Virus record (IMG/VR): IMGVR_UViG_3300017528_000179
Coordinates: 1 to 63,695 of that record
DNA length: 63,695 nucleotides
From: a virus
Reading direction: 5' to 3' (one strand)
Shown here piece after piece: positions 1-63,695 of this stretch. The translations under genes were made by a program, and so were the position numbers. Within the stretch, counting starts at the first letter, position 1. Each line of letters opens with the position of its first letter. The notes beneath the pieces are model-generated. The model saw only the letters and a program-made list of their open reading frames with translations. It had not been told where the DNA came from and made no database searches.

Positions 1-117
1 GTCATATTTTCCTTATTGAAACTTCACCCATCGTGCGTTAAGCGGTGATGGGCACCCCTGAGATTGTTGTCAGACCAAATAGCCGCTGACGGGCCTTGTT
101 GCTACCGCTGCTACTTT
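1..117 (-). other. Left-edge intergenic segment with start of the next leftward gene
   Basis: On the minus strand this segment follows the stop of the 223-aa gene at 118. It contains a 6-bp inverted repeat, CCCATC with GATGGG, around positions 28-53. It ends with AAGGAAAAT followed by ATG at 5-3, so the next leftward gene begins at the very edge and continues outside the window. The hairpin lacks a U tract, so a terminator call is not supported. Confidence 0.45.
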
Positions 118-786
118 TTAGACATCGTTCTCAGCTAACTCACTTTCCGTGAACTTCTTTAGGTTGCGGAGTTCCCACAAACTACGTTGGTATCTACGGA
201 ATGTTTTGTTGCCGGAAGGATGCCCAAAAATCTTGTGAGCTTGGTACTCGGTTAGAATCTCTTTCTTAATGAGTTCCATCAAAACCGTTCGCCAACCTCG
301 AAACTTTTCGCCCGCTGGAATGTTATGACGGTCTAGTCTAAGGACGGACCATTCATACATTGCAGGTGTCTGCATAAAACACGCATAACGGGCCCTTTGT
401 ACTTGCTTAGGAGGGATACACCAAAGTCCTACAGTACTTGGCATTCCGTTATATACTGTAAAGCATTTAATACCGGCGGCTCGTAACTTAGCTAAAAATT
501 CATCCGTAGACATAGGATTAACTTTACGAGCTAACTCATTTGTTAAATCCTGTTGGTCTTCTATTTGATAAACTTCCGCCATCTCATCTGAAATTTCTTT
601 TTCAGCTGCAAATGACTCCTTAACAAACTGTCGATAATCCTCTGGCCACTTCACCCAATTGGGGGTTCCCCCCGCTAAAATTTGCTGAATAGATGCCTTC
701 GTAGTAGGAAGGTCGTGATAGCTTTTTATGGGGTCATCGACGTGCTTTAGCCCATTCACAGTCTCAATTCTATTGTCTACTGCCAT
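118..786 (-). CDS. Hypothetical phage protein (223 aa)
   Basis: I do not recognise this protein. It is mixed charged and aromatic, with no signal peptide or membrane segment, and its last 60 residues are rich in basic and aromatic residues (RRYQRSLWELRNLKK). A start at ATG 786 is preferred over GTG 798 because GGAGAA lies 4-8 bases upstream. It overlaps the end of the GIY-YIG endonuclease gene by 17 bases. Its place just downstream of the major capsid gene suggests a head or connector protein, but that is inference from position only. Confidence 0.7.
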   Translation of the reverse strand: MAVDNRIETVNGLKHVDDPIKSYHDLPTTKASIQQILAGGTPNWVKWPEDYRQFVKESFAAEKEISDEMAEVYQIEDQQDLTNELARKVNPMSTDEFLAKLRAAGIKCFTVYNGMPSTVGLWCIPPKQVQRARYACFMQTPAMYEWSVLRLDRHNIPAGEKFRGWRTVLMELIKKEILTEYQAHKIFGHPSGNKTFRRYQRSLWELRNLKKFTESELAENDV

Positions 787-1441
787 TGGATTCTCCACAT
801 AATGAGCATTTTAGATTTATTATTCCACGCTTAACATGCCAACGCACATGGCTGGCGGCACGACCGCCCAAAGAGCATATCTCGACGGTATGTAAAGATA
901 GTATTTGTTGTGTTTCAGACTGACGATGCTTTTGACTTTCTGACATCTTTAATTTAGACTCTTCAGAAAATACTCTACCTAAAGAAGACAACCCAATATT
1001 CCGCCTATGTTCTTCAGAGAATGTTCTTCCTTTTCCAGCTTCTGACATCTTTCTTTTCGTTTCTTCTGACCTTTTGATACCCAGCGGTCTCTTATTTCCT
1101 AACGCCGCATTCGAGATAGCTTTTTTAGCCTCATCTGAATGCTTATATCCTGAAGAGCCTTCGCCGCCGTCTGTAACATTATATCCATAAGGAACCTTAG
1201 TTCCTAGAATAGTAATTAATCTACGCTCATAAAAATCGGCTTCGCTTTTTGTTTCAACTACTACGAGCGTTTCTACATCAAAACTATTAATTCCGTACTT
1301 CTGTATAGCAAAATACAAACAAGAATTTCTTTGACTATTGGTAGGACACTGGTGACCTTTCCAACGAACTTCTAACGGTCTGGACGTTTGCCCGACATAC
1401 TGCTTTCCGTTAATTTTGTTTGTTACAAGATAAACTAGCAT
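770..1441 (-). CDS. GIY-YIG homing endonuclease with NUMOD3 repeats
   Basis: The N-terminal 90 residues form a GIY-YIG nuclease domain: VYLVTN, then QYVGQT, a conserved Arg (RPLEVRW) and a Glu in YERRLI. The next 90 residues carry four NUMOD3-like DNA-binding repeats (patterns such as HSDEAKKAISNAALGNK and RSEETKRKMSEAGKG). The C terminus has a CxxC-like KCSLC. This is the domain order of I-TevI-like and SegA-like homing endonucleases. The start at ATG 1441 follows GAGGAG. It lies outside and downstream of the predicted group I intron in the capsid gene, has its own consensus promoter (1505-1534), and its Shine-Dalgarno site is in a hairpin. It may cut an intronless capsid allele; that is inference. 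Confidence 0.88.
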   Translation of the reverse strand: MLVYLVTNKINGKQYVGQTSRPLEVRWKGHQCPTNSQRNSCLYFAIQKYGINSFDVETLVVVETKSEADFYERRLITILGTKVPYGYNVTDGGEGSSGYKHSDEAKKAISNAALGNKRPLGIKRSEETKRKMSEAGKGRTFSEEHRRNIGLSSLGRVFSEESKLKMSESQKHRQSETQQILSLHTVEICSLGGRAASHVRWHVKRGIINLKCSLCGESNGSRQ

Positions 1442-1453
1442 TAGACTCCTCAC

Positions 1454-1498
1454 GAAAAGAGTAGGGATTAAGGGAGCACGTTCGTGCGTACTCCCTCA
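1454..1498 (-). promoter_or_regulatory. 5' leader with Shine-Dalgarno-sequestering hairpin (GIY-YIG gene)
   Basis: The predicted transcript from the 1505-1534 promoter first forms a G-rich hairpin (AGGGAG with CTCCCT, extended by ACG with CGT). It is then followed by ACTC paired with GAGT, which buries the GAGGAG ribosome-binding site. The same two-hairpin layout precedes the HNH gene ending at 18573 and the GIY-YIG-like gene ending at 25083. Confidence 0.6.
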
Positions 1499-1504
1499 AT
1501 CTGA

Positions 1505-1534
1505 ATCTTAACACAAGATGGCCGTCCGTGTCAA
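1505..1534 (-). promoter_or_regulatory. Sigma70-like promoter for the GIY-YIG endonuclease
   Basis: On the minus strand there is a perfect TTGACA (1534-1529), an 18-bp spacer and TAAGAT (1510-1505). The predicted start near 1498 gives a leader of about 57 nt before ATG 1441. The TTGACA overlaps the TGA stop of the predicted second capsid exon. Confidence 0.65.
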
Positions 1535-1557
1535 GAAGTTTTTACTTTACTGAATGG
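1531..1557 (-). CDS. Predicted exon 2 of the major capsid gene
   Basis: If the group I intron is removed, the capsid reading frame continues with eight codons (PFSKVKTS) and a TGA at 1533-1531. The first bases CCATTC can pair with GAATG of the internal guide, as expected for P10. The short basic tail is plausible for a capsid C terminus, but the splice is predicted from structure only. Confidence 0.5.
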   Translation of the reverse strand, partial: PFSKVKTS

Positions 1558-1837
1558 CTGGTACCGAATCAATAAAGCGGATACGCTGGGTGTTTAGACC
1601 AGTCGCCGGTGGAAGCGTTACGGTTTGCAATCGCTTCCTACTTTTTGTTACTCGCTTTCGCGGAGCCAATCATTTCTGTTGGCTTCATACAGTTTGTTTC
1701 CTGTATGTTCAGACTATTGCATCACCTTTCGGTGTTCTCTCACTTAGTCGTTCAGGCTGCTTTCGCTTGCCCCTCGTTGGCTTCTCAGCGTTCGAGTCAA
1801 TACAGAGAGAATTTTAATTCCACCATTCCGAATTTCA
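1558..1837 (-). ncRNA. Group I intron in the major capsid gene
   Basis: Read on the minus strand, the capsid codon CAT ends at 1838 and the 280-nt intron follows. P1 pairs exon TTCCAT with intron GTGGAA and places the required U-G wobble at the splice site. The core has the R element with GACTA (1749-1745), a P8 hairpin CACC-GAAA-GGTG (1734-1723), and the S element with TAGTC (1716-1712), giving a 5-bp P7. The S element is followed by CTGAAC and an ATACAG-CTGTAT hairpin, then three further strong hairpins, GCCAA-TTGGC, CTCCGCGAAAGCGAG and GGAAGCG-CGCTTCC. The intron ends with G at 1558. No reading frame lies inside it. Confidence 0.8.
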
Positions 1838-2788
1838 ATGGAATCTGTAACTTGCCCAGCCCCCAATTGTTGCGGTCGGGTCGAACGAAGACGGCGGCGC
1901 GTCAGTTACAACGCGGCAGTCAATCGTGCGCCAATCGCCTTCATCAAGGTCGGTGTCTCCCGGAACCTGTAGCCACACACCAATCATCGCATAGTTGCCG
2001 AAGACATATGTGCGGTATGCGGTCTTCGTGGTCCCGCTGTAGTTAGCAGTCTTGGTCACGAATGGGGTTTGACGGAAGAGGATATTCGTGCCAGGTAGCA
2101 CGATTTCTTTCGTCTGGTCGCTGCCAGCCATTTCATCGAACTTCTTTTGCCCACTCTCGGTGTGCTTCCAGTTGTCGATGATGGAGTTGTTTACCGTTGT
2201 CGCGTTGTAAATATCGCCCAACACGTTCGGAGAAACTACGCCGTAGAACATACCCTTTTTGCAAGGTAGAACGTCGGCGCTAACTAGCTGCTGCTTCATT
2301 TCACGAACCGTGGCTAGGTCTAGCGTGAAAGGACTTGCAAGCAAGCCGCTCTGGTTCACGTTTGCGTCAACGCCAGAAGCGCTATCCGCAACCGCGCTGT
2401 ACAATTCACTGATGGACTGACCGGCTTGATAGCCGAGTTCCACAGCGGAATTGCCAACGAGTTCGTCAATCGAAGATGCGATTGCGAACGCACTGAAGTT
2501 AGCATAGTTGTTCCATTCACCAACCTGGGCTGGTGCGGAAATCTGGCTGATAACTTCTGGTGCTCCGACTACTCCGTCGGCGTTTTGTACAACGTCGCCT
2601 GTTATGGTGTTGTACTGGAAGAACTGGCGGTTTACGCCCATGTGCAATCCCTGCACACGACGCTCTGCTACGGCTACGAAAGCGTCTGTTTCTCCCTTAA
2701 GATTGGGGATTAACTCCTTATCGAACAAGATGGCTTGTGCGGTAAGAACGTTTGATACGTTTGACCCCGAAGGGTTTGGTCCACTCAT
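1835..2788 (-). CDS. Major capsid protein (exon 1, 317 codons)
   Basis: This is the main head protein by position, next to scaffold-like, portal and terminase genes, and by size. The chain has no membrane segment. A segment near residues 116-128 (VELGYQAGQSISE) and one near 252-266 (AYRTYVFGNYAMIG) look like conserved capsid-core stretches. The C terminus reads GGWASYRFH, then an in-frame TGA that is the first intron triplet. If the intron splices, the protein gains eight residues to 325 aa. The start ATG 2788 has a weak AAAGAG upstream. Short relatives of this protein appear in the genes at 23.1-23.8 kb. Confidence 0.85.
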   Translation of the reverse strand: MSGPNPSGSNVSNVLTAQAILFDKELIPNLKGETDAFVAVAERRVQGLHMGVNRQFFQYNTITGDVVQNADGVVGAPEVISQISAPAQVGEWNNYANFSAFAIASSIDELVGNSAVELGYQAGQSISELYSAVADSASGVDANVNQSGLLASPFTLDLATVREMKQQLVSADVLPCKKGMFYGVVSPNVLGDIYNATTVNNSIIDNWKHTESGQKKFDEMAGSDQTKEIVLPGTNILFRQTPFVTKTANYSGTTKTAYRTYVFGNYAMIGVWLQVPGDTDLDEGDWRTIDCRVVTDAPPSSFDPTATIGGWASYRFH

Positions 2789-2819
2789 GGTGGCTCTTTA
2801 TCTCGTGAATTCGTCTCTA

Positions 2820-4094
2820 TTAGACGTTGCTGGCTACAGGAATCCCCGCCGCTCGAAGCTTAGACACGTATTCAGTGTTCTTCAGCTTCTTACGTAATTC
2901 GTCCGAGGACATCTTCTTCATCTCCTTTAGCAATTCAGCCCTAGTAGTCGTTTGCGGTTGCTGTTGCGTCTGGGGGCGCTGTGCACTTAGCGAGCCCGGG
3001 GCAATGCCTCCGTTGACTCCCGGTCGACGGGCAGCTGGTTGCGCATTTGGCGCGGCTGCAGACGGCGATTCCGGTGCTGCCGATGCCGGTTGAGAAACCG
3101 GAACGGCTGGCGGTAATACTGTTTCCGCTGACGCTGCAGGAGGTGCCGTTATTGACGGCGTTGCTACTGCAGGAACTGCGGATGCATTCGCTGGTGTATT
3201 TGCCACTGCGACTGCGGGTGCTTCTACGACTGGTGCCTGAGGTACAGGCTTTGCCAATCGAGTTTCGTTAGCCACGAAAGCTAATTCGAGATTCTCATAG
3301 GATAGCTCCAGTTGATTAGCTGCGAGCCATGCCCCTATGATGTTCGAATTTGCTTCACATGGTTGAAAATCTTCTTTATGGTCGGCTATCCAAGCATCAA
3401 CAATAACCTTGCCTTGTGCTCGGGCGGTTGCACGAGCAATCTCTGCTTCGCGGTCGGCCTTTGAAACCTTACTAATAGCGTCCTTAAGTTTAATCGGGTC
3501 TTTTTCTTTAGCTGCTTCTTCAACAGCGACAGACGCCTCTTGTTCAGCTTTCTGAACTTTCTCTTGTGCTTGCTTCTGCTCAGTTCGAGCTTCAATGCTC
3601 GTAACTCGATTCTTCTTCACGCGCTCTGCATAACGAACTGCGTTAATGTGAGCAGCCTTTAACTTTTCAATAACTTCTTCGTTAGACCAACCCTCAATAT
3701 GCGTGGGGCGACCAAGTGGCGTGCCGTCTTCGGCAGTCACTTGATAATCAATAACAATCTTTTTCTTTTCTTCTACGGCTGGCTGAGCAACCTCTTCAAC
3801 CTTAGGTTGTGCGGCTTCGGCCAATCTGGCAGCGGCGGCTTCAACTTCTTGCTGATTAGCTATTGCCAAGTCGGCGGCAATCTGAGCTGCTTCTTCAGCT
3901 GTTGGGGCTGCGTGCTGGGGCTTCGGAACGTAGTCCGGGTCATTAAGCATCTCGGAAGCAATTGCTTTGCCTTCCGGCGTCTGCAACAAAGCATTTACAG
4001 CTGCTAGCTGCGACGGATTGCGCATTGCCGATTTCAAATCTGCTAATGTGGCTGACTCCAGCCAAGTTAAATCGATTACTGTGTTGACGTCCAT
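2820..4094 (-). CDS. Probable scaffolding protein (424 aa)
   Basis: This protein lies directly upstream of the capsid gene in the transcript and after the portal, the usual place of a scaffold. The sequence is very rich in Ala, Glu, Pro and Gln. Residues 60-110 and about 160-230 are charged helical or coiled-coil, followed by a long Pro/Ala linker (about 270-380). The final 40 residues are basic and helical (KEMKKMSSDELRKKLK), like the capsid-binding tail of many scaffolds. No protease motif is visible. The function is inferred from context and composition, not from a recognised family signature. Confidence 0.55.
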   Translation of the reverse strand: MDVNTVIDLTWLESATLADLKSAMRNPSQLAAVNALLQTPEGKAIASEMLNDPDYVPKPQHAAPTAEEAAQIAADLAIANQQEVEAAAARLAEAAQPKVEEVAQPAVEEKKKIVIDYQVTAEDGTPLGRPTHIEGWSNEEVIEKLKAAHINAVRYAERVKKNRVTSIEARTEQKQAQEKVQKAEQEASVAVEEAAKEKDPIKLKDAISKVSKADREAEIARATARAQGKVIVDAWIADHKEDFQPCEANSNIIGAWLAANQLELSYENLELAFVANETRLAKPVPQAPVVEAPAVAVANTPANASAVPAVATPSITAPPAASAETVLPPAVPVSQPASAAPESPSAAAPNAQPAARRPGVNGGIAPGSLSAQRPQTQQQPQTTTRAELLKEMKKMSSDELRKKLKNTEYVSKLRAAGIPVASNV

Positions 4095-4140
4095 ATTTTA
4101 TCCTATAACTGCATTCATTTTGCTACGCTCCCGAAGGAGA

Positions 4141-4578
4141 TTACTGACTACTTTGTTGCTTTTGTTTCTTAGACTTAGCCGGATGAATACCGAACACTTT
4201 CTTTACGGCATCATTAGACTCGCCCACTTTAGCTGGGTGAATTCCGAAAACATTATCAACAGCTTCCTCGGCCTCTTGATGCTCCGAGGCTTCCTGTCTC
4301 TTGACTGAATCGGCGTGCTCGAAAACAGATTGAAACAACCAATCGCTAAACTCTGATATATTTCGAGAACGTCGACCGCGCTCCACTACCAAGCGCTCAT
4401 AATCGGATGATTCAGGGTCTAGCCTTGCGATGTCTTGCGTAACACGTAGGCATGCTTCATTAGCTAATTCTATGATGACCTTGAAGCCAGGCGTCATAGT
4501 TGTCTGCAAAAGCAGAGCCTTTTTTACCGGTGACAAATTCTCACATAATATTCTTCTAGTTTCTTTCTTTTCAGCCAT
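4141..4578 (-). CDS. Hypothetical head-region protein with duplicated FGIHPAK motif (145 aa)
   Basis: I do not recognise the family. The protein is mostly charged helix, with a lysine-rich C terminus. Residues 110-138 contain two copies of a short unit, VDNVFGIHPAK and VKKVFGIHPAK, separated by a few residues. Such a duplicated tail could be a peptide docking motif. It sits between portal and scaffold genes, so a role in head assembly is plausible. Confidence 0.65.
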   Translation of the reverse strand: MAEKKETRRILCENLSPVKKALLLQTTMTPGFKVIIELANEACLRVTQDIARLDPESSDYERLVVERGRRSRNISEFSDWLFQSVFEHADSVKRQEASEHQEAEEAVDNVFGIHPAKVGESNDAVKKVFGIHPAKSKKQKQQSSQ

Positions 4579-4602
4579 TGAATACCCCTTATTGTGAATC
4601 TA

Positions 4603-6717
4603 TTAAAGTGTTGCTTGGGAACCGAATCCTTGCGTACTGTTCTGTCCTAACAATTCCGGGTCAGTTGCCTTTTCAATTGCTGCTCTAAACCCTTCGTTGC
4701 CCGCCTTGCCTAATTGCTTCTGGTCTTCAAGTTGTTGCTCTTGCTGAAACTTCTGAAGTCCCATCTTCTGAGCTGCTTGTGCCTGAGCTGCTTGCAGTGC
4801 CGCAGGAGAGTTCATATCATGCTTCTGCTTCTCTTGAGGCGTCATCTTACGTAGAAATGGCTGAGCAAACTTCCAGCCTGCGCCACGCGCAAATTCATTA
4901 AAGATTGCCGGGCCATCCCACATATAACCAGCATCCATAACGTTCTGTGAGAACGTTGGATTGTTAGTCATCTGCAGAATAACCGGCAAGAACTGAAGCA
5001 TTTCTTTCTTAGCGCCTAGCTTTGAGCCTGCCAAAACTTCGTATTCAATCTTTGCGTTACGGAAGTCGACATGGTCGACCATGTAACCTTCGCCCAATTC
5101 GTCGCCGAGAATGTCTCGAATTACAGACGTTGGAAGCAAATCATTGTTTAACTCGTCCATCTGATACAACCATGGCTCAAATACTTGGCGAACGAATCGT
5201 CCTGCAGGGCCGTCCAGTCGAGATGCGTTGGCTTGAATAACAGCCGCCGAGCCCGTACCAGTTCGCATACCAGTGGCTTTGCCGCCCATGGATGCTGCAC
5301 CTTGAACGACTTGTTCATTAGCGCCAGATGTTGCTGCACCAGAAGTCTGTGCTTGCGAAATAAACTGCCAAGCTTCACCTGGGACTGGCGGCATTTGCAA
5401 AAACTTAAACGCTTTATCAACGTCTTCTTCGACGTCGATGATACCGCCTTGACGCCAACGAATGTTTTGCGTAGGTGTGTTAAAACCCTTCTTACGTACG
5501 GCGGTCGGTTGAAGACCATAAGCCAACAAATCGAGCGCAAGATTAGTTACACCCTGCTCTACAATCTGTTCGCTACCAATCAACAAGCCAAGTCCCTGAC
5601 CATAGAAGTTGTCAGGAATATTACGCCAGTTAAAGCTGTAGAACGGAATCTTTCCGTATGGGTTGACTTCGTTACGAATTAGAATGTTGTGACCGTCGAA
5701 GGACAAAACAACAATAACTTTCTCGTTGTCCCAACGCTCCAAAATTTCCATGGGAGCTACGTTAGGGTCAGACGACGTCTTATAGCTACGCGGCAAAGCG
5801 TGTTGTAAATACCCCATCATTCCTTCCGGAATGGTCATGGTGATATTGTCTGGCCCAGACGTTACACCGTTTGCGAAGATATCTCTAAGCACATCCTCTT
5901 CGGGAATGTTATAGCCTTCTGTGCCACGCAGGTAATTCAAATCCGCGAATGTGGCATAGTCGCGATAAACAACCCAACCGGCTCTTCGGATATCCCCTAC
6001 GCGACAGCCAGGGTTAACTAGAACCGTACGAATATCACAATACTTAAGCCAGGGATTAGAAATCTTTTTATCAAAATATTCAAATGTAGACTCATCCGAA
6101 TCCGGGGTATCCACTAACTTCGTTGTGCCATCCGGTTGCGGAAGCGAAAGCTTCTCAGCCTTGCGCTTATACTTCTTCATCTTCTTTGTATATTCTGAGT
6201 AACCGAACTTCATGATGCCGGTACCTAATAAAGCGGCTTGTTCGAGAGTACGTTCTGTTTCTTCCTCGAACTTCATGAAATCTAGTTGTGCTGAAAATAC
6301 TGCAGTCTTAGCAGTAACAACTTCTGGGGTTGTGCCTGGGCGAGGACGCAACAACATTGGAGGGTCCTCGAAAAATATTCCTCCCATAATTTTTGGTACG
6401 ATTGATGAGATGTGGTTACTCACCATGTATTTTGGAACAGACGCCTGACCGACATTACCGCCGTCGAAAGCCGATTGCGTCGCTGGCGATTGATACAACA
6501 AATCCGCCATTGTCCAACCATTTGCCCACTGCTGAATATTAATGTAATTATCTGCTGTGTTTGTATCGTCTAAAACGAGCTTGACTGCCGCGCTGTCATT
6601 GAACTGAATAGTGTCCGTTTCTTTATCTACGTAGGTATTATCTTCAGTTATCTCATTCGCAGGAGTGACGTACAGGTCATGTATCTTCTGTTGAATTCTT
6701 TGGTCCTGGTCGCTCAC
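4603..6717 (-). CDS. Portal protein (704 aa)
   Basis: The size, neighbourhood (terminase upstream, scaffold and capsid downstream) and sequence match a phage portal, the dodecameric ring at one head vertex through which DNA passes. Features include early DPPMLLRPRP, an internal GQGLGLLIGSEQ segment, and a Gln/Ala-rich helical C terminus typical of the portal barrel. The start is GTG 6717 with AAGGAAT upstream. It is 13 bases from the terminase stop. Residues about 428-455 (DVDKAFKFLQMPPVPGEAW) have a clear relative in the small gene at 23144-23521. Confidence 0.85.
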   Translation of the reverse strand: MSDQDQRIQQKIHDLYVTPANEITEDNTYVDKETDTIQFNDSAAVKLVLDDTNTADNYINIQQWANGWTMADLLYQSPATQSAFDGGNVGQASVPKYMVSNHISSIVPKIMGGIFFEDPPMLLRPRPGTTPEVVTAKTAVFSAQLDFMKFEEETERTLEQAALLGTGIMKFGYSEYTKKMKKYKRKAEKLSLPQPDGTTKLVDTPDSDESTFEYFDKKISNPWLKYCDIRTVLVNPGCRVGDIRRAGWVVYRDYATFADLNYLRGTEGYNIPEEDVLRDIFANGVTSGPDNITMTIPEGMMGYLQHALPRSYKTSSDPNVAPMEILERWDNEKVIVVLSFDGHNILIRNEVNPYGKIPFYSFNWRNIPDNFYGQGLGLLIGSEQIVEQGVTNLALDLLAYGLQPTAVRKKGFNTPTQNIRWRQGGIIDVEEDVDKAFKFLQMPPVPGEAWQFISQAQTSGAATSGANEQVVQGAASMGGKATGMRTGTGSAAVIQANASRLDGPAGRFVRQVFEPWLYQMDELNNDLLPTSVIRDILGDELGEGYMVDHVDFRNAKIEYEVLAGSKLGAKKEMLQFLPVILQMTNNPTFSQNVMDAGYMWDGPAIFNEFARGAGWKFAQPFLRKMTPQEKQKHDMNSPAALQAAQAQAAQKMGLQKFQQEQQLEDQKQLGKAGNEGFRAAIEKATDPELLGQNSTQGFGSQATL

Positions 6718-6730
6718 GAATTCCTTCTAT

Positions 6731-8983
6731 TTAGGCTCTCATTCCATTTCCGCCAAACAATTTTGACATCATTGCTCGTCGGGGGTCAGGTTGCGGTTCG
6801 ACCGGCACTACCTCTGTCGGCTTATTAACTGTTGGTGAAGGACCACCAAACATGGCAGCATGCTGCGCTTTCAGCATAGCTTTACGCTGCTGCTCGTCCA
6901 TTTCACGTTGAGCTTCGGATGGGTCACCGTTACCATCGCCTCGCCAACCTTTTGGTAAAAATTCAATTAAGAAAGACAAGGCGTCGGGGATGTCATCTTT
7001 ACGAGTGGCTGTACTCTTCTGCCCGTTGTAAGCCTTTAGCTGTTTAAAAGTCTCATCAATCCAAGCGCCATTAACAAAATGGAGCCTATCATCGTTTAGA
7101 AGAATTTCGAGTGACTTCACGCGATTTCTTTTTGCGTTTGCGTGTGTGTCGACTTCTTTCCACCAAATGGCGTTAATGATATTTGAGCCTAGAACCTGGG
7201 ATTTGAGAAGAAGATTATCCTTCAACAAATCGGCTCCGTTGGCTTTTTCAATTAATACACTTTTCGGATTCCACTTCTTATGAAAAGCTATCATCTGGTA
7301 AACTAACTCAGAAGACTTCCACTTATCATAAATAATGTCGAGAACCGCTACCGCATATTCTTTGTTTTTATTTTGATAAACTATCGCGGTTACACCAACC
7401 GAGAAGTCTGATGTCTTGTGGTCCGAGTAAGCCCAATCCCAGGCTTGAAAAACCTCTCCGACCTTTGGGGCTGATTCTTTCGGATAACAGTGGGCTCTAA
7501 GAACTATTTCTTCAAAGTGATTAGCAAAAAGGTCGTCAACGCTAACGTCTGTTGCTTCATTAAGCTGTTGGTTTTTGAAGCTGCGCTCATCCTTTTCATC
7601 GAGAATGTTTCGGAGCTTAGACCATCCAAGCTTATAAGGAAATACGAGCTTAGCTCTTTTTTGCTCGATAATATCTGTAAGACGTAGTTCACCCCGGTCA
7701 TACAGCAACTGGTCTTCAGCAGACAGTACCCAGCATCCACGGCACGAGTATCTGAACGGCGCGACGCGCTTTGTTTCCGGGTTCGGGACAGAACGCATAC
7801 CATACATATCAACCGTATAGTAACGTGTACCCGTGATATCAATCATACCCCACGGGTCGCAGTTATCATTCTTGATGCTATCAAACTCGAACTTTAGTTC
7901 CGCACGCATTTCATCATCTGCGGAATTCTTTGGGTCTACAACGTCGTCGCCCTTTAGAATGTCCATGTGGTCACCGGTGCTCGATGACTCCATGGATGTA
8001 ACCCAAAGAGTATCTTCTTTAGACCAGACGTTGCGGGCGGGACATAGAATGGGCTCTTTCGAACGTCCATCCACACCGACCAATATAAATTCAGGGAACA
8101 GCATTTGAAATGCTGTAGGAATGCCTTTGGTCGGCAAATAAAAATATCGCTTAATTTCTTTCGCCAGCTTCTTCGCCAAGTGACGGAAAGCTGTAATGAA
8201 CATCACTCGAATGTCCGGGCAGTTGATAACCCACTGTACGGCATCCACGCCATTGATAGTGGACTTATACGCGCCACGCGACTCTAACAAAATCATTTCA
8301 CGAGTCAATGTTTCGCCTGGTACGATATCCGTACCGACATTGGCGAAGCGCTTCTGCTTCATCATCATTTCGTGAAAATCATCGATGGTGTATTCAGGAA
8401 AATACATACCGTCGAAATTCTTTTGCACGAATTGGTCGCAGACATATTGATGGACGGAGTGAAACACGCCCTTGCCCAACAAACGGCAAAGCCAGAACAA
8501 ATCCTTGCGGGCCTTGTCGCGAAGGTCGAGCCAGCGTCTGAATGAGACGACTTCGTCCACTTCTTTGAGCAATCTATATTCGACGGCACAGTTGGGCTCA
8601 AGATTAATTTCAGTCCCGGCGACCTCTGTTGTTACCGCACGAATACTGAGTCTTTGCTGAGACGGATTGGGACGGTTCTCTTTCTTTTTATTAGGACGCT
8701 TATCTTTTTTGTCTTCCGCGTCTTCATCGTCCGCTTCTTTATCTAGTATGTTTGCGCCTTCGTAGATTGCTAGAAGGTCAACACAACTACGGCACTCACT
8801 CTTATAATATTTACCAGACTCGTCTAATTCTTTGGCCCATACAAAATCTAGCTCATGCTGAGTAACTCTACTTTCAGCCTCTTCCAAAGTAGCTTTAGAG
8901 TATGGTTCCGTAAGTCCTTTTTCGCGGGCACGCTGATTTGCTTTTCTCTGTCTTGCTGCTTCTCTTTGTGCTTCCGTGGGCAT
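6731..8983 (-). CDS. terL: Terminase large subunit (750 aa)
   Basis: This is the DNA-packaging motor. The ATPase domain has a Walker A variant, ESRGAYKST, near residue 235, and the nuclease domain has an RNase H-like first strand, AWDWAYSDHKTSD, near 515 and a late acidic motif, DDIPDALSF, near 666. The first 110 residues are a charged extension containing a CRSC pair and a lysine-rich, acidic linker, making this terminase longer than most. ATG 8983 follows AGGAG. No separate small terminase gene was identified beside it. Confidence 0.9.
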   Translation of the reverse strand: MPTEAQREAARQRKANQRAREKGLTEPYSKATLEEAESRVTQHELDFVWAKELDESGKYYKSECRSCVDLLAIYEGANILDKEADDEDAEDKKDKRPNKKKENRPNPSQQRLSIRAVTTEVAGTEINLEPNCAVEYRLLKEVDEVVSFRRWLDLRDKARKDLFWLCRLLGKGVFHSVHQYVCDQFVQKNFDGMYFPEYTIDDFHEMMMKQKRFANVGTDIVPGETLTREMILLESRGAYKSTINGVDAVQWVINCPDIRVMFITAFRHLAKKLAKEIKRYFYLPTKGIPTAFQMLFPEFILVGVDGRSKEPILCPARNVWSKEDTLWVTSMESSSTGDHMDILKGDDVVDPKNSADDEMRAELKFEFDSIKNDNCDPWGMIDITGTRYYTVDMYGMRSVPNPETKRVAPFRYSCRGCWVLSAEDQLLYDRGELRLTDIIEQKRAKLVFPYKLGWSKLRNILDEKDERSFKNQQLNEATDVSVDDLFANHFEEIVLRAHCYPKESAPKVGEVFQAWDWAYSDHKTSDFSVGVTAIVYQNKNKEYAVAVLDIIYDKWKSSELVYQMIAFHKKWNPKSVLIEKANGADLLKDNLLLKSQVLGSNIINAIWWKEVDTHANAKRNRVKSLEILLNDDRLHFVNGAWIDETFKQLKAYNGQKSTATRKDDIPDALSFLIEFLPKGWRGDGNGDPSEAQREMDEQQRKAMLKAQHAAMFGGPSPTVNKPTEVVPVEPQPDPRRAMMSKLFGGNGMRA

Positions 8984-8999
8984 TAGGACTCCTAAATTT

Positions 9000-9266
9000 T
9001 TATTGATTCAATGCTTTCTTGGCCTCGTCTCTCATTCGTTGAGCTTCATTAAGCTCCGATGCCATGCCAGGGTTACCCCCGGGAATTGTTCCCACACTCT
9101 CAGACTTTCGAGTAGCGTGTGGGAGTTTGTAAGATGCTTTTGAAAACTCGTGAGGTGCGAAAGTCGACGTTGGATTACCTTCGACGCTTTGTGTAAATTG
9201 ATTTGCTCTTGCTAGCGCCTTTTTTGCGCCCGTTAAGATTCCTTCTACACTGTTTGGTGTGCTCAT
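9000..9266 (-). CDS. Small hypothetical protein upstream of terminase (88 aa)
   Basis: A polar, Ser/Ala/Gly-rich protein without recognisable motifs or membrane segment. It ends 16 bases before the terminase start and lies 3 bases after the histidine phosphatase gene. Its position is where a small terminase subunit could be, but it lacks an evident HTH and is short for that role, so no function is assigned. Confidence 0.6.
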   Translation of the reverse strand: MSTPNSVEGILTGAKKALARANQFTQSVEGNPTSTFAPHEFSKASYKLPHATRKSESVGTIPGGNPGMASELNEAQRMRDEAKKALNQ

Positions 9267-9269
9267 ATT

Positions 9270-9899
9270 TTAACTTCCCGCTCGAATATCTTCTTCTGTC
9301 TCGCTCTCTTTCAAAAGAGCGGCGGCTTCGTATCCATTTGGAGATTTGAAGACTCCAACTACCCCGCCTGGTTCAACTTTTACTTTATTGTAATCATCGT
9401 GAAGCAAACGAGAGAGTTCTCTCATAACGGAGCCGTGAACACAAGCAACGGCTGGCTTACCAGCCTCTTCACCAATCTTAATGACTTGCATAATCTTTGG
9501 GTCGACGCGGTCGCGGAAAGCACTGACGCTTTCTCCGCCTGGAATTACTTCGTTCGGATTCTTACGAAACCACTCAAGTCTCTTCTTGTTCTTCTTGGTC
9601 TTGGGCAAACCAGAGAACTCACCAGTATCTAAACTATCCAAACCTTCGACCTTGGCGGCTTCCATACTTTTAGCGGCCATCAAGGGTTCTAACGTTTGAG
9701 CCGTTCGTTGCATGCCGCTGTGAAATGCGGCACTAAACTCTCGGGCAGCAAAGTAAGGAACTAACTCTTCTGCCTCACGGTGACCGTCTTCATTGAGGGG
9801 AATATCAAGGTCCCCTCGGAAGCGTTCTTCCTTTTTGGGCCCTTCCTTCTCATTGAAATCAGTCTCTCCATGGCGTATGAAAAATGCTACTATCTTCAT
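9270..9899 (-). CDS. Histidine phosphatase / phosphoglycerate mutase-like protein (209 aa)
   Basis: This belongs to the histidine phosphatase superfamily: the catalytic RHGE motif is at residues 10-13, a second conserved Arg is in FHSGMQRTAQT, and a late catalytic His is in VACVHGSVMRE. It would remove a phosphate from a small molecule or protein; the substrate is unknown. The start at ATG 9899 gives the family a normal N terminus (MKIVAFFIRHGETDFN) with AGGTC just upstream; a longer upstream reading would add a non-homologous leader. Its place between a secreted protease and terminase is unusual. Confidence 0.82.
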   Translation of the reverse strand: MKIVAFFIRHGETDFNEKEGPKKEERFRGDLDIPLNEDGHREAEELVPYFAAREFSAAFHSGMQRTAQTLEPLMAAKSMEAAKVEGLDSLDTGEFSGLPKTKKNKKRLEWFRKNPNEVIPGGESVSAFRDRVDPKIMQVIKIGEEAGKPAVACVHGSVMRELSRLLHDDYNKVKVEPGGVVGVFKSPNGYEAAALLKESETEEDIRAGS

Positions 9900-9915
9900 G
9901 AGACCTGTTTTTTTT

Positions 9916-10083
9916 TTAATGTAGTTCGCTAAATGGGCAGCCAGCCTGGATGAATTGATACATCTCAACGGCCACCTTTGTAATCTCTTCCATCATAATC
10001 CGTTGATAGACTACGATACCAATAAGAGCGACAACAGAGACTGACAGGACACCAATTAAAACAGTTTTGAATTTATCGGACAT
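9916..10083 (-). CDS. Small single-pass membrane protein (55 aa)
   Basis: The reading frame starts with ATG 10083, overlapping the last codons of the protease gene, and ends 17 bases before the phosphatase start. Residues 7-26 (TVLIGVLSVSVVALIGIVVY) form one membrane helix, followed by an amphipathic acidic segment. The tight overlap supports translation. The topology, a short cytoplasmic N terminus followed by one helix, would fit an accessory lysis or inner-membrane protein, but this is not shown. Confidence 0.6.
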   Translation of the reverse strand: MSDKFKTVLIGVLSVSVVALIGIVVYQRIMMEEITKVAVEMYQFIQAGCPFSELH

Positions 10084-10843
10084 TAGAATCGCCCCACTTA
10101 GGAATATTAAATTGATTTTCCATAGAACGAGGAGATGCTACATAAGAACCATGAATGTCCAGCCCTGCTATTTGAGACTTTATAACTGAAATAGGCTCAA
10201 CCCAAGTTGGGGTTGTAGTACCATCGATTCCTGCAATAACAATACCAATAACGGATTGCGTCTTCTCAGACACAACCGAACTTCCGCTTGCACCATGAGA
10301 ATCAAATTGGGTTACTTCAAAAAACCCGGACATCGGGCCTTGTGTTTGAACCGTACTAGAAACAACACCTAGACTAACTTCTTTTGCTAAAGCCAATGAA
10401 AAATTAACATCTACAGTCTTGTCGTTTATACGAACGTCGCTTTCATCACCTAGCGGAATAACAGAAAATTTTTGGTCAGTAGGAAAATAATAAACAGCCC
10501 AATCGACCGGGCCCTCTTCTTTCGCGGCAATAAGCTTGACTGGAAAAAGAGTCTTACCTAAGTCGGTAGCCACGCTGAAAGTCATATCAGCTGGCATATC
10601 AGGGTCAGCAGGCGTACAGTGACCAGCAGAAAGCAGTTCATAACCGCCGTCTACCTTTGCTATTACTTGTGCCGAACAAAGAAATTTATCTTTGGCACCT
10701 ATCTGTTCGCTACTTGCGTACAAAGCCAAAGCGCCATTGTATACCTTGCCGTCAAAGCCCTTCGGCTCTCCGATTCCTTTTCCGAACAAAGTTGTTCCAA
10801 ACGTAAGGAGTACTGCTAAAACTACAGCGGCTGCTTTCTTCAT
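10073..10843 (-). CDS. Secreted trypsin-like serine protease (256 aa)
   Basis: An N-terminal signal peptide (MKKAAAVVLAVLLTFGTTLFG) precedes a chymotrypsin-fold protease. The triad is visible: His in SAGHCTP near residue 77, Asp in VDWAVYYF near 118, and Ser in GASGSS near 192. It would be exported to the periplasm or outside the cell. The C-terminal 20 residues are polar. Such an enzyme in a phage structural operon might act on the host envelope or on a virion precursor; both are inference. The stop codon overlaps the start of the 55-aa gene. Confidence 0.82.
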   Translation of the reverse strand: MKKAAAVVLAVLLTFGTTLFGKGIGEPKGFDGKVYNGALALYASSEQIGAKDKFLCSAQVIAKVDGGYELLSAGHCTPADPDMPADMTFSVATDLGKTLFPVKLIAAKEEGPVDWAVYYFPTDQKFSVIPLGDESDVRINDKTVDVNFSLALAKEVSLGVVSSTVQTQGPMSGFFEVTQFDSHGASGSSVVSEKTQSVIGIVIAGIDGTTTPTWVEPISVIKSQIAGLDIHGSYVASPRSMENQFNIPKWGDSNVR

Positions 10844-10904
10844 GCTAGGTATTACCTGTGATTACGGAGAGAGGAATGGTGCTGTGTTCGTCCTCTAATA
10901 CCGT

Positions 10905-11168
10905 TTACTTCTTATCAAAATCTTCTCTACCCACTTCTCTTTGCTTACGCGAATGATAATCATCTAACGCATCATGAGCTGCAAGAATACCCGTTATCGC
11001 CGTTATCGCTGCCGCAAAGTTTCCATCGAGCTTACCTCTAAAGGCTAGCACAATAGTTGCTACTCCGAATATGATTGCCCAAAATTCAGAGAGTCCACCA
11101 GCGAACTGATACACCGGCAGCAAGGTGGTACTCTTCAATGCTTGACCAACTTTATCTTTCCAACTCAT
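10905..11168 (-). CDS. Two-helix membrane protein (87 aa)
   Basis: Residues about 24-44 (FAGGLSEFWAIIFGVATIVL) and about 50-66 (NFAAAITAITGILAAH) are membrane helices, with a charged C terminus. Size and topology resemble class II holins and many phage inner-membrane proteins. No endolysin gene is adjacent, so holin is only one possibility. Its stop is next to the protease start region and it overlaps the 63-aa gene start by one base. Confidence 0.6.
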   Translation of the reverse strand: MSWKDKVGQALKSTTLLPVYQFAGGLSEFWAIIFGVATIVLAFRGKLDGNFAAAITAITGILAAHDALDDYHSRKQREVGREDFDKK

Positions 11169-11359
11169 TAGTGCTTAAAGCCTTTCATCGTAGCGGCGAA
11201 ATTGGCCATATGCTTAACGTGAGGATTGGAACTGTTCTTAGCTGCAGCCAAACGGTCGGCAGGAATAGTCTCGCCTTCGGGAATATGAAGTGCACGATGA
11301 AGTCCTCCACGACGAAGTCCGTGCATCGCACGATATAATGAAACGTTGTGCTTAGCCAT
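11168..11359 (-). CDS. Basic small protein (63 aa)
   Basis: A His/Arg/Lys-rich protein (MAKHNVSLYRAMHGLRRGG). No family was recognised. The start follows GGGGAAG and lies next to the preceding gene's stop, in line with an operon of small head-associated proteins. Confidence 0.6.
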   Translation of the reverse strand: MAKHNVSLYRAMHGLRRGGLHRALHIPEGETIPADRLAAAKNSSNPHVKHMANFAATMKGFKH

Positions 11360-11360
11360 T

Positions 11361-11597
11361 TTACTTCCCCTGCATCATGCCAGGAACAACTGGCGGAGCA
11401 AGAGGCTCATTCTTTTCGTCGTTGCCTTCGCCTTCGTTGGGTTCACCCAAATGGTCTTGAAGAGCATCGTGGACGCCGTCCAAATCATGGTGCGCGGAGG
11501 AGTGCACCGAACCATCCTTGTGATGACGGTCCATCGTATGACTTCCATCCTCGTGGTGATGTACTGTGGTATGCGTATGGTCTTTATGGCGAGCCAT
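11361..11597 (-). CDS. Histidine-rich small protein (78 aa)
   Basis: About one fifth of the residues are His, clustered in HKDHTHTTVHHHEDGSH and MDRHHKDGSVHSSAHHD, followed by an acidic, proline-rich tail. This could bind metal ions or nucleic acid. ATG 11597 is two bases after the preceding stop, making it the likely start. I know of no named family for it. Confidence 0.6.
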   Translation of the reverse strand: MARHKDHTHTTVHHHEDGSHTMDRHHKDGSVHSSAHHDLDGVHDALQDHLGEPNEGEGNDEKNEPLAPPVVPGMMQGK

Positions 11598-11599
11598 GA

Positions 11600-11902
11600 T
11601 TACCAACCGCCTTCTTTCTCAGCCCCGCCTTGTTCCGACCGCTTGTTAAAGTCGTACGCCTTCTTACGCGTAGTCTTGTTTTCTGGCATCGGAGCATGCA
11701 AAACCTTTTCTGGCTTTGGGGCCTTACCGTGACGAAGAGTCTCATGATTACTCTCTCCACTCGGGGCATCGTTTGAGCCTTGGTTATTGCCAAGACTATT
11801 GGTTACGCCCTTGATGTGAGCGGGGTGTACAGAACCGATTTCCAAACCTTCACCCAACGCGACGTCGGGGTGCTTGCCTTCACCGCTGTGCTTCTTTTTC
11901 AT
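11600..11902 (-). CDS. Hypothetical polar protein (100 aa)
   Basis: A Lys/His/Asn/Gly-rich soluble protein (MKKKHSGEGKHPDVALGEG) with no membrane segment or known motif. It belongs to the run of small His-rich genes at 11.2-12.7 kb and is probably co-transcribed with them. Confidence 0.55.
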   Translation of the reverse strand: MKKKHSGEGKHPDVALGEGLEIGSVHPAHIKGVTNSLGNNQGSNDAPSGESNHETLRHGKAPKPEKVLHAPMPENKTTRKKAYDFNKRSEQGGAEKEGGW

Positions 11903-11935
11903 AAAAATTCCTTACTTCTGAATTTGAACTAATTT

Positions 11936-12538
11936 CTAACGTCGATACTTATATGTACCGTTGAATTCTTCTTCCGAATTGTTACCTTGGACTAATTTTT
12001 GTGCTTCGCGCCAGGATATATTCTCACCTTCATGACCATCACAGCAATCATCCCAATCAACGCTTTGACCCTTATGTTCGGACATTGCGTCGGAAGTTTC
12101 ATCTTGCTCTTTAGACATTAACTTACAAGCGCCGTCTTCACCCTTACCATCAGTTATGACGAAGTGTTTGCAAGGAGCACCTTGCTTGAAGCCGCCACAA
12201 TTAGTTCCGGTAGGAGACTTTGCCCACTCCAAACCGGTTTGGTCGGCGGCTTTCTCTCCGGTAGTGTTAACATTGTAAACGACTTGGTCGTCTCCAACTA
12301 CTAGCGGAGTGCCACCACGTTGATAAACACAAACCGGCGTATAGGTCTCGTTGCCTTTTACAACTCGGTCAATGACAATATCGGGCCCATGAATCTGACA
12401 TCTCTTTTGATTGATGTACAAGAACGGGCAGTTAAAACAAGACTTCGGTTGATTGCCCGTGTCTTTGCCGCCGACAAACGCTAGCGCCCATCTCTGTACA
12501 CCAGATGCTGGTTCTATTTGTACTAGCTTATCTGCCAT
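11936..12538 (-). CDS. Cysteine-rich hypothetical protein (200 aa)
   Basis: Eleven or so cysteines are arranged in three groups: CFNCPF and CQIHG near residues 38-52, CGGFKQGAPCKHF near 113-125, and DDCCDGHE near 167. This suggests metal or iron-sulfur binding. The N terminus looks beta-rich. No family was recognised. It overlaps the start of its upstream neighbour by 11 bases. Confidence 0.65.
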   Translation of the reverse strand: MADKLVQIEPASGVQRWALAFVGGKDTGNQPKSCFNCPFLYINQKRCQIHGPDIVIDRVVKGNETYTPVCVYQRGGTPLVVGDDQVVYNVNTTGEKAADQTGLEWAKSPTGTNCGGFKQGAPCKHFVITDGKGEDGACKLMSKEQDETSDAMSEHKGQSVDWDDCCDGHEGENISWREAQKLVQGNNSEEEFNGTYKYRR

Positions 12539-12716
12539 TATCTTTTCGAGCCTTTCTAGCTATTGAGTAAGAGGCATGAGAGTGTTCGTGAACATGTTCA
12601 GGAAGACTCTTATATTTACCTTTCGTTGCTTCATCCCATTCGTGCAGAGCTTTCTCACCGAGAATCTCTGGGTGCGCGTGAAGGTAGCCTTGTTGCGCTT
12701 TGCTTTCGAATGGCAA
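12528..12716 (-). CDS. Small phage protein of the PFxSKAQ type (62 aa)
   Basis: The start, PFESKAQQGYLHAHPEILG, matches a short motif often found in phage head-region proteins (P-F-x-S-K-A-Q-x-x-Y ... H-P), followed by LPEHV. Its molecular role is not known to me. It sits in the structural operon and is His/Lys-rich. Confidence 0.65.
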   Translation of the reverse strand: MPFESKAQQGYLHAHPEILGEKALHEWDEATKGKYKSLPEHVHEHSHASYSIARKARKDNGR

Positions 12717-12717
12717 T

Positions 12718-13026
12718 TTACTTCTCCAATAATGGGTCTACATCCGCGAGGGAATGCACAAAGTTATCTTTGCGTCCCGAAAGAGTTTTCAAGTCTTGTT
12801 CGATGTGGGAGAGATGGTTTGTCAATAAGGTATTCATTCCTGTTTGAAGACTACTAACTCCCGTCTCCATGACTTCCATATGCTTCTGGGCTCTCTCGAA
12901 AAAATTAATTAAAGGCTGAACTAATCCTCTAGCCTTCCATCCCGCTATGCAGAACCCTATAAAGAAACCGGCGTCTTTTAACGTCGAGACTAACTCGGCT
13001 ACTGTCATAGTACTGGGGCTTAACAT
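12718..13026 (-). CDS. Membrane-anchored helical protein (102 aa)
   Basis: One likely membrane helix spans residues about 18-34 (AGFFIGFCIAGWKARG), followed by an amphipathic coiled-coil-like stretch to the C terminus. It could be a holin-like or spanin-like protein, but nothing is diagnostic. It is the first gene after the terminator at 13121-13155, so it needs its own promoter, perhaps near a TTTATAAAG in the gap. Confidence 0.55.
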   Translation of the reverse strand: MLSPSTMTVAELVSTLKDAGFFIGFCIAGWKARGLVQPLINFFERAQKHMEVMETGVSSLQTGMNTLLTNHLSHIEQDLKTLSGRKDNFVHSLADVDPLLEK

Positions 13027-13120
13027 GGGTTCCTTAGAAAATTTGCCAAGGCTGTAACGAGGCTGCTCGGGGTTTCACCGGTCTTCGCAGGGGTAGCTTT
13101 ATAAAGTAGCGTACCGCCAT
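13027..13120 (-). promoter_or_regulatory. Gap downstream of terminator, likely promoter or leader
   Basis: This gap separates a strong terminator from the 102-aa gene. The minus strand contains CTACTTTATAAAGC, an AT-rich -10-like element without a clear -35. No consensus sigma70 promoter is visible, so a late phage-specific promoter is possible. Confidence 0.3.
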
Positions 13121-13155
13121 GGGAAAAGAAAAGGGACTTCCGCTAAGAAGTCCCC
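13121..13155 (-). terminator. Rho-independent terminator after the 221-aa gene
   Basis: On the minus strand an 8-bp stem, GGGACTTC with GAAGTCCC and a 6-nt loop, is followed by TTTTCTTTTCCC. This is the clearest intrinsic terminator in the window, and it splits the leftward structural region into two transcription units. Confidence 0.85.
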
Positions 13156-13160
13156 AATGA

Positions 13161-13826
13161 TTAATCGGTTGTGATCGCGAATTCGTAAAGAGCTGCTGCG
13201 TTGGACGCATCACTCGTGGTGAAGGTCACGCCAACAACCAATCCGAACGGAGCCTGAGCGCCTACCGTGCCAGGTCCACCAGTTGCCGAAGACAACGATG
13301 CTGGAACCGAACCACCCGCAAAGTTGATACCAGATACGGTTGTATCTGTGCTCTTCGGAGTCGAGTTAACCAACGCGCCGTTCTGATATGCGTTGTAGCT
13401 GCCACCAACGATACCCGACAGGGAGCTGCCATACAATTGAGCCTTGATTGCCCAAGTGTTAACGATACCCAAAGCCGACGGAGTTACCGCGCCGGTGCTT
13501 GCGATTGTGGTGTAAACTGGGTTAACAGTGTACGAACCAGTCGAAGCGTTCGGGGTGACAATCTGCAAACGAACTGTAACGGTTGCCGACGGGTCGCCGG
13601 TGTCGTTACCAAATTCACCAACTGCAATCACGTTGAACATCTGCCCGTTCAATACGCTGGCTGGCGGAATGAACAACGCGCCGGTTGCGTTTGTTGCGGA
13701 CGGTGTCGCTGGGCTCGCACCAATCGATGGGCCTAGCAAACGTGGGAAATACTTAATAGTCGTGCCGGTTCCGCCAACTTTGGACGGAAATAGGCCGCTA
13801 ACTGAAAAATCGTAATTCTGTGCCAT
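13161..13826 (-). CDS. Putative structural protein, beta-rich (221 aa)
   Basis: The composition is rich in Gly, Ala, Ser, Thr and Val, with alternating hydrophobic beta-strand patterns. There is no signal peptide or membrane helix. This composition is typical of phage head-decoration, tail or fibre proteins. It ends at a strong terminator, and the downstream genes (lower coordinates) belong to another transcript. Direct family recognition failed. Confidence 0.6.
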   Translation of the reverse strand: MAQNYDFSVSGLFPSKVGGTGTTIKYFPRLLGPSIGASPATPSATNATGALFIPPASVLNGQMFNVIAVGEFGNDTGDPSATVTVRLQIVTPNASTGSYTVNPVYTTIASTGAVTPSALGIVNTWAIKAQLYGSSLSGIVGGSYNAYQNGALVNSTPKSTDTTVSGINFAGGSVPASLSSATGGPGTVGAQAPFGLVVGVTFTTSDASNAAALYEFAITTD

Positions 13827-13947
13827 GGTTTACCTTTATCTACGTTCCGTCATCAGGGTCGCCGTCGACGGAGCGCTTTAATAGCAAACAGAGCTTGGGT
13901 CGTGCTGCTCTATTCACTCTTTCTGAGCCTCTTGGACTCTGAAACTT

Positions 13948-14175
13948 TTACTTTCTATTATTTACTGCTTTAACTTTAGCAGTAGTATGCTGGGCAACTG
14001 TTGCAGCATGGTCAATAGTACCATCCGCTCTGCGTACCGTATTTGTGTCACCAAAAATTTCCAGCTCAGCTGCTTTTGATTGAACTTGGTCCACTCGACC
14101 GTTCTTATCGAAAATGTCTAATAGGTTTGCCGCATCCGAAGGGTGGATGTTTTGTCTTACATTTGATGCTGTCAT
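13948..14175 (-). CDS. Small hypothetical protein (75 aa)
   Basis: A soluble, mixed-charge protein without known motif. ATG 14175 has AGGAGATTTTC upstream. The 120 bp between this gene and the 221-aa gene contain a CCGTCGACGG palindrome and nothing else recognised. Confidence 0.6.
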   Translation of the reverse strand: MTASNVRQNIHPSDAANLLDIFDKNGRVDQVQSKAAELEIFGDTNTVRRADGTIDHAATVAQHTTAKVKAVNNRK

Positions 14176-14193
14176 GAAAATCTCCTAAAACCT

Positions 14194-14508
14194 TTATGAT
14201 GCGTTCGATGAGCTAGCTGATACTGGTAACGGGACGTTTACGCCAGTAACATTGTTTACGCCATCTACAGGAACAGAAACCGACTTACGATACACGAAAC
14301 CTACGAATGGACCCGCTGTAATACCAGACGTATTAGCAGTGATTAGATATAATCCAGCAGTCAATCCAGAGAAAGTAAAATTTCCGCTAGCATCCGCATT
14401 GGCAAACAACGTTGGCAAAGAACCTAGACCTTGAGCCAACGGGTCACATTGAATAAACGCTCCTGACGCCGAAGCGCCCCCGGCGTTTCCTGAAATTGAT
14501 GAACTCAT
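14194..14508 (-). CDS. Carboxypeptidase-regulatory-like (Ig-fold) protein (104 aa)
   Basis: Residues 20-70 have the pattern of a small prealbumin-like or carboxypeptidase regulatory-like beta-sandwich: ASGNFTFSGLTAGLYLITAN resembles the G-x-F-x-F-x-x-L-x-x-G-x-Y signature. Such domains decorate phage heads and tails. ATG 14508 has AAGGATA upstream. Confidence 0.6.
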   Translation of the reverse strand: MSSSISGNAGGASASGAFIQCDPLAQGLGSLPTLFANADASGNFTFSGLTAGLYLITANTSGITAGPFVGFVYRKSVSVPVDGVNNVTGVNVPLPVSASSSNAS

Positions 14509-14517
14509 GTTTTATCC

Positions 14518-14901
14518 TTAGACGTAGCTAGCGGAGAAAATAACCGAACTTACTGGCGGCGTAGCGCCCGCAGTACCACCGGTTGTTACGCAAGCTGCGC
14601 TCAAAGCCGTGCCGAACGTCTTGCCTTGGGCTGCGCCTGTGAAAAAATATTGCGTGATAACGGCACCGGCTGGAACATAGATAACTTCATCGGGAGACGT
14701 CACGCCAATCGTTACAGAGCCGGATGCCAGGTTCCACAATTTAATATAGCTGGCCGCTCCACCATTGGCCGAATTGTCGACCGTTACCGAATAAAGCTTA
14801 GCCGAGGATGCTTTAACGCCATCAATAGAAGCACCAATCGCAGTGTCTTGGAATACAAATAAACCTGCGGGTGTAGCGACTTCAACTTGCGTGATTGCCA
14901 C
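14518..14901 (-). CDS. Putative virion protein, beta-rich (127 aa)
   Basis: A Gly/Ala/Ser/Thr/Val-rich beta protein similar in composition to its neighbours at 13161 and 15032. There is no signal peptide. It starts at ATG 14901 with GGAGAG upstream, immediately after the zinc-ribbon microprotein gene. It is probably one of a set of small virion or fibre-associated proteins. Confidence 0.6.
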   Translation of the reverse strand: MAITQVEVATPAGLFVFQDTAIGASIDGVKASSAKLYSVTVDNSANGGAASYIKLWNLASGSVTIGVTSPDEVIYVPAGAVITQYFFTGAAQGKTFGTALSAACVTTGGTAGATPPVSSVIFSASYV

Positions 14902-14910
14902 TTGACTCTC

Positions 14911-15006
14911 CTACTTCCAAACCCAACCACAAGTTGGGCAAATTTTAATCTCTCCGGACTTTTTAAATAGAAGCCGGTAACAACGAGCACAAAGACGACT
15001 CCACAT
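14911..15006 (-). CDS. Zinc-ribbon microprotein (31 aa)
   Basis: A 31-codon frame, ATG 15006 to TAG 14911, with GGGAGG seven bases upstream of the start. It encodes two CxxC knuckles, LCARCYR and ICPTCGW, 19 residues apart, the minimal layout of a zinc ribbon. The strong ribosome-binding site and cysteine pattern make it credible despite its size. Confidence 0.6.
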   Translation of the reverse strand: MWSRLCARCYRLLFKKSGEIKICPTCGWVWK

Positions 15007-15031
15007 AGGAGCCTCCCGCACTACGAGTTAA

Positions 15032-15406
15032 TTAGGCTCCGTGCGCAACTCCGAGGAAGTCTAGCCAGTAACTTACGTTACCGCCCACATTGATTACTTG
15101 GATGATATCTAAATTGGAGGGATTAGTGAAAGCATTTGCGAACAACTGAGCTACTGAAGCCGAAGAACTAAGGGTAGTTTGAAATTGACCCAGGCGGGTA
15201 TTATCTGCTGCTCCGCTTTGATTAGACGTGGCAGGCTTGCGAACAACGCCATTAAAATCTACGTTGAGAAGAACATTGTTACCGTTGTCGTCGACGATTT
15301 GAAGAACGTCCAAATTTTGAAGTGGTCCGCCGACGTTGGCTAGGGCTGTTACTAAGGACTGTCCTGCAATTTGCGCGAGTACTGCTGTTGGTGTTGGGTT
15401 TGCCAT
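15032..15406 (-). CDS. Putative virion protein (124 aa)
   Basis: The start at ATG 15406 (MANPTPTAVLAQ) has GGAGAAT upstream; an earlier in-frame start would run into the tRNA-Gln region. The protein has two related halves: DVLQIVDDNGNNVLLNVDFNGV and DIIQVINVGGNVSYWLDFLGV, an internal repeat of a beta-hairpin unit. It is likely a small structural or receptor-facing protein. Confidence 0.6.
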   Translation of the reverse strand: MANPTPTAVLAQIAGQSLVTALANVGGPLQNLDVLQIVDDNGNNVLLNVDFNGVVRKPATSNQSGAADNTRLGQFQTTLSSSASVAQLFANAFTNPSNLDIIQVINVGGNVSYWLDFLGVAHGA

Positions 15407-15431
15407 GATTCTCCGTACTACTTTAAAAGTT

Positions 15432-15505
15432 TGGTTCGGGCGTGTGGATTCGGACCACAATGACGACTTTCAGAGAGTCGCATCCTACCGTTGAATGACA
15501 TCCGA
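15432..15505 (-). tRNA. tRNA-Gln(CTG)
   Basis: Cloverleaf with encoded CCA. The anticodon loop CTCTGAA gives CTG. The T loop is TCCGAAT instead of TTCGAAT, and acceptor pair 5-68 is an A-C mismatch. It begins 26 bases upstream of the 124-aa gene. Confidence 0.8.
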
Positions 15506-15606
15506 ACAGAAAAGTTTGCGGCGTCATTATCGAGGCATTTCTCGAACGTGCGGGGCTGTTTTATCCGCTTAGTGTTTCACAGCCTTGACGGTTACTCTTG
15601 CAAGAT

Positions 15607-15680
15607 TGGATGGGGCGGAAGGATTCGAACCTTCATAGCCAGATTCAAAGTCTGGCGTCCTGCCGTTGGACGACATCCCA
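15607..15680 (-). tRNA. tRNA-Gln(TTG)
   Basis: Cloverleaf with encoded CCA, anticodon loop CTTTGAA and standard T loop TTCGAAT. Acceptor pair 5-68 is A-C, the same irregularity as in the other Gln tRNA. Confidence 0.85.
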
Positions 15681-15785
15681 TTAGAAAATTTGCCCGTTTG
15701 GACTTCAACCTCCACGGTGCCGGGGGTGTTAGTTCCGCGTGCATCACGATGCTAACAACACCGGACGCGGTTTATATCTAAAAAT

Positions 15786-15859
15786 TGGTCCCGAGAGTTA
15801 GATTCGAACTAACGCTTACCGCTCTTCAGGCGGGGGTGCTACCATTACACCATCAGGGG
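15786..15859 (-). tRNA. tRNA-Phe(GAA) with mismatched acceptor stem
   Basis: Encoded CCA, T loop TTCGAAT, D stem GTGT with GCAC, anticodon loop CTGAAGA. The acceptor strands CCCCTGA and TCTCGGG pair except for C-C at 4-69 and U-U at 5-68. Confidence 0.75.
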
Positions 15860-15861
15860 AT

Positions 15862-15948
15862 TGGCGGAGAGGTAGACGAATCGAACGCCCGTCTTTTCAG
15901 ACGCCTCCGGGTTCGAACCGGATTGCCCACCATTGAGCGGTACCCTCC
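15862..15948 (-). tRNA. tRNA-Ser(CGA)
   Basis: A class II tRNA with a hairpin variable arm (GTCT-GAAA-AGAC). The anticodon loop TTCGAAC gives CGA and looks much like a T loop. The CCA is encoded, and acceptor pair 7-66 is not paired. Confidence 0.75.
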
Positions 15949-15956
15949 ACAAAATT

Positions 15957-16046
15957 TGGCGGAGAGCAGTGAATTCGAATCACTACGAGATTTTAATCTC
16001 GACTACCACTTAGCAGGCGGGTACGTTACCATTCCGTCAGCTCTCC
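15957..16046 (-). tRNA. tRNA-Ser(GCT)
   Basis: A class II tRNA with perfect 7-bp acceptor GGAGAGC/GCTCTCC, encoded CCA, anticodon loop CTGCTAA and a strong variable arm (CGAGATT with AATCTCG). Confidence 0.85.
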
Positions 16047-16207
16047 GTATAGTTGGCTTATGCGCAACTAGATGAAGAACTAAACGAATCGGTAGTGTAC
16101 ACTTTAATCATAAAATTTACTGCCCTATTACCCAAGGCTCTGGAGAACGGACCATCACTCCGCCGATGACATTGAGTTAATGCCCCAATGGCGGGCCTTT
16201 GCAAATT
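16047..16207 (-). other. Array spacer without recognised gene
   Basis: This 160-bp spacer between tRNA-Ser and tRNA-Trp has a short frame (17 codons, MIKVYTTD...) recalling a glutaredoxin start but truncated and without ribosome-binding site, and one small hairpin, GCCC with GGGC. I see no tRNA in it. Confidence 0.4.
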
Positions 16208-16281
16208 TGGCAGGAAGCGTAGGAATTCAACCCACTCCCCTCGGGTTGGAGCCGAGTGTGCTGGCGTAACACTTGCAACCT
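16208..16281 (-). tRNA. tRNA-Trp(CCA) with mismatched acceptor stem
   Basis: The anticodon loop CTCCAAC gives CCA, and the D stem is GTGT/GCAC. The CCA end is encoded. The acceptor AGGTTGC/GCTTCCT has U-U at both 4-69 and 5-68; pairing outside this bubble is perfect and even extends two pairs beyond the end. Confidence 0.75.
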
Positions 16282-16288
16282 GCAGAAA

Positions 16289-16365
16289 TGGCGAAGATAG
16301 CCGGATTCGAACCGGCGAAAACCCCATAGACAGTGGGGTGCGATAGGCCGCTACGCGATATCTCC
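16289..16365 (-). tRNA. tRNA-Asp(GTC)
   Basis: Acceptor GGAGATA/TATCTTC, T loop TTCGAAT, anticodon loop CTGTCTA, encoded CCA. Canonical. Confidence 0.9.
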
Positions 16366-16373
16366 GTTGAAAA

Positions 16374-16448
16374 TGGCTGGGGACATAGGACTCGAACCTA
16401 CACCTGTCCGGTTAACAGCCGGGTGTACTACCGTTATACGAATCCCCA
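16374..16448 (-). tRNA. tRNA-Asn(GTT)
   Basis: Acceptor TGGGGAT/GTCCCCA, T loop TTCGAGT, anticodon loop CTGTTAA, encoded CCA. Canonical. Confidence 0.9.
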
Positions 16449-16458
16449 GTAGAAACTT

Positions 16459-16569
16459 TTATCTTACAAACGCCGCCATAACAAGTGGCAAAATTACTAC
16501 GAGTACGAACACGTACAAAACAGTTAATCCGTTCTTCGCACTCAGCGTTAGGCTATCCCACCAGTTCAT
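16459..16569 (-). CDS. Tiny membrane protein (36 aa) inside the tRNA array
   Basis: ATG 16569 overlaps the stop of the 49-aa gene (ATGAACTGGTGGGATAG), suggesting translational coupling. Residues 15-34 (LTVLYVFVLVVILPLVMAAF) form a single membrane helix with a short WW-containing N terminus. It may act with the 49-aa membrane protein. Confidence 0.55.
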   Translation of the reverse strand: MNWWDSLTLSAKNGLTVLYVFVLVVILPLVMAAFVR

Positions 16570-16702
16570 GAAACTTATCCTTGGCCCAAACGAACGGCAA
16601 CAAAATAACAATACCAGCGAGTAAGAAAAATTGGACGAGCCCATCAATCACTGGGTGCACTTCAAGAAATTGTTCCATCTCCAGCTTTTCTTGATGGTCC
16701 AC
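16553..16702 (-). CDS. Tiny membrane protein (49 aa) inside the tRNA array
   Basis: GTG 16702 has AGGAGAG seven bases upstream. The frame encodes an acidic N terminus (DHQEKLEMEQFLE) and one helix, VIDGLVQFFLLAGIVILLPF, then a charged tail. It is tightly overlapped with the 36-aa membrane protein gene. A membrane-active pair such as a minimal lysis module is possible but unproven. Confidence 0.55.
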   Translation of the reverse strand: MDHQEKLEMEQFLEVHPVIDGLVQFFLLAGIVILLPFVWAKDKFHELVG

Positions 16703-16716
16703 GGACTCTCCTAAAA

Positions 16717-16806
16717 TGGTGGAAGCGGCTGGATTCGAACCAGCTAGTGCCGCAAGGGCATCTTGTTTTACAGACAAGCACAGCCCGCCGTCTCTGCCGC
16801 ACTTCC
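16717..16806 (-). tRNA. tRNA-Tyr(GTA)
   Basis: Class II with variable arm TGCC-CTTGC-GGCA, anticodon loop CTGTAAA, acceptor GGAAGTG/CGCTTCC, encoded CCA. Confidence 0.9.
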
Positions 16807-16814
16807 ACATAAAC

Positions 16815-16888
16815 TGGAGCCGAGTGACTTAATCGAAAAGTCGCCTGTGAGGTACAAGCTCACCGTTCTACCACTAAACTAACCGGGC
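16815..16888 (-). tRNA. tRNA-Thr(TGT) with acceptor mismatch
   Basis: Anticodon loop CTTGTAC, encoded CCA, T loop TTCGATT. The acceptor GCCCGGT/ACTCGGC has C-C at 4-69 and a G-U wobble at 5-68. Confidence 0.8.
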
Positions 16889-16896
16889 TTAAAAAT

Positions 16897-16971
16897 TGGA
16901 GCTGTTGTAGAGAATTGAACTCTAGCTTATTCCTTACCAAGGAATCGTGCTACCACTGACACCACTACAGC
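16897..16971 (-). tRNA. tRNA-Thr(GGT)
   Basis: Anticodon loop TTGGTAA, T loop TTCAATT, encoded CCA. The acceptor GCTGTAG/CAACAGC has A-A at 6-67. Confidence 0.8.
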
Positions 16972-16973
16972 TT

Positions 16974-17047
16974 TGGAGCAAAGTCTGTGACTCGAACACA
17001 GGTTTCGGCTTTACGAGGGCCGCGTCGTACCGCTGGACCAACAATGC
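16974..17047 (-). tRNA. tRNA-Thr(CGT) with mismatched acceptor stem
   Basis: Anticodon loop CTCGTAA, T loop TTCGAGT, encoded CCA. The acceptor GCATTGT/ACTTTGC has U-U at 4-69 and 5-68, as in tRNA-Trp. Confidence 0.75.
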
Positions 17048-17056
17048 TTTGAAATA

Positions 17057-17130
17057 TGGAGCGACGTACCGTAATCGAAACGGTGCCTATTCCTTGGCAA
17101 GGAATCGTTCTACCACTATACCAACATCGC
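17057..17130 (-). tRNA. tRNA-Gly(GCC)
   Basis: Anticodon loop TTGCCAA, acceptor GCGATGT/ACGTCGC with one G-U, T loop TTCGATT, encoded CCA. Confidence 0.85.
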
Positions 17131-17139
17131 TTTGAAAAT

Positions 17140-17213
17140 TGGAGCGGTCTATCGGACTTGAACCGATACGAAGAGTTTGGAAAACTCCCATGCTACCATT
17201 ACATCAACACCGC
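17140..17213 (-). tRNA. tRNA-Gly(TCC)
   Basis: Anticodon loop TTTCCAA, T loop TTCAAGT, encoded CCA. The acceptor GCGGTGT/AGACCGC has G-G at 6-67. Confidence 0.85.
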
Positions 17214-17221
17214 TTTGAAAT

Positions 17222-17311
17222 TGGTTGCGGGGGCCAGATTCGAACTGGCGGTGCGCTTTCGCGTTCCTGCTTATGAGACAGGTGTCATCGGCCTGACTAG
17301 ACGACCCCACA
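17222..17311 (-). tRNA. tRNA with CAT anticodon and long variable arm (Met or modified Ile)
   Basis: Acceptor TGTGGGG/CCCCGCA, T loop TTCGAAT, anticodon loop CTCATAA. The variable region is 16 nt and holds a CGC-GAAA-GCG hairpin, which is not expected for Met or Ile tRNAs. U1-A72 also differs from elongator Met. The identity (Met, or lysidine-modified Ile) cannot be decided here. Confidence 0.75.
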
Positions 17312-17320
17312 ACTGAAAAT

Positions 17321-17396
17321 TGGTTCTGGTCGCTGGATTCGAACCAGCTACCTTCCGCTTATCGAGCGGACGCCCGTCCACATGTGCTCGACCAGA
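17321..17396 (-). tRNA. tRNA-Ile(GAT), C33 variant
   Basis: Perfect acceptor TCTGGTC/GACCAGA, T loop TTCGAAT, anticodon loop TCGATAA, which has C instead of the almost invariant U33. The D arm is irregular. CCA is encoded. Confidence 0.75.
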
Positions 17397-17406
17397 ACAG
17401 AAATTT

Positions 17407-17486
17407 TTCGGGACGGTAGCGTTTGACGCTTTCGACGGACTGATTACCGCGAGACTAGCCTTCGTTTGCCGAAGCTGACGCCCGAA
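17407..17486 (-). ncRNA. Cloverleaf-like structured RNA without tRNA signatures
   Basis: An 80-nt element closed by TTCGGG with CCCGAA encloses hairpins CTTCG-GCAAA-CGAAG and AGCG-TCAAA-CGCT plus a central arm. It has no T-loop consensus, no evident anticodon arm and no CCA. It could be a decayed tRNA or a separate small RNA. Confidence 0.4.
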
Positions 17487-17492
17487 TTAAAT

Positions 17493-17566
17493 TGGTGGAG
17501 CGCTAGGGAGTCGAACCCTATCTTGATGCGTGCAAGGCAACCGTATTCCCGTCCTACTCGCACCCC
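17493..17566 (-). tRNA. tRNA-Ala(TGC)
   Basis: Anticodon loop CTTGCAC, acceptor GGGGTGC/GCGCTCC with G-U pairs, T loop TTCGACT, encoded CCA. Confidence 0.85.
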
Positions 17567-17622
17567 ACTGAAAACAAAAGCATATTTAATCTTTGTGCCA
17601 TATTTACAATACGATTAAATAT

Positions 17623-17698
17623 TGGCAGAGCTACCCGGATTTGAACCGGGGTGAACACCTTGAAAGGGTGTCATCCTAGGCCGCTAGATGATAACTCC
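17623..17698 (-). tRNA. tRNA-Glu(TTC)
   Basis: Anticodon loop CTTTCAA, acceptor GGAGTTA/TAGCTCT, T loop TTCAAAT, encoded CCA. Canonical. Confidence 0.9.
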
Positions 17699-17710
17699 AC
17701 TGAAACTTTT

Positions 17711-17815
17711 TCGACGGCAGGGATTCGAACCCTGCGTTTGCTCCGTGTTAATAGGACCTCTGCGAACACCCTTTCGGGTAGTGCCGTGCCTTTGCCACTC
17801 AGCTTCTCACGTCGA
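17711..17815 (-). ncRNA. Oversized tRNA-like RNA (105 nt), identity unclear
   Basis: The ends form an acceptor-like stem TCGACG/CGTCGA and a perfect T arm CAGGG-TTCGAAT-CCCTG. A class II type D arm (GCTGAGTGGCAAAGGC) is present. The middle is about 25 nt too long, contains an ACCC-GAAA-GGGT hairpin, and no proper anticodon arm can be drawn. CCA is not encoded. It may be a decayed tRNA, or a tRNA-shaped RNA with another role. Confidence 0.45.
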
Positions 17816-17821
17816 AAAACT

Positions 17822-17895
17822 TGGTCGCCCTGCGGGGTATCGAGCCCCGGTTACCTGGTTGAGAACCAAGCCTCTTGCCATTAAAGGACAAGGCG
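17822..17895 (-). tRNA. tRNA-Glu(CTC)
   Basis: Anticodon loop TTCTCAA, acceptor CGCCTTG/CAGGGCG, T loop CTCGATA (atypical first base), encoded CCA. Confidence 0.8.
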
Positions 17896-17899
17896 AAAA

Positions 17900-17990
17900 T
17901 GGTAGTCAGCGTCAGAATCGGACTGACATGCAAGTCTAATCAGGACCAGAAGCGATTATAAATCGCTGCCGCGAACCATCGCAACCGACT
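17900..17990 (-). tRNA. tRNA-Ile(TAT)-like with long variable arm
   Basis: Anticodon loop TTTATAA on a perfect 5-bp stem (AGCGA/TCGCT). Acceptor AGTCGGT/GCTGACT, encoded CCA. The variable region is about 22 nt, which is abnormal for Ile, the T loop is TCCGATT (C55), and the D arm is irregular. Confidence 0.6.
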
Positions 17991-17997
17991 ATTAAAA

Positions 17998-18073
17998 TGG
18001 TACCTCGTACTGGAATCGGACCAGTCCTTCTCGGGTGTAGGCCGAGTGCATACGACCAGTTTGCTAACAAGGT
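17998..18073 (-). tRNA. tRNA-Val(TAC), C33 variant
   Basis: Acceptor ACCTTGT/ACGAGGT, anticodon loop CCTACAC with C33, T loop TCCGATT with C55, encoded CCA. The loop deviations match those of its neighbours. Confidence 0.7.
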
Positions 18074-18573
18074 ACAAAAATGGTGGGCCGCGAAAGACTT
18101 GAACTTTCACTCGTCGGATTAAAAGTCCGCTGTGCTGCATTAACACTAGCAGCCCTTAGAATTCTTCTTTCATGTGTTCTACGCCGATGGTCATTTGCAC
18201 ATCGTACATCACACTTTTTAATTTCTTCAAGTATTGACGTCCACGAATAACCCTGAGAGACCATCTTACTTACATCTTTGAACTTTTCTCCACGAACATG
18301 GTCAAAATCGAGAACAACGACGTCTGCTTCTCCACAATCAACGCAAGGATGAAAAGACAAATAGTTAAAAATTCTTTCTCTATTTAACTCTCTCAATCTT
18401 TTAGATTGACGAGCACATACTTCAGTGTGTTCCTTTCGATGAGTGCTATGATAAGTTTTATGTATATCCTTACCACAATCTCTGCAATAAGTTTGCAAGC
18501 CATCTTTCTTAGAACGATTTTTATTAAAATCCGTTTCTTGCTTATCTAAACTACAAGTATGACATCTCTTCAT
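18064..18573 (-). CDS. HNH homing endonuclease in the tRNA array (169 aa)
   Basis: An N-terminal zinc knuckle pair (CHTCSLDK and YCRDCGK) precedes an HNH nuclease core: CVDCGE near residue 80, LDFDHVRG near 92, and CANDHRRRT near 128. This is the common phage HNH layout. The domain ends near residue 134, but the frame runs on for about 35 codons through tRNA-Lys(TTT) and into the 5' end of tRNA-Val, stopping at 18064. The tail is therefore made of tRNA sequence. ATG 18573 is preceded by a leader that pairs with its ribosome-binding site. Confidence 0.85.
   Translation of the reverse strand: MKRCHTCSLDKQETDFNKNRSKKDGLQTYCRDCGKDIHKTYHSTHRKEHTEVCARQSKRLRELNRERIFNYLSFHPCVDCGEADVVVLDFDHVRGEKFKDVSKMVSQGYSWTSILEEIKKCDVRCANDHRRRTHERRILRAASVNAAQRTFNPTSESSSLSRPTIFVPC
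18081..18155 (-). tRNA. tRNA-Lys(TTT)
   Basis: Anticodon loop CTTTTAA, acceptor GGGCTGC/GCGGCCC, T loop TTCAAGT, encoded CCA. It lies wholly inside the 3' end of the HNH reading frame, on the same strand. Confidence 0.85.
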
Positions 18574-18612
18574 TGCGCCCTCCCGAAAGAGCGATGGGGA
18601 GGTTCGGGCCTC
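18574..18612 (-). promoter_or_regulatory. 5' leader with Shine-Dalgarno-sequestering hairpin (HNH gene)
   Basis: A 9-bp hairpin, ATGGGGAGG with CCTCCCCAT, is followed by a second one, CGCTCT-TTCGGG-AGGGCG, which includes the GGGAGG ribosome-binding site in its loop and 3' strand. The layout matches the leaders at 1454-1498 and 25084-25128. Confidence 0.6.
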
Positions 18613-18638
18613 CCCATTCTAATTGTACGTACAAAACT

Positions 18639-18713
18639 TGGTCGACCGCCCGTGAATTGAACACGGTCCTATCCCGTTAAGAGCGGGTAATGCTGCCGTA
18701 ACACCTGCAGTCG
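18639..18713 (-). tRNA. tRNA-Lys(CTT)
   Basis: Anticodon loop CTCTTAA, acceptor CGACTGC/GCGGTCG, T loop TTCAATT, encoded CCA. Confidence 0.85.
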
Positions 18714-18714
18714 T

Positions 18715-18894
18715 TTATGGAAATTCTTTATACTCTAAAATCACTGGACGGATTACTCCATCTCGGCAGCGCCAAACCCATCCGTCGTCGATAAGGATTG
18801 CTGTGTGCTCGCAAACATAACAGCCTTTGCACCGAGTACAACGATAGGATAAGTAATTATTATACTTGTCTCGGACGTTGCACAATTCGCACAT
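18715..18894 (-). CDS. Cysteine-rich zinc-binding protein (59 aa)
   Basis: ATG 18894 to TAA 18715. The frame encodes MCELCNVRD and CTRCKGCYVCEH, six cysteines in CxxC spacing, then a short beta-rich tail with WVWRCRDG. It resembles a small zinc-binding or rubredoxin-like fold. The stop lies one base from tRNA-Lys(CTT), so processing of the tRNA would set the mRNA end. Ribosome-binding sequence AGGTC is modest. Confidence 0.6.
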   Translation of the reverse strand: MCELCNVRDKYNNYLSYRCTRCKGCYVCEHTAILIDDGWVWRCRDGVIRPVILEYKEFP

Positions 18895-19318
18895 AAACTT
18901 TGGTCGACCTGTACCCAGGCTTTTGTAAGCTATAACTTGACAGATTCTTTCGAAGTGTCAACCCATGGCTTGACGTTCATTCCTCTAAGCCCCCACCCGA
19001 GCTTCGACGGCTTAGACTTGCCTCAGCTCCTACTTGGGGTTGCATCGAGCGTGGAGTGCCCCGACATGATTGTACACATTCATACAAATCTTTCGACTTG
19101 TACATAAACGTGCAATCGGGCCTTACCCGTCACCTTACGGTGCCTGCATCTTCCACAGCGCTCTGTCTATGATGGCCTGAAGTTCCTCGCGGGGTTCGGA
19201 CCCACGCGAACGTCTAGTCTACCAAACTTTGAACTTTCGCCCCCTGTATAGTCTTACCTGGATGTTCAAGGTACGCCTTGACGTCAGCTGACGCTTTGAG
19301 GGAGCCACCCGTTCAAAC
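18895..19318 (-). ncRNA. Gene-free, highly structured segment in the tRNA array
   Basis: This 420-nt stretch holds no convincing coding frame or canonical tRNA. On the minus strand it contains many strong inverted repeats: TACAAGTC-GAAA-GATTTGTA (8 bp, tetraloop), CTAAGCC with GGCTTAG, CACC-GTAA-GGTG, a T-arm-like CGTGGG-TCCGAAC-CCCGCG, and TTGACA with TGTCAA. The density of GNRA-type loops and long stems suggests a large structured RNA or several small ones. It could also be decayed tRNA material. Confidence 0.5.
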
Positions 19319-19395
19319 TGGACCCAGCGACAGGACTCACACCTGCTTCGCTTGTTTTGCAGACAAGTGCCTCGTTGACTTCGGCATCATCCGGG
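19319..19395 (-). tRNA. tRNA-Cys(GCA), irregular
   Basis: The anticodon loop CTGCAAA sits on a perfect stem (CTTGT/ACAAG). CCA is encoded. The T loop is TGTGAGT, without the TTC signature, and the acceptor has imperfect pairing around positions 5-7. It may be a poor or non-functional tRNA. Confidence 0.6.
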
Positions 19396-19512
19396 ATAAA
19401 AAGTTCCTGCTATGGAGTGACCTAGCGGTGCCTTCGCTGTCCCTGGTATGACCTATAAGAACTTTGGGCTTGCGGCCTACTCATTCACAGTCCTCTGTAT
19501 GGCACAGGAAAT
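19396..19512 (-). ncRNA. Structured spacer with 7-bp closing stem
   Basis: AAAGTTC and GAACTTT enclose about 50 nt containing AGCG/CGCT and repeated GGTCA/GGTCAC segments on the minus strand. There is no coding frame and no tRNA. Function unknown. Confidence 0.35.
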
Positions 19513-19598
19513 TGGTGCGGCTGGCTGGACTTGAACCAGCACGTCCCGAAGGACCTTCGATTTTAAGTCGAAGTCGTCTGCCATTCCGTCACAACCGC
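19513..19598 (-). tRNA. tRNA-Leu(TAA)
   Basis: Class II with variable arm TCC-TTCGG-GA, anticodon loop CTTAAAA, acceptor GCGGTTG/CAGCCGC, encoded CCA. Canonical. Confidence 0.9.
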
Positions 19599-19604
19599 AA
19601 AATC

Positions 19605-19748
19605 TTTGATGCGTCCACCCTCGTCGCAACTTACTATCAGAAGCAGAGCGCTAGATTCTAAGTCTTGCGTTCAATGTCTGAGCCAGCGGTGGCAATCAGC
19701 GCGGTCAGCTTAGACTGGCCATGTAGCACCTTGCGGTGCCGCATCAAA
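19605..19748 (-). ncRNA. Structured RNA candidate with 9-bp closing stem
   Basis: TTTGATGCG and CGCATCAAA close a 144-nt segment between two Leu tRNA genes. Inside are GCACC-GCAA-GGTGC and a GGCCAGTCTAAGCTGACC element on the minus strand. A 28-codon frame overlaps it but has no ribosome-binding site. The long perfect closing stem argues for a discrete RNA. Confidence 0.45.
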
Positions 19749-19750
19749 CT

Positions 19751-19839
19751 TGGTCGCCCACCCCGGACTTGAACCGGGACGCCTTCTTGAGGGCACTCGC
19801 TCTTGAGGCGAGCGCGTCTGCCTATTCCGCCAGCAGGCG
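19751..19839 (-). tRNA. tRNA-Leu(CAA)
   Basis: Class II with variable arm GCCCTC-AAGAAGGC, anticodon loop CTCAAGA, acceptor CGCCTGC/GTGGGCG, encoded CCA. Confidence 0.88.
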
Positions 19840-19847
19840 ACATAAAA

Positions 19848-19923
19848 TGGAGGAATTGCACGGACTCGAACCGTGATTACAGCCTTCGCAGGGCTGAGCC
19901 TTGTCCTGTTAGACGACAACTCC
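19848..19923 (-). tRNA. tRNA-Arg(GCG)
   Basis: Anticodon loop CTGCGAA on CAGCC/GGCTG, acceptor GGAGTTG/CAATTCC, T loop TTCGAGT, encoded CCA. Confidence 0.9.
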
Positions 19924-19928
19924 AAAAA

Positions 19929-20004
19929 TGGAGGGCTCGCACGAACTCGAATCGTGATAATCGGTTTCGAAGACCGATGCCTTGTCCTATTAGACGACAA
20001 GCCC
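19929..20004 (-). tRNA. tRNA-Arg(TCG)
   Basis: Anticodon loop CTTCGAA, acceptor GGGCTTG/CGAGCCC, T loop TTCGAGT, encoded CCA. Its D arm closely resembles that of tRNA-Arg(GCG), suggesting duplication. Confidence 0.9.
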
Positions 20005-20077
20005 TTAAACTTGAGTACTCGCCGCGAGAACAACGTAGCACGACGTTCGACGGCGTATCCTGACCCGCCTAGAAGAT

Positions 20078-20153
20078 TGGAAGGCCCGCTCGGACTCTAA
20101 CCGAGATAGTCGCCTTAGAAGTGCGACGTCCTGTACGATTGAACGACAGGCCC
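20078..20153 (-). tRNA. tRNA-Arg(TCT)
   Basis: Anticodon loop CTTCTAA, acceptor GGGCCTG/CGGGCCT, encoded CCA. The T loop TTAGAGT lacks C56. Confidence 0.8.
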
Positions 20154-20158
20154 AAAAT

Positions 20159-20241
20159 TGGTAGCCCAGGTGGGACTTGAACCCACAATCCTTGCGGCGG
20201 CAGTTTCTAAGACTGCTACGTATGCGTTCCGTCACTAGGCT
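20159..20241 (-). tRNA. tRNA-Leu(TAG)
   Basis: Class II with a CGCCGCAAGG-type variable arm, anticodon loop CTTAGAA, acceptor AGCCTAG/CTGGGCT, T loop TTCAAGT, encoded CCA. Confidence 0.88.
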
Positions 20242-20837
20242 ACAGAAAATTAATAGGCACGCTAGTCAGATTGTAGGTGACGTCGAGTTATGCCTTTATC
20301 TCGATGACCATCTGAAAAGCTACAGGTTGTTGACCGGCGCTCTACCATTAAGCTAAGTGCAGCCGAAGCCACACGCGGGACTTGAACCCGCACCTCCGGT
20401 CTCTTCCGCCTGCCAGTTATTCATGCAGGGCTTAAATCCGGGCGGATACAAAGCCTCCGCCGGGGCTTATCCCGCTCGTGGGCGGGTGAATCAGTCTGTC
20501 CCTTACCAGCATGCGAGACTCGCTCGTCCGGGTGCGACCCAAAGGCGATTAACTGATTCTGTTCTAGAACATCGTTTGCTTATCTGTTATACTCATTGGC
20601 CTGAGTTGGTACATTTTAAGACTGTACTGTGGTCTGCAATTTTAGGCCGTTGCTGGGGCCATCAATCGACATGGCTTGACTGAATTCTGAGATATGCTCT
20701 CAGTTTATTTCAGCTGATACCATCATTGCCTGTGCTCAAAAAGAGCGAGCCGATTGTTACTCGACTTACGCCCCATTTAAGGAACAGCGAGATAATTTCG
20801 AGCCGTTACGCGCCTTCGGCGGTGTACTCGAAAAAGA
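20242..20837 (-). ncRNA. Large gene-free ornate structured region (about 590 nt)
   Basis: No coding frame or full tRNA is found. The region is packed with perfect inverted repeats (plus-strand view): GAATCAGT with ACTGATTC enclosing CGAG/CTCG and GGGT/ACCC hairpins, CCCGC/GCGGG, ACTCA-TTGGCC-TGAGT, GGCC/GGCC, nested CTGAA(CTGAG-CTCAG)TTCAG, GCTC-AAAAA-GAGC, CGCC-TTC-GGCG. The minus-strand 3' part has a T arm (GCGGG-TTCAAGT-CCCGC) with no matching acceptor or anticodon arm, and a tRNA-like 5' half beside it. Size and location next to phage tRNAs recall the GOLLD and ROOL classes of large phage RNAs, but identity is not shown. Confidence 0.55.
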
Positions 20838-20927
20838 TGGTCGGGCTGCGAGGAATTGAACCTCGAAGGGCTTGTAGCCACCTGCTTCCGAAGCAGGACC
20901 GCTGCCAGATTACGGAACTACAACCCG
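20838..20927 (-). tRNA. tRNA-Pro(CGG) with long variable arm
   Basis: Anticodon loop TTCGGAA on CCTGC/GCAGG, acceptor CGGGTTG/CAGCCCG (C1-G72 as in Pro tRNAs), encoded CCA. The variable region is about 15 nt with a GGCT-ACA-AGCC hairpin, which is not normal for Pro. Confidence 0.8.
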
Positions 20928-20934
20928 ATTAAGA

Positions 20935-21023
20935 TGGTCGAGATGGAAGGATTTGAACCTCCAAGGCGTTGCCGCACTGGTTTCCAAAACCAGACCGCTA
21001 CCAAGTTACGGACCTACACCTCG
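20935..21023 (-). tRNA. tRNA-Pro(TGG) with long variable arm
   Basis: Anticodon loop TTTGGAA on CTGGT/ACCAG, acceptor CGAGGTG/CATCTCG, encoded CCA. The variable region of about 14 nt (GGC-AAC-GCC) is again class II-like. Confidence 0.8.
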
Positions 21024-21034
21024 ACAGAAAACTA

Positions 21035-21111
21035 TGGGGTGACCCATGGGGCTCGAACCCATTATAGCCAGATTCACAGTCTAGCACGTCACCTGTTTCG
21101 TCTGAGCCACC
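21035..21111 (-). tRNA. tRNA-His(GTG)
   Basis: Anticodon loop CTGTGAA. It has the histidine hallmark of an extra G at -1 opposite C73, acceptor GTGGCTC/GGGTCAC, encoded CCA. Confidence 0.88.
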
Positions 21112-21236
21112 ATTGAAATCGAGCAAAGTTTATAATTTTCACAGCACAAGCAACTATGCGTTGCAAACGGCTGCGCCTAAGTTACCATCCCCGACTTGAC
21201 CTCTGCTAACATTCGGGTACTCTACTTAGTTAGAAC

Positions 21237-21333
21237 GGGTCGGGCTGGCTTCGAACCCAGCATGGCTTCGTTAAAAGCGAAGTATCTTGCCTGAGGGCCT
21301 GGGCTGCCGCTGTACCCTTTAGATGACCGACTT
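21237..21333 (-). tRNA. tRNA-Lys(TTT)-like with large D-loop insertion
   Basis: Anticodon loop CTTTTAA on a perfect CTTCG/CGAAG stem. The D stem ATCT/AGAT closes a loop of about 33 nt rather than 8-11. The first two acceptor pairs are A-C, the T loop has 8 nt, and CCA is absent. It is the first gene after the array promoter, whose predicted start coincides with its 5' end. It duplicates the anticodon of the gene at 18081. Confidence 0.5.
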
Positions 21334-21337
21334 GAAG

Positions 21338-21366
21338 AGTCTCTCATAACACCGATTCTTTGTCAA
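21338..21366 (-). promoter_or_regulatory. Putative promoter of the tRNA array
   Basis: On the minus strand TTGACA (21366-21361), 17 bp and GAGACT (21343-21338). The -10 is weak, but the -35 is perfect and the predicted start falls at the first array gene. Confidence 0.5.
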
Positions 21367-21384
21367 GTGTTATTTTGAATTATT

Positions 21385-21555
21385 TTAAAGCTTGGCTTTT
21401 ACCGCTGCTACCAACGACGCTACCTCGGCGACTGCCGAGCCCTCTGCCTTGGCAAGTTCGGCCTTGACTGCGACTAGCTTGCTGGCATTCTTAATTCTTC
21501 CAAGCCCGAAACCTGCTGCTCCTGCGACTGCTAATGCTGCGAGTGCTAGAATCAT
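21385..21555 (-). CDS. Small membrane protein (56 aa)
   Basis: ATG 21555 follows GGAGCTAT; TAA is at 21387-21385. The first 19 residues (ILALAALAVAGAAGFGLG) form a membrane helix, and the rest is an Ala/Lys/Glu-rich amphipathic helix. It is probably an anchored coiled-coil protein. It is the last gene of the 21.4-25.1 kb leftward operon, ahead of the array promoter. Confidence 0.6.
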   Translation of the reverse strand: MILALAALAVAGAAGFGLGRIKNASKLVAVKAELAKAEGSAVAEVASLVAAVKAKL

Positions 21556-21563
21556 ATAGCTCC

Positions 21564-21791
21564 TTACGTCGTCTTAACTTTTTCCTGCCCGCCAAGCTTA
21601 GGATTACTTTCCATCAATTGTTCAGGCGTGTAAACATTCTTATCAATTCGCTGTGTGTCGGACTTCAATAGCTTCGCTGGGTCTGTTACACCTTGCATCG
21701 GGTCGGGCGTCTCTACTCGCTGCATGCCCTTGCCCATCGTAATCTTTGGGCCCTTTCGTGCCTTATGTGGTAATGAATAATCGTTTGGCAT
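21564..21791 (-). CDS. Small basic hypothetical protein (75 aa)
   Basis: A Lys/Pro/Met-rich soluble protein with no known motif. Its start overlaps the neighbouring stop by one base, supporting operon membership. Confidence 0.6.
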   Translation of the reverse strand: MPNDYSLPHKARKGPKITMGKGMQRVETPDPMQGVTDPAKLLKSDTQRIDKNVYTPEQLMESNPKLGGQEKVKTT

Positions 21792-21988
21792 TAGCGTACA
21801 ACCGTTACACGCGGGCCGATTAAACCAGTCTGCCCAATTTCAATGGGACGTTGCCCATCTACATAGATGAATTCGTCACCATCTGCATTACGCCAGATTG
21901 GGTAATGGCTCCGATGTCCAGAGTCTTTGAACTGCCCTCCGCCATTATTCACAATCAAATCTTGGTCTGTTACTGTGAGGTCGAGCAT
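21791..21988 (-). CDS. Small hypothetical protein (65 aa)
   Basis: A soluble beta-rich protein (WRNADGDEFIYVDGQRPIEIG). No family recognised. Start ATG 21988 follows AGGC. Confidence 0.6.
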   Translation of the reverse strand: MLDLTVTDQDLIVNNGGGQFKDSGHRSHYPIWRNADGDEFIYVDGQRPIEIGQTGLIGPRVTVVR

Positions 21989-21998
21989 TCGGCCTCCC

Positions 21999-22286
21999 TT
22001 ATTCGCCAGAGTCTGCCACTAAAACCGAGTCATCGTTAGGATTCTCGATGACGTTCCGACCTTTGGGCCAGGTTTTCTCATCCGAGGTATTTTGTTTGCG
22101 AGCGGCACGAACTGCCGCGCCCTTGTTAGCATCGCGGTCGATAGTCGTTACAGCAGATGACGCCGGGAGACCTCCCGTTCTAAGAGTTGCAGTTTCACCA
22201 TTCGACTTCGAACCATGGACACCTTCGGATTTCTCCGGAGCTGGGGCCTTACTACGATTCAACTCGCCATTATGTGTTTCATTCAT
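21999..22286 (-). CDS. Small polar hypothetical protein (95 aa)
   Basis: A Ser/Asn/Lys/Glu-rich, apparently disordered protein. Its ATG overlaps the stop of the 77-aa gene by 4 bases, so the two are translationally coupled. No function assigned. Confidence 0.6.
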   Translation of the reverse strand: MNETHNGELNRSKAPAPEKSEGVHGSKSNGETATLRTGGLPASSAVTTIDRDANKGAAVRAARKQNTSDEKTWPKGRNVIENPNDDSVLVADSGE

Positions 22287-22516
22287 TTAGACTGCCTCGC
22301 TGCTTCAAACTGTTTTTGACACTCAGGACAAATCTGAGCCACTATAACGCCGAGTGGCTTTGTTGGATGCTGAATGTTTTGCATCGGAACCAAATGGATT
22401 GGACACGTTCGGTTAAGCCCATTCTCTACTTTAATACCTACAGGAGCACCTGTAAACGTGTAAGAACCCATACCAAGTTGTCTATTAAACGCCTCGACTG
22501 TCATTGGCTCGTTCAT
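22283..22516 (-). CDS. Small zinc-binding-like protein (77 aa)
   Basis: The C-terminal half has TCPIHLVPM and ICPECQKQF, a C-x2-H/C-x2-C pattern suggestive of a metal site. Its start overlaps the stop of the 41-aa gene. Confidence 0.6.
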   Translation of the reverse strand: MNEPMTVEAFNRQLGMGSYTFTGAPVGIKVENGLNRTCPIHLVPMQNIQHPTKPLGVIVAQICPECQKQFEAARQSK

Positions 22517-22638
22517 TTAACTTTCTCCAGCTTTGTAATCGCTATCCCGAATCCCAAAATTCTAAACAATCGCCAGACTATCAATCTGAATGTCTGACCT
22601 CGAAGCTTGAACTGCAATGAATACTTCGGTAGGGCCAT
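22513..22638 (-). CDS. Small basic membrane-associated protein (41 aa)
   Basis: ATG 22638 has GAGAGG upstream, and the stop overlaps the next start (AAATGAACG). The chain is basic with a hydrophobic stretch (RLIVWRLFRILGFGIAI). Coupling on its downstream side supports it as a real gene. Confidence 0.55.
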   Translation of the reverse strand: MALPKYSLQFKLRGQTFRLIVWRLFRILGFGIAITKLEKVK

Positions 22639-22646
22639 AAGGCCTC

Positions 22647-22841
22647 TCAGGGATAAATCTTTTTATACAACCATCCAGCCATCGAGACGCCTAAACCGAC
22701 GAATGCAATATAGAATCCTACATTGTGCTTTAAGGCTGCGGTAATGGTTCCGCCAAACGCCAGCATGTATCCAACGAAAGTCAACCACGGACCTTCTTTG
22801 ATGTATTGGTCCAGATTATTAAAAATCGTCGAGAAGCTCAT
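22647..22841 (-). CDS. Two-helix membrane protein (64 aa)
   Basis: The start at ATG 22841 overlaps the stop of the 53-aa gene. Helices span about residues 20-38 (PWLTFVGYMLAFGGTITAA) and 42-58 (VGFYIAFVGLGVSMAGW), with a basic C terminus (YKKIYP). This resembles a small holin; no endolysin is linked. Confidence 0.6.
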   Translation of the reverse strand: MSFSTIFNNLDQYIKEGPWLTFVGYMLAFGGTITAALKHNVGFYIAFVGLGVSMAGWLYKKIYP

Positions 22842-22999
22842 ACAACACCGTCCTTGTGGGCGCGGAACATATCGCCAATAAAATGAACTGTGAACGCTGC
22901 TGCGAACAAACCTTGTGACCATCCGTGAAGAAACGGCAGGATGGCCAGCGCTGCGACGAATCCTGAAACTTGAAGAATCAAAATTGTTCTATCTGTCAT
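22838..22999 (-). CDS. Small membrane protein (53 aa)
   Basis: ATG 22999 to TGA 22838, overlapping genes on both sides by a few bases. Two hydrophobic segments (ILILQVSGFVAALAILPFL and GLFAAAFTVHFIGDMF) suggest a hairpin membrane protein. With its 64-aa neighbour it forms a coupled membrane pair. Confidence 0.6.
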   Translation of the reverse strand: MTDRTILILQVSGFVAALAILPFLHGWSQGLFAAAFTVHFIGDMFRAHKDGVV

Positions 23000-23181
23000 T
23001 CTGGGTTCTTCTTATGTTCGACAAGCTTACCACTTAGGCCTGAGGGCTCGGAACCTTTGAGAAATGCCCTTGCACTACTGTTAGAGTATTCGTAAGTTCG
23101 TAAACCATCAGCACATTCAAATGTGACACGAACTTTGTTCGGGCTAATCTTCTCGGTGGCTGTTATGTTCTTCTTGGACAT
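22996..23181 (-). CDS. Small soluble protein (61 aa)
   Basis: A beta-rich protein (KVRVTFECADGLRTYEYSNS) resembling the short KTSC-type proteins of phages in its pattern of strands and a Ser-Ala turn, but the match is loose. It overlaps genes at both ends. Confidence 0.55.
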   Translation of the reverse strand: MSKKNITATEKISPNKVRVTFECADGLRTYEYSNSSARAFLKGSEPSGLSGKLVEHKKNPE

Positions 23182-23521
23182 TTCTACCTACAATCACTCG
23201 GCTCGCTGCTTCGTTGGCTTTCTGTGCTTCCTCAATAAACTGCCACGCCTCTGCTGGCAGGGGCGGCATCGGAAGAATATGAAATTCTTTATCTACTTCT
23301 TCGTCGCTGATACTCTTACCCGCTTGCCATCCCAATTCTTTGGCACTCGCCTCAATTATGGGGTCGATGCATTTGTTGATTTCAACAGTACAGGCCGCGC
23401 CATAATCAGTAAACTTCTTTTCGAGACCTGGGTCGTTTAATTCCTGGTGAAGGTGATACTCACAAGGCCCGTCCCAAAAACTTCGAAGGGAACAATCGCA
23501 ATCTTGAAGAGTCACGCTCAT
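23144..23521 (-). CDS. Mosaic protein with capsid-like and portal-like segments (125 aa)
   Basis: Residues about 62-73 (ELGWQAGKSISD) match the capsid protein ELGYQAGQSISE at 9 of 12 positions. The following residues about 75-100 (VDKEFHILPMPPLPAEAWQF) match the portal VDKAFKFLQMPPVPGEAWQF at 15 of 20, and similarity continues a few residues on both sides. The N terminus holds four cysteines (CDCSLRSFWDGPC) and unrelated sequence. The codons differ widely from the portal gene, so this is not a recent copy. It overlaps the 61-aa gene by 38 bases and is coupled to the 101-aa gene. Confidence 0.65.
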   Translation of the reverse strand: MSVTLQDCDCSLRSFWDGPCEYHLHQELNDPGLEKKFTDYGAACTVEINKCIDPIIEASAKELGWQAGKSISDEEVDKEFHILPMPPLPAEAWQFIEEAQKANEAASRVIVGRNVQEEHNSHRED

Positions 23522-23823
23522 GCTATCACAGCCTGCTCGCCCATTACATAAGTTCGATAGCTGATGGTATGACCGTCTACTTTCTTATCGGGCGATAATC
23601 TCATTCTCAGCCTAGACTTAGGAGGAAGCGATACTGTGTATTTATATTTATAAGAAACCCAACCACCTACCAAATCACTTTGCTTCTCGGCAGGAATCGC
23701 GGCTCGCATGCGGCGATAGTAATCCGCGTCGGTCTCCGTCTTTAGTAGTGTACCAAGAAAGGACGCGTTGGTAGCTACAGCAGAAGCCATTCCGAGCATT
23801 GATAAGAATTTACGGCGATTCAT
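23518..23823 (-). CDS. Tat-like leader protein with shuffled capsid-like segments (101 aa)
   Basis: The first 24 residues, MNRRKFLSMLGMASAVATNA..., look like a twin-arginine signal (RRKFL then a hydrophobic stretch). Further on, VGGWVSYKYKY resembles the capsid C terminus IGGWASYRFH, and the last residues ISYRTYVMGEQAVIA resemble the capsid TAYRTYVFGNYAMIG. In the capsid these two segments occur in the opposite order. Start and stop overlap both neighbours by 4 bases. Function unknown. Confidence 0.6.
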   Translation of the reverse strand: MNRRKFLSMLGMASAVATNASFLGTLLKTETDADYYRRMRAAIPAEKQSDLVGGWVSYKYKYTVSLPPKSRLRMRLSPDKKVDGHTISYRTYVMGEQAVIA

Positions 23824-24170
23824 ATGCTGCCTTCGTACGCTAATTCTGAAAGCGTCTTGTAATTAAAGAACTGATAATTCTTTCCGGCCTTCACTGGAAG
23901 TTTTCCACTATCATGCTCTTCTAGAGCTTTAGCAATCTCAGGCGACGACTCGCTGTAGTAATTATTATACTCCGCGATGACTGCATACACAGGAACATCC
24001 CAAGTCGCGTATCTAAGTGTTGCGAGCGGTATGTTGACCCCGAGGATATTAACGTGTGTTGGCTTTTTCATTATGCCTTCTGCCATCTTTCTAAGCTGGG
24101 CCCGTTTTGTCGCCGCGATAGGACAACCTCGACAAATGGAATATTGACCACAACATCTTACGCGAGCCAT
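23820..24170 (-). CDS. Hypothetical protein with cysteine-rich N terminus (116 aa)
   Basis: Residues 6-16 (CCGQYSICRGC) could bind a metal or cluster. An internal ATG at 24071, after AGAAGG, would give a shorter protein without it. The segment NYQFFNYKT faintly recalls NRQFFQYNT of the capsid protein. It is coupled with the membrane gene upstream and the 101-aa gene downstream. Confidence 0.55.
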   Translation of the reverse strand: MARVRCCGQYSICRGCPIAATKRAQLRKMAEGIMKKPTHVNILGVNIPLATLRYATWDVPVYAVIAEYNNYYSESSPEIAKALEEHDSGKLPVKAGKNYQFFNYKTLSELAYEGSI

Positions 24171-24424
24171 AATCCTACAGCCGCTGCTACTCCAGCTACA
24201 TACATTGCAAAGTCTAACGGACTCGAACCACGGACCAATGGGTTCTCATGGTATTGGTCGTAAGCAAATTCTTTAACAGCAGCGAATGCTACCATACCAA
24301 GAGCACTCGCCAATAAACCTTTCCACCCGAGCCTTCCGAACTCAGTTACAATAAAAGCGGCTACACCGAAATGTGCAAATTGCGAACTTATCTCGTAATC
24401 AACTGGTGAGATGACGTCAGGCAT
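24158..24424 (-). CDS. Membrane protein (88 aa)
   Basis: Two or three hydrophobic segments (FGVAAFIVTEFG, WKGLLASALGMVAFAAV, FAMYVAGVAAAVGLWL) indicate a small polytopic membrane protein. The ends overlap neighbours. No family recognised. Confidence 0.6.
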   Translation of the reverse strand: MPDVISPVDYEISSQFAHFGVAAFIVTEFGRLGWKGLLASALGMVAFAAVKEFAYDQYHENPLVRGSSPLDFAMYVAGVAAAVGLWLA

Positions 24425-24698
24425 TTTGTTCCTTCAATCTTGTTAATACTTCTAAATTCTGTATGCCTTCGTCGACTAACCGTAGTCGGTGACGGACCAA
24501 ACGCGGATGAACCAAACAATCTTGGTCTTTGGTAGTAGTCCAAATCTTCATAACATGGTCAGCCTGCGTTCGGACATTCTCATCGGGTGCCGATTGGAGG
24601 AGAGCCATGGTCTCCTCAAATTCAATTTCATTAATATCCCGATAAGCGCGTATGATGGCGAGGACGATGCCTCGGACTGTTTTATTATCTAGCGGCAT
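24417..24698 (-). CDS. Hypothetical helical protein (93 aa)
   Basis: An acidic, all-helical soluble protein. ATG 24698 (MPLDNKTVRG) is chosen because it lies clear of the endonuclease domain upstream; a longer reading is possible. Four-base overlap with the membrane gene supports coupling. Confidence 0.55.
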   Translation of the reverse strand: MPLDNKTVRGIVLAIIRAYRDINEIEFEETMALLQSAPDENVRTQADHVMKIWTTTKDQDCLVHPRLVRHRLRLVDEGIQNLEVLTRLKEQNA

Positions 24699-25083
24699 CT
24701 TGCGAGAACCTTTGCCACATCTCAAAAGAACGAAGGCTTTGATTCAAGCAAAGAACTTGCTCAGTTTTCTTTAAATACGATAGCCAATCGTTTCGATTCA
24801 TTCCCACGCCGTACCGCTTCTTGCTTTCTTCAACCATGGCGTCTATAAGAACGAAAAGTTTTGAATGTACCTGAAATTGCTCATTTCTAGTTTTTAAATT
24901 CTTTAGCTTGCCATGAAGCTGCATCTCTGCTGAACGCGTTCCTGGGATAAGACCAATAACTTCTGGGGTCTGCCCCATCCAAGTACCAGCCTCTTTCAGA
25001 CGGTCTTGAAAGTTTGTAGCATACCCTATCTTAACTGCGTTGCCAGATTGAATAAAATAAATTACACCTATTGGTGATTTCAT
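24685..25083 (-). CDS. GIY-YIG-like (T5orf172-type) protein (132 aa)
   Basis: IGVIYFIQSG, then AVKIGYATNFQDRLKEAG, gives the Y-I/V-x10-K-I-G-x6-R pattern of the T5orf172/MUG113 branch of GIY-YIG nucleases, with a later Glu in SAEMQLHGKLK. ATG 25083 follows a strong GGAGGAAGT. The gene has its own consensus promoter and a leader that can hide the ribosome-binding site. A second member is encoded at 25822-26256. Confidence 0.8.
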   Translation of the reverse strand: MKSPIGVIYFIQSGNAVKIGYATNFQDRLKEAGTWMGQTPEVIGLIPGTRSAEMQLHGKLKNLKTRNEQFQVHSKLFVLIDAMVEESKKRYGVGMNRNDWLSYLKKTEQVLCLNQSLRSFEMWQRFSQDAAR

Positions 25084-25128
25084 ACTTCCTCCATGAAAGG
25101 AGTCGGGGGCGTTCATGGCACCCCCGAC
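25084..25128 (-). promoter_or_regulatory. 5' leader with Shine-Dalgarno-sequestering hairpin (T5orf172-type gene)
   Basis: The transcript would form GTCGGGGG with CCCCCGAC, then CTCC-TTTCAT-GGAG, which covers the GGAGG site. It is the third occurrence of this layout upstream of a nuclease gene in the window. Confidence 0.6.
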
Positions 25129-25166
25129 GCGAGACGGTAATGAGCCGTCACGTTCCTAGACTTAAA

Positions 25167-25195
25167 ACTATACTACAAACCACGCTGCCTGTCAA
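25167..25195 (-). promoter_or_regulatory. Strong sigma70-like promoter, leftward
   Basis: TTGACA (25195-25190), 17 bp, TATAGT (25172-25167) on the minus strand; close to consensus. It would drive the 21.4-25.1 kb operon with a leader of about 77 nt. Confidence 0.8.
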
Positions 25196-25245
25196 GCATT
25201 AAAATGAGCCCATGGGGCTTCTGCGCCCCCGACGTCTCACCGGCT

Positions 25246-25260
25246 ATCTCAATGTGAGAT
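25246..25260. promoter_or_regulatory. Operator-like palindrome copy 1
   Basis: ATCTCAATGTGAGAT is an almost perfect dyad. A second copy with one base difference lies at 25661-25674. It lies about 50 bp upstream of the leftward promoter. Confidence 0.45.
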
Positions 25261-25660
25261 AATTTGTGTCACGTCACAATACCATAATACTTTCTTGTGA
25301 ACCACGACATCGACGGCCCCTCGGCCACCAGGGCGGGGGTGCCTACGCGCGGCGGAGTACCCCGGGTCGAAAGGAGTCTCTTTGGCTTTTGGCTTGAAAG
25401 CAATTTGTAAATCGTTGATTCAAAAAGCTTTATTTGCTTTTCGGCGAGCTTCTCGGGCTCGTTGCCAATTTCCTTGCGAATCTCAGGTCTCGACGGATTG
25501 CAAATCGTTGCATCATAAGTTCTTTGCAATCAATAGCTTACAAACCGCCAATTAATAAGCAGTTAAATGGCGTATAAAATTTACACGATTGTTTCTGTTT
25601 TGACAGAAATATCTGAAACAACAGTTCATTTGGAATCGCCTGACAATCAAGTTCATCTAG

Positions 25661-25674
25661 TCTCAATATGAGAT
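25661..25674. promoter_or_regulatory. Operator-like palindrome copy 2
   Basis: TCTCAATATGAGAT, the partner of the copy at 25246-25260. A pair of matching dyads 400 bp apart is typical of repressor or initiator sites. Confidence 0.45.
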
Positions 25675-25821
25675 TACTTACAACTTGTTTGTTTACTATA
25701 ATTTAGAGGGATATTTCTCATCGCTACGCTCGAATTGAGTCACGCTAGCCGATGGACGGAACTGTCACCAATGCCTACCCTAGGGACTGTGATGTTGATA
25801 CACCAATTTGATATTTTGTAG

Positions 25822-26256
25822 CTATCTCCCGTATAAACAGTAGTTTATAAAACAGCTTTCTTCTACGCCAGGTTCCCGATAAGCTGGACCCGTGCCTCCC
25901 TCTGCAAAGCGTCTCAAGTGCTCGGCTGTGACATCATTGAATATGAACCATTCTCCATGCGTTCGCCACTCACCTAACTCTTTGTGCAGTCTTTTTTCTG
26001 TGGCTAATGCTTCTTTGTGCGAGCGTATCTTAACGAACGCATGCAAATACAAATCTACAGGACCATGACCTCTCAAGGACCTAAGTCTTTTTGCGATGCT
26101 CTCTGTCACGCCTATTTTTACTCGACCAACATCCGACGCGACAATGGCATACACAAACATAGAGCTTCTTCTTGGTCCAGGTCTCCTGAATGGTGCAGCC
26201 ATGGTTTGGAGCTTAAATCTTACATCTATTGGTAGTATATTCTGATATTCTCGCAT
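25822..26256 (-). CDS. GIY-YIG-like (T5orf172-type) protein (144 aa)
   Basis: MFVYAIVASDVGRVKIGVTESIAKRLRSL carries the family pattern, followed by HKEALATEKRLHKEL and an invariant-type GEWF (HGEWFIFN). This is a complete T5orf172-type nuclease domain with about 30 extra N-terminal residues. ATG 26256 follows GGGAG. It lies alone between the leftward operon and the candidate origin, like a free-standing homing gene. Confidence 0.8.
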   Translation of the reverse strand: MREYQNILPIDVRFKLQTMAAPFRRPGPRRSSMFVYAIVASDVGRVKIGVTESIAKRLRSLRGHGPVDLYLHAFVKIRSHKEALATEKRLHKELGEWRTHGEWFIFNDVTAEHLRRFAEGGTGPAYREPGVEESCFINYCLYGR

Positions 26257-26924
26257 TGTTTTGTCTCCCTTTGACTACAATCTTTAGGCACTAATTATTA
26301 CTTACTCACAACACTAGCTTTGCGACCAGGTCGGCGTCACGCGTTGATTGTGCGGCGAATAGCGCGTCTAATCTCCGCATGATTGATAGGTCGACCGTCT
26401 ATCGCTCGGACTCGCGAAGGCATTGGTGTCAACCGATGACAGAACGACGTTGACATCATTTTGGGCGTTTGCCCTTTCTAATCTATTGATAATAAACGTT
26501 CGACACTGATTGTGTCATCACTTTTGGCAGATGAGAGAGGGGGAAGACCTATTTTCCTATCAAAGAGAACGTCATAGCGAAAGAAATACGAAAAAGAAAT
26601 AATAGTATATATAAATATAATAGAATCAATATGATACAATAAGTCATTTATTATCAATGGCGCTAAGTTAATTAGGCAAAGATAAGGCGAATTAAATTGT
26701 ATTTCCCTCTCCCTCTCTCATCCTGGCAATTACGTTGACACAATGTATTAAGTTCTTTGTTCTCAATACCATTTATTAAAATTGGTGTCTTCACTGGAGT
26801 GTCATCAGTTGACAGCATCCGCCGATTCGAGCCCAATTTGAATTCAATTCGACCAATTCACAATTCAATTTGAATTCAATTCTCAATTGCAATTCTAATT
26901 CCAAAGAATTGTCTAGTCGTACTA
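26257..26924. other. Candidate replication origin and control region
   Basis: A 670-bp gene-free, AT-rich segment at the switch of transcription direction. It holds two interleaved 12-bp inverted repeats (ATTGATAATAAA at 26485 with its complement at 26647; GATGAGAGAGGG at 26530 with its complement at 26711), a very AT-rich tract (about 26585-26680), TGTCA-N5-TGACA dyads at 26427 and 26800, GACAC-N5-GTGTC at 26502, and two copies of a 17-bp AATTC-rich repeat at 26834 and 26866. These are typical origin parts; replication itself is inferred. Confidence 0.5.
26834..26882. repeat. Tandem 17-bp AATTC-rich repeat
   Basis: CAATTTGAATTCAATTC occurs at 26834-26850 and 26866-26882, with a partial third copy overlapping the promoter at 26934. 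The unit is itself palindromic around GAATTC. Confidence 0.7.
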
Positions 26925-26952
26925 TTGCAGCCACAATTCAATTTGATATCCT
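26925..26952 (+). promoter_or_regulatory. Early rightward promoter, leaderless type
   Basis: TTGCAG, 16 bp, TATCCT, then TAGACC and ATG. The start codon falls at predicted +1. The stretch CTTAGACCATG is identical at the promoters ending at 28588 and 31791. A half operator (GTACTA) precedes the -35. Confidence 0.65.
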
Positions 26953-26958
26953 TAGACC

Positions 26959-28362
26959 ATGCAAGCCACCTACCGAGTACCTGAAGCCAATCTTGAGATA
27001 CTCAAGCAGCGCTTGGCGAAGATTGCCCGTCGCTGCAACCGCATTAAGGTCGCGCCACCTGTCCTGACCGTCGGCCAGCCCGAGGACGTCGAATACACCC
27101 ATCACGATGAAATCCTAGGCGACTCCAAGCGCGTTCGCCGCTACTTCCCCGTAACACTCGACTCCACAGAACGCCCAAAGATTGACGGGTTTGAATTCGC
27201 CGCTGTCATATCGCCTGTCACAGATGAAGACGGTAAACTGCTTGGCAATATCCTCCGCATGGTCCCAGGATTCGAAGGCCAGCTGCCCGAGCGCTTCCGG
27301 CAGGCAACCAATCATTGTGACCACTGCAATACCCTGCGCATGCGGTTAGAGACCTTCGTAATCGCCAATGCAGACGGTTTCAAGCAGGTTGGCCGCAACT
27401 GCCTTGCGAACTACCTCGGGCTCACCAATCCTCACATGCTAGCCGAACTGGCACAGATATTGATTGATGCTGATGACTTGATGGGCATGAGTGAGAATGA
27501 AGGCGGGTTCGGCGCATATGTTCCCGAGCGCTTCCCAGTCGATGAGATTCTCCAACTAGCTGCCTCTGCCACCCGTCAATATGGTTGGCTCTCGAATAAG
27601 TCAGCACGCGAATTCGAGAAGACGTCGACCAGTCAATTGGTTCGTGAGTGGGCATTAGGCTCGAAGAAAACACGCGAAGCATTCGAGCATGCATTGAGCC
27701 CAGTCTCCGATGAGGACAAGGCGCTGGCATTGGAAACTGAATCGTGGCTCGAAGGCCTTTCAATTCACACTGACAATGATTACCTCTACAACCTGGCTTT
27801 GCTGTCTCAGTCGACATCAGTGACCACAAAGAATTTTGGCATCTTGGTCTCAGCTATCAACGCATATAGCAAAGAGAAGGAACGCACTATCCGCCGCAAC
27901 GCTCGAATCGAGGCAGACACGAAGTCTGAATTCATTGGCACGGTCGGTGAGCGCATTGTAATCGAGAATGCCACTGTCGTGTATACTACAACGTTTGAAT
28001 CACAATATGGCGTGACCCACTTCTATAAGATGAAGGCAGGCGATAACCTAATCGTGTACTTCGCATCTAATCAGATGTTTGAGCAAGGTCAGGTCATCCC
28101 CAGCCTGACAGCACGCGTCAAGGCACACGAGAATAGGGAAGACAAATATAATCCTGGAGTCATGGTTAAGCAGACCGTGATTACACGCGCTAAGCTGACT
28201 CCTAGGACCTTCACCAAAGAAGATAAGAAGGCCATAGCGAAGCTAAAGCGCATCCTCAAGGCTATACCGTACAGCATGACTGAAGACGGTGGCACCGAGA
28301 ACTATGAAGCACACAAGACTCTCGACGACCTAATCGTTAAAATTCAACGAGGTGAAATATGA
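26959..28362 (+). CDS. Zinc-binding phage protein of unknown role (467 aa)
   Basis: This is the first rightward gene and a likely early product. A CDHCNTLR...QVGRNCLANYLG segment near residues 118-152 is a recurrent zinc-knuckle signature of large uncharacterised phage and mobile-element proteins. The C-terminal 170 residues look beta-rich, with a nucleic-acid-binding-like fold. No catalytic motif is apparent. ATG 26959 is at the predicted transcription start, so the mRNA would be leaderless. Confidence 0.75.
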   Translation: MQATYRVPEANLEILKQRLAKIARRCNRIKVAPPVLTVGQPEDVEYTHHDEILGDSKRVRRYFPVTLDSTERPKIDGFEFAAVISPVTDEDGKLLGNILRMVPGFEGQLPERFRQATNHCDHCNTLRMRLETFVIANADGFKQVGRNCLANYLGLTNPHMLAELAQILIDADDLMGMSENEGGFGAYVPERFPVDEILQLAASATRQYGWLSNKSAREFEKTSTSQLVREWALGSKKTREAFEHALSPVSDEDKALALETESWLEGLSIHTDNDYLYNLALLSQSTSVTTKNFGILVSAINAYSKEKERTIRRNARIEADTKSEFIGTVGERIVIENATVVYTTTFESQYGVTHFYKMKAGDNLIVYFASNQMFEQGQVIPSLTARVKAHENREDKYNPGVMVKQTVITRAKLTPRTFTKEDKKAIAKLKRILKAIPYSMTEDGGTENYEAHKTLDDLIVKIQRGEI

Positions 28363-28574
28363 TACGAGACCGGAGACGCATTGCAAATAAGCTGATGCGT
28401 ATTCAAGAATTTCTCAAGAATCAAAGTCCAATTAATTGGGAAGCGGTCTATGATGTAGACCGTTTGCGCCGGTCGGCGTCTTATGACGCTGATTGGAAGT
28501 GGGAAGGATACGCTAGTGAGCTAGAATGGGCTCGTGCTCAGTCTAGTACTAAAGTACCATTGACTCAAAACTAG
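28359..28574 (+). CDS. Small basic helical protein (71 aa)
   Basis: ATG 28359 overlaps the preceding stop (ATGA). The protein is Arg/Trp-rich and helical. No family recognised. Its last codons carry the operator of the next promoter. Confidence 0.6.
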   Translation: MIRDRRRIANKLMRIQEFLKNQSPINWEAVYDVDRLRRSASYDADWKWEGYASELEWARAQSSTKVPLTQN

Positions 28575-28588
28575 CTCGGGAGCATACT
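28545..28588 (+). promoter_or_regulatory. Operator plus leaderless-type promoter
   Basis: AGTACTAAAGTACC (28545-28558), then TTGACT, 17 bp, CATACT (28583-28588), TAGACC and ATG at 28595. The palindrome lies directly upstream of the -35. Confidence 0.75.
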
Positions 28589-28594
28589 TAGACC

Positions 28595-28672
28595 ATGAAG
28601 ACCTACTTACTCGCCGCCTTCCTCAAGCTTTTGTGGATGGCAGCTATCTTGCACCAACGGAGGATACTGTGA
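28595..28672 (+). CDS. Leader peptide / small hydrophobic protein (25 aa)
   Basis: A 25-codon frame starting at the predicted +1. It encodes MKTYLLAAFLKLLWMAAIL then HQRRIL, a single hydrophobic helix. Its TGA overlaps the GTG start of the next gene (GTGA), so it may serve to bring ribosomes to the 123-aa gene whose own GGAGG lies within it. Confidence 0.5.
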   Translation: MKTYLLAAFLKLLWMAAILHQRRIL

Positions 28673-29040
28673 CAACGAACATTTGGAGAATCAACTGGCG
28701 CGATTCTAAAACCGGCGCTGTAATCGAAACGGCAGGCGTGGATTATCCTTCCTGGGACCACGCTGATGCTGCGCTGTCGACTCTCCTAGGCTTTCGTCGC
28801 CATCTCACTGCGACCGTCGACCGCGTAGTTGTGGATGTTCCTGTTCCTCGTGAGATTTTAATTCGTCAATGGTTCCACGCCGCACTAACAGAAAAAGACG
28901 CGCAGGCTCTTGTGGGACATATCGAAGGCACGAAGCGTTATAATCTGCTCGTGCCTTACAATGACCTGCCAGAGAACGCGAAGGGCATTGTTCGTGCAGA
29001 GTATGATAAGATTATGAAAGAAGGGACCGGCCTACAATGA
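28669..29040 (+). CDS. Hypothetical early protein (123 aa)
   Basis: The start GTG 28669 is chosen because of CGGAGG at 28656-28661 and the overlap with the leader peptide; an upstream ATG in frame would lie inside that peptide. The protein begins TTNIWRINWRDSKTGAVIET, a beta-hairpin-like pattern. No family recognised. Four-base overlap with the SprT-like gene. Confidence 0.6.
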   Translation: MTTNIWRINWRDSKTGAVIETAGVDYPSWDHADAALSTLLGFRRHLTATVDRVVVDVPVPREILIRQWFHAALTEKDAQALVGHIEGTKRYNLLVPYNDLPENAKGIVRAEYDKIMKEGTGLQ

Positions 29041-29504
29041 ACTTTGAACAAGCCAAAGCCATAGTTACTGAGACATGGGCCAAGTTTCCCGTGCTCGACT
29101 ATCGCGGCTGGACCTTCGAATGGGATAATGCCAAGGTTCGATTCGGTCGCTGTCTCTATCATAGCAAAGTAATATCGATGTCTCGCCCCTTGGTTGAGTT
29201 GAACTCGGAAGAGGAAATGCGCGACACGTTGCTCCACGAGATAGCCCATGCACTCGTGGGTCCTGGTCATCATCACGATTACTTCTGGCGGTTGGAAGCA
29301 CGGAAGGTTGGTTGTAGGCCTACTGCTTGTGTTGCTGCGGACCAATCGATGGTATATCCTAAACCTAACTTTATTGGTACGTGCGTAGGCTGCGGAGTGG
29401 AGATTAAACGTTTCCGATTGAAGAAGCGATTACTAGAGCAAGCTTTTCACAGCAAGTGTTCCAGAGCAGGCAAAGAATCAAGAATCGAATGGAGGAAAGC
29501 ATGA
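29037..29504 (+). CDS. SprT-like zinc metallopeptidase (155 aa)
   Basis: The metalloprotease helix HEIAHAL is at residues 63-69, with a third ligand candidate in GHHHDYFW, followed by a C-terminal zinc ribbon (CVGCG ... SKCS). This matches the SprT-like domain, related to Spartan proteases acting on DNA-bound proteins. Its substrate in phage is not known. The gene ends EWRKA, encoded by a stretch (AATGGAGGAAAGCATGA) that also provides the ribosome-binding site and ATG of the next gene. Confidence 0.85.
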   Translation: MNFEQAKAIVTETWAKFPVLDYRGWTFEWDNAKVRFGRCLYHSKVISMSRPLVELNSEEEMRDTLLHEIAHALVGPGHHHDYFWRLEARKVGCRPTACVAADQSMVYPKPNFIGTCVGCGVEIKRFRLKKRLLEQAFHSKCSRAGKESRIEWRKA

Positions 29505-29650
29505 GGAAGTGCGGAGCCCAGCTAAAAACGAAAAGCAAGATGTCTTCGCATATCTGTAATCGACTCAAGGGACATAAAGGTAAACATCGGTGCGGAGTAC
29601 AGAAAACTTTCAATGGCAACAACTGTAAGTTTGAATGGAGGAAAGCATGA
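29501..29650 (+). CDS. Small zinc-binding-like protein (49 aa)
   Basis: ATG 29501 overlaps the preceding stop. The chain contains KCG ... HICNRLKGHKGKHRCG, a C-x-H pattern seen in small phage proteins, and ends EWRKA like its upstream neighbour. The same AATGGAGGAAAGCATGA junction occurs at both ends of this gene, suggesting insertion or duplication as a cassette. Confidence 0.6.
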   Translation: MRKCGAQLKTKSKMSSHICNRLKGHKGKHRCGVQKTFNGNNCKFEWRKA

Positions 29651-30075
29651 AGACCACCGGCTTTACAATCAAGACCACGAGAGAAGTTACCCGCGAACAG
29701 GTCGCTAATCTCTTGTGCTCTGCGTTCGAAGGCGGAAGCAATTATTGGTACCGCATTGAAAAGAAGAAAGCACCGAGTACGTATCAATTCCGAACGGACC
29801 CCGACACAATCTATTCACACATTGATTATCCATTGAACCCCGACGGCTATCTCATCGTCAGTGATTTTCACGGTGCAGACGGTTTGGATGAAATCGTCGA
29901 ACGCAAGCTAAACTATGCTAGCATCAAGCGCGGTTTGCAGCTGATGGCCGAAGCCAACGCGAAGGGCCTGCCATATGGTCATCATTGGAATGACTTCATT
30001 ACAGATAACGATGACCAAACCACGGCGGATGTCTTCCTTCAGTTCTGCCTATTCGGGGAGGTGATTTATGGATAA
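29647..30075 (+). CDS. Conserved-type hypothetical protein (142 aa)
   Basis: It begins MKTTGFTIKTTREVTREQVANLL with AFEGGSNYWYRIE shortly after, a pattern common in uncharacterised phage proteins. ATG 29647 overlaps the preceding stop. No catalytic residues are obvious. Confidence 0.65.
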   Translation: MKTTGFTIKTTREVTREQVANLLCSAFEGGSNYWYRIEKKKAPSTYQFRTDPDTIYSHIDYPLNPDGYLIVSDFHGADGLDEIVERKLNYASIKRGLQLMAEANAKGLPYGHHWNDFITDNDDQTTADVFLQFCLFGEVIYG

Positions 30076-30256
30076 GGGAAACTGGCCTGGTATGAGCAGA
30101 ATTGCTCGTGCTATCGAGATTCTCGAAGCCATTAATGAATTCTATCAAGACCAGGGCAATGTAGCTTTTCCCTTGTACCCAGACGCTCAGATTCTAGAAA
30201 ATGAAGTCGGCATCGCCGATGCTATTGCGCAGTGCCTAGGTCAGGAGGAAAAATGA
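30068..30256 (+). CDS. Small acidic helical protein (62 aa)
   Basis: Starts at ATG 30068 inside the end of the previous gene, with GGGGAGG upstream. Helical, acidic, no known motif. Confidence 0.6.
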   Translation: MDKGNWPGMSRIARAIEILEAINEFYQDQGNVAFPLYPDAQILENEVGIADAIAQCLGQEEK

Positions 30257-30642
30257 AATTCAACATTCACGTCGCCTACAAAGATTCTACCGGCGAGCCT
30301 TGGGTCGAGGACTACAATCGCCCCGAGGTGAAGGCAGAAGAACAGGCACGACAGTGGGCAGAGCGAACGATTCAGAATTTTAACGATACGCTCAGGCCTG
30401 GTGAGAAGGCTCGAAAAGTTGTTGATGTCACTTTTGAGGATAATGAAGCGAAGCAAGCGCACGAGTGGCAGAAAGTGAATCTGGTTACGCTGATAGATAA
30501 TCGTGGTGCATTTTACGACCAGCTGCTCTGCCTCAATTGTGGCGTCACTGCAGAACGCTGGGGAATAGACAGCATCCGCTTAAGCAAGAAATATCGCAGA
30601 GCAGCGAAGTACTTATCTTGCGATTGGAAGGAAAAATCATGA
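30253..30642 (+). CDS. Hypothetical protein with zinc-like pair (129 aa)
   Basis: ATG 30253 overlaps the prior stop and follows AGGAGGAAAA. The first 70 residues look like an alpha-beta fold (MKFNIHVAYKDSTGEPWVED). The C-terminal part has LLCLNCGVTAERWG, half a zinc site. No family recognised. Confidence 0.6.
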   Translation: MKFNIHVAYKDSTGEPWVEDYNRPEVKAEEQARQWAERTIQNFNDTLRPGEKARKVVDVTFEDNEAKQAHEWQKVNLVTLIDNRGAFYDQLLCLNCGVTAERWGIDSIRLSKKYRRAAKYLSCDWKEKS

Positions 30643-30998
30643 AATATGTAAAATACGTCGGCCACATAATCAACGAACCAGGTCCTAGAGGCACAATCGA
30701 CATCGACCGCACTATTACGCGAGTCCGCTCGGATGGTAAAACAGAGGACCTCGACCTGCGCCTCGACCTGGCTAATCACTCTCCAACAGGCTTTTGTTGG
30801 GGCTACAATGGTTCAGGACCAGCGCAAACAGCCTTGGCTATATTGGCAGACTACTTCGCGGATGACCAACTGGCATTGCGCTATTATCAAGAATTCAAAA
30901 GCAAAGTTATTGCTCAGTTGCCAATGGACCTGGACTTCGAGATAACAAGCGAACAAATAAATGTCGCGCTTTCAGTTATTGTGGCGGATGCTGTATGA
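30639..30998 (+). CDS. DUF6166-like protein (119 aa)
   Basis: The NHSPTGFCWGYNGSGPAQTALAIL signature near residues 45-68, followed by YYQEFKSKVIAQLP, matches the DUF6166 pattern as I remember it, a family of small proteins common in phages and plasmids without known function. ATG 30639 overlaps the previous stop. Confidence 0.7.
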   Translation: MKYVKYVGHIINEPGPRGTIDIDRTITRVRSDGKTEDLDLRLDLANHSPTGFCWGYNGSGPAQTALAILADYFADDQLALRYYQEFKSKVIAQLPMDLDFEITSEQINVALSVIVADAV

Positions 30999-31108
30999 AC
31001 GCTTGCTGCGCCCGTTGCACCAAACCCATGGGCCCTAACCAACACAAAGTCGGTCAGTACACGTATGGAGATTGCTGTATAGAGAAAGTAAAAGAAGAAA
31101 AGAAATGA
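30995..31108 (+). CDS. Cysteine-rich microprotein (37 aa)
   Basis: ATG 30995 overlaps the preceding stop and the stop overlaps the next start, so it is embedded in a coupled chain. It has CCARC, then DCC 20 residues later, a compact zinc-binding pattern, and a charged tail. Confidence 0.55.
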   Translation: MNACCARCTKPMGPNQHKVGQYTYGDCCIEKVKEEKK

Positions 31109-31299
31109 CCCTAATTGTCCCAACCAATTATCGCCGCTCCAGCTTCCGTGAACGAAACCAGCGGCTGGCCCAGGAGCCCGATTTGCCCGAAGACCAAAAA
31201 TTAACTTGCCTTCGATGCTTCCGGCCTGCTACAATAGGTAATCGATGTGATGAGTGTAGAGCGCATCGAGCAGAGCAGAATAAAGGGAGGAAGCGATGA
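31105..31299 (+). CDS. Small zinc-ribbon protein (64 aa)
   Basis: CLRCFRP and RCDECRAH form a zinc ribbon near residues 37-53. The rest is Arg-rich. Overlaps at both ends with neighbours. Confidence 0.6.
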   Translation: MTLIVPTNYRRSSFRERNQRLAQEPDLPEDQKLTCLRCFRPATIGNRCDECRAHRAEQNKGRKR

Positions 31300-31460
31300 A
31301 GCCGCACAGATTCTCTAATCGTAGGGAAGTTCGCGAGGAGATTAATTTCTCCGCGAAGCATGATTGGATGCCTGCCGTAATTTTAGCTCTCCCGATTCCA
31401 ATGGCTTTGCAGTTCGCGTTAGCAGTAGAAATTAAATCCGCAATATTGGAGACACGATGA
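31296..31460 (+). CDS. Small membrane-type protein (54 aa)
   Basis: ATG 31296 follows GGGAGGAAGC and overlaps the prior stop; TGA 31460 overlaps the next start. The segment MPAVILALPIPMALQFALAV is a likely membrane helix. Confidence 0.6.
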   Translation: MKPHRFSNRREVREEINFSAKHDWMPAVILALPIPMALQFALAVEIKSAILETR

Positions 31461-31744
31461 AAACACCACGCCAGATTCAAGCAGAGATTGATAAGCTTCT
31501 CGACATGAAGCCGTCCGTAGTTCGCGCCAGCTTCTTCGGGGATAATCACCACGACGCAATCGACGCCCAGGTCGAGGTGTTAGAAGATACACTCATGGAT
31601 GATGATGATATCTACAATAAACTGGACTTGGACGAATGGGCCCAAAACGTTGTGGACGCCGCATTAGAGGCTCGTGCTTGGCGCGACGATGAAGAGGAAA
31701 AGGATTTTGTGCCTTCGGAGTCGTGGAAAGAGTTAGTACGATAG
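31457..31744 (+). CDS. Acidic hypothetical protein (95 aa)
   Basis: Strongly acidic (DDDD and EEE clusters) with helical segments; acidic small early proteins may mimic DNA or bind host proteins, but this is speculation. The gene's stop overlaps the operator of the next promoter. Confidence 0.6.
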   Translation: MKTPRQIQAEIDKLLDMKPSVVRASFFGDNHHDAIDAQVEVLEDTLMDDDDIYNKLDLDEWAQNVVDAALEARAWRDDEEEKDFVPSESWKELVR

Positions 31745-31791
31745 TACTGGTATAAAGGTACCATTGACTCTAAATTTGGTTGTGGTATCCT
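31743..31791 (+). promoter_or_regulatory. Operator plus leaderless-type promoter
   Basis: AGTACT (31743) and GGTACC (31757) with a longer centre, then TTGACT (31764-31769), 16 bp, TATCCT, TAGACC and ATG 31798. Confidence 0.7.
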
Positions 31792-31797
31792 TAGACC

Positions 31798-32046
31798 ATG
31801 GAGGCAACACAAATGCCGCTCACACAAAAGGAAGCCAATCAGCTGAACGCAGCCAAGGCCGAAGTCAAGGGCTTTTGGATTTTGGCTTGCGCAGCCGAAG
31901 GCATCGAGCCCACTTCTCATTTTGTAATTTTCTCCGAAAACAATTTCGCCGCCAAGAATCATAATCGCGCCATGGGCGAGTACTTCAAGCTTGTTAACCG
32001 CATCAAGCGCAACTCCAACCGTCGCGACCGAAAGGCAGGTGTGTAA
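31798..32046 (+). CDS. Small early protein, leaderless start (82 aa)
   Basis: ATG 31798 is at the predicted +1. A second ATG, five codons on, has no better ribosome-binding site. The protein is helical, with a basic tail (KRNSNRRDRKAG). No family recognised. Confidence 0.65.
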   Translation: MEATQMPLTQKEANQLNAAKAEVKGFWILACAAEGIEPTSHFVIFSENNFAAKNHNRAMGEYFKLVNRIKRNSNRRDRKAGV

Positions 32047-32561
32047 TGGGAACTTACGGCGGCTACAACTCACGCAAGGAATTGGTCGACGAAGTTACGA
32101 AGACCTGGGAATCCGAACACGCGATTCAAGTGGCGGAGAAGAAGTTTTTCTCAGGCAATGACTTGTGGGTCCTCTTCGCTCGCACTTCGAAGCATGCTAG
32201 CACCGACGTGGAGCGCTTCATTGTACTCTTCAAAATTTCTCGCTGGGGCGAAGGCAACTGGGCCTATAAGCCAATCGAGGAAAGCATGGGCCCATTCGAG
32301 TACTCCTGCCCTATTTCATTCCTTGACGCCGCGCAGCATCCATTTCCTAATGGCTATCCGGAAGGATACTCCGACTGGCGTGCTAATGTTCGCGCATGGC
32401 ATGCTCGCCGCAATCAGAAGGTCGAAGTTGGCCAGGTCATTCGCTTAACCAATGGCAAGGACTACAAAGTCAGTGCGATTCGCAATCGGCGCATTTATGG
32501 CTTCGGAGTCCTGGACGGTATCTACTATCACATTTCACGCAAAATGCTGGCGGTGCTCTAA
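32046..32561 (+). CDS. Hypothetical protein (171 aa)
   Basis: A soluble alpha-beta protein starting MGTYGGYNSRKELVDEV; the final 50 residues look like a small SH3-like beta barrel (VGQVIRLTNGKDYKVSAI). No family is firmly recognised. It overlaps the neighbouring stop by one base. Confidence 0.65.
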   Translation: MGTYGGYNSRKELVDEVTKTWESEHAIQVAEKKFFSGNDLWVLFARTSKHASTDVERFIVLFKISRWGEGNWAYKPIEESMGPFEYSCPISFLDAAQHPFPNGYPEGYSDWRANVRAWHARRNQKVEVGQVIRLTNGKDYKVSAIRNRRIYGFGVLDGIYYHISRKMLAVL

Positions 32562-32878
32562 TGGCTCGACTCTCCGCTCACGGTCCCGAGCTAATCCGCA
32601 TCAGCTGCGAGACCGACACACCAAAATCTGATTTGACTATCTGGGAGCGCACTACGCGCACCTATCACGCAGATGGCGTGGTGCTCGAAAAGCGCGATGT
32701 CAGGTTCAAGCCCAGCCATCCATTGGACCCGCCCGAAGGTCGCCGACACACTTGGGGTTGGAAGAAACTAGGTAAGGTCAAGGGTGACCCCAGGGAGCAA
32801 GCGCTGGCTGCGATTAAAATTGTCGAGGCTGGAAGCAAGACCAATTGGAAGGTGGAGTTCAGGCAGGCCGGTTTGTGA
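32561..32878 (+). CDS. Hypothetical protein (105 aa)
   Basis: ATG 32561 shares a base with the preceding stop. The protein is beta-rich and basic (WERTTRTYHADGVVLEKRDVR). No family recognised. Confidence 0.6.
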   Translation: MARLSAHGPELIRISCETDTPKSDLTIWERTTRTYHADGVVLEKRDVRFKPSHPLDPPEGRRHTWGWKKLGKVKGDPREQALAAIKIVEAGSKTNWKVEFRQAGL

Positions 32879-33096
32879 TGGCAACGCAGCGGTCCCAAAA
32901 GTCTTGGCCAACGTATTATAAATATCCACCGCTGGCTCCGGTTAAGCCAGCCATTGACCCAAATAAATTGATACGTCTTAAAAAGGCTGGGGAGATAGCG
33001 CACGAGAAGCTTGAACGACTGCCGAAAGAAATTGCTCGGTTGTATTTGAAACAAATAACTCAACTGCAAGATTTAATAGAAAGGTTATCGAAATGA
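32878..33096 (+). CDS. Small basic helical protein (72 aa)
   Basis: ATG 32878 overlaps the prior stop (GTGATGG). Proline-rich start, then a Lys-rich amphipathic helix. No function known. Confidence 0.6.
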   Translation: MATQRSQKSWPTYYKYPPLAPVKPAIDPNKLIRLKKAGEIAHEKLERLPKEIARLYLKQITQLQDLIERLSK

Positions 33097-33509
33097 AAAT
33101 TAAAGAATGCCGTAATGCTAGACCAATCCTCACCATCCGTTTCAAGTGTGGATGCCGATTGAAACTGAAAGATAAGCAGGTCTTCCTTATCCTGCCCAAG
33201 CTACCAGGACCCAGCCGAGGCAATCGTGAGCGCTTGCTTGGATTCATCCATGAAGGCGTACTCAAAATTTTCCGCAATGGCAAAGATTTCCTCCGCGTCC
33301 GTTCATGCTACGGCATTAACGTACACTTGCTAGCGTCAGCAGCCAGCCTAGGCTTCGACCGCGTCTATTGTGACCTTCCTATGCGAGGAGGCTTCCTGCC
33401 GCCAATCTGCCGCTTACTGGACCGTACACCATTCCAATATGGGCAGGCGGGTTTCGAAAGCCAGGTCGGTTTTACGCCCAACGAATTGGTCGAGGTACCA
33501 GACCTATAA
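33093..33509 (+). CDS. Basic hypothetical protein (138 aa)
   Basis: A Leu/Arg-rich alpha-beta protein with a FKCGCRLKL beta hairpin near the N terminus. It overlaps the previous gene by 4 bases and ends just before an operator-promoter element. Confidence 0.6.
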   Translation: MKIKECRNARPILTIRFKCGCRLKLKDKQVFLILPKLPGPSRGNRERLLGFIHEGVLKIFRNGKDFLRVRSCYGINVHLLASAASLGFDRVYCDLPMRGGFLPPICRLLDRTPFQYGQAGFESQVGFTPNELVEVPDL

Positions 33510-33511
33510 TC

Positions 33512-33555
33512 GGTACCAAAGTACTATTGACGGAAAATCGAATCAGGAGCATACT
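33512..33555 (+). promoter_or_regulatory. Operator plus promoter of the tRNA-like RNA
   Basis: GGTACCAAAGTACT (33512-33525), TTGACG (33527-33532), 17 bp, CATACT (33550-33555). The predicted transcript starts near 33562, about 35 nt before the tRNA-like element. Confidence 0.75.
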
Positions 33556-33596
33556 GTTTAAGAAGTGAGGAGAAGTAGGCCACCGAGTTATACGGT

Positions 33597-33754
33597 GTTC
33601 CCTTAGTTTAGCGGACAGAATGCGTGAGGACCCCTTTGGGGTTCTAATGTTGCTTCGGTCTCGGGTTCCGGCCAGAACCCTAGTTGGGTAGGCCACTCGA
33701 TGAAAAGAGATACGAAGAGCACACGAGACACTGGTTCGAATCCAGTAGGGGACA
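33597..33754 (+). ncRNA. 158-nt tRNA-shaped RNA
   Basis: The 5' GTTCCCT pairs fully with 3' AGGGGAC (one G-U). A T arm ACTGG-TTCGAAT-CCAGT is perfect, and a D-arm-like GTTT...GAAT follows the 5' strand. Instead of an anticodon and variable loop of about 30 nt, there are about 110 nt with hairpins GGACCCC-TTT-GGGGTTC and GGGTTC-GAACCC, and a 6-bp GTCTCG/CGAGAC stem abutting the T arm. The 3' end is A-GCA, not CCA. It is alone in the right arm, with its own promoter; a CACCG/CGGTG hairpin lies just upstream. It is not a tmRNA of known size. Confidence 0.6.
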
Positions 33755-33796
33755 GCATACTTTGAAGTAACGAGGCGTCTATGGCACGCCTACCTC

Positions 33797-34015
33797 ATGC
33801 GAGACTATATGAAACTGCAACCTGAGCAACTCGACCGCTACATATTGAGGAGCCCAGAGGCTCGCCAAGTCGTTCGGACGCAGCTAGAGGCTAGTGGCGT
33901 AACGTTCGAAGTGCGTGAAGAGACAGAAGTCATTGCTAACACTGTGCTGTATGTCTTAGTAGTCAAGAGGCTGAGCCCGACATTGAAACAGCTACTCACG
34001 GAGGCAAACAAGTGA
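33797..34015 (+). CDS. Small hypothetical protein (72 aa)
   Basis: An alpha-beta protein (LQPEQLDRYILRSPEARQVVR). ATG 33797 or 33809 could be the start; neither has a strong ribosome-binding site. A GGCGT/ACGCC hairpin lies just upstream. It is followed by a 4-base overlap with the next gene. Confidence 0.55.
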   Translation: MRDYMKLQPEQLDRYILRSPEARQVVRTQLEASGVTFEVREETEVIANTVLYVLVVKRLSPTLKQLLTEANK

Positions 34016-34227
34016 TACTCACTTCTAAGATGCTAGCATATACGCGTGAGAAGAGAAAGAATCAAGAATCGCCCTCGACGCGCTTGAAGAAGGCTCGTAA
34101 ACAAAAGCGTGTTAAGAAGCGAGATTTGGAGCGAGCCCAGGCCCGAGAACTAAAAGCTTTGGATGGTACTGAAGTACTATTGACGATTCCCACGGTTGAG
34201 GTAAGCTGGGGTCGGAGGGAATACTAA
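34012..34227 (+). CDS. Small highly basic protein (71 aa)
   Basis: GTG 34012 overlaps the preceding stop. More than a third of residues are Lys or Arg (RLKKARKQKRVKKRDLERA), suggesting nucleic-acid binding. Its 3' part contains an operator-like GGTACTGAAGTACT followed by TTGACG. Confidence 0.55.
   Translation: MILTSKMLAYTREKRKNQESPSTRLKKARKQKRVKKRDLERAQARELKALDGTEVLLTIPTVEVSWGRREY
34165..34185 (+). promoter_or_regulatory. Operator copy without clear -10
   Basis: GGTACTGAAGTACT followed by TTGACG, as at 33512, but 17 bp downstream there is only AAGCTG. It may be a decayed promoter or a pure binding site inside a gene. Confidence 0.45.
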
Positions 34228-34622
34228 TGAGCAGAATCTTCGACCGTGACAATTCGGATATGTCCTTCGCCTACGAGACTGTAATTAAGGTCCTCGACCA
34301 GTGGCACGAGGCTCACCGCGCCGAATTTATTCGCAGTGGGTATACGCAGCCAAACTTCGATACTCAGGAAGAAAAGCACGGTCACATTGGTGGCAAGTAC
34401 ATGCGGCTTGATGTTGGTGGTTCCGGCGCATGGATGCTCGAAATGGCCACTGGCGACGTCTACCAGATTAAAGGCTATGGCAAGATTGACCGCAAAAAGT
34501 GCGCTGGCAATATCTATGTGCCAGACTTCGATGGTAGTGTGCTCTTTCGCGACCGCTTCCGGCATGGTCGATTTGATAATCGTAAGAAATCAATGTTGGA
34601 AATTGCGGGTATTAAATCATGA
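34227..34622 (+). CDS. Hypothetical protein (131 aa)
   Basis: A soluble alpha-beta protein; GKYMRLDVGGSGAWMLEMATGDVYQIKGYG suggests a compact beta-sheet. Similar small proteins occur in mobile elements, but I cannot name the family. One-base overlap with the previous stop. Confidence 0.62.
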   Translation: MSRIFDRDNSDMSFAYETVIKVLDQWHEAHRAEFIRSGYTQPNFDTQEEKHGHIGGKYMRLDVGGSGAWMLEMATGDVYQIKGYGKIDRKKCAGNIYVPDFDGSVLFRDRFRHGRFDNRKKSMLEIAGIKS

Positions 34623-34720
34623 CCTGGCCTTCTTTCATCGGTGCATTAATACTCGCCTTTCTCGGCTGGCTCTGTTTGTTTGACCCCGATATGTTCAAGA
34701 AGAGAGGACGTCGTGGATAA
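34619..34720 (+). CDS. Tiny membrane protein (33 aa)
   Basis: ATG 34619 overlaps the previous stop. WPSFIGALILAFLGWLCLF is one membrane helix, followed by a basic tail (KKRGRRG). Positive-inside topology puts the tail in the cytoplasm. Confidence 0.55.
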   Translation: MTWPSFIGALILAFLGWLCLFDPDMFKKRGRRG

Positions 34721-34910
34721 TAAATTTGACTGGTCGCCGTACGGATATGATAGGTGGTTATCGGGTGAAGTGCACGACGCCCTTGAGAGAATCGTCAGGT
34801 GGGAAGGAACCATGCCCATGTTTCCTCACACTATGCTAGGCCGTCGACCGAAGCCATTTCTAACCGCAGCCGACATTGTAATGCTGCGAGAAATGAAGGT
34901 GGGATTGTGA
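34713..34910 (+). CDS. Small hypothetical protein (65 aa)
   Basis: GTG 34713 has GAGGA upstream and lies inside the end of the membrane gene. Aromatic-rich N terminus (DNKFDWSPYGYDRWLSG). No family recognised. Confidence 0.55.
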   Translation: MDNKFDWSPYGYDRWLSGEVHDALERIVRWEGTMPMFPHTMLGRRPKPFLTAADIVMLREMKVGL

Positions 34911-35119
34911 GCGACCAACACTCGGGCCCGTACGACGATGATAAGTGCCACTTTTGTGGCAAGAGTGCAAAGAATGGATGGAAGCACACTGCAGGCTTTC
35001 AGCGCAGGGAAACTTATGCAGGTGTGGGCCCATGGCTCGATGCCTGCCAGTCGTGCGCAGAAAAGCCATATGAGCAGCCAAAACAATCTCAAGGTGAAAA
35101 TAAAGGAGAAACAATATGA
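34907..35119 (+). CDS. Small zinc-ribbon protein (70 aa)
   Basis: GTG 34907 overlaps the previous stop. CHFCGK near residue 13 and CQSCAE near 49 are a typical zinc-ribbon or ClpX-type zinc-binding spacing. Polar tail. Confidence 0.6.
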   Translation: MSDQHSGPYDDDKCHFCGKSAKNGWKHTAGFQRRETYAGVGPWLDACQSCAEKPYEQPKQSQGENKGETI

Positions 35120-35739
35120 GTGATAAAAAAGAAGTACCGCGAGGTTTTCACGTTCATTCAAATGGTGGGGGATTAGTACAAGATACCTGCACAGTTGATT
35201 CATCCGTTTATGTAGGTCCCAACGCTCGGGTCTCTGGCAACGCTCAGGTCTATGGCAACGCTCGGGTCTATGGCAACGCTTGGGTCTATGGCAACGCTTG
35301 GGTCTATGGCAACGCTTGGGTCTATGGCAACGCTCGGGTCTATGGCGACGCTCGGGTCTATGGCGACGCTCGGGTCTATGGCAACGCTTGGGTCTCTGGC
35401 GACGCTTGGGTCTCTGGCAACGCTCGGGTCTATGGCGACGCTCAGGTCTATGGCAACGCTTGGGTCTCTGGCGACGCTTGGGTCTCTGGCAACGCTCAGG
35501 TCTATGGCAACGCTCGGGTCTATGGCAACGCTTGGGTCTCTTCTCCTCTTTACCTCCAAGGCACAAAACACGCATTGACAAATTCTAAGTATGGTCATAT
35601 TGCTATTGGTTGCCACGAGCATACGTTTGAATATTGGCAGGAACATTACAAAGCGATAGGTCGAGCTGAAGGTTACACCAAAGAAGAGATTGAGCAATAT
35701 GGTCTCTTCATCCAAATGTTTTCTAAAATTGGAAAATAA
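35116..35739 (+). CDS. Hexapeptide-repeat beta-helix protein (207 aa)
   Basis: Residues about 33-145 are 18-19 tandem copies of the six-residue unit (N/D)-A-(R/W/Q)-V-(Y/S)-G. This predicts a left-handed or related parallel beta-helix with one unit per face, close to the polymer-like repeats of some phage and bacterial transferase-fold proteins. N-terminal 30 and C-terminal 60 residues are non-repetitive; the latter is helical (EYWQEHYKAIGRAEGYTKEEIEQYG). The DNA repeats are nearly identical 18-mers, so copy number is probably unstable. Confidence 0.8.
   Translation: MSDKKEVPRGFHVHSNGGGLVQDTCTVDSSVYVGPNARVSGNAQVYGNARVYGNAWVYGNAWVYGNAWVYGNARVYGDARVYGDARVYGNAWVSGDAWVSGNARVYGDAQVYGNAWVSGDAWVSGNAQVYGNARVYGNAWVSSPLYLQGTKHALTNSKYGHIAIGCHEHTFEYWQEHYKAIGRAEGYTKEEIEQYGLFIQMFSKIGK
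35215..35541 (+). repeat. 18-bp tandem coding repeat
   Basis: About 18 copies of an 18-bp unit, consensus GGCRACGCTYRGGTCTMT. Two third-position variants and an RRC switch (AAC/GAC) alternate in blocks, suggesting expansion by slippage or unequal recombination. Confidence 0.85.
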
Positions 35740-35751
35740 GGAGAAACTAAA

Positions 35752-35919
35752 ATGTTGTTTGAAGACAGGCAAGACCGCAAGATGGACCAAACCATTCCAA
35801 TGCGCAAGCAGCGCGTTGAACGGTTGGAGACGCAAGTTAATCAGGAATTAATTCGCTTAGCGCTCCAAGCATCGAGTGCGAGCGAAGCCGCACAACAGGA
35901 GGAAGCTGATGGACGCTAA
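35752..35919 (+). CDS. Small charged helical protein (55 aa)
   Basis: ATG 35752 follows AAGGAGAAACTAA, and TAA 35919 overlaps the next gene. The chain is one long charged helix (KQRVERLETQVNQELIRLALQA), possibly a coiled coil. Confidence 0.6.
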   Translation: MLFEDRQDRKMDQTIPMRKQRVERLETQVNQELIRLALQASSASEAAQQEEADGR

Positions 35920-36265
35920 GGACCCAGTATTCACGAAATTCCCTAAATGGGTACAAGACTACATTAAGAAAATTCAATATCAGCGCGACGCTGCTGTCAA
36001 TGCGTTGAATAAATTTCAGGACGAGCAAACGCCCTCGGATATCTATATCGAGGAGCATCCTTGTGTTGGCGAATCGTCAGGACCTACAAGAAAAATTCGA
36101 TACATTCAAGCACACGCTGTTACGTTTAAACTGGGGGAAGAAGAAATCACAGTTAGATACAAATATGATAGTCCCGGTTTGCATATATCTAGTGGATGGC
36201 GTAGTCTTTGCTTTAAGCCTCAGGCTTCGAATTGTATCGAAATCGTCGAGGAGAACCGCTCATGA
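35909..36265 (+). CDS. Hypothetical protein (118 aa)
   Basis: ATG 35909 follows a strong AGGAGG. N-terminal helix, then a beta-rich domain (HAVTFKLGEEEITVRYKYDS). No family recognised. Confidence 0.62.
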   Translation: MDAKDPVFTKFPKWVQDYIKKIQYQRDAAVNALNKFQDEQTPSDIYIEEHPCVGESSGPTRKIRYIQAHAVTFKLGEEEITVRYKYDSPGLHISSGWRSLCFKPQASNCIEIVEENRS

Positions 36266-36561
36266 CCCAACAATTAGAGATTAGTGCTCACGAATCGTAT
36301 AGGCTTGAGAATGTGTTCTTTCCTAGTATTTATTACTACGACCCCGCAGACGACGGGCCCGAGTGCGAGGTTATCACGCGGATTTTAGCTAGTCATCCGT
36401 TGTATGTCTCAGGTGTCGAGAAGCAATCGATTCAGTATTCTCGTTACCTAGACGCAGGTGCATTTGTTCTTTTTGGTAAATCGTTCGCTGACATCGGCGA
36501 GGAGAGCAGGTCAATCGTACGTCAGGGTATAGCTAAAACTCTAGGTAGGAGAATGTTTTGA
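36262..36561 (+). CDS. Hypothetical protein (99 aa)
   Basis: ATG 36262 overlaps the previous stop (ATGA). Soluble alpha-beta protein with an acidic loop (DPADDGPECE). No function known. Confidence 0.6.
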   Translation: MTQQLEISAHESYRLENVFFPSIYYYDPADDGPECEVITRILASHPLYVSGVEKQSIQYSRYLDAGAFVLFGKSFADIGEESRSIVRQGIAKTLGRRMF

Positions 36562-36758
36562 AATACACGCCGACACCTCGGGACCTTTTCAATCCGCCAC
36601 CACAAGCATTACCTGATAGAAATCCTTCTTCATATTTTGATTATCTTCGAGGATTGGTATTTGAAGTTTGGCCAGATTTTTACAGCGAGGAGCAACGATT
36701 GTTAGAGGGGGTTGTTAATCGTTTAGAAGAGCACGAAAACTTAATTAAGGGGGCATGA
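36558..36758 (+). CDS. Small hypothetical protein (66 aa)
   Basis: TTG 36558 overlaps the preceding TGA. Proline-rich start, then a helix with FDYLRGLVFEVWPDFYSEEQ. Coupled to its neighbours by 4-base overlaps. Confidence 0.55.
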   Translation: MKYTPTPRDLFNPPPQALPDRNPSSYFDYLRGLVFEVWPDFYSEEQRLLEGVVNRLEEHENLIKGA

Positions 36759-37036
36759 TGAAATTCGTTTTAGTGACAGGTCCTATATTTTCTGTTCACT
36801 GCGCAGGATGCGGGGTTTATAAACGCGCAGGCGACCAGACCACTACGTCAGCGTTTGGACAGGCTATTATTCTACCCGACAACGTGTATGCAGATACAGA
36901 AGGCGAAGCATTCAAATCATATTATTGTGGAGACTGCGCAGCCAAGCTCGTTGCGGAAGACCCCACACGTTCGGTGAATCAGTTCTTCTCAGATACGGCA
37001 GGCAAGGAAATAGAGCCCGAACATCTGCCAGAATAG
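36755..37036 (+). CDS. Zinc-ribbon-like protein (93 aa)
   Basis: CAGCGVY near residue 17 and YYCGDCAAK near 57 make a zinc-binding pair; the intervening part is a small beta-sheet. It is similar in layout to many short phage zinc proteins. Ends just before a TGCCCTAA hairpin. Confidence 0.62.
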   Translation: MMKFVLVTGPIFSVHCAGCGVYKRAGDQTTTSAFGQAIILPDNVYADTEGEAFKSYYCGDCAAKLVAEDPTRSVNQFFSDTAGKEIEPEHLPE

Positions 37037-37063
37037 GTGCCCTAAGTTAACAGTAGTTAGGGC
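37037..37063 (+). promoter_or_regulatory. Intergenic TGCCCTAA hairpin
   Basis: TGCCCTAA (37038-37045) and TTAGGGCA form a perfect 8-bp stem between two genes. The GTGCCCTAAG half recurs without its partner after the genes ending at 37488 and 55005. No T tract follows, so it is not a typical terminator. Confidence 0.45.
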
Positions 37064-37068
37064 ATCTA

Positions 37069-37488
37069 ATGGAAAGTGTCAAGGCGCGAGCCAAGCGTCT
37101 ATCAGACAATTATAATTTAACGATTGAAGAGTCTGACAAGATAGACGCATACCAGAAAAATGTTTGCTGGATTTGTGGGAGGCCCGAGCCCGTACTAGGT
37201 CGGCGTCTTGCCACGGACCATTCTCACCTGGATGGCTTAATTCGCGGCAGATTGTGTTCGCGATGCAACCCCCTCCTAGGTAAATTGGAGAATGCTTTTG
37301 TGCGCCTAGGTATGCACAAAATACCAGGCGTGCGGTTTGTTCAAATAGTTGAGAAGATAGCTGCATACGTCAAGAATCCACCAGCGACTGCAGCGTTAGG
37401 CCGACAGATATTTGGGTGGGCTGGAAAAATTGGTACGATTAGGCATAGAAAATATCTCAAGTTGAGACGCAAAGGTAAAGTAAAATAG
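37069..37488 (+). CDS. Recombination endonuclease VII-like nuclease (139 aa)
   Basis: A ββα-metal nuclease of the endonuclease VII family: CWICGRPE near residue 28, then ATDHSHLDGLIRGRLCSRCNPLLG, containing the DH catalytic pair, the G-x-I/V-R-G-x-L-C-x-x-C-N signature and zinc ligands. T4 gp49 resolves branched DNA before packaging; small relatives are also homing nucleases. The basic C terminus (RRKGKVK) suits DNA binding. Start ATG 37069 lacks a strong ribosome-binding site. Confidence 0.88.
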   Translation: MESVKARAKRLSDNYNLTIEESDKIDAYQKNVCWICGRPEPVLGRRLATDHSHLDGLIRGRLCSRCNPLLGKLENAFVRLGMHKIPGVRFVQIVEKIAAYVKNPPATAALGRQIFGWAGKIGTIRHRKYLKLRRKGKVK

Positions 37489-37531
37489 TGCCCTAAGTCT
37501 GTAGTCACAAGGGAAGGAAACTCAAGAAATC

Positions 37532-38224
37532 ATGACAATTAATAGCGACTTAATTGGCGTCGAAAAGAGAGTAGGTATATACCTTTCGGTCCATCACATT
37601 GTACTCTACGTCCTTCTAGCTGGAGCCCTCCTGACTGGAGTATATCTAGTCGAGAGTAAGCTCTCCTCCCTAGCCGAGGCGAAAGCTGCAGCCGCCGAGC
37701 AAGCGCTCGCCGTTGAGAAAGACCACTCTGCCCAATTGGCTGCAGCATTCGCCGCGAATGAAGCACAACGACAAAAGGATAATGCTGCGTTCATTGCGTC
37801 CATTACACAAATTCAAGCTCAGGCTAAAACGCAAGTCGTTATAGACCGCACGTTGCCTGTGAAAGATACCGGTCATCGCATCGAGGACTTGACGGGATTC
37901 AAGCAGGGCACGGTAGTGTTTGATAGCTCAGACAATTTGGTTGTACCACTTCCGCTAGGCCGAGAAATTGTTGCTCGATTGGACCAAGGCATAGCCGATG
38001 CGCAAACAGTAGTGAAGCAGGATAATGTTATTAAAAATCAAACAGCAACTATCGCCGACCAAGCTAGCATTATTGTAGAAGACAAAAAAGTGTTGGCCGC
38101 ACAAATCGACACTGATACAAAGGTGTTGAATGCAGAGAAAGCAAAGGCCCGCAAGAGTAAGTTGAAATATTTTGGGGCCGGTGTAATTGTGGGATTTATA
38201 GGTAGAACAATTTTGAAACCATAA
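37532..38224 (+). CDS. Membrane-anchored coiled-coil protein (230 aa)
   Basis: An N-terminal membrane helix (residues about 21-40, IVLYVLLAGALLTGVYLV) is followed by a long Ala/Gln/Lys coiled coil (about 45-100), a globular part, a second coiled coil (about 155-205) and a hydrophobic glycine-rich C terminus (YFGAGVIVGFIGRTIL). The layout resembles an inner-membrane spanin, but it sits among nucleotide genes, so other membrane-tethering roles are equally possible. Confidence 0.6.
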   Translation: MTINSDLIGVEKRVGIYLSVHHIVLYVLLAGALLTGVYLVESKLSSLAEAKAAAAEQALAVEKDHSAQLAAAFAANEAQRQKDNAAFIASITQIQAQAKTQVVIDRTLPVKDTGHRIEDLTGFKQGTVVFDSSDNLVVPLPLGREIVARLDQGIADAQTVVKQDNVIKNQTATIADQASIIVEDKKVLAAQIDTDTKVLNAEKAKARKSKLKYFGAGVIVGFIGRTILKP

Positions 38225-38278
38225 TCAATATCCGAAGTCAAAGAATAGCAAGGCTATATAACGACACACGGAGAACAG

Positions 38279-39658
38279 ATGAGTAAGCGATTCAAAACAA
38301 GAAAGTGCCCGGCATGTGGAGAAGTTAAGAATTTTCGCACGGACGTAAAGACTTGTGGATGTAAAGGCAGTAATCCATTTGCGGAAAAGAAAGCAGCGAA
38401 ACCGCAAACCAAAATGGTCGAGTCGGTAACTAAAACAGATAGTACATTAGAGTTCAATCTTCCTTCTACTGAAATTCACACATTGGAGCAGTTGGTTGAA
38501 AAGTTCAATGTCGACCTGTCAATTTGGGAAGTGGAGCGCTGGGTAGCGAATAAGTGGGAAGTAGTTATGAAGCCACCCGCTTATACGGAGTTATTCACAA
38601 TTGCTAAGTCCGCAGGCGAACAAGGCGGCGTCATCGAAAATGAGATTCCGATGTGGCAGCGTGACAAAGAAGACACGACGCCTTTGCATGAGAATCTATA
38701 CCAGGTTAAGGCGTTCTTCCGCCGCAAGGCAAATATCGTTACAGCGAAGCAGGAGATGGCCGAGCTTATCGAAAAGGCTAAAACATACGCTCCCGAGCCG
38801 CCTCCAATTACTCGCTTGGTGCGCCATAACTCAGGCAACTTATTGGTTGTTAATTTGAGCGACCATCACTTTGGTAAGATGGCATGGGGGTATGAAACAG
38901 GCCGACAGAATTACGATGTTTCAATTGCGACTGACGTCTTCAATCGAGCATTCAATACGATTCTAGAACGTGCCAGTGCTTATAGGTTTGATGAAATTTG
39001 GTTCATCGTTGGCAATGACTTGCTGAATTCGGACGACCAGCAAGGTCGCACAACGAAGGGAACGGTGGTCTCAACGGACATTCGTTATACCCGTACAATG
39101 ACCGTGGTGCGCAATATTCTCATCAGCTGTATTGAGCAACTGCGCCATTACGCTCCGAAAGTTAAAGTGAAGATGGTCTCAGGGAATCACGACCAATTCT
39201 CTGTATGGCATACAGGCAGTTCACTTGAGTGCTTTTTCCATAAGTATTCAGACGTCGAGATTGATAATAGCCCTCGCTACTGGAAGTTTGATGAATTCGG
39301 CAAGGTCATGATTATGTGGACTCACGGGGATAAGGGCAAGCGTAAGGATTATCCTCTTTTGATGGCTACAGAAAAGCCAGAAATGTTTGGTCGTACTAAG
39401 TTTAGAGAGATTCACACGGGCCATTTGCATCATGACCGCGTCGAGGAACAACATGGCGTTAAGGTCCGCACGCTGAGTTCGCTGGGTCCATCTGACCGCT
39501 GGCATGCAGAAAATGGCTATGGCGGCAATCTGCGAAGTTCGGAAGCGTTCATTTACAATAAAGAACAAGGACTCATCGGGACAATCATATATACGGACAA
39601 TGATGATTTGATTGATAATGGTCAAGAAAGTCCAACGCAGCTGCCGGAGGGAAAATGA
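38279..39658 (+). CDS. Metallophosphoesterase with zinc-ribbon N terminus (459 aa)
   Basis: The catalytic domain (residues about 185-440) carries the calcineurin-like motifs: LSDHHFGK (D-x-H), GNDLLNSD (G-N-D), GNHDQFS (G-N-H-D), WTHGDKG and TGHLHHD (G-H-x-H). A CPACGE...CGCKG zinc ribbon starts the protein. Phage members of this kind accompany replication genes and may act as DNA nucleases or phosphodiesterases; the substrate is unknown. ATG 38279 follows GGAGAACAG. Confidence 0.85.
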   Translation: MSKRFKTRKCPACGEVKNFRTDVKTCGCKGSNPFAEKKAAKPQTKMVESVTKTDSTLEFNLPSTEIHTLEQLVEKFNVDLSIWEVERWVANKWEVVMKPPAYTELFTIAKSAGEQGGVIENEIPMWQRDKEDTTPLHENLYQVKAFFRRKANIVTAKQEMAELIEKAKTYAPEPPPITRLVRHNSGNLLVVNLSDHHFGKMAWGYETGRQNYDVSIATDVFNRAFNTILERASAYRFDEIWFIVGNDLLNSDDQQGRTTKGTVVSTDIRYTRTMTVVRNILISCIEQLRHYAPKVKVKMVSGNHDQFSVWHTGSSLECFFHKYSDVEIDNSPRYWKFDEFGKVMIMWTHGDKGKRKDYPLLMATEKPEMFGRTKFREIHTGHLHHDRVEEQHGVKVRTLSSLGPSDRWHAENGYGGNLRSSEAFIYNKEQGLIGTIIYTDNDDLIDNGQESPTQLPEGK

Positions 39659-40215
39659 TATTAGTAGGACTCGGAAATAAGGCACGACAGGGGAAAGATA
39701 CATTCGCTCTAGCTGTTATGGATTATTATGGTGGTCAGCGAGACGCACAGCAAGTTCATGGTCTACCTGTAACAGCCCCCCGAGTCCAGCGTGTGGGTTT
39801 TGCAGACGAGCTTTATAGAGTTTGTCGAGAAGAGCACGGCATGGTTGAAAAAGACCCCACACTTCTTCAAAACGTAGGAGCTGAGCGTCGTTTGCAAGAC
39901 CCTGAATATTGGATTAAAAAAGCGTTAGGAAAATTCAGTAATCACATGGATATAGGAATTATTACGGATGTTCGCTATCGCAATGAGGCAGATGCTATCA
40001 AGTCCCGAGGAGGGTACGTAGTTAATATAACGAGACGAATGAATAATGGCGCTCAGTTGATAGCTGGGGACCGTCGTGCTGACCATCCTTCGGAAATCGA
40101 ACTCGACGGGTATCCGTTTAATTTTTACTTAGTGAACGTGGACGGGCACGAAGCACTTTTGGCCCAACAGGCAATCTGTTTGGTAGAATATCTTAGGGGG
40201 TTACATGCCCGATAG
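39655..40215 (+). CDS. Deoxynucleoside monophosphate kinase-like protein (186 aa)
   Basis: A P-loop near the N terminus, GLGNKARQGKDT, and TDVRYRNEADAIK resemble T4/T5-type dNMP kinases and adenylate-kinase-like enzymes that feed dNTP synthesis. The protein lacks a clear LID, as do other phage members. ATG 39655 overlaps the previous stop (ATGATA). Confidence 0.8.
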   Translation: MILVGLGNKARQGKDTFALAVMDYYGGQRDAQQVHGLPVTAPRVQRVGFADELYRVCREEHGMVEKDPTLLQNVGAERRLQDPEYWIKKALGKFSNHMDIGIITDVRYRNEADAIKSRGGYVVNITRRMNNGAQLIAGDRRADHPSEIELDGYPFNFYLVNVDGHEALLAQQAICLVEYLRGLHAR

Positions 40216-40801
40216 TCCGGAGGAAAAGAAGGCAGAATATCACGCACGGAAGAACAAAGGATTGTGTATTCAGTGCGGAATCGAAAAAGCCACGGACGGA
40301 GTTCTCTGCGAAAAGCATGGGAAAGAACGCACGGTGACTAACAGAACAAGACGAGCCAATTTTATAAAGTACAGAGACTGTATAGATTGCGGTCATAAGC
40401 TGGATGATAATAGATTAACTCGGTGTAGTGAATGTCTTTTGGTAAATTCTATTTCTGTTCTTCGTTTTCGCGAGAAAATGAAGCCCGAGCTTCTAGAAAA
40501 AGCGCGGGGCTTTAGGAAAAAGATTAAAGATGAAGTTTTTAATGCTTATGGCGGATGGGTATGTGCTTGCTGTAATGAGAGCATAAAAGAGTTTTTATCT
40601 TTGGACCATATAAATGGTGGAGGAAATCAGCAGAGAAAAATTCTTAAACTCGACAATGGGCACAGATTTTATCTATGGCTTAAAGCTAATAATTTTCCTC
40701 CTGGTTTCCAAGTTCTTTGTATGAATTGTAACTTTGGAAAAAGATATTCTATGGTTTGTCCTCATAAACTACAGGAGAAAACAAATGTCGCTGCAGCCTA
40801 A
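40205..40801 (+). CDS. HNH homing endonuclease (198 aa)
   Basis: N-terminal zinc knuckles (CIQCGIEK, DCIDCGHK, RCSECLL) precede an HNH core: CACCNES, then LSLDHINGGG (D-H), and VLCMNCNFGK (N and Cys pair). It starts 11 bases inside the kinase gene and ends inside the N-terminal region of the HD gene, the mark of a free-standing homing gene between two metabolic genes. Confidence 0.88.
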   Translation: MPDSPEEKKAEYHARKNKGLCIQCGIEKATDGVLCEKHGKERTVTNRTRRANFIKYRDCIDCGHKLDDNRLTRCSECLLVNSISVLRFREKMKPELLEKARGFRKKIKDEVFNAYGGWVCACCNESIKEFLSLDHINGGGNQQRKILKLDNGHRFYLWLKANNFPPGFQVLCMNCNFGKRYSMVCPHKLQEKTNVAAA

Positions 40802-41363
40802 AGGTAAAGTGATTTGCACGTCTTCTGGCCGATGGGTAGGACCCGACGAAGGGGCCCCATCCATCCAAGATGCTGCGTCAGCGTTAGGTAAACTGTGTAG
40901 GTATGCAGGTCATTGTAAGGAATTTTGGAGTGTATTGGTTCACACGTTTGTTGTGGCTGATTTAACGAAAGCAGGAGCGAAGCTTTATTCCCACGTCCAC
41001 GACACAACGGAATCCGTAATTAACGATGTGCCGACGCCTTTTAAAATTCCTACCATGAAGGAATTGGAAGCGAAGATGTATAATCGCATCCTTCGAGATT
41101 GGAAGTTGCCACATCCTGAGAAGCATATTCTTTTGCAGGTACACCAAGCTGACTTTGATGCGTTACTTGGAGAAATTTGGACTATCGGGCCACCGGGATT
41201 AAGAAATTTGAAACAATTTAGAAGTAGGAACAGAAAGGCGGAGCGATTGGTTAAATACTATCAAAAGAAATATCCACCGTCAGATACAGTTCGCTCAAAC
41301 GGCAGGGCTGTAAAAGAATTTATCAGACGATATGTAGAGTACAGAAAGGAAATAACAAATTGA
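40785..41363 (+). CDS. HD-domain phosphohydrolase, YfbR-like (192 aa)
   Basis: The HD metal site is visible as VLVHTFVVADL (first His), then SHVHDTTE (H-D near residue 72), with a later acidic helix. YfbR-type enzymes hydrolyse dNMPs to deoxynucleosides. Together with the kinase and a deoxyribosyltransferase-like gene it suggests active remodelling of dNTP pools. Start ATG 40785 follows CAGGAGAAAAC. Confidence 0.75.
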   Translation: MSLQPKGKVICTSSGRWVGPDEGAPSIQDAASALGKLCRYAGHCKEFWSVLVHTFVVADLTKAGAKLYSHVHDTTESVINDVPTPFKIPTMKELEAKMYNRILRDWKLPHPEKHILLQVHQADFDALLGEIWTIGPPGLRNLKQFRSRNRKAERLVKYYQKKYPPSDTVRSNGRAVKEFIRRYVEYRKEITN

Positions 41364-41551
41364 ATTTGCCCGAGCTACTGAAGAATATTCCAAAAATTCC
41401 GTTTCGTCCTTACGATGCTATTAATTTGGGAGCTTTTCTTATAGCCAATACAAAAACGATTGACTATTATCAAACGCAGGAATGGAATGGTGATACGTAT
41501 GTGATTCTAAAATGGCCGCACAAGGTACCGGGATTGGTGGTATTGCCGTGA
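41360..41551 (+). CDS. Small hypothetical protein (63 aa)
   Basis: TTG 41360 overlaps the preceding stop (TTGA). Soluble alpha-beta protein; no known motif. GTGA overlap with the next gene. Confidence 0.55.
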   Translation: MNLPELLKNIPKIPFRPYDAINLGAFLIANTKTIDYYQTQEWNGDTYVILKWPHKVPGLVVLP

Positions 41552-41982
41552 GTATTAAATCTTTCTATGTGATAGGGTCTCTTCGTAATCCAGAAATAGT
41601 TTCTTTTTCAAATGCTCTACAAGCGGAAGGATACGAAGCATTTGCGGATTGGTTCGGCGCAGGCCCGACCGCCGACGACTGTTTCAGGGACTATACAAAA
41701 GCTCGTGGGCTATCTTATAAAGAAGCGCTTAAGACTTATGCAGCCCGTCATATTTTTGAGTTCGATTTGAAGCATCTTTTGCGATGCGATGCGGCGGTAG
41801 TACTCATGCCAGCAGGTCGTTCCGCAAATTTAGAACTAGGATTCGTAAGAGGCCAGGGTAAGCCTGGGTTTATTGTGTTTGATGAGACCCCGGAGCGCTA
41901 TGACATAATGACGCAGTTCGCTTCAGAAATTTTCTTTTCGCAGCAAGAATTCTTTGAGTATTTAAAATCTAATAATCAGTAA
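41548..41982 (+). CDS. Nucleoside 2-deoxyribosyltransferase-like protein (144 aa)
   Basis: The fold pattern matches the DUF4406/nucleoside deoxyribosyltransferase group: YVIGSLRNPEIVSFSNALQAEGYEAFADW at the start, and LLRCDAAVVLMPAGRSANLELGFVRGQGKP with the GRSANLELG catalytic-type segment. These enzymes cleave or exchange N-glycosidic bonds of nucleosides. GTG 41548 overlaps the previous stop. Confidence 0.78.
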   Translation: MSIKSFYVIGSLRNPEIVSFSNALQAEGYEAFADWFGAGPTADDCFRDYTKARGLSYKEALKTYAARHIFEFDLKHLLRCDAAVVLMPAGRSANLELGFVRGQGKPGFIVFDETPERYDIMTQFASEIFFSQQEFFEYLKSNNQ

Positions 41983-41995
41983 GGAGAACAATCGA

Positions 41996-42370
41996 ATGGG
42001 AATCCAAAACACGGTATATGCAACAATTTCATGTGAAGGTCCTGAGTGCAAAAAGACCGTCACATTCCTCACGTCAGAAGAACAAGTGGTGCTGTCTCAG
42101 CCCGAGAATGCTTGGGTTCAAAAGACAGCACGCGTTGTTACCAACCTAGCGCCAGCTCCTGGCCAGCAGAAGCCGATTCCAAGGCTATATTGTTCCGATG
42201 AATGCGAAGTCAAGGCAACTGCGACAGGCATCCACAACGTCCCAGAGCCCAAGCGCATTGTCACTGAGCCAGCCTCCGCTGCCGCTGTAGCTGCAGCCGC
42301 TGCCGCAGCCCAACGCGCCGAACAAGCAACTGCCGCTCTTCGCGCTGGTGGTCCGGTAACACTCGGATAA
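41996..42370 (+). CDS. Hypothetical zinc-binding-like protein with Ala-rich tail (124 aa)
   Basis: CEGPECKK near residue 12 and YCSDECE near 63 could form a zinc site. The last 40 residues are a flexible Ala-rich linker (AAAVAAAAAAAQRAEQATAALRAGG). ATG 41996 follows AAGGAGAAC. Confidence 0.62.
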   Translation: MGIQNTVYATISCEGPECKKTVTFLTSEEQVVLSQPENAWVQKTARVVTNLAPAPGQQKPIPRLYCSDECEVKATATGIHNVPEPKRIVTEPASAAAVAAAAAAAQRAEQATAALRAGGPVTLG

Positions 42371-42373
42371 TTC

Positions 42374-42724
42374 GTGGACTACCTTATCACATTTATTTTC
42401 CACATAGACGAGAGGAAGCGTCCTGAAAACTTCCCTCGTCAGGTGCGGGATTTGGTCATGATTACATCCGACTCCAAGCAAGGGCTCGTCAACGCGGTAA
42501 ACACCGAATCCGTTAAATACATTCGCATGCAAGGTGTCTCTGTTCGTAAGGACCCCTATGCTGCGGAAGACCCGAATAAGCTAGACACAGAACGTATGTT
42601 TGTACCGATGCATATGATAACTCACTTTGAAGCGGAAGTTAAAACAGTGACAGGAGAACAAACCGTTATTGACCAAACGGGATTGGCGTCATTCCCGAGC
42701 GGGAAGGAAGTGGTGAAGCACTGA
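42374..42724 (+). CDS. Hypothetical protein (116 aa)
   Basis: GTG 42374, three bases after the previous stop. Alpha-beta soluble protein. Its stop overlaps the exonuclease start, so it belongs to the replication operon. No family recognised. Confidence 0.6.
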   Translation: MDYLITFIFHIDERKRPENFPRQVRDLVMITSDSKQGLVNAVNTESVKYIRMQGVSVRKDPYAAEDPNKLDTERMFVPMHMITHFEAEVKTVTGEQTVIDQTGLASFPSGKEVVKH

Positions 42725-43446
42725 TGCCTGTTATTTTATCGCTAGACTTCGAAACGTCTGGATTGGACGTCATAAACGACCGTGTGATAGAAGTTGGAGC
42801 CATATTGTTTTCCACCGGTCAACAGAAGTGCTTAGAGTCAACGGGGTTTCTTGTACAATCTTCCGTGCCAATCACTGAAGAGATTACAAAAATTACGGGG
42901 ATTACCCAAGCCGCTGTTGACCGGTTCGGATATGACCCAGCCGACGCGCTAGAGAATGTTTTGAGTTTAGTGAATCAAGCAGATATGATTGCAGGTCACA
43001 ATGTCTTAAAGTTCGACAAAAAGGTTTTGGATAATTGGGCTCAGCGTCAAGGCGGTACAGTACCTGAAAAACTTTGGGTCGATACCACTACGGACCTTCC
43101 TGGGGCAAAATTTGGAACACTTAGTCATGTCGCTGCTGACCACGGATTCTTGAATTTATTTCCACACTCGGCTTTGGCAGATTGCCAAACAGTTGTCAAA
43201 TTATTGTCAATGTACAACATCGAAGAAGTAATTACTCGGGCAAAGAGTCCAACATTAGTTATTAGGTCGCATCAAGACAGAAATAATAACGCAGACGCCA
43301 GTAAGTTAAAGTTTCGATGGAATCCTGACCGAAAGGTCTGGTGGCGATTGATTAAGGAGATGGACCTGGAGCAATTCAGTAAGGACGCCCCATTCAGTAT
43401 TTCGATTTTCGATAAACAAACATCAGACGAACTTCTGAATTTGTGA
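42724..43446 (+). CDS. DnaQ-like 3'-5' exonuclease (240 aa)
   Basis: A DEDDh exonuclease: LSLDFETSGLD (ExoI), AGHNVLKFDKKVL (ExoII) and HSALADCQTV (ExoIII with His and Asp) occur in order over residues 5-155. It may proofread for the phage polymerase or process DNA ends. The C-terminal 70 residues are an additional small domain (LKFRWNPDRKVWWRLIKEMD). ATG overlaps the preceding stop. Confidence 0.88.
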   Translation: MPVILSLDFETSGLDVINDRVIEVGAILFSTGQQKCLESTGFLVQSSVPITEEITKITGITQAAVDRFGYDPADALENVLSLVNQADMIAGHNVLKFDKKVLDNWAQRQGGTVPEKLWVDTTTDLPGAKFGTLSHVAADHGFLNLFPHSALADCQTVVKLLSMYNIEEVITRAKSPTLVIRSHQDRNNNADASKLKFRWNPDRKVWWRLIKEMDLEQFSKDAPFSISIFDKQTSDELLNL

Positions 43447-43498
43447 ATCGATTGTAGCTAGATAAATCCACAGCGCATAGCGCAAAAGGGAGTAAATC

Positions 43499-44107
43499 AT
43501 GGAAATCACATCAGGAAAGAAGTTCGAGAAGCCAAAGCCGGGGAATTATACCGGTACGGTCATCGATATCGTTACCCTGCCAAACGTCTCCTCGACGTAC
43601 AACGGTGTAACGACGGTTCAAAATAAAATCCGAGTCGTTTGGACCATTGGCCCAGCGTATCCCGGACAGGTCTATCTCACGACAGAAAACAAGCCATTCG
43701 AAGTCATCGGCACGTATAATGCGAAGCTGATTGACAAGCCGAAGAAGTCCAAACTTTGGGAATTGCTTGAGCAAATGCTTCAAGCTGCACCACCGCTCAT
43801 CAAAAACGATGAAGAGTTGGAGCGCTTGATGCTCGGTCGCTCGAATCAGTTATTCCTCGTGGCGAACGCTAACCCGTCCGACCCGAATGACCCTTACATT
43901 AACATTGCTGGTGTAACACCTTTGGCCCCAGGTCAGGTTCCGCCGCAGGTTCCTGCAGGCTTTGTGCGATTTAAGAATCGTACGAAGGAAGTAGCCGGTC
44001 AGAACGGGCAACCCGTCCAGACTTATGCTACCCCGCAGGCAGCTGCAGCTGCTCAACCAGTCCCTGGTACAGCACCTCAGTCCACAGCAAATCGCGTCTC
44101 CTTCTAA
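43499..44107 (+). CDS. DUF669-like ssDNA-binding candidate (202 aa)
   Basis: It starts with GKKFEKPKPGNYTGTVIDIVTL, the opening of the DUF669 family of phage replication proteins, which are OB-fold-like and often considered single-strand DNA-binding proteins. The C terminus is a Pro/Gln/Ala-rich linker ending TANRVSF. It sits between exonuclease and primase-helicase genes. ATG 43499 has AAGGGAGTAAATC upstream. Confidence 0.7.
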   Translation: MEITSGKKFEKPKPGNYTGTVIDIVTLPNVSSTYNGVTTVQNKIRVVWTIGPAYPGQVYLTTENKPFEVIGTYNAKLIDKPKKSKLWELLEQMLQAAPPLIKNDEELERLMLGRSNQLFLVANANPSDPNDPYINIAGVTPLAPGQVPPQVPAGFVRFKNRTKEVAGQNGQPVQTYATPQAAAAAQPVPGTAPQSTANRVSF

Positions 44108-44138
44108 CCCTCAGACCACGAAAGCCGGTGAACCAGGC

Positions 44139-44170
44139 TTGACTTCCACGGGGAGAGACCGTGGTAGAAT
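44139..44170 (+). promoter_or_regulatory. Putative promoter with long spacer and internal dyad
   Basis: TTGACT (44139-44144), 20 bp, TAGAAT (44165-44170). The spacer holds a perfect CCACGG/CCGTGG dyad, the layout of MerR-type regulated promoters. The primase ATG lies 13 bp further on. Confidence 0.45.
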
Positions 44171-44182
44171 ATCTGAGGTCAA

Positions 44183-46228
44183 ATGAATTTTCTAGAGCGA
44201 GCACAATACACAGCTGGGAAAAGTGTACCCGTAATCCGCCTAAGACCTAACTCCAAGGCTGCGATGGACACGGGTTGGCCTGAACTTGCTACAACGGATA
44301 TCGAGACATTAAAGCGCTGGAATGATGAATCGCCAGATTCTAATTGTGGCGCAGTTGCGCAAGCTAAGATTGGCGGATTCTTTTTCTTCGAAGTAGACTC
44401 CCCGGAAGTTATCAAGAGAATAGGTGAAGAGACAGGTCAAGAAATTCCTGAAACTTTTCGCGTTCGTAGTCGCGTCGGTCGCGGTCATTTTTATTTCAAG
44501 CAAACAGCAGCATCAATTGCGATGGGCAATCTATCGCAAAGCTACGTCAAGCACGGAGATTGGTCCGCTCGCGTAGACGGCGCTTACGTAGTTAGTTCTT
44601 TCTCCCTTCACCCCCACACTCAATTACCATATACTCCTCTGCGCGAAGAGCCTATCAATGAATGCCCCGACTGGCTTATTGCGTGGATGGTCTCGCAAAA
44701 AGTAGAAAAGAAATCAGAAACCGTTGCAGAGATTAAAAAAGATTCCTTCGGATTGATTCCCCATGGGAGCATTCACGGCTATATGCTCCATCACGCTGGT
44801 AAGTTGCGCAACCAGGGGCTCAGTGTCGAAGCTATTGAAGTTGCGCTCTTAGATTTGGTTCATAAGAATTGTGCGCCGCCAATCGATGACTCTAAAGTTA
44901 GAGCCATGGCACAGTCGGTTGGTAAGTATATCCCCGGGCAAGATGGCGCAATTCTGTTTACGCAGCCAGCACCACAAATAAACGTCCAAGAAGAAGTCGA
45001 ACTGCCAACCTTTGAGAATGAGCCTTATCCCGTATTCCCCGCCTATGTTATGGAAGGCACTTCGCTTTATGAAAATTTTGTTAAGCCCGTCTGCGATAAG
45101 AATTCAAGAATTCCTTATTTCATGTACTTACCGGCTTTAACCATTCTTCTCAATTATATCGGCCCCAAAATCAAAATTAAGCGATTTGGTGGTCTGGAGC
45201 CATTCCGAGGCAGCATCTACGAAGTTTTGATTGGCCGCAAAGGCAAGACTAACAAATCTAGCTGTATCAATGATGCGAAGAATTATTTCAACTATATTGG
45301 CTGTTTGCAGCAACACAGCCGCGATGTCAAGAATGCCGATGCGAAGACCCTCGCCTTTACTATCGGTTCGGCAGAGGGTCTGGGTATCGAAATGCAAAAG
45401 ACGAACTGCAAGAATGCCCTTTTGAGTTATGATGAACTATCACAGTTGGTTAGTAAAATTGGCATCGAATCCAGTTCGCTGGCGTCTGGTTTGCTTCAAA
45501 TGTATGAAGCCGCCCCATTCGCAAATGGCGTGAAGTCGGGTAAGGAAAGCTTCTCATTGCAGCCCGACACTTATTGCACCAGTTTAATAGCTGCGACCAC
45601 CGATAGCAAGTTTGCCGAATTGTGGTCGAAACTTGCTGGGTCCGATACGGGGCTCGATGATAGATTTATGTTTATTTTGCAACCTGAGATTCTGCCTGAG
45701 CCGAAACTGAAGACATACGTGAACACAATCGAAGGCTCTATGCGGACGAAAGTGCTAATCGATAAAGCTATCCAACAAGCAGAGTTCGCCTTCGAGGATA
45801 GCGGCCACCCAGGCCTGCTAGAACTAAATGAGATTGAAAATCGTTTCGCCATCCGCGCTGAAAAGTGGGCTGTAGGAATAGCTATTGACTTAGGGCTCGA
45901 TATAGTGGATGATGAATGCGTAGCTCGTGCCGTCGATATCGTAAAGTATGAAATGGCCGTCAAGCGCTATCTGAAGTCTTACGAAGCCACCACCCGTGAA
46001 GGCGAGATTCAAATGAGCATTCGCCGCGTTTTGGAAATGGCTCGTGGACGTATGGGTAAGCGTGATTTGGAACGCAAACTGAATGCAGGTCGCCATGGTA
46101 CAAGTTTGTGGAAGCAGGCCTATAAGGGTTTGTTGCTAGACGGTGTATTCCGCGAGGAAGGTGCAGGAACCAAGTCGGACCCTATCGTGCTGCAACTTTT
46201 GAGAAAGCGTGACCTTTTTGAGGATTAG
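44183..46228 (+). CDS. Primase-helicase: Prim-Pol and DUF3987-like (681 aa)
   Basis: Residues about 1-165 look like a bifunctional primase-polymerase: KSVPVIRLRPNSKAAMDTGW, GGFFFFEVDSPE (D-x-D-like acid pair), and VGRGHFYFK. The C-terminal two thirds (about 260-650) resemble DUF3987-type helicase/ATPase with a P-loop variant GRKGKTNKS near 350 and a Walker B-like ALLSYDELS. Such two-domain proteins start replication in phages and plasmids. It is followed directly by a small membrane gene and the polymerase operon. Confidence 0.8.
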   Translation: MNFLERAQYTAGKSVPVIRLRPNSKAAMDTGWPELATTDIETLKRWNDESPDSNCGAVAQAKIGGFFFFEVDSPEVIKRIGEETGQEIPETFRVRSRVGRGHFYFKQTAASIAMGNLSQSYVKHGDWSARVDGAYVVSSFSLHPHTQLPYTPLREEPINECPDWLIAWMVSQKVEKKSETVAEIKKDSFGLIPHGSIHGYMLHHAGKLRNQGLSVEAIEVALLDLVHKNCAPPIDDSKVRAMAQSVGKYIPGQDGAILFTQPAPQINVQEEVELPTFENEPYPVFPAYVMEGTSLYENFVKPVCDKNSRIPYFMYLPALTILLNYIGPKIKIKRFGGLEPFRGSIYEVLIGRKGKTNKSSCINDAKNYFNYIGCLQQHSRDVKNADAKTLAFTIGSAEGLGIEMQKTNCKNALLSYDELSQLVSKIGIESSSLASGLLQMYEAAPFANGVKSGKESFSLQPDTYCTSLIAATTDSKFAELWSKLAGSDTGLDDRFMFILQPEILPEPKLKTYVNTIEGSMRTKVLIDKAIQQAEFAFEDSGHPGLLELNEIENRFAIRAEKWAVGIAIDLGLDIVDDECVARAVDIVKYEMAVKRYLKSYEATTREGEIQMSIRRVLEMARGRMGKRDLERKLNAGRHGTSLWKQAYKGLLLDGVFREEGAGTKSDPIVLQLLRKRDLFED

Positions 46229-46534
46229 ATGATTTCAACTTGGCTAATTTGGAGCACAGCGTCCGTTTTGTTCAACATTGCTAACACGGTGAACAGCCGT
46301 GCGAAACAGTCTCGCAGTTGGCGCTGGAACGCTTGGAGTAGCTTCATAGTAGGCGTTCTCTTCTTAGCATCTATGACGGGTGTCGGCACCGAGATTCTAA
46401 CGGGCTCTCGTTGGGCTACTGCACTAGCCTTCTTGATTTATGGCGTAGCATCGGCTATTGGAAGTGTGGTGGGGCAAGAAATCGTTCTTCAATTTAAATT
46501 CTTTCAGCATTTAGAGGAGCGCAAAGATGGTTAG
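46229..46534 (+). CDS. Three-helix membrane protein (101 aa)
   Basis: Hydrophobic segments at about residues 3-18, 35-55 and 62-85 (WNAWSSFIVGVLFLASMTGV and WATALAFLIYGVASAIGSVVG). Starts directly after the primase stop. It might tether replication to the membrane; no family recognised. Confidence 0.62.
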   Translation: MISTWLIWSTASVLFNIANTVNSRAKQSRSWRWNAWSSFIVGVLFLASMTGVGTEILTGSRWATALAFLIYGVASAIGSVVGQEIVLQFKFFQHLEERKDG

Positions 46535-46751
46535 AGAAATTCTATCAAACGCACGCGACGTTGTAGAGCTTGCTCTTCTTTGGCGCATCTGGGTCGATGG
46601 TAGAGCTATTAGAGCAATCGAGGCCGCATCACATAATCTCTATATTCAGTATTTTGCCGAACGTAAGGAAGAGCGAAAGAAGAAATTGGAGCAGTTAGCA
46701 CAAGCTAGAGCAGCCAAGGCAGCAAAGAAGACGGAGACGCCTGCAGCATGA
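46527..46751 (+). CDS. Small basic helical protein (74 aa)
   Basis: Overlaps the membrane gene by 8 bases and the polymerase by 4. The C-terminal half is a Lys/Ala/Glu helix (EERKKKLEQLAQARAAKAAKK). Unknown role, possibly a polymerase accessory by context. Confidence 0.58.
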   Translation: MVREILSNARDVVELALLWRIWVDGRAIRAIEAASHNLYIQYFAERKEERKKKLEQLAQARAAKAAKKTETPAA

Positions 46752-49051
46752 GGATTTTGGAAGCCGACTTCGAGACTTTTGGAACCGTTGAACTACGCGG
46801 TCAGGAATCCGTGGGAATATACAATTATTGCTCCCATCCAGATACCCGTGTCTTGATGCTTGGCTACAAACTACCTGGTGACCCCAACCGCAAGCTTTGG
46901 AAGCCCGCTTTAGGTCCGATGTCTTCTGAACTACGAGCAGCCTTGCTCGACCCCGATGTATTTATCCTCGCCTATAACTCCGCCTTCGAACGATATATCT
47001 TCCAATTTAAATGTGGCATTACAATACCTGCGAGTAGGTTCATTGACCCCCAAGTCAGCAGCCGCTATCTATCGATGCCTGGAAAATTGGAAATGGACTG
47101 CAAGATTTTGGATATGCCAGCGGAGCTCGCCAAGGATGCTCGCGGCGAAGAGCTGATTGACTTGTTTTGTATGCCGCACGTTGTCAAGAAAAAGAAAGTG
47201 GAAACCACTGTTGTCTACGATTGGACGACCCACCCAAGAGAGTGGGAAGAATTCGGAAATTATTGTCTTCAAGATTTGGTCGCTGAGGCCGAGCTACTAC
47301 GCAGGCAGGAAATTCTTCAAGCCTACCCACTGCCGCCGTTCGAGCGAAAGCTTTGGGAGTTCGACCAAAAGGTCAATGATAGAGGCTGGCCCGTAGACGT
47401 TGACTTCGTCCGCAAGGCATATAAGCTAGCCGTTCGTTCGAAGCAAGAAGCATTAGACCGCCAGAATAAAATTACTGGATTGGAGAATGCCAACTCCACG
47501 GACCAATTGAAGCCGTGGCTGAAGGCTCGCGGCTACCCCTTCAATACCCTCCGTAAAGAAACAGTCGATTCAGTTCTCAAAGACCCAGACATTAAGCTTA
47601 CTCCTGAGGCTCGTGAAGTTCTTGTAGCTCGCAGGGAAGCTAGTTCCACATCCTACCAGAAACTTTCAGCCATATTACAACGTGTTAGTCCCGACGGCAG
47701 ACTTCGTGGGATGTTCGTGTTCATGGGGTCTCCTCGTTGCGGCAGGTGGGCTGGCAGTGGGGTGCAGCCACACAATTTTCCGCGTCCTGGTATCGTAGGC
47801 GAGGTTAAAGATAAAGACGGAAATGTAATTGAAAAAGGTCACGATTTCGAAGACTTGGATGTCGTCCGAGACGCTCGCAGAATGATTCTGCTAGAGGATT
47901 ACGAGGGCATTAAAAAGAAGTACAAGTCTGTTTTGCTCGTAGTAAAGTCGCTTTTGCGCACCGTGTTTGTGGCTCCCGAAGGCGAACGTTTTAATGTGGC
48001 TGATGAAAACGCTATTGAAACTCGTGTAGGAGCGTGGTTGGCTGGATGTGCTGATTTACTTAAGGTCTTTGAACCTCTCCCAGGTAAACCCAACGGTCGA
48101 GACCCATATCTAGATTTTGCCACGAAGATTTACGGCATACCCAATGAAAAGTTGGAAGCCGATTACGCCAGTAAAGACCCCGCTCGTAAGAATCCAGCCA
48201 AACGTCAACGTCAGATTGCCAAGCCTGGTGTGCTGGCCGCTATCTATCGTCAATCAGGCGGAGGTTGGGGCCGCGCTAAGAAGGGTTATAAAGACCACGG
48301 GGACGATTGTAATGCTAACGATACGTACACTGAGCAAAACGGTAAAATGAAAAAGATTGGTAAGAAGTATTGTCATTGCGAGACTATCTACGACAAAATC
48401 AAGACCGGCCTTTGGGGCTACGCCGATGGTATGGGCGTACAGATGGAGCAAGAACAGGCTGGAATGGTCGTGCGAATCTTCCGCGACGCATATAAAGAAG
48501 TACCAGAGTGCTGGTATGCTTTTGAAAATGCTGTAGCCGATGTAATGAAGGGCACGAACACCATTCGCAAGGTTGGACCGAACGGTTGTGTTGTAATCGA
48601 TAAACTTATCGTCAATGACACGCGAGAAATTTTGCGTATGCGATTACCGTCTGGCCGATATCTTCATTATTTGGATGCTCGATTGGAATCTTGTAAGATG
48701 CCGTGGCAGAAAGACGGCGAAGACGTCTATAGAGATTCACTTGTTTATGCTGGTATCAACCAAGATACCAAGCAGTGGGAAACGTGGGTGCAGACCCATG
48801 GAGGGCATGAGTTTCAAAACGCTGTCCAAGCCATAGCTCGCGATATCTTGGCTGTTAAACTTTTGGAAGCAGAAGAAAATGACATGCCGATTTGTGGACA
48901 CGTACACGATGAAGGTGTGGCTTTGGTCCCAGACGACCCGTTCAGCCCGAGCGTGAAAGATATGGTTCGAATGATGAGTACTTCCGTTTCTTGGGCCCCG
49001 GGCCTGCCGTTAGGAGCGGATGGATTCGAAGATTCAATGTACCATAAATAA
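46748..49051 (+). CDS. polA: DNA polymerase, family A (767 aa)
   Basis: An N-terminal 3'-5' exonuclease-like domain (EADFETFG near residue 4, AYNSAFERYIF near 75) is followed by a family A polymerase. Motif A is ADENAIETRVGAWLAG near residue 417, motif B RQIAKPGVLAAIYRQSGG near 488, and motif C GHVHDEG near 717. A cysteine-containing insertion (DDCNANDTYTEQ...CHCE) lies between B and C, as in other phage polymerases of this branch. It is the main replicative polymerase of the phage. Confidence 0.92.
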   Translation: MRILEADFETFGTVELRGQESVGIYNYCSHPDTRVLMLGYKLPGDPNRKLWKPALGPMSSELRAALLDPDVFILAYNSAFERYIFQFKCGITIPASRFIDPQVSSRYLSMPGKLEMDCKILDMPAELAKDARGEELIDLFCMPHVVKKKKVETTVVYDWTTHPREWEEFGNYCLQDLVAEAELLRRQEILQAYPLPPFERKLWEFDQKVNDRGWPVDVDFVRKAYKLAVRSKQEALDRQNKITGLENANSTDQLKPWLKARGYPFNTLRKETVDSVLKDPDIKLTPEAREVLVARREASSTSYQKLSAILQRVSPDGRLRGMFVFMGSPRCGRWAGSGVQPHNFPRPGIVGEVKDKDGNVIEKGHDFEDLDVVRDARRMILLEDYEGIKKKYKSVLLVVKSLLRTVFVAPEGERFNVADENAIETRVGAWLAGCADLLKVFEPLPGKPNGRDPYLDFATKIYGIPNEKLEADYASKDPARKNPAKRQRQIAKPGVLAAIYRQSGGGWGRAKKGYKDHGDDCNANDTYTEQNGKMKKIGKKYCHCETIYDKIKTGLWGYADGMGVQMEQEQAGMVVRIFRDAYKEVPECWYAFENAVADVMKGTNTIRKVGPNGCVVIDKLIVNDTREILRMRLPSGRYLHYLDARLESCKMPWQKDGEDVYRDSLVYAGINQDTKQWETWVQTHGGHEFQNAVQAIARDILAVKLLEAEENDMPICGHVHDEGVALVPDDPFSPSVKDMVRMMSTSVSWAPGLPLGADGFEDSMYHK

Positions 49052-49054
49052 TGC

Positions 49055-49107
49055 TTGACAAACATTCAGCCGTATGTTACAACCATTGAGACTAGTACTT
49101 TGGTACC
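49055..49107 (+). promoter_or_regulatory. Promoter with downstream operator
   Basis: TTGACA (49055-49060), 17 bp, TACAAC (49078-49083). AGTACTTTGGTACC (49094-49107) is the exact reverse complement of the operator at 33512-33525, but here it lies just downstream of the start point, a repressor position. ATG 49123 follows AGGAGAACGC. Confidence 0.7.
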
Positions 49108-49122
49108 AAAGCAGGAGAACGC

Positions 49123-50403
49123 ATGAACTTAAATATCGCCACAAATGAGCAATTGGACGAATACCGATTAAAGACCGCCGCGATTCTTAAAATTGACCCT
49201 TTTATGCTCGATTATATCTGGATGTCAGACCCCGAGACGGGGTTGAAGAATCGCGTTCTTTACGCCAAGCGGGGGGCAGCAGAGGTATTGCGCCAGAACT
49301 TAAGCATTAGCGTAGAGAGTTTGGTACCGTCCGTCACTCAAGATGGTTTGCTATCATTTCAAGCCACCGGCAAGGATAAGACAGGACGCCAGGAGATAGC
49401 CGTCGGTTCGGCCTACCTAGATGGTTTGAAGGGTGATAAGAAGGCCCATGCGGTAATGACGGCCCAGACACGCGCCGTCCGCAGGCTCACTTTGCAGTTC
49501 GTAGGCGGGGGCATCCTAGACGAGACTGAGGTTCAGTCCCAATCAGCCCTCCAAGCCGCTCCAGCAGCCTCGGAAGCCACCCTAGCGGGTAGTTCTACGG
49601 TCATACCGCCGCCGACAGTGGCTCCCAGCGTAGTCCCCGGCAAGGATATCACCCCGGACCCGACCGGCTTGAGTGTCGTGTGTCTTGATTGTAAGAGGCC
49701 GCTGTCTGACCACCCATTGGTCAACAGTGAACGTGTTTGCCCTAAAGCGAACATAGAACCGGCAAAAACATCGGCAATTTTGGAACATTCTGTTGCACAA
49801 AACACCCCGAATCAGGGGGATTCGTTACAAGAAATAACGGACAATCGGGAGGACTTTTCGACTCCTGAGGAGCCAACCCGTCCACGTACCAAGCGTCAAT
49901 ATCGTCGCAAAAATCAAGTTAATATTGCGTCGCCCGGGCAGGTTTCACCAGAACCACCTGTTTCACTAGTTGTTGAAAAGCCACCCGTTATTGAAACAAA
50001 GACTGAGTATCATGTTCCGCTTCCACCGCATGTTGGAAACAACGTCGTTGTTATCCCTGACCCCGCTTTGAAGGATGTGTCAATACAAGTAAGTGTTGCT
50101 GCGCCAACACAAGTTCCAACTCCTGCCGTCCCTGTCTTATCTAAAGAAAAGCAAGACGAATATCGCGCCCGCTTATCAAAATATTATAATGATATTCTGC
50201 CCCGAGGCGGCATGCAGTCCTCCGAGAACATCGGGGGCCCAACTATGAAAACGAGAAAATTCGCGGCTATCCACACAGGCGTCGCCGACACCAAGCAAAT
50301 GACTGAGCAACATTGGGAAGATTTGTTTGAGTTCTTGGATTCGCATGCAAGCAATCCCAAATTCCTCGTAGAATATATTAATCGAGCCCTTGGCGTAGCG
50401 TGA
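49123..50403 (+). CDS. Putative ssDNA-annealing / recombination protein (426 aa)
   Basis: The first 135 residues resemble phage recombination mediators of the RecT/Rad52-like group: a KRGAAEVLRQNLSISV helix, then a GDKKAHAVMTAQTRAVRRLTLQFVG motif like the A-x-T-R-A-x-R-R-A-L signature. A zinc-like C-LDCKRPL...CP segment follows near 185. The C-terminal half is a long Pro/Val-rich linker and a short helical end domain. It is coupled by GTGA to the helicase gene, which supports a recombination role. Confidence 0.65.
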   Translation: MNLNIATNEQLDEYRLKTAAILKIDPFMLDYIWMSDPETGLKNRVLYAKRGAAEVLRQNLSISVESLVPSVTQDGLLSFQATGKDKTGRQEIAVGSAYLDGLKGDKKAHAVMTAQTRAVRRLTLQFVGGGILDETEVQSQSALQAAPAASEATLAGSSTVIPPPTVAPSVVPGKDITPDPTGLSVVCLDCKRPLSDHPLVNSERVCPKANIEPAKTSAILEHSVAQNTPNQGDSLQEITDNREDFSTPEEPTRPRTKRQYRRKNQVNIASPGQVSPEPPVSLVVEKPPVIETKTEYHVPLPPHVGNNVVVIPDPALKDVSIQVSVAAPTQVPTPAVPVLSKEKQDEYRARLSKYYNDILPRGGMQSSENIGGPTMKTRKFAAIHTGVADTKQMTEQHWEDLFEFLDSHASNPKFLVEYINRALGVA

Positions 50404-52859
50404 TTCCCTACATCCCCAATCCAGAACAGCAGGCTTGCATAGACACTACTGAAGGCAACCGCGTTGTCATAAGTGGTCCGGGCAGCGGAAAGACGGCTAC
50501 TCTTCTTCGTGGATATCAGAATACTTTGATGAAAGGCGTGCATCAAAAAGACATTCTTAACTTGACTTTTACAAACGCCGCAGCTTCAGAAATGGTGTCT
50601 AGAATCGGTCTCTTAGGAGCAGAAAACGTCTTTAGGACCTTTCATTCTTATGCAATTGATTTGCTCAAGCGGGAGAGGCAGTATTTGCCATTTAAGGTTT
50701 GCGATACTATAATTCCTGTTTACGGAGAAGATTTTCAACTCTATAAAGACCTGCTCAAAACATATCCCGCTATTACGAGTTTTCGTTCTTTGAGAGACCG
50801 CATAGCTGAGTGGAAGTGTTCGTGTATTGAGCCCGAACAAGCCCTGCAGGAAGCTTATCATCAAGGTGCGGATTTTTTCTATGCTTGCGCTTTCAGAGAC
50901 TATGAACGTATTATGCGGTCGCAAGGCTGGTTGGATTTCGACGGATGTATCGTAGAAGCCGTGAAGCTACTTGAGACTAATCCAGATGTCCGAGAAAGGA
51001 ATAAGAAGAGATACTTGGCGGTCGACGAAGGACAGGACTGCGATGCTCGACAGTTCAAACTATTACAGTTAATATACGATGGCAACATAGTAATTTATGG
51101 CGACGAAAATCAGTGTCAGCCTCCTGGGACTCTAGTAACGGCTATAAGAAAATTAAAATCAGTACACGGAGATGCTGTAATAGAGCAAGTTCCTATCGAG
51201 CGTTTAAAATCGACAGATAGATTGGTTTCATGGGATAGACACATCAAGGGAATCCGCTATGGCATAGGTCGAAAATTTAAACGGGCGTCCAGGTATTTTC
51301 AAGGGGAATTGCTAACTATTCATTCAAATGGAAATAAAACAAAAGTAACTCCGAATCATTTTATCTGGACTAAGTTTAATAAAGAAAAATTGAAAACGAG
51401 AACTCATTTCGTTTATCTGATGTGGAAAAAACAATTAGGCTTTAGGGTAGGCACGAGCAGTCTGAGAACAGCTAGCGGGTCAAATCAAATCTCTCATAGA
51501 GGATATCAGGAAAAAGCAGAAAAGATGTGGATTTTGAATCTCGTGAAGTCTCGTTCAGAAGCGCACACGCTAGAGGAAATATATTCTCTTACCTATAGAA
51601 TTCCAGAAAGTTTGTTTCATCCATATGAAGGTTGTTCAAAATCCAAAGAGCAAATTAGCCGTATTTTTCAGGCCGCTGACCCCGAAGGTGGTTTTAAGCT
51701 CCTTAAAGATAGAGGACTTCTCTTTGAATCTCCTCTGGTAGCGTGGAAAAAACGTAGAAAACACTTAACCAAATTTCACGGCTATTTTAAAACAGCAGCT
51801 GCAAATCTTCTTCCTGAGATTATGGACCTTCCTACGGATGTCATTTATATAAGTGCCCTGATAGATAAAATAGAGAAAGAACCTTATGCGGGCCCAGTTT
51901 ATTCACTTGATGTAGAAAGAGACCATACTTATGTGGCGGATAATATTCCTGTAGGTAACTGCATTTTTGAATGGAGGTCTGCTCGTCCAAATAACCTAAC
52001 AAACTTCAATCAAAAATTTCCAAACTCAAAAACCCTGTATCTCGGTCAAAATTTTCGCAGCACCAAGAAAATCGTAGCTTTCCTTAAGAAGATTATACCC
52101 GTTGATAATGGGCTCGGCAGCCATATGTTTTCTAATAGGGAGGAAGGCACAGATGTTCTGTTTACCAAATTTGATGATGACTTTCAAGAGGCGTCTGTTG
52201 TATTAAGTCGAATTACAGACCCTGACAACTCGGCTGTGATTGCTAGAACCAACAGGCAGCTTCTAAACTTCCAAAAGGTTTGCCTAGGGCGTCAAATTAA
52301 ATCTAAGATTCTAGGTCGTAAAAACTTGTGGGAACAATCCGAGGTGGCGCATTTGCTCCGCGTTGCCAAGACTAGGGAAACAGACCTACGACCGGCCCAT
52401 ACAGTATTGGCTGAACTGATTCAAACTGAAAACCTGATGTTTCTATATCGCAACGCAGGTAGCCCGAACGAGAAAAGTCCAGTTGAGAATTTAAACGACA
52501 TCGTAAAAATGAGTGCCAAACGAGGAACAACCGCAGAATTCCTAACGTGGCTTCGAAAACTTACATATGGCTCAAAGGCGAACAAACGAAAGTCTGAACC
52601 AGTTCTCAATTTAATGACTGTACACGCCAGCAAAGGCCGAGAATTCAAGCACGTTTATTTGATAGGCGTCAGCCAAGGCCTTCTTCCTCACAAAGATGGG
52701 GAACTGCTAGAAGAAGCACGAATTCTATTCGTGGGAGCTAGTCGTGCTTGCGATACTTTGGAACTTTCGTTTTCAGGTCCGCGCAGTCAGTTCCTCAATG
52801 ATTTCCAAGGAGAGATAGTCGATTATGGTCAAGAGCATAGACAAGAAACCAACCGATGA
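50400..52859 (+). CDS. UvrD/PcrA-like helicase with intein (819 aa precursor)
   Basis: A superfamily 1 DNA helicase: Walker A GPGSGKTATL at residue 27, TFTNAAASEM (Ia), VDEGQDCD (II), GDENQ (III), QNFRS (IV), and LMTVHASKGREFKHVYL with a terminal VGASRA. Residues 239-520 are an intein splitting motif III between Gln and Cys. Without it the mature helicase is 537 aa. GTG 50400 overlaps the preceding stop. The intein interrupts the nucleotide-coupling motif, so activity should need splicing. Confidence 0.92.
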   Translation: MIPYIPNPEQQACIDTTEGNRVVISGPGSGKTATLLRGYQNTLMKGVHQKDILNLTFTNAAASEMVSRIGLLGAENVFRTFHSYAIDLLKRERQYLPFKVCDTIIPVYGEDFQLYKDLLKTYPAITSFRSLRDRIAEWKCSCIEPEQALQEAYHQGADFFYACAFRDYERIMRSQGWLDFDGCIVEAVKLLETNPDVRERNKKRYLAVDEGQDCDARQFKLLQLIYDGNIVIYGDENQCQPPGTLVTAIRKLKSVHGDAVIEQVPIERLKSTDRLVSWDRHIKGIRYGIGRKFKRASRYFQGELLTIHSNGNKTKVTPNHFIWTKFNKEKLKTRTHFVYLMWKKQLGFRVGTSSLRTASGSNQISHRGYQEKAEKMWILNLVKSRSEAHTLEEIYSLTYRIPESLFHPYEGCSKSKEQISRIFQAADPEGGFKLLKDRGLLFESPLVAWKKRRKHLTKFHGYFKTAAANLLPEIMDLPTDVIYISALIDKIEKEPYAGPVYSLDVERDHTYVADNIPVGNCIFEWRSARPNNLTNFNQKFPNSKTLYLGQNFRSTKKIVAFLKKIIPVDNGLGSHMFSNREEGTDVLFTKFDDDFQEASVVLSRITDPDNSAVIARTNRQLLNFQKVCLGRQIKSKILGRKNLWEQSEVAHLLRVAKTRETDLRPAHTVLAELIQTENLMFLYRNAGSPNEKSPVENLNDIVKMSAKRGTTAEFLTWLRKLTYGSKANKRKSEPVLNLMTVHASKGREFKHVYLIGVSQGLLPHKDGELLEEARILFVGASRACDTLELSFSGPRSQFLNDFQGEIVDYGQEHRQETNR
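51114..51959 (+). mobile_element. Intein in the helicase gene (282 aa)
   Basis: It begins with Cys (CQPPGTLV) and ends VGN before Cys (CIFEW). Blocks A (CQPPGTLVTA), B (TKVTPNHFIWT, with T-x-x-H), F (GPVYSLDVERDHTYVAD) and G (NIPVGN-C) are present. The penultimate residue is Gly, not His, which is tolerated in some inteins. The centre lacks LAGLIDADG and HNH motifs; it has FVYLMWKK...GFRVGTS and KMWILNLV...EAHTLEEIYSLTYRIP, a possible divergent GIY-YIG homing domain. Confidence 0.9.
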
Positions 52860-53070
52860 TAGGCGCGAAAGGAATCTAGCTATTGTCGAGCGCTATTTCA
52901 TCGGCAGCGATGATTCGGGTCACCAATATGTCGTGCCAATTTATCGCAAGATTGAATTCGATGAGTGGAATGAAATGAGTACGGAGTCAGAAGACTTTAA
53001 TCCAGATTTGTTTAATGAATACAGACTAGACGGCGGGTTGCTTACTTTTACTGACCCGAGGGTGAACTAA
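52825..53070 (+). CDS. Small hypothetical protein (81 aa)
   Basis: Overlaps the helicase end by 35 bases with GGAGAG upstream of ATG 52825. Acidic alpha-beta protein (SDDSGHQYVVPIYRKIEFDEWNE). It ends at the nuclease start (TAATGG). Confidence 0.58.
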   Translation: MVKSIDKKPTDDRRERNLAIVERYFIGSDDSGHQYVVPIYRKIEFDEWNEMSTESEDFNPDLFNEYRLDGGLLTFTDPRVN

Positions 53071-54272
53071 TGGCCTACCTCTACGTTAATGCACGCGGAA
53101 ATCCTTGGCGTAAGCACTCATATAGCGCCGGAAACACGTACGACCAATGCCCTAAGAAGTACTTTCTTCAAAAGGTCATGGGCTGGCGCGAACGAGACAA
53201 TAAAGCTCGCTTCCAACTAGGAAAAGCATTTGAAACGGCCATTCAGCACCACCACGAAAACAATGGCACGGGTGCTATCGAGCGATTCGTACAAGAGTGG
53301 ACAGCCCATAAAGATAACAAGGAATTGATTTATACTAAGGTCGAGAAGGATTGGGCAACCTGTCTTCGCGCTGGCATTGAAGCGTTGAAGCTTTACATAA
53401 TCAAGCAGCCTAGCCTACCAATTCCGATAGGCGGGCAGTCAATCTTTCAACGTGAATTTTCAAAAGAGGTATTTCCAAATGACCCAAACTACGGAGAAAT
53501 TGAAGACGCCGGAAAACTTGATATCATTGCCTACGTCGAGCCCGAGCATCCGCTTCTTCCTAAACTTAATTGGAAGCCTGAATATGGACCCCTCCGCCCC
53601 ATCATCGTCGATATTAAAACTTCTGGAATCGATTTTCCCGAACAATACGGGCTCGCAGCGTACGACGTACAGCTACGACGCTATTCGTGGCTTAGCGGAA
53701 TACGAGATGTCGCGCTACTGGTATGGGTCAAGAAAGGGCATAGCTTGCAAAAGGGTTCCAGCGTCGCATTACTTGAAGACGCCGGTCAATTTAAAGCAGG
53801 CCAAGAGTTAGTAGTGGCCCAGATGGATGGAGAAGAAGCCATTTTGGTCGCGAACGACTTCATGATTGAAGAAATGGAAAAGGCACAAGGTAAGAAGCCA
53901 GATGGCAAGACGGACCAAACCAATGCCGCCAAGGCCCGCAGGGATATTTGGCTCCAGCAGTTCGGTGTCAAGGTACCCACCGAGATTCTTACTAAGCAGC
54001 GCATTCAGTTTAACGCTGGCTATGTTACCATCGAATCAGCTAATGAGGCTGGTATGATTGCAGCACGCCAGATTACAAACATTGTCACAGCTTGGCATAC
54101 TAAGCAGTGGCCGAATTCGTTCGGCATCCGCTACCCCCATGACGATAAGAGCGACCCATACTTCCGCGCCTTCATTTTGGGTGATGAAGCGTACAGAGAC
54201 CAAAACTTTACAAAATCGGATGAGGATTCTCTCGACGATTTATTTGCCGACCACGGAGACGAAACCGAATGA
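53070..54272 (+). CDS. PD-(D/E)XK nuclease, RecB/Cas4-like (400 aa)
   Basis: The order of motifs fits a RecB-family nuclease: YDQCPKKYFLQ near residue 22, GKAFETAIQHH (His motif) near 49, an acidic residue in GKLDIIAYVE, IVDIKTSG (D-x-K) near 176, and a later YDVQLRRYSWL. Phage relatives pair with an annealing protein and helicase in recombination, as here. ATG shares a base with the preceding stop. Confidence 0.85.
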   Translation: MAYLYVNARGNPWRKHSYSAGNTYDQCPKKYFLQKVMGWRERDNKARFQLGKAFETAIQHHHENNGTGAIERFVQEWTAHKDNKELIYTKVEKDWATCLRAGIEALKLYIIKQPSLPIPIGGQSIFQREFSKEVFPNDPNYGEIEDAGKLDIIAYVEPEHPLLPKLNWKPEYGPLRPIIVDIKTSGIDFPEQYGLAAYDVQLRRYSWLSGIRDVALLVWVKKGHSLQKGSSVALLEDAGQFKAGQELVVAQMDGEEAILVANDFMIEEMEKAQGKKPDGKTDQTNAAKARRDIWLQQFGVKVPTEILTKQRIQFNAGYVTIESANEAGMIAARQITNIVTAWHTKQWPNSFGIRYPHDDKSDPYFRAFILGDEAYRDQNFTKSDEDSLDDLFADHGDETE

Positions 54273-54613
54273 CCACAATTAAATGCATCATAGGAGAGTG
54301 CTCTACCGTTCTACAAACGTCGGAGCCTGTTTCTCCAAAGGCAGGATATATTTGTAAGCTTCACACCGAGCAAGAACAAAAGGTGTTCTTTCAAAATTGT
54401 CAATTCGACCCCAATATAGGCGAAGGCACCAACCCAGTTAATTACTGGCGAGGCCGACCGTTTATATACAAGGGCAAGAAAGGTCGAGGGTTTAAGACTC
54501 CCGGTAATACAGAAACGCAAACTAAAGCCGCCAAGTTTGCTAGAAAGGCTAAGGCCTCCGTCAAGGGGCACGAAAAGGAAAAAGAAATCCTCGAAGTCTT
54601 GGGGGTAAAATGA
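54269..54613 (+). CDS. Hypothetical zinc-binding-like protein (114 aa)
   Basis: Three Cys and one His near the N terminus (KCIIGEC, YICKLH) could bind zinc. The rest is basic (KGKKGRGFK, KFARKAKASVKGHEK). Four-base overlap on both sides. Unknown function. Confidence 0.62.
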   Translation: MTTIKCIIGECSTVLQTSEPVSPKAGYICKLHTEQEQKVFFQNCQFDPNIGEGTNPVNYWRGRPFIYKGKKGRGFKTPGNTETQTKAAKFARKAKASVKGHEKEKEILEVLGVK

Positions 54614-55005
54614 GCAAAAAGTCCGACATCCTTAGACGAGTGGTAGACGGCACTTTCGTTGGTGGTGGGCACCAAGTCGTCAAGGCCCGACGTCAAGAAC
54701 GCAAGACTCCTGAATGGGCTAATAATGATGGCAAGATAAGAGAATTTGTCACTCGCGCTTTCCCGAAACTGCCTACAAACACTCGACAGCAAGAAGGGGC
54801 TCGCCGCTGGGTTCGAGTCGTATACTTGTATTTCAGGATGGGTTATACGTATACCCAGACAGCCGAAGAGATGAACCTAACGGCAGGACAGGTCCTAGGC
54901 ATCCTCCGAAACCTTCGCAGGGCAGCTAAGGGCGTATGGGCTAATGGGGCTGGAAAACACGGGCTAAGACGCCCCGGTCGACCGGTGGTTAAAAAAGTGC
55001 CCTAA
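54610..55005 (+). CDS. HTH DNA-binding protein (131 aa)
   Basis: Residues about 70-105 (YFRMGYTYTQTAEEMNLTAGQVLGILRNLRR) form a clear helix-turn-helix like the region 4 type of sigma factors or phage transcription regulators. Both ends are basic. It may control later genes; that is inferred. The stop codon lies inside a GTGCCCTAAG motif. Confidence 0.72.
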   Translation: MSKKSDILRRVVDGTFVGGGHQVVKARRQERKTPEWANNDGKIREFVTRAFPKLPTNTRQQEGARRWVRVVYLYFRMGYTYTQTAEEMNLTAGQVLGILRNLRRAAKGVWANGAGKHGLRRPGRPVVKKVP

Positions 55006-55038
55006 GATTATAGTCCTCGGGAAGTATCGAGAGGCCCA

Positions 55039-55671
55039 ATGTCCGTTTCTAGAGTGCATAGTTGTCCACAGCAGATTAAAGTAGCCGAAGGTAGATTGGA
55101 GCCGCCATCAGGTAAGTGCCGATGCCGCAAGTACATAGGCATTAAAAAGGCCACCGAAATGGTTAAGAACGGGGAGGCCAGTTTTATAGTCCTCGGCAGG
55201 CAGAGGGAAGGCACGGATGCAGTCTGCCATTTGTGCAACGGCGATAAGGAAGTTAAGAAGTGCGCCAATTGTTTTGGCAAGGGCACAGAACCCGGGACCA
55301 TTATTAGGGAGGATTATGGCAACGACATCGTATTAGTTAGTCGGCCACCGGCGGATAAGAAAGAGAAGAAACGGAGTTCAGCGCTTTCTATGCGAACGCC
55401 TCGTGTGGCCACAGTGGAATCAGAACATTTGGAGTTAGCCTTTTCTGGAGCAGTAGAAACGAAGATTGTCAATGGCAAGAAAACGCGAGTGTGGGTCAAC
55501 CTTCGACCCGAAGCGCAAGCCGCTCAAGATAGGATTGAAGAATACGGACGGTTGGTCCTGGATGCTAGAATGTTCGTTGGGCCTAATCGGATTCCAGCGA
55601 TTAAGGTCGAACCAGAAAACGATGCAAAGACAGGAACGGGTAGAGACTACGACTATGGGAGGGCAATTTAA
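55039..55671 (+). CDS. Zinc-finger protein, DnaJ-like CxxC repeats (210 aa)
   Basis: CRCRKY, CHLCNGD and CANCFGKG near residues 28-86 resemble one half of the DnaJ zinc-finger (CxxCxGxG). The rest contains a charged alpha-beta region. It could bind DNA or single strands. ATG 55039 has GAGAGGCCCA upstream. One-base overlap with the next gene. Confidence 0.65.
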   Translation: MSVSRVHSCPQQIKVAEGRLEPPSGKCRCRKYIGIKKATEMVKNGEASFIVLGRQREGTDAVCHLCNGDKEVKKCANCFGKGTEPGTIIREDYGNDIVLVSRPPADKKEKKRSSALSMRTPRVATVESEHLELAFSGAVETKIVNGKKTRVWVNLRPEAQAAQDRIEEYGRLVLDARMFVGPNRIPAIKVEPENDAKTGTGRDYDYGRAI

Positions 55672-56198
55672 TGAGCGAAGAAAATCAAGTACCCGAATTT
55701 GAACCGCCGAAGCCTACAGCTGGTGGGCTCGTTGCATCTGTTCTAGCATTGGAAGAAATTAAGCGTCGCTCATTCAGCGGACGTCATCCCGAGCTAGGGA
55801 AGATGATTAAATGTCAAGTCTGCCAGAAACGCCATCGTGATTCTATTAAATGTGAACAGAAGTTTGTAGAATTGTGGATTGAGGAAGATTTAGAAACCGG
55901 AGAAAAGACGTCAATTCACGCTGAGTTGGTGCCGCCAAAAGGACGTAGAAATTTAACTTTTAAACAGACTTATGGAGCAGCTGTTGTCAAAGGCAAGCGT
56001 TTGCATCCGCATCCCAATAGTCGCAACCTTCAGTTGATTGAACAAGTCCGCGCCTTGCTCCCGGATGAATATGATGAAAACGATTTGAAGAAAGCTCGAA
56101 CCCGCGCACGTAGGATTCTCGCAAACAGATTGGGAAGACACGGATTCCTGCCGCCGGTTTGGATGAAGCAAGAGGCACAAAGTGTCAAATCTGTCTGA
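55671..56198 (+). CDS. Hypothetical zinc-binding-like protein (175 aa)
   Basis: CQVCQKRHRDSIKCEQKF near residue 50 is a likely zinc site. The C-terminal part is basic and helical (DLKKARTRARRILANRLGRHG). It may bind nucleic acid. It overlaps the glycosyltransferase start by 17 bases. Confidence 0.62.
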   Translation: MSEENQVPEFEPPKPTAGGLVASVLALEEIKRRSFSGRHPELGKMIKCQVCQKRHRDSIKCEQKFVELWIEEDLETGEKTSIHAELVPPKGRRNLTFKQTYGAAVVKGKRLHPHPNSRNLQLIEQVRALLPDEYDENDLKKARTRARRILANRLGRHGFLPPVWMKQEAQSVKSV

Positions 56199-57030
56199 CG
56201 TCTCCATACTTTTGAAGACGTTTTTACGTGATGAAAAATTATTCGCATCCATCGATGCGATTCGTCGTAATATGCCTGAGCTTCACATGATAATTGTCGA
56301 CGACGGAGAGCAGACAGAAGAAAAGGATGGAATTTATGCTGACTTGGTCAGGGAAGGACACAAAGTCATCATCCTCCCATTTGATAGTGGGTTCGGCAAG
56401 AAAAGTAACGCCGGAATTGCAGCGCTGGTTCGTCCGTACCTACTTATTTCTAGCGACGATTTCAATCATAGTCCTAGTAGCGTTAAGGTGGGAATTGAAA
56501 AGATGTTGGCAGTTCTTGACCGGAACCCGGAATTAAGTATTGTAAGTGGTCGATTGGCTAATCGGGGACCGTATGAATTCTATCTAGAAGAGAAGGACGG
56601 CGTCGTTAGAGAAATTCCAGCGCCGAGCGCGGCAGAATTTTTTATGCTTCCTCTCGATTTTGATTATCTCCCTTGCGATGTTACTGTAAATTACAGCTTG
56701 ATTCGCCGCAACGTATTTTGGACGGAAGGTTGGGTAACAGGAATCGACGGCCCTTACTGGGTAGAGAAACCTACTCAAATAGGCTTTGATGACGAAGAGA
56801 TTATCGGCGAGGGGGGCCATGGTGCATTCTTCTACGACGTAAAGAAAACTGGATTGAAAGTCGGTTGGGTTCCTGGCGTAGAAATCAGCGAGCAGACTGG
56901 GCGAGATAGCGACCGCTACCGACAGTTTAGAGCCCGAGCACACGGGCCGAGTAGGAAGTGCTTTGAGAAACGTGGAATTAAGAAATGGGTTTTGGGTTCA
57001 GGACAGGTAGACTACGACGTGACGAAATGA
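56182..57030 (+). CDS. Family 2-like glycosyltransferase (282 aa)
   Basis: A GT-A fold with the N-terminal SILLKTFLRDEKLFASI and MIIVDDGEQ segments and a DxD-like LISSDDFNH near residue 95; a late EIIGEGGHGAFF could hold the catalytic base. It would transfer a sugar from an NDP-sugar. It is the first of the carbohydrate genes on the right and may modify host surface, virion or DNA. Confidence 0.75.
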   Translation: MSNLSDVSILLKTFLRDEKLFASIDAIRRNMPELHMIIVDDGEQTEEKDGIYADLVREGHKVIILPFDSGFGKKSNAGIAALVRPYLLISSDDFNHSPSSVKVGIEKMLAVLDRNPELSIVSGRLANRGPYEFYLEEKDGVVREIPAPSAAEFFMLPLDFDYLPCDVTVNYSLIRRNVFWTEGWVTGIDGPYWVEKPTQIGFDDEEIIGEGGHGAFFYDVKKTGLKVGWVPGVEISEQTGRDSDRYRQFRARAHGPSRKCFEKRGIKKWVLGSGQVDYDVTK

Positions 57031-57182
57031 TGGCTTGGTGGTGGGCGCATGACGAACGTGGTGAGCAGTTATTGAACGCGCAAGAAGTTTACACTGATAT
57101 GATATCGTATCCGAGAATTAACGAACGACAGATATTGATTGAAGCAATTGAAAATTGGTTAAAAGGAGAAATCAATGCTTAG
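57027..57182 (+). CDS. Small hypothetical protein (51 aa)
   Basis: ATG 57027 overlaps the previous stop. Trp-rich start ([16 protein letters not shown]), helical. It ends eight bases inside the GroES gene. Confidence 0.55.
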
Positions 57183-57456
57183 ACCGTTATATGACCGAGT
57201 TGTGGTGAGGCGAGTTGTCGAAGAAGAGCGTAGCAAAGGCGGGCTTTTCATTCCAGAGCAAGCCAAGGAAAAACCGGCGCAAGGCGAAGTCCTAGCTGTC
57301 GGCAAAGGCCGTCGGCTGGAATCGGGTGAGTTGATTGCATTAGAAACCGCTATAGGAGACAAGGTTTTGTTCGGCAAATACAGTGGAACGGAGATTGAAC
57401 TCGACGGAGAGAAGCTTTTGATTCTTCGAGAGGATGAAATCCTAGGCGTGATTTAG
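57175..57456 (+). CDS. groES: GroES-like co-chaperonin (93 aa)
   Basis: A full Cpn10: [26 protein letters not shown] (barrel and mobile loop), then [20 protein letters not shown] and [12 protein letters not shown] at the end. The mobile-loop GGLFIP motif for GroEL binding is intact. Phages such as T4 use their own co-chaperonin to fold the capsid protein in host GroEL. No GroEL gene is in the window. Start ATG 57175 follows AAGGAGAAATC. Confidence 0.93.
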
Positions 57457-57740
57457 TGGCGCACGAAGACATCATCGGCAAGCACGTCCACCTTTTCGCG
57501 AAGCCCGAGAACTTTACTCCACCGACTAACAATCCAGATGATTGTGAATGTGGCGGATATAAAAGTGGCGGGAAGAGTCGAACGCTGATTGCTAATTGTC
57601 CTTGCTGTGATGGCGTGCAAGTGTTGGTTGAGGGTCTCTGTGATTGTGATAACCCTAGTTATATCAAACTTCGAGTAGTACTTCCACCTGATAGTACAAT
57701 GAGAATCAGACGGATAGAAAATATGGAGAAAATATCATGA
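57456..57740 (+). CDS. Cysteine-rich hypothetical protein (94 aa)
   Basis: DCECGGYK, NCPCCDG and CDCDNP give three cysteine pairs, suggesting two zinc sites. GTG 57456 shares a base with the GroES stop. No family recognised. Confidence 0.58.
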   Translation: MAHEDIIGKHVHLFAKPENFTPPTNNPDDCECGGYKSGGKSRTLIANCPCCDGVQVLVEGLCDCDNPSYIKLRVVLPPDSTMRIRRIENMEKIS

Positions 57741-57931
57741 GCAAGAAAGAAAAACCACAAATAACAATTCAAGTTGGCAGTGTTGTTCAACTCAGAAGTG
57801 GCGGTCAGAAACTGACGGTCGTAGGTGCAGACACCTTCAAAGGTGTTATTACCGTGATTTGGGCAAGCAATAACGGCAACATCGGGAAAGCTGATATTCC
57901 CGCTGCAGCTATCGTTGTTATCAAGGCGTAG
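57737..57931 (+). CDS. DUF2158-like small protein (64 aa)
   Basis: IQVGSVVQLRSGGQKLTVVG matches the G-D-V-V-x-L-K-S-G-G-P-x-M-T-V core of DUF2158/YodC-like proteins, small SH3-like barrels of unknown role. ATG 57737 overlaps the preceding stop (ATGA). Confidence 0.7.
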   Translation: MSKKEKPQITIQVGSVVQLRSGGQKLTVVGADTFKGVITVIWASNNGNIGKADIPAAAIVVIKA

Positions 57932-57932
57932 C

Positions 57933-58856
57933 ATGGACCTGATAATCTATCACAATAATTGCCCGGACGGCTGGTGTGCTGCATTCATTTGTAAGATGAA
58001 GTGGCCGGAAGCAGAGCTGATGCCACTCAATCACGGTTTGTTGCCTGAAGCGTTGGAAGAATTGTTTAACTATGCGACGGGCAAAGACGTAATCATGGTC
58101 GATTACTCTCTTCGCACTAAAGAGTTAAACTATCGATTGAATGCGGTTGCAAAGTCTTTCCATATTTATGACCATCATAAGACCGCACGAGCCGTACTTG
58201 AAGATGCACCATTTGCTACCTTCGATATGAAGCGTTCTGGTGCTGGTCTCGCGTGGGATTATTTATTCGGCGCAGATTCTGATTATCACAAGCAATTAAG
58301 CGTATATAATCCAATGGCCGACCCAACTATGCCAGCGATGAAACGTCCTTGGTGGGTGAATTATACGGAAGACCAAGACCTTTGGAATTGGGTGCTTCCC
58401 GGCAGCCAAGAGATAAATGCATTTTTAATGGTACAGCCGCGAGAAATGGATACGTGGAAAAAACTTATTAGTACCAGTGTAGACAGCGCCTTAGACGAAG
58501 GTTCCGGCGTTCGCCAATACATCGAATACTACACTCGTTCTGTGGTTGCGGAAGCCAAGAAAGGCGTGCTGGTGTTTGAAGGAACCAATCATCGTACAGC
58601 GGTTCTTAACATTCCATATGCTGGGGTTAGCGAAGCAGGTAATGCTCTTTGCAAATCGGGCTATCCTGTCGCGCTTCTTTGGTTTGAACGCGGCGATGGT
58701 ATTACTCAATTCTCTCTGCGAGGCGATGGCACAGTAGACGTTAGCGCAATCGCAAAGTCATTCGGTGGCGGAGGCCACAATAACGCCGCTGGTTTTCAGG
58801 TATCTACTAAAGAAGGTCGAGATTTAGTCGACAGGGTTCTTGGACGAAATGTTTAA
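57933..58856 (+). CDS. DHH-family phosphoesterase (307 aa)
   Basis: The motifs of the DHH/DHHA1 superfamily occur in order: YHNNCPDGWCAAF (motif I), VMVDYSLR (II), YDHHKTA (DHH), and C-terminal FGGGGHNNAAGF (GGGH substrate site). Relatives are RecJ-type nucleases, oligoribonucleases and cyclic-dinucleotide hydrolases; degrading a signalling nucleotide as a counter-defence would be possible. Start at ATG 57933 is preferred to an upstream in-frame ATG because it begins the domain. Confidence 0.85.
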   Translation: MDLIIYHNNCPDGWCAAFICKMKWPEAELMPLNHGLLPEALEELFNYATGKDVIMVDYSLRTKELNYRLNAVAKSFHIYDHHKTARAVLEDAPFATFDMKRSGAGLAWDYLFGADSDYHKQLSVYNPMADPTMPAMKRPWWVNYTEDQDLWNWVLPGSQEINAFLMVQPREMDTWKKLISTSVDSALDEGSGVRQYIEYYTRSVVAEAKKGVLVFEGTNHRTAVLNIPYAGVSEAGNALCKSGYPVALLWFERGDGITQFSLRGDGTVDVSAIAKSFGGGGHNNAAGFQVSTKEGRDLVDRVLGRNV

Positions 58857-59145
58857 GCTTAAGAAAATAAAACCGGCTCTTCTACGTGGATATGAGGATG
58901 GTATAATTCCGCAGTTTCCTCACTACGACCCCCGAATTCTTCATGCTCCTGGGGAGTGCGAGTTTTGTGATAAACACCCTGATTGGCAGTTACTTCGTAG
59001 AGCTTGGAACGTTTGTTTTACTGGGTATACCCCGGAAGAAAAAGAACTGCCGTGTCCCGCAGACCACGCACGAGGTGATAGTCATAAGCAGTGGATTGGG
59101 AATGTAGCTAAGCCTGCTCGTTCATCGGGAGGTTGCATCAAGTGA
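58849..59145 (+). CDS. Hypothetical zinc-binding-like protein (98 aa)
   Basis: ATG 58849 overlaps the DHH stop. PGECEFCDKH near residue 37, with later Cys/His residues (CPADHARGDSHKQW), suggests a metal site. No family is known to me. Confidence 0.6.
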   Translation: MFKLKKIKPALLRGYEDGIIPQFPHYDPRILHAPGECEFCDKHPDWQLLRRAWNVCFTGYTPEEKELPCPADHARGDSHKQWIGNVAKPARSSGGCIK

Positions 59146-59822
59146 AGCTTCTAATTGCTGTCAAATCTTGTCAGCGCGACCTTAAACTCGGTTTCCACGA
59201 TGTAATTCGCGGCACCTGGGGCAAAGACGCCAAGGCTCTCGGTATCGACGTTCGGTTCTTTGTTGGCGCGGAAGCAACGCCTTATCAGTCGGACGAAGTT
59301 CATGTAAAGAGCGCGGACGATTACAATGCTTTGCCGTATAAGACTCGCGAGATTTGCCGCTGGGCAAATGGGAAGATGCTAGATTATGTTTTCCTTTGCG
59401 ATACTGATACGTTTCTTCGCTTGGATACGATGATGGCATGGTATGAGAAGATAAAGCTTAACAAATACGACTACGCGGGTAAAATCTCGCAACCTGTGAA
59501 TAGGCCTTTCCGTTATGAGCACACGGGGCGTGAGGGGCAGAAGGAATATCACGAGCGTTGCTATCCGTGGGCATCGGGCGGTTTCGGGTATTTTCTAAGT
59601 AAACGGGCGGTTCAAGAAGTGGCGTTTGAGCATCCGATGAGTCAATGTGAGGACCTTTGGGTCGGGCAGGTAATTGGGAAGCTCGCGGCAGCCGGTGAAA
59701 TGTCTATCTTGAGTACGCCAGCCAATGAGTACTCCTGGCACCACCCTCAGCACGGAGAACTCTATTCGCTAGAGCCATTGAAGGCATGGCAGGAGAAGAT
59801 GTACGCGGAGCACAAAGCTTGA
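59142..59822 (+). CDS. GT31/fringe-like glycosyltransferase (226 aa)
   Basis: LLIAVKSCQRDLKLGFHDVIRGTWG resembles the opening of beta-1,3-galactosyltransferase-type enzymes (R-x-x-I-R-x-T-W). FLCDTDTFLRLD is the DxD sugar-nucleotide site near residue 90, and ASGGFGYFLSKRAV and EDLWVG are family-like acceptor and catalytic segments. GTG 59142 overlaps the previous stop. The family is mainly eukaryotic, with phage and bacterial members. Confidence 0.75.
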   Translation: MKLLIAVKSCQRDLKLGFHDVIRGTWGKDAKALGIDVRFFVGAEATPYQSDEVHVKSADDYNALPYKTREICRWANGKMLDYVFLCDTDTFLRLDTMMAWYEKIKLNKYDYAGKISQPVNRPFRYEHTGREGQKEYHERCYPWASGGFGYFLSKRAVQEVAFEHPMSQCEDLWVGQVIGKLAAAGEMSILSTPANEYSWHHPQHGELYSLEPLKAWQEKMYAEHKA

Positions 59823-60085
59823 AAGTTAAACTAACACTTGCCGACATTAGAGAAGCTAAGAAACAATTAGCATCCAGACATATTGCACCTAATAAAGATG
59901 GAAATTACTTAGGCTACTCGGTTCCTCGGTTGGAAGACGGTATAATTTGGTTCGGCTTGTTGGCTTGTATGCATCCGTCAACCTTCTTAGATATGTTCGG
60001 CAAAGAACGGTTCTTAGCAATCAACGCGGACATTTCAAAGAGAAGAATTCAAAACTACATTAAGAAATGGGAGAAGTCGAAGTGA
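59819..60085 (+). CDS. Hypothetical protein (88 aa)
   Basis: TTG 59819 overlaps the preceding stop (TTGA). A basic, helical protein (TLADIREAKKQLASRH...). No known motif. GTGA overlap with the fucosyltransferase. Confidence 0.55.
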   Translation: MKVKLTLADIREAKKQLASRHIAPNKDGNYLGYSVPRLEDGIIWFGLLACMHPSTFLDMFGKERFLAINADISKRRIQNYIKKWEKSK

Positions 60086-60843
60086 TTGTACGATTGACAG
60101 GTGGATTGGCCAATCAACTATTCATGTACGCATTTGGTCGCAGCCTGTCTGCTCAGCGAATGGAGCCTCTAAAATTTGTATGGTGCCGGTCCACTTGGGA
60201 CTATGCGTTGGATAAATTTAATTGCCAGGTAGATTTGGTGAATCCTCCAATTCATAATCCAATTTATGAGGAGAAGACATTCGCATTTGACCAAGGCGTT
60301 TACGCAACACCAAAGGATACGTACTTTAGAGGTTACTGGCAAAGCGAAAAATATTTTATCGACCCAAAGAGTTTGCGAGAAGAAATTACGCTGCGATTTA
60401 TTCGGCCCGAAGTTGCCTATATGGCTGACTTACTACGTAATCAAAATAGCGTTTTCATTCATGTTCGCCGAGGCGATTATTTGAACCCGGGCACCGCTGC
60501 CTATCACGGCAACCTAGGACATGCTAGCTTACAAGAAGGCTATTACAAGGACGCGGTCAATTACATTTTAGAGAAGGTCAATGACCCGAAATTCATTGTG
60601 TTCTCTGATGACCCTGAATGGTGCCTACAGAACCTACCGTATCCTGTTATCAATTTTGAGCATCACGAGGACCTTTACTTGATGAGTCAGTGCAAACATG
60701 GAATTGGGGCCAATTCAACATTTAGCTGGTGGGCCAACTGGCTTGGCGAAACTCCAGATAGAATTTGTATAGCGCCGAACAGGTGGTTCAACGCTGAAGC
60801 AGATACGCGGGATATAATACCCGAGAGGTGGACAAGATTGTGA
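60082..60843 (+). CDS. GT11 alpha-1,2-fucosyltransferase-like (253 aa)
   Basis: The N-terminal LTGGLANQLFMYAFGRSL and the central FIHVRRGDYLN (H-x-R-R-G-D-Y) are the hallmark motifs of family 11 fucosyltransferases, with late STFSWWANWLG. It would transfer fucose from GDP-fucose. GDP-mannose 4,6-dehydratase, the first step to GDP-fucose, is encoded 550 bp downstream. GTG 60082 follows GGGAG. Confidence 0.88.
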   Translation: MIVRLTGGLANQLFMYAFGRSLSAQRMEPLKFVWCRSTWDYALDKFNCQVDLVNPPIHNPIYEEKTFAFDQGVYATPKDTYFRGYWQSEKYFIDPKSLREEITLRFIRPEVAYMADLLRNQNSVFIHVRRGDYLNPGTAAYHGNLGHASLQEGYYKDAVNYILEKVNDPKFIVFSDDPEWCLQNLPYPVINFEHHEDLYLMSQCKHGIGANSTFSWWANWLGETPDRICIAPNRWFNAEADTRDIIPERWTRL

Positions 60844-61349
60844 CCCGAGACAGCGATTATTGCAAGCATGGAAAACAAAAGAGTTTTTGTCTAAAATGTG
60901 GTGGCTCTCAGATTTGTAAACATAATCGACGCTTAGCGTACTGTATAAAATGTCACGGAAGTCAAATTTGTAAGCACAGGACTCAAAGACGACAATGCAA
61001 GGAATGTAGTGGTGTAGAAGGTTGGGCTAAGCATCTTATTGTGGCAGCTAAACAGCGGGCTACTAGAGACAAAGTGCCTTTTAATTTAACTTTTGAAAAA
61101 GATGGAGCATATTTAATGAAGTCTCTTCAAAAAGGCTGTCCCGTTTATGGATTTTCTTTTAGTCGCAAAGGTTCTAGAAATGACAGCTCAGCCTCTCTCG
61201 ATAAATTTTTGCCAATATTGGGATATGTAACAGGAAATATTTGCATAATTTCTTGGAAAGCTAATAAAATAAAGAGCGACGCCAAATGCTCGGAAGATGT
61301 AAAAGCTGTGGCTGATTGGATGAAGAGCGTAGAATTAACGAAAGTATAG
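60840..61349 (+). CDS. Homing endonuclease with C/H zinc repeats (169 aa)
   Basis: Three N-terminal zinc units ([45 protein letters not shown]) are followed by an HNH-like domain: [41 protein letters not shown], a signature of this endonuclease group. The same design occurs in large viruses of eukaryotes and phages. GTG 60840 overlaps the fucosyltransferase stop, so it probably invaded the sugar operon. Confidence 0.8.
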
Positions 61350-61398
61350 TTTAGTTCCGCAAAAGCTAACGAAAAGATTTTTAGGCGAGGAAAGAATA

Positions 61399-62346
61399 GT
61401 GAAAAAAGCATTAATTACAGGAATTTCTGGACAAACAGGAAGCTACTTAGCAGAACTTCTTTTACAAAAGGGTTATGAGGTGCATGGAATTATTCGCAGA
61501 CATAGCACGCCTGCAACTAGTAGAATCGACCATATTTTTGATGACCTTCATCTTCATTACGGTGATTTGACCGATGCTAGTTCCTTAGACAGTATTGTCG
61601 GCGCTGTTCAACCAGAAGAAGTCTATAATTTGGGCGCACAATCCCATGTGAGAGTGTCCTTCGATACGCCCGTCTATACGTCGATGGCTACAGGCTTAGG
61701 CGCACTGAATTTGCTCGAAGTCGTTAAAAGATATGGAGGAAAGTTCTATCAAGCTAGTAGTTCGGAATTGTATGGTGGTATTTATGGAGCCGCTACACAC
61801 GAGACTGTACCCTTTCATCCTCGCTCTCCTTATGCCATCGCCAAACAGTTTGCATATTGGAATACCGTAAACTATCGGGAAGCTTATGGGATGCATGCAA
61901 GTAATGGCATACTTTTTAACCATGAATCACCTAGAAGGGGAGAGACCTTCGTCTCAAAGAAAATTGTAAAAGCGGCTGTTCGCATAGAAAGAGGATTACA
62001 AGATAAACTCTTTCTTGGTAATTTGGACGCCAGGAGAGATTGGGGATTCGCAGGAGATTATGTCGTAGCAATGCATGCAATGTTGCAACAACCAAAACCT
62101 GACGATTACGTCGTCGCTACAGGAATCGCACATTCAGTCAAAGACTTTCTAGACATTGCATTTGGTTATCTAAATTTAGATTGGAGAAAGTATGTAGAGA
62201 TAGACCCCCGTTTGTATCGTCCAACCGAAGTCGATGTTTTAATCGGGGACGCAAGTAAAGCTCGTAGGGTTCTTGGGTGGGAGCCCAAAGTTACTTTTAG
62301 TATATTGGTTAAATTTATGGTTGAATCAGAGCTGGAGTCGAAATGA
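61399..62346 (+). CDS. gmd: GDP-mannose 4,6-dehydratase-like (315 aa)
   Basis: An extended short-chain dehydrogenase: [20 protein letters not shown] (G-x-x-G-x-x-G), [20 protein letters not shown], catalytic YAIAK near residue 144, and [17 protein letters not shown], specific to GMD. It makes GDP-4-keto-6-deoxymannose, precursor of GDP-fucose and GDP-rhamnose. It is somewhat shorter than the usual 340-370 aa. No GDP-fucose synthase is in the window, so the next step would be host-encoded or outside it. GTG 61399 follows GAGGAAAG. Confidence 0.9.
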
Positions 62347-62975
62347 CGCCGGAAGAACTTATCGCCTTTGAGGAAGATATCGCCGCTGAATTCAACGCAG
62401 GCAAAATTCATGCCCCGGTTCATCTTTACTCTGGTGGAGAGCGTGAACTAATTGAAATCTTCAAAGATATCAGACCGCAGGATTGGGTGCTTTGCTCTTG
62501 GCGTTCGCATTATCAGTGCCTTTTGAAAGGCGTACCTGCGGAAGAATTAAAAGCCAAAATTATGGCAGGTTCGTCAATTGCGCTCAATTTTCCAAAATAT
62601 CGCATCCTTTCATCGGCCATCATTGGCGGCATTCTGCCCATCGCAGTTGGACTCGGTATGGCGATTAAGCGAACACTTAATGCGAAAGAAACCAAGGTCC
62701 ATGTTTTTCTAGGTGATATGACGAGCGAAACGGGAATTGCGCACGAATGCATCAAGTACGTTGAGAATTTTAATCTACCTGTTTATTTTCATGTTGAGGA
62801 TAACAATATTTCGGTTTGTACAAACACCCGAGAAAGTTGGGGTTTGGCGAATGAGTGGGATGAATTCGACATCGAGGCTCAGCACAAAGCCATTTTTTCA
62901 GACCACGTAACTTATTTTAGATATAAAGCGGAGAAGTACCCGCACGCTGGGAGTGGCACCCGTGTCCAGTTCTAA
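62343..62975 (+). CDS. Thiamine-diphosphate enzyme, E1 alpha-like (210 aa)
   Basis: It resembles the alpha subunit of pyruvate dehydrogenase E1 or transketolase N domain: [29 protein letters not shown], and the ThDP motif [17 protein letters not shown]...VEDNN (G-D-x ... N-N). It is about half the usual length and lacks the N-terminal 80 residues of E1 alpha. Together with the following gene it forms a split enzyme. Located in a sugar cluster, it could produce or transfer a ketol group on a deoxysugar precursor. Confidence 0.8.
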
Positions 62976-63513
62976 TTTACGGTATAAAGATGAATTGACT
63001 CGCGCCATGACTTTTTTGGGTCAGGATAAGCGAACCATTTTCCTAGGACAAGCCGTCGCCTATCCGGGCACTGCTATGACAGGTACTTTAATCGATGTTC
63101 CGAAGGCTAAGCTGATTGAATTCCCCGTAGCCGAGGAGATGCAGCTAGGTGCTTCCATTGGGTTAGCCCTGGATGGTTTTGTGCCCATAACTATCTATCC
63201 TCGCTGGAACTTCCTTTTATTGGCCATTAACCAGCTTGTGGGCCATCTAGATAAACTCAAAGCCATGTCTCAGGGCGGATACCAGCCGAAGGTCATCATA
63301 CGCACAGGAATAGGCTCCCAGAGGCCCCTGGACCCGCAGCACCAGCACAAAGGCGATTACACAGACGCTATCCAGGCCATGTTAATTAACACGGACGTGA
63401 TAAGACTAGATGAGCCCGAGCAAATCTTCCCAGCCTACGAAAAGGCCTTGACACGTACTGATGGAAGGTCTACTATATGTGTGGAGTGGGGGGACTATTA
63501 TGCCGAGAAGTGA
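62962..63513 (+). CDS. Thiamine-diphosphate enzyme, E1 beta-like (183 aa)
   Basis: The pyrimidine-binding domain of E1 beta or transketolase: LTRAMTFLGQD, FPVAEEMQLGASIGLALDG (with the catalytic Glu in E-E-M), and RTGIGSQRPLDPQHQHKGDY. It lacks the C-terminal transketolase domain, so it is the minimal partner of the alpha-like gene. GTG 62962 (GGGAG eight bases upstream) is preferred, with GTG 62953 an alternative; both overlap the alpha gene. Confidence 0.78.
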   Translation: MSSSNLRYKDELTRAMTFLGQDKRTIFLGQAVAYPGTAMTGTLIDVPKAKLIEFPVAEEMQLGASIGLALDGFVPITIYPRWNFLLLAINQLVGHLDKLKAMSQGGYQPKVIIRTGIGSQRPLDPQHQHKGDYTDAIQAMLINTDVIRLDEPEQIFPAYEKALTRTDGRSTICVEWGDYYAEK

Positions 63514-63670
63514 AAGAACAGCACCCGAAATTAGGTATGTAGATATTCGTGACTGTCCGAGTGATTACTACTTACGAACAGGTAATATTCTGACATTTCG
63601 TCTATTAATGACTCAGAAAGAGTTGGAACAATTTAAGAAAGATTGGGATATAAATGACGAACAGGCTTGA
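63500..63670 (+). CDS. Small hypothetical protein (56 aa)
   Basis: ATG 63500 lies inside the end of the beta-like gene. Mixed alpha-beta, no motif recognised. Overlaps the next start. Confidence 0.5.
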   Translation: MPRSERTAPEIRYVDIRDCPSDYYLRTGNILTFRLLMTQKELEQFKKDWDINDEQA

Positions 63671-63695
63671 CATCATTTTCGAAGACGCCACCGAA
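63654..63695 (+). CDS. Partial gene at the right edge
   Basis: ATG 63654 opens a frame (MTNRLDIIFEDATE) that runs off the window. It overlaps the preceding gene by 17 bases. Too short to classify. Confidence 0.45.
   Translation, partial: MTNRLDIIFEDATE

Follow-up and report, generated by a model that had tools for sequence, protein, structure and literature searches.

Fv1 and enJS56A1 are restriction factors that derive from retroviral Gag and are kept by selection to disturb related viruses. They resemble the small phage proteins described here (mimics) in being derivatives of a virus structural protein. However, they are host-encoded, eukaryotic and drawn from one parent gene, whereas the mimics are phage-encoded, form a mosaic of several head genes and carry an export-type leader. 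The satellite capsid redirectors P4 Sid and PICI CpmA/B act on the head assembly of another phage, and we propose this likeness for the mimics; the redirectors are not known to be mosaics of capsid protein (MCP) and portal. In T4, a capsid targeting sequence directs accessory internal proteins to the prohead. This sequence is a short directing segment, as some mimic segments might be if they served as tags, but, unlike them, it copies neither MCP nor portal. A precedent for a phage-encoded assembly blocker is Tab, the prophage tail assembly blocker that stops virion assembly of another phage (PMC10884400). By its description, Tab differs in blocking tail assembly, and nothing there presents it as a fragment of a structural protein. 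The parent families of the mimics are phrog_1357 and SU10_portal, from which the mimics differ in having leaders, little of the fold and another order of the joined segments. Our literature searches turned up no account of small chimeras of several head proteins that have an export-type leader and lie in a shared cluster; we infer the mechanism of the mimics.

The window, meaning the whole 63,695-nucleotide stretch analyzed, is a linear virus record. Its genes for terminase, portal, a 145-aa product, a scaffold-like 424-aa product and MCP lie at 1.8-9 kb. The portal gene (4603..6717, minus strand) is assigned to SU10_portal / phrog_1216. The MCP gene (1835..2788, minus strand) encodes 317 aa. 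The window capsid has no PHROG match, and capsids of the same family in relatives match phrog_1357, 'major head protein'. Against solved structures the MCP profile gave weak matches, the best at E=0.014 (kinesin), with 9d82 'B2 Capsid' at E=0.047. We identified 80 portal relatives in IMG/VR. A portal scan of genome contigs gave two portal relatives, L321 and L322, in contigs binned as an uncultured archaeon; these are probably viral contigs in a mixed bin. Among the isolates of the phage collection, the podovirus Tunturi_3 of Tunturiibacter (PMC11924767) is the closest (portal 35%, MCP 38%). Tunturi_3 gp111, annotated as 'portal protein', was absent from the portal-profile matches.

The MCP ORF ends at 1835, and in the region behind it (1550-1834, minus strand) its C-terminal residues resume at about 1550-1640, ~200 nt on. 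The same insertion is also present in G043, G025, G041 and G036. Its conserved AACGACTA...ATAGTC resembles a group I intron core, and there was no Rfam match. A GIY-YIG-like gene (770-1441, minus strand) adjoins the interrupted MCP, and G043 has a gene like it after its MCP. Elsewhere in the window, a 99-aa gene (59786..60085, plus strand) carries a segment like MCP 154-187 (E about 2-5e-4). In clade B, a 163-164-aa gene that resembles the C-terminal half of the MCP lies ~2 kb after it (L278:8892-9386, L291:8746-9237).

The mimics of the window, p101 (23518..23823) and p125 (23144..23521), are both on the minus strand, and their frames overlap via ATGA (stop/start), as expected from an earlier description of them as a coupled pair. 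The 101-aa p101 begins with a Tat-like leader, MNRRKFLSMLGMASAVATNASFLGTLLK (residues 1-28, 23740..23823), in which twin arginines and a hydrophobic stretch are recognizable by eye. Two MCP-derived segments follow in reversed order. Residues 49-76 (23596..23679) resemble the MCP C-terminus (profile 304-331) in uninterrupted order, although the MCP gene of the window is itself interrupted at that place. Residues 86-100 (23524..23568) resemble MCP 254-268 (SYRTYVMGEQAVIA vs SYRTYVMGQYALIG). The 125-aa p125 consists of a Cys/Trp motif, an MCP spine-type segment and a portal segment. The motif, CDCSLRSFWDGPCEY (residues 8-22, 23456..23500), possibly binds metal and is common to the genes in the same slot in G041 and L327. 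Residues 36-73 (23303..23416) correspond to MCP profile 92-129, the presumed spine-helix region, and residues 61-107 (23201..23341) to portal 417-464 (VDKEFHILPMPPLPAEAWQFIEEAQ). From p101 to p125 the order is thus MCP C-terminus, MCP 254-268, MCP 85-131 and portal, the reverse of the head-gene order.

We compared both proteins with the full six-frame set of 1,184 ORFs from the window. The best match of p125 was the portal ORF (E=6e-11, 48 residues, portal 417-464), followed by the MCP ORF, where residues 27-73 align with about 82-128 from the start codon (E=3e-4). The next match after these and p125 itself was noise (E=4.6). The earlier note had read p125 as a capsid-like stretch joined to a portal-like one, and this is borne out, with an MCP match of 47 residues in place of the 12-mer it had noted. 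Within the window, the p101 matches of residues 52-75 to the MCP C-terminus and of residues 88-101 to MCP about 258-271 are weak (E about 1-2). With the MCP profile, p101 was matched at E=6e-6 and p125 at E=1e-4, and so the comparison with capsid and portal families that had been suggested found significant segments. Against 68 full MCPs of relatives, the two p101 segments scored 72 and 53, above all of 300 shuffles each (maxima 39 and 33), which agrees with the reading of p101 as two capsid-like segments in reversed order. Exact-pattern searches with p125 and p101 alone gave no further close copies. In a reversed-read control of >38,000 ORFs, the portal, MCP and scaffold-like profiles gave zero matches at E<0.1. 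On the window E-values, profile matches, shuffles and the reversed control we reject chance resemblance, as the length of the matches had suggested at the outset.

We also considered, and reject, the view that the pieces are parts of the head genes themselves, split off or separated by introns. The distance to the head genes is at least 16 kb and the order is rearranged, while genuinely split MCPs adjoin the main ORF. The codons of the pieces had been described as strongly different from those of the parent genes. This is right in part: codon identity in the MCP piece of p125 equals expectation with no excess, and in the portal piece the codon is kept at 11/16 degenerate identical residues (expected 6.7, P=0.03). 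A fresh copy of the phage's own capsid is not supported, as mimics are mostly nearer to other mimics than to capsids; the portal piece has the slight codon excess. Match length and quality, together with that excess, suggest that the resemblance arose by copying and not by convergence.

We searched the whole records of relatives for small ORFs outside the head genes that match p125/p101 or the MCP/portal profiles. About 14 related soil phage lineages have a gene with an MCP segment (around MCP 85-131), usually with a Tat-like leader and often with a segment like MCP 254-270, mostly within a shared small-gene cluster. The commonest form, in G026, G021 (same protein in G046), G044 and G039, has a Tat-like leader, an MCP 254-270-like segment (YTTYIMGQDAVIS) and then an MCP 85-131-like segment (YADYANFSSFALASAIDDSVAEAAAELSHRAGQS). 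Mimics with other middles occur in G017, G041, G005, G028 and G045, and in G015 and L327 a spine-type segment stands behind a different leader. The proteins are about 90-150 aa long and contain about 15-83 MCP residues each, and fall short of the full-length fold of an MCP of about 310-345 aa. Portal pieces in relatives come from 417-467 or 568-615 and span 30-55 residues of a full portal of about 700 aa. Profile matches to the MCP reach E=5e-16 (the G039 mimic), and an 87-aa mimic in G038 itself matches phrog_1357 171-224 (E=0.002). Judged by their sequences, p101 and p125 are shown to belong to a family of small modular proteins built from short head-protein (MCP, portal) segments, and its carriers to be soil podovirus-like phages of several lineages, relatives of Tunturi_3.

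The cluster has the order zinc-type gene, coiled coil, mimic, FNxYC-type protein, 61-aa gene and small membrane/basic proteins in G021, G017, G026 and G041, and is partial in G044, G028, G015 and L327. Many relatives have a paralogue of its zinc-type gene close to the MCP. The G039 mimic is without these neighbors. The window version comprises a 116-aa gene (23820..24170), p101, p125, a 61-aa gene (22996..23181) and two small membrane-type genes of 64 and 53 aa (22647..22999), all on the minus strand. The 61-aa gene is found downstream of the mimic slot in G041, G028, G011, G015 and L327, and the membrane-type pair is conserved in G026. In G015 and L327, the slot gene has a leader that matches residues 40-52 of the 116-aa protein (VNILGVNIPLATL). 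This 116-aa gene has a 13-aa VxILGVxIPL and a CCGQYxxCRGC segment in common with other locus genes in relatives; such very short modules are shuffled at the small-gene locus. Beside the cluster are 21 tRNA genes (Rfam; 15610-21110, minus strand).

Some family members have other fusion partners. In G017 and G021 a coiled coil ends in a portal 568-611-like piece, and pieces of portal 568-615 stand free in G025 and G011. G035 encodes an HNH protein with a scaffold-like segment and a hydrophobic C-terminus. G038 has leader and MCP 131-194 in one protein and a portal 423-477 piece in a separate one. Such variety, and the further small conserved proteins encoded at the locus, would be expected if the head segments were virion-targeting tags that bind scaffold or capsid and deliver small accessory partners, such as a coiled coil, HNH or membrane helix, to the inside of the prohead. 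We consider this unlikely, as the Tat-like leader would take most mimics to or across the membrane and many relatives with the same head genes are without mimics.

Signal models match the leader in several relatives: the mimics of G005 and G038 pass the TIGR01409 cut-off and that of G044 lies just under it, while that of G026 stays below the PF10518 cut-off. The p101 protein itself had no Pfam match and no Tat-model match, so the Tat-like leader attributed to it is supported by eye and by relatives' leaders near or above the cut-offs, but not by a model match of its own. For the G039 mimic, the prediction gives an N-terminal helix at residues 3-28 and, after a poorly defined stretch, a long helix at 55-96 that is confident; this presumably corresponds to the spine helix of the HK97 capsid fold. 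The predicted capsid fold is of low confidence (pLDDT 34). Apart from Tat signal models, the mimics had no family match in Pfam, NCBIfam or PADLOC. No profile library (Pfam, PHROGs, NCBIfam, PADLOC) names the family, there was no PADLOC match, and no defense family was found for the mimics in Pfam, NCBIfam or PHROGs. A literature search on head-fragment interference and Tat-linked superinfection exclusion gave no match. MCP and portal are known triggers of CapRel- or Avs-type systems, and mimics whose segments derive from these two proteins could be decoys for such host sensors. The export-type leader and the lack of a match to defense or counter-defense families count against this reading, which is very doubtful.

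Selection on the family is indicated by pairwise NG86 comparison of six mimics (dN 0.28-0.72, dS 1.2-4 or saturated). The resulting dN/dS of about 0.1-0.6 is rough, with dS near saturation; dN below dS among the mimics is evidence of purifying selection at the sequence level. Most of the residues invariant in 66 MCPs (Y95, F98, S99, D108, A115, E117; T258, Y259, G262) are kept in most mimics. Mimic-to-mimic scores are mostly higher than mimic-to-capsid scores, with two exceptions: the G039 mimic is nearer to capsids, and for G021 the scores are about equal. In a specificity screen with 361 large genes as queries, displaced short copies (E<1e-5) came from portal, MCP and the scaffold-like protein; the others were generic HNH/GIY-YIG domains, repeat/fiber-type domains and a few without assignment.

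The mimics could also be non-functional debris left by illegitimate recombination where small genes form a hypervariable locus. The very short modules shuffled there (13-aa VxILGVxIPL, a CDCxLRSFW motif), the slight codon identity of the portal piece to the phage's own portal and the broken-looking versions in G011/G042 and G030 are consistent with this. However, frames are intact in about 12 lineages, and low dN relative to dS, the shared cluster, the repeated Tat-like leader and the head-biased donors make debris distinctly improbable. A selected family fits better, given the mutual likeness of the mimics, the kept residues and dN/dS. The earlier note had weighed remains of foreign head genes against selected imitation of head parts, and named broken frames in close relatives as evidence against its proposal. 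Imitation is favored by presence in ~14 lineages and by frames that are intact in most of them, together with the cluster and substitution patterns. The shrunken or broken frames in G011/G042 and G030 count against it; thus, some decay takes place.

The function that we favor, tentatively and at less than even confidence, is interference with competing related phages, either in the assembly of their heads or in the delivery of their genomes. From the conserved residues we infer that the mimic segments may keep surfaces recognized by capsid, scaffold or portal partners. The leader would place the mimics in or across the inner membrane, where they would bind the head partners of a related phage in the same cell, and binding would stop the competitor from assembling heads or delivering its genome. 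The interface residues that the mimics retain suggest that head partners are bound. The leader and the patchy presence suggest an accessory role, and the patchy presence fits a competitive one: among 29 further records, the gene is present besides the capsid only in G046 and, broken, in G030. Against interference, an exported mimic would miss the assembly intermediates in the cytoplasm, unless its leader stays uncleaved and acts as an anchor. The scores point to no single target phage: the spine segments of G026 and G039 slightly favor clade-B capsids over those of their own clade, and other mimics show the reverse.

In T4, gp40 helps portal assembly at the membrane. The mimics could similarly be membrane-bound factors of the phage's own head assembly or of its timing, a role compatible with a leader joined to MCP/portal interface segments and with the shared locus. 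This is very doubtful, as many relatives with the same head genes have no mimic and mimics do not track their own capsid. Returning to interference, we consider it somewhat doubtful, but conceivable, that this phage lineage builds dedicated interference proteins against related phages from its own capsid, portal and scaffold interface segments behind an export/membrane signal, with modules exchanged between loci.

If the mimics interfere with assembly or entry, phages can convert their own structural genes to weapons or tags, as in Gag-derived restriction in animals. The family also provides minimal peptides of capsid and portal, a natural collection under long selection, and may indicate the contacts that drive head assembly in SU10-like podoviruses. 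The relationship of the carriers to the cultivated Tunturi_3/Tunturiibacter system makes bench work feasible.

Follow-up and report, generated by a model that had tools for sequence, protein, structure and literature searches.

The window analyzed here is the whole of an IMG/VR virus record, 63,695 bases in length. On its plus strand, positions 33597-33754 match the Rfam tRNA model (RF00005) from the first to the last model position (38.3 bits against a cut-off of 29; E 1.2e-6 for 451 nt, with permissive filters), describing a tRNA cloverleaf with a 95-nt insert at the anticodon loop. The locus comprises the following features:

33512-33525 (+): operator-like palindrome GGTACCAAAGTACT, one of five window sites fitting RGTACNNNDGTWCB
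33527-33555 (+): sigma-70-like promoter TTGACG-17-CATACT, with TTGACG at 33527-33532, 17 nt, and CATACT at 33550-33555
33581-33597 (+): putative leader hairpin CACCG-AGTTATA-CGGTG, whose last base is G1 (read from the sequence)
33597-33603 (+): 5' strand of the acceptor stem, GTTCCCT (tRNA model, alignment and model R1)
33606-33621 (+): D arm GTTT-AGCGGACA-GAAT, with A14, G15, G18 G19 and A21 (tRNA model)
33623-33626 (+): 5' strand of the anticodon stem, CGTG, four pairs (tRNA model and covariation)
33627-33721 (+): 95-nt insert in place of the anticodon loop, an 8-bp hairpin and a long branched arm (folding against shuffles)
33722-33725 (+): 3' strand of the anticodon stem, CACG (tRNA model and covariation)
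33730-33746 (+): T arm ACTGG-TTCGAAT-CCAGT (tRNA model and alignment)
33747-33754 (+): 3' strand of the acceptor stem, AGGGGAC (33747-33753), and discriminator A73 (tRNA model and alignment)
33755-33796 (+): conserved tail GCATA...AACG-AGGCGT-CTATGGC-ACGCCT-ACCTC, with no encoded CCA (column identity with the other sequence types)

A tRNA body with a large insert

The operator, promoter, acceptor, D arm and T arm that a sequence-only reading of this DNA had named were all found in place. U8, A14, G15, G18-G19 and the T loop TTCGAAT are all present in the window RNA, and C48 is able, by eye, to face G15; the RNA thus has the acceptor, D and T arms and the consensus tertiary positions of the tRNA family (RF00005). 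The tRNA model match, together with relatives that share the same architecture, supports the earlier view of the locus as a tRNA mimic. The 158-nt extent given in that reading stands for the shell at 33597-33754, but the conserved unit runs on to 33796 and includes a tail hairpin that had been left out. Similarly, GCA does follow A73 (33754-33757 together with it), but belongs to a conserved AGCATA and is not a damaged CCA.

With Rfam default filters, 21 tRNA matches were obtained in the window, none of them at 33597-33754. ARAGORN run without introns missed the RNA locus, and the 28 tRNAs that it called all occupy the minus strand between 15.4 and 20.9 kb; run with introns, it made one extra call, at 33596-33756, as a tRNA-Leu(aag) with an 86-nt intron. 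Across these searches this is the sole RNA gene called in the right arm, as had been claimed. Separately, Rfam models revealed three tRNA-like genes on the minus strand that ARAGORN missed, at 21038-21110, 16211-16281 and 15866-15948 (42.5, 31.4 and 26.4 bits, the last as tRNA-Sec). We also observed that window positions 35116-35739 encode a protein with many tandem hexapeptides (VYGNAx...), and that its DNA aligns at 66-82% over about 300 bases with acyltransferase or hypothetical genes of Streptococcus, Curvibacter and Ruminococcus phages.

For the full-length RNA the folding energy is -60.7 kcal/mol, lower than in 199 of 200 shuffles (z -3.02); for the isolated insert it is -38.8 kcal/mol (z -2.94), a value reached by 1 of 200 shuffles and by 2 of 1000 in a repeat run. 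The minimum-energy fold of the full-length window copy differs from the cloverleaf, which reaches -55.9 kcal/mol when enforced, a cost of 4.8 kcal/mol. In the lowest-energy fold, the acceptor and T arm are retained, whereas the D arm and anticodon stem are replaced; the fold contains an alternative helix, GUCUCG/CGAGAC, and the D-stem pair probability is 0.003. The copy in a related phage, G024, is likewise not a cloverleaf by energy alone. The cloverleaf assigned to the window copy is supported by its match to the tRNA consensus and by the relatives, and not by minimum-energy folding.

An operator-like palindrome adjoins the promoter

We found that TTGACG-17-CATACT, which has 9 of 12 consensus bases, is the sole promoter-like site within a scanned stretch of 601 bases that surrounds the RNA (0.3 expected in shuffles) and that it directly adjoins the palindrome. 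A scan with the pattern RGTACNNNDGTWCB gave nine strand matches at five places in the window (28545, 31735, 33512, 34165 and 49094), compared with 0.57 expected, and none of 100 shuffles reached nine. ATTGAC comes directly after the palindrome at 28545, 33512 and 34165, and this extended pattern has five matches against 0.04 expected. The related record G002 contains two such palindromes, each again followed by ATTGAC, and the combination is therefore a promoter type of this phage group. RGTACNNNDGTWCB corresponds to the LexA-box form reported for Nostoc (PMC3091678). Either the host LexA or a phage regulator could read the operator; an S24 peptidase or S24-type repressor was found in none of the 12 phage records examined. 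The G024 copy has a promoter of its own, TTGACA-17-TAAGCT, 88 nt upstream of the RNA. Together, the operator palindrome and the sigma-70-like site support the earlier claim that the RNA has its own regulated promoter, and transcription would be driven from 33527-33555.

RNAs of the same design occur in other phages

A terminase alignment of the window and G002 led to 47 relatives, which were fetched. BLAST of the RNA over these relatives and the window returned only short pieces outside its own copy, nearly all of them T arms. However, ARAGORN with introns, run on the relatives' loci, uncovered one more RNA of the same design, identical in sequence in G024 and G044. The acceptor of this RNA is CCCCCCG and its anticodon stem UCCG/CGGA; its insert measures 63 nt and its variable loop is AGAC. 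It shares AGCGG in the D loop, AGCATA and the tail hairpin with the window RNA, and its G024 copy scores 46.5 bits with the Rfam tRNA model. G024 and the window phage are fairly closely related (95 tblastn matches, identity up to 91%). A shape scan covering 126 of 128 sequences produced four long shapes, of which two are ordinary called tRNAs and the others are the window and G024 copies.

Searching IMG/VR with a pattern that fixed the T loop, AGCATA and GAGGCG alone, and then with a slightly looser one, gave ten loci in all. An acceptor partner and D arm 106-110 nt upstream, together with the full tail, were present at six of these (G024, G044 and G051-G054). The records G051-G054 carry a single sequence type, here called the L129 type, and come from a ~186-kb phage lineage. 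None of the 34 other pattern hits (four IMG/VR loci and 30 bacterial-genome loci) has an acceptor partner and D arm; the 30 bacterial-genome loci, which came from the looser pattern and have neither of the two, were all rejected as chance matches. Thus, a search for two conserved ends around a variable middle, which the sequence-only reading had proposed, gave exactly that. With the Rfam tRNA model, the L129-type RNA gave no match at E up to 1. Just 11 window ORFs match the G052 record (tblastn, 1e-5), so the G052 phage is either unrelated to the window phage or very distant from it. The genomic settings also differ: the window and G024 copies lie in the right arm with their own promoter, whereas the L129-type RNA sits inside a tRNA array, between tRNA-Arg and tRNA-Ile.

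We scanned the covariance model R1 over 34 records. Of the 47 terminase relatives, 26 were included, mostly the ones with longer contigs; the other records were the window, G001, two from jumbo phages and four from the pattern search. Strong matches were found in seven records, with nothing between 50 and 73 bits. When R1 was rescored on four loci, the three types reached 112.7, 109.6 and 105.8 and the next best 46.8; the three types are themselves the training rows of R1, so only the score gap is informative. The distribution is sporadic, since among the window and the 26 TerL relatives scanned, the RNA is carried by the window, G024 and G044.

Several other routes were followed. There were no relatives of the neighboring protein at 33093-33506 in IMG/VR, no relatives in a DNA polymerase search and no matches to an exact 5' pattern, and blastn of the RNA against phage genomes gave, among the matches listed, only T arms of ordinary tRNAs. 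A T-arm pattern led to ordinary tRNA-Arg genes of two ~300-kb phages; the 3' half of the window shell is nearly identical to these genes and its 5' half is similar. This suggests, rather than proves, that the window shell was derived from a tRNA-Arg(UCU).

The stems covary and the 3' tail is conserved

The family rests on three independent sequences, and in their trimmed alignment 97.4% of the cells are paired and 9 of 26 pairs are changed on both sides, which none of 500 shuffles reach; sliding the partners brings the pairing below 50%. The acceptor, D, anticodon and T stems all covary, with both-sided changes in three of the four anticodon-stem pairs. These results bear on the idea that the RNA is a decayed tRNA that acquired junk. 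Such a remnant would account for the missing CCA and anticodon and for the departure of the window copy's energy-based fold from the cloverleaf, but two-sided changes keep the stems in three sequences, the tertiary positions are intact, and phages unrelated to one another have the tail and the insertion point in common. The sequence-only reading had allowed for relatives with a normal tRNA, of which this copy would be a decayed form; instead, the relatives found keep the odd architecture, with compensatory changes in the stems. We consider decay extremely improbable.

The insert occupies the same position in all three types but differs in sequence, measuring 95 nt in the window and 63 and 68 nt in the other two types. 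Folded without constraints, the L129 type adopts the cloverleaf as its minimum-energy structure; its anticodon stem bears two hairpins, and their loops share 7 complementary bases (0 of 1000 shuffles). The G024 and L129 inserts are only mildly better than shuffles, of which 51 and 76 of 1000, respectively, are as good. Loop-loop pairing is weak in G024, at 4 nt in the predicted loops (20 of 1000 shuffles; 6 nt in another hairpin by eye), and missing from the predicted loops of the window copy (1 nt, 829 of 1000 shuffles). As the pairing is strong only in the L129 type, we did not keep kissing loops as a general model for the insert.

All three types run on into AGCAUA and a conserved hairpin, AACGAGGCG-loop-CGCCUACCUC, in which AACGAGGCG and CGCCUACCUC are invariant. 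The presence of this hairpin in all three types indicates that the RNA, or its precursor, reaches at least 33796. Body identity between any two types is 41-43 of 62-63 columns. From A73 to the end of the tail, 37 of 43 columns are identical between the window and L129 types, as opposed to 30 of 43 between the window and G024 (30 and 31 of 43 for the other pairs); the tail is therefore the best-conserved part between the window and L129 types (37/43 versus 42/62 in the body). The gene may have passed between two of the phage groups.

As a separate observation, the tail hairpin (AACGAGGCG..CGCCTACC) also occurs without a tRNA shell in two other records, at L080 3000-3038 (G016) and L084 14321-14359 (G017), on the 3' side of another strongly folded tRNA-array region.

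Conservation of the tail raises the alternative of a small regulatory RNA on a tRNA scaffold, in which ...CUACCUC could pair with ribosome-binding sites while the shell provides stability. The tail is invariant over both hairpin strands in the three types and is the best-conserved part between two of them, and ...CUACCUC resembles the anti-Shine-Dalgarno sequence of 16S. However, CCUC can also pair with GAGG inside the tail, and the same tail is found without the shell in G016 and G017. We regard this alternative as improbable.

The RNA lacks an anticodon loop and an encoded CCA

None of the three RNAs has a 7-nt anticodon loop with U33 and an anticodon, the loop being replaced by 63-95 nt. 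AGCATA stands at the 3' end in all three types and CCA is not encoded, although enzymatic addition is possible; by comparison, the ordinary tRNAs called in the window (28/28), G024 (32/32) and G052 (11/11) records end in CCA in 71 of 71 cases. With no anticodon and no CCA, a role in translation is unlikely.

A normal tRNA could still arise if the insert were an intron removed by splicing. The anticodon loop is the favored site of tRNA introns, and ARAGORN indeed reads the locus as a tRNA-Leu(aag) with an 86-nt intron. We considered every cut that leaves a 9-nt 31-39 segment, ten in each of the three RNAs, and found that 0 of 30 give a 31-39 pair with U33 and a purine at 37, so that no usable anticodon loop is restored. 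Self-splicing introns are far larger than 63-95 nt, and the inserts have no mutual sequence resemblance. An interrupted tRNA is thus a very improbable reading.

Another possibility, part of which the sequence-only reading had named as a decoy for tRNA-targeting nucleases, is that the RNA acts as a decoy or sponge, titrating a host factor that recognizes tRNA bodies, such as a defence nuclease or a tRNA-sensing immune protein, and thereby letting the phage escape. The sporadic, accessory distribution, the RNA's own promoter, and an elbow and acceptor that are intact but without a translation function are all consistent with this. Host attack on tRNA anticodon loops is well known (PMC7824862), but it is precisely this usual target that is missing here, which makes a decoy for anticodon-loop nucleases less likely. 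Moreover, the acceptor stems differ among the three copies, so no single isoacceptor is copied. We judge a decoy to be unlikely, if less so than a regulatory RNA.

Other tRNA-related RNAs in these phages

The window contains further tRNA-related RNAs on its minus strand. Positions 18896-19225 match bacterial class A RNase P RNA (RF00010) over the full model length at 81.2 bits, against a cut-off of 100. RNase P RNA was observed within the phage tRNA array in 14 of 29 records searched, four of them over the curated cut-off, and our literature search found no earlier report of a phage-encoded RNase P RNA. Positions 20313-20412 hold a permuted tRNA mimic, in which a T arm and an acceptor closed by a TTCG tetraloop are followed by a D arm. 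This mimic is a weak match to YrlA (RF02553; 23.9 bits, E 0.007 for 399 nt), a model that also matches weakly in 12 of 14 control genomes, and it has a homologue in G016 and G017 (32.7 bits). A 156-nt 'tRNA-Phe with insert' in G016 and G017 was rejected as a member of the present family because it has a different, YrlA-like arrangement. The RNase P RNA and the YrlA-type mimic are separate findings, and the phage is one with an unusually rich repertoire of tRNA-related RNAs. In the ~186-kb phage G052, we observed a permuted tmRNA (RF04321, 61.4 bits, over cut-off) at L179 18620-18888 and a tRNA with anticodon CUA at L184 16626-16700.

Proposed role of the RNA

Sequence and covariation establish the cloverleaf with its replaced loop, the absence of an encoded CCA, the conservation of the tail, and the occurrence of three types in different genomic settings. 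On this comparative evidence, the RNA is a member of a small, sporadic, conserved phage RNA family and is neither a decayed tRNA nor a tmRNA; we are highly confident of the family of three sequence types and of its architecture. In Rfam 15 only the tRNA model matches it, and our searches of the open-access literature showed no such family.

The explanation that we favor, and consider somewhat more likely than not as a whole, is that the locus encodes a trans-acting phage RNA of about 160-200 nt with a scaffold role, consisting of a complete L-shaped tRNA shell, a folded and fast-changing domain exchanged for the anticodon loop, and a conserved hairpin tail. This RNA would be transcribed from the regulated promoter, processed by RNase P at G1 in the manner of a tRNA and, having no use in decoding, would persist as a stable RNA. 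The shell would serve as a scaffold for processing, stability and protein docking that carries the variable arm and the conserved tail. Action in trans is most likely, since the settings of the window and L129 types have, by eye, no neighboring gene in common. With its elbow and acceptor intact, the RNA may be recognized by proteins that process or bind tRNAs, and the variable insert together with the conserved tail suggests a scaffold with an exchangeable arm. In the least certain step, the shell would dock on proteins, of either the host or the phage, that recognize the elbow or acceptor of a tRNA in order to modify or process it or in defence, and would present the arm and tail to them, working like a Y RNA or the tRNA-like domain of tmRNA and not as a tRNA. 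The chances of such a scaffold or docking mechanism are, in our estimate, about even. A more speculative version, which we offer tentatively, is a class of phage tRNA mimics in which a fixed platform of shell and tail for docking and maturation carries, in place of the anticodon loop, an effector that is exchangeable and evolves rapidly. Under an SOS-like or phage operator, such an RNA would capture or block a tRNA-binding protein of the host, which could be a factor in defence or in RNA processing.

RNAs with a tRNA body but no anticodon are known in few forms, namely tmRNA, Y RNA and the T4 stable RNAs. Phages carry many tRNAs, tRNAs are attacked by host defences, and this family has a recognizable signature and several carriers. 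If the RNA binds an elbow-reading host protein, it would represent RNA-based phage interference with tRNA biology.

Comparison with known systems

GOLLD and ROOL are described as large, ornate phage RNAs near tRNA islands, with GOLLD linkers sometimes holding tRNAs (PMC12286853). They are several times longer than the window RNA, and neither matched the window at gathering thresholds or the RNA stretch at E up to 10. The tRNA-associated theta ribozymes are structured elements that abut the 3' end of phage tRNAs (PMC10879173); in contrast, the tail described here has one 6-bp hairpin, and in the G024 and L129 types we saw, by eye, no sequence that could pair with GCATA to form P1.

The bacterial Y RNA YrlA (RF02553) is a non-coding RNA with a tRNA-like domain of D, T and acceptor parts plus another structured part (PMC8394870), and in this combination it resembles the window RNA. 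However, the tRNA-like domain of YrlA joins a basal stem formed from the RNA's own 5' and 3' ends, whereas the window RNA has both ends at the acceptor and its extra domain attached to the anticodon stem. RF02553 gave no match to the window RNA at E up to 10 and none to the RNA types at E up to 1, and a search for phage-encoded Ro60/Rsr (TROVE) partners found the protein in 0 of 19 phage records.

Like the window RNA, tmRNA has a tRNA-like shell in which a large insert replaces the anticodon region, and a tmRNA relative was among the readings proposed from the sequence. The large insert between the D and T domains would fit a tmRNA or permuted tmRNA relative, and G052 does have a permuted tmRNA elsewhere (RF04321, 61.4 bits). 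However, the D arm of the window RNA is intact, no tmRNA model matches (E up to 10 and 1), and there is no G3-U70: the 3-70 pair is U-G, C-G and C-G in the three types, never G-U. The proposal was accordingly abandoned, and we give kinship with tmRNA the lowest standing of all the alternatives, with next to no probability.

T4 rnaC (species 1 RNA, T4 70908-71046) is, with bacterial Y RNA and tmRNA, among the closest known RNAs. It is a stable phage RNA encoded beside tRNA genes; its long middle is not of tRNA type, and close to the 3' end it contains a perfect T arm, CCGGG-TTCGAAT-CCCGG. It differs in being without a tRNA-type D arm (by eye), in the weak acceptor pairing of its fold and in having no AGCATA tail, and R1 does not match the T4 rnaC stretch (L188 1409-1547) at E up to 10. 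To our knowledge, T4 rnaC is a stable phage RNA without a known function, and the family described here may help to explain it.
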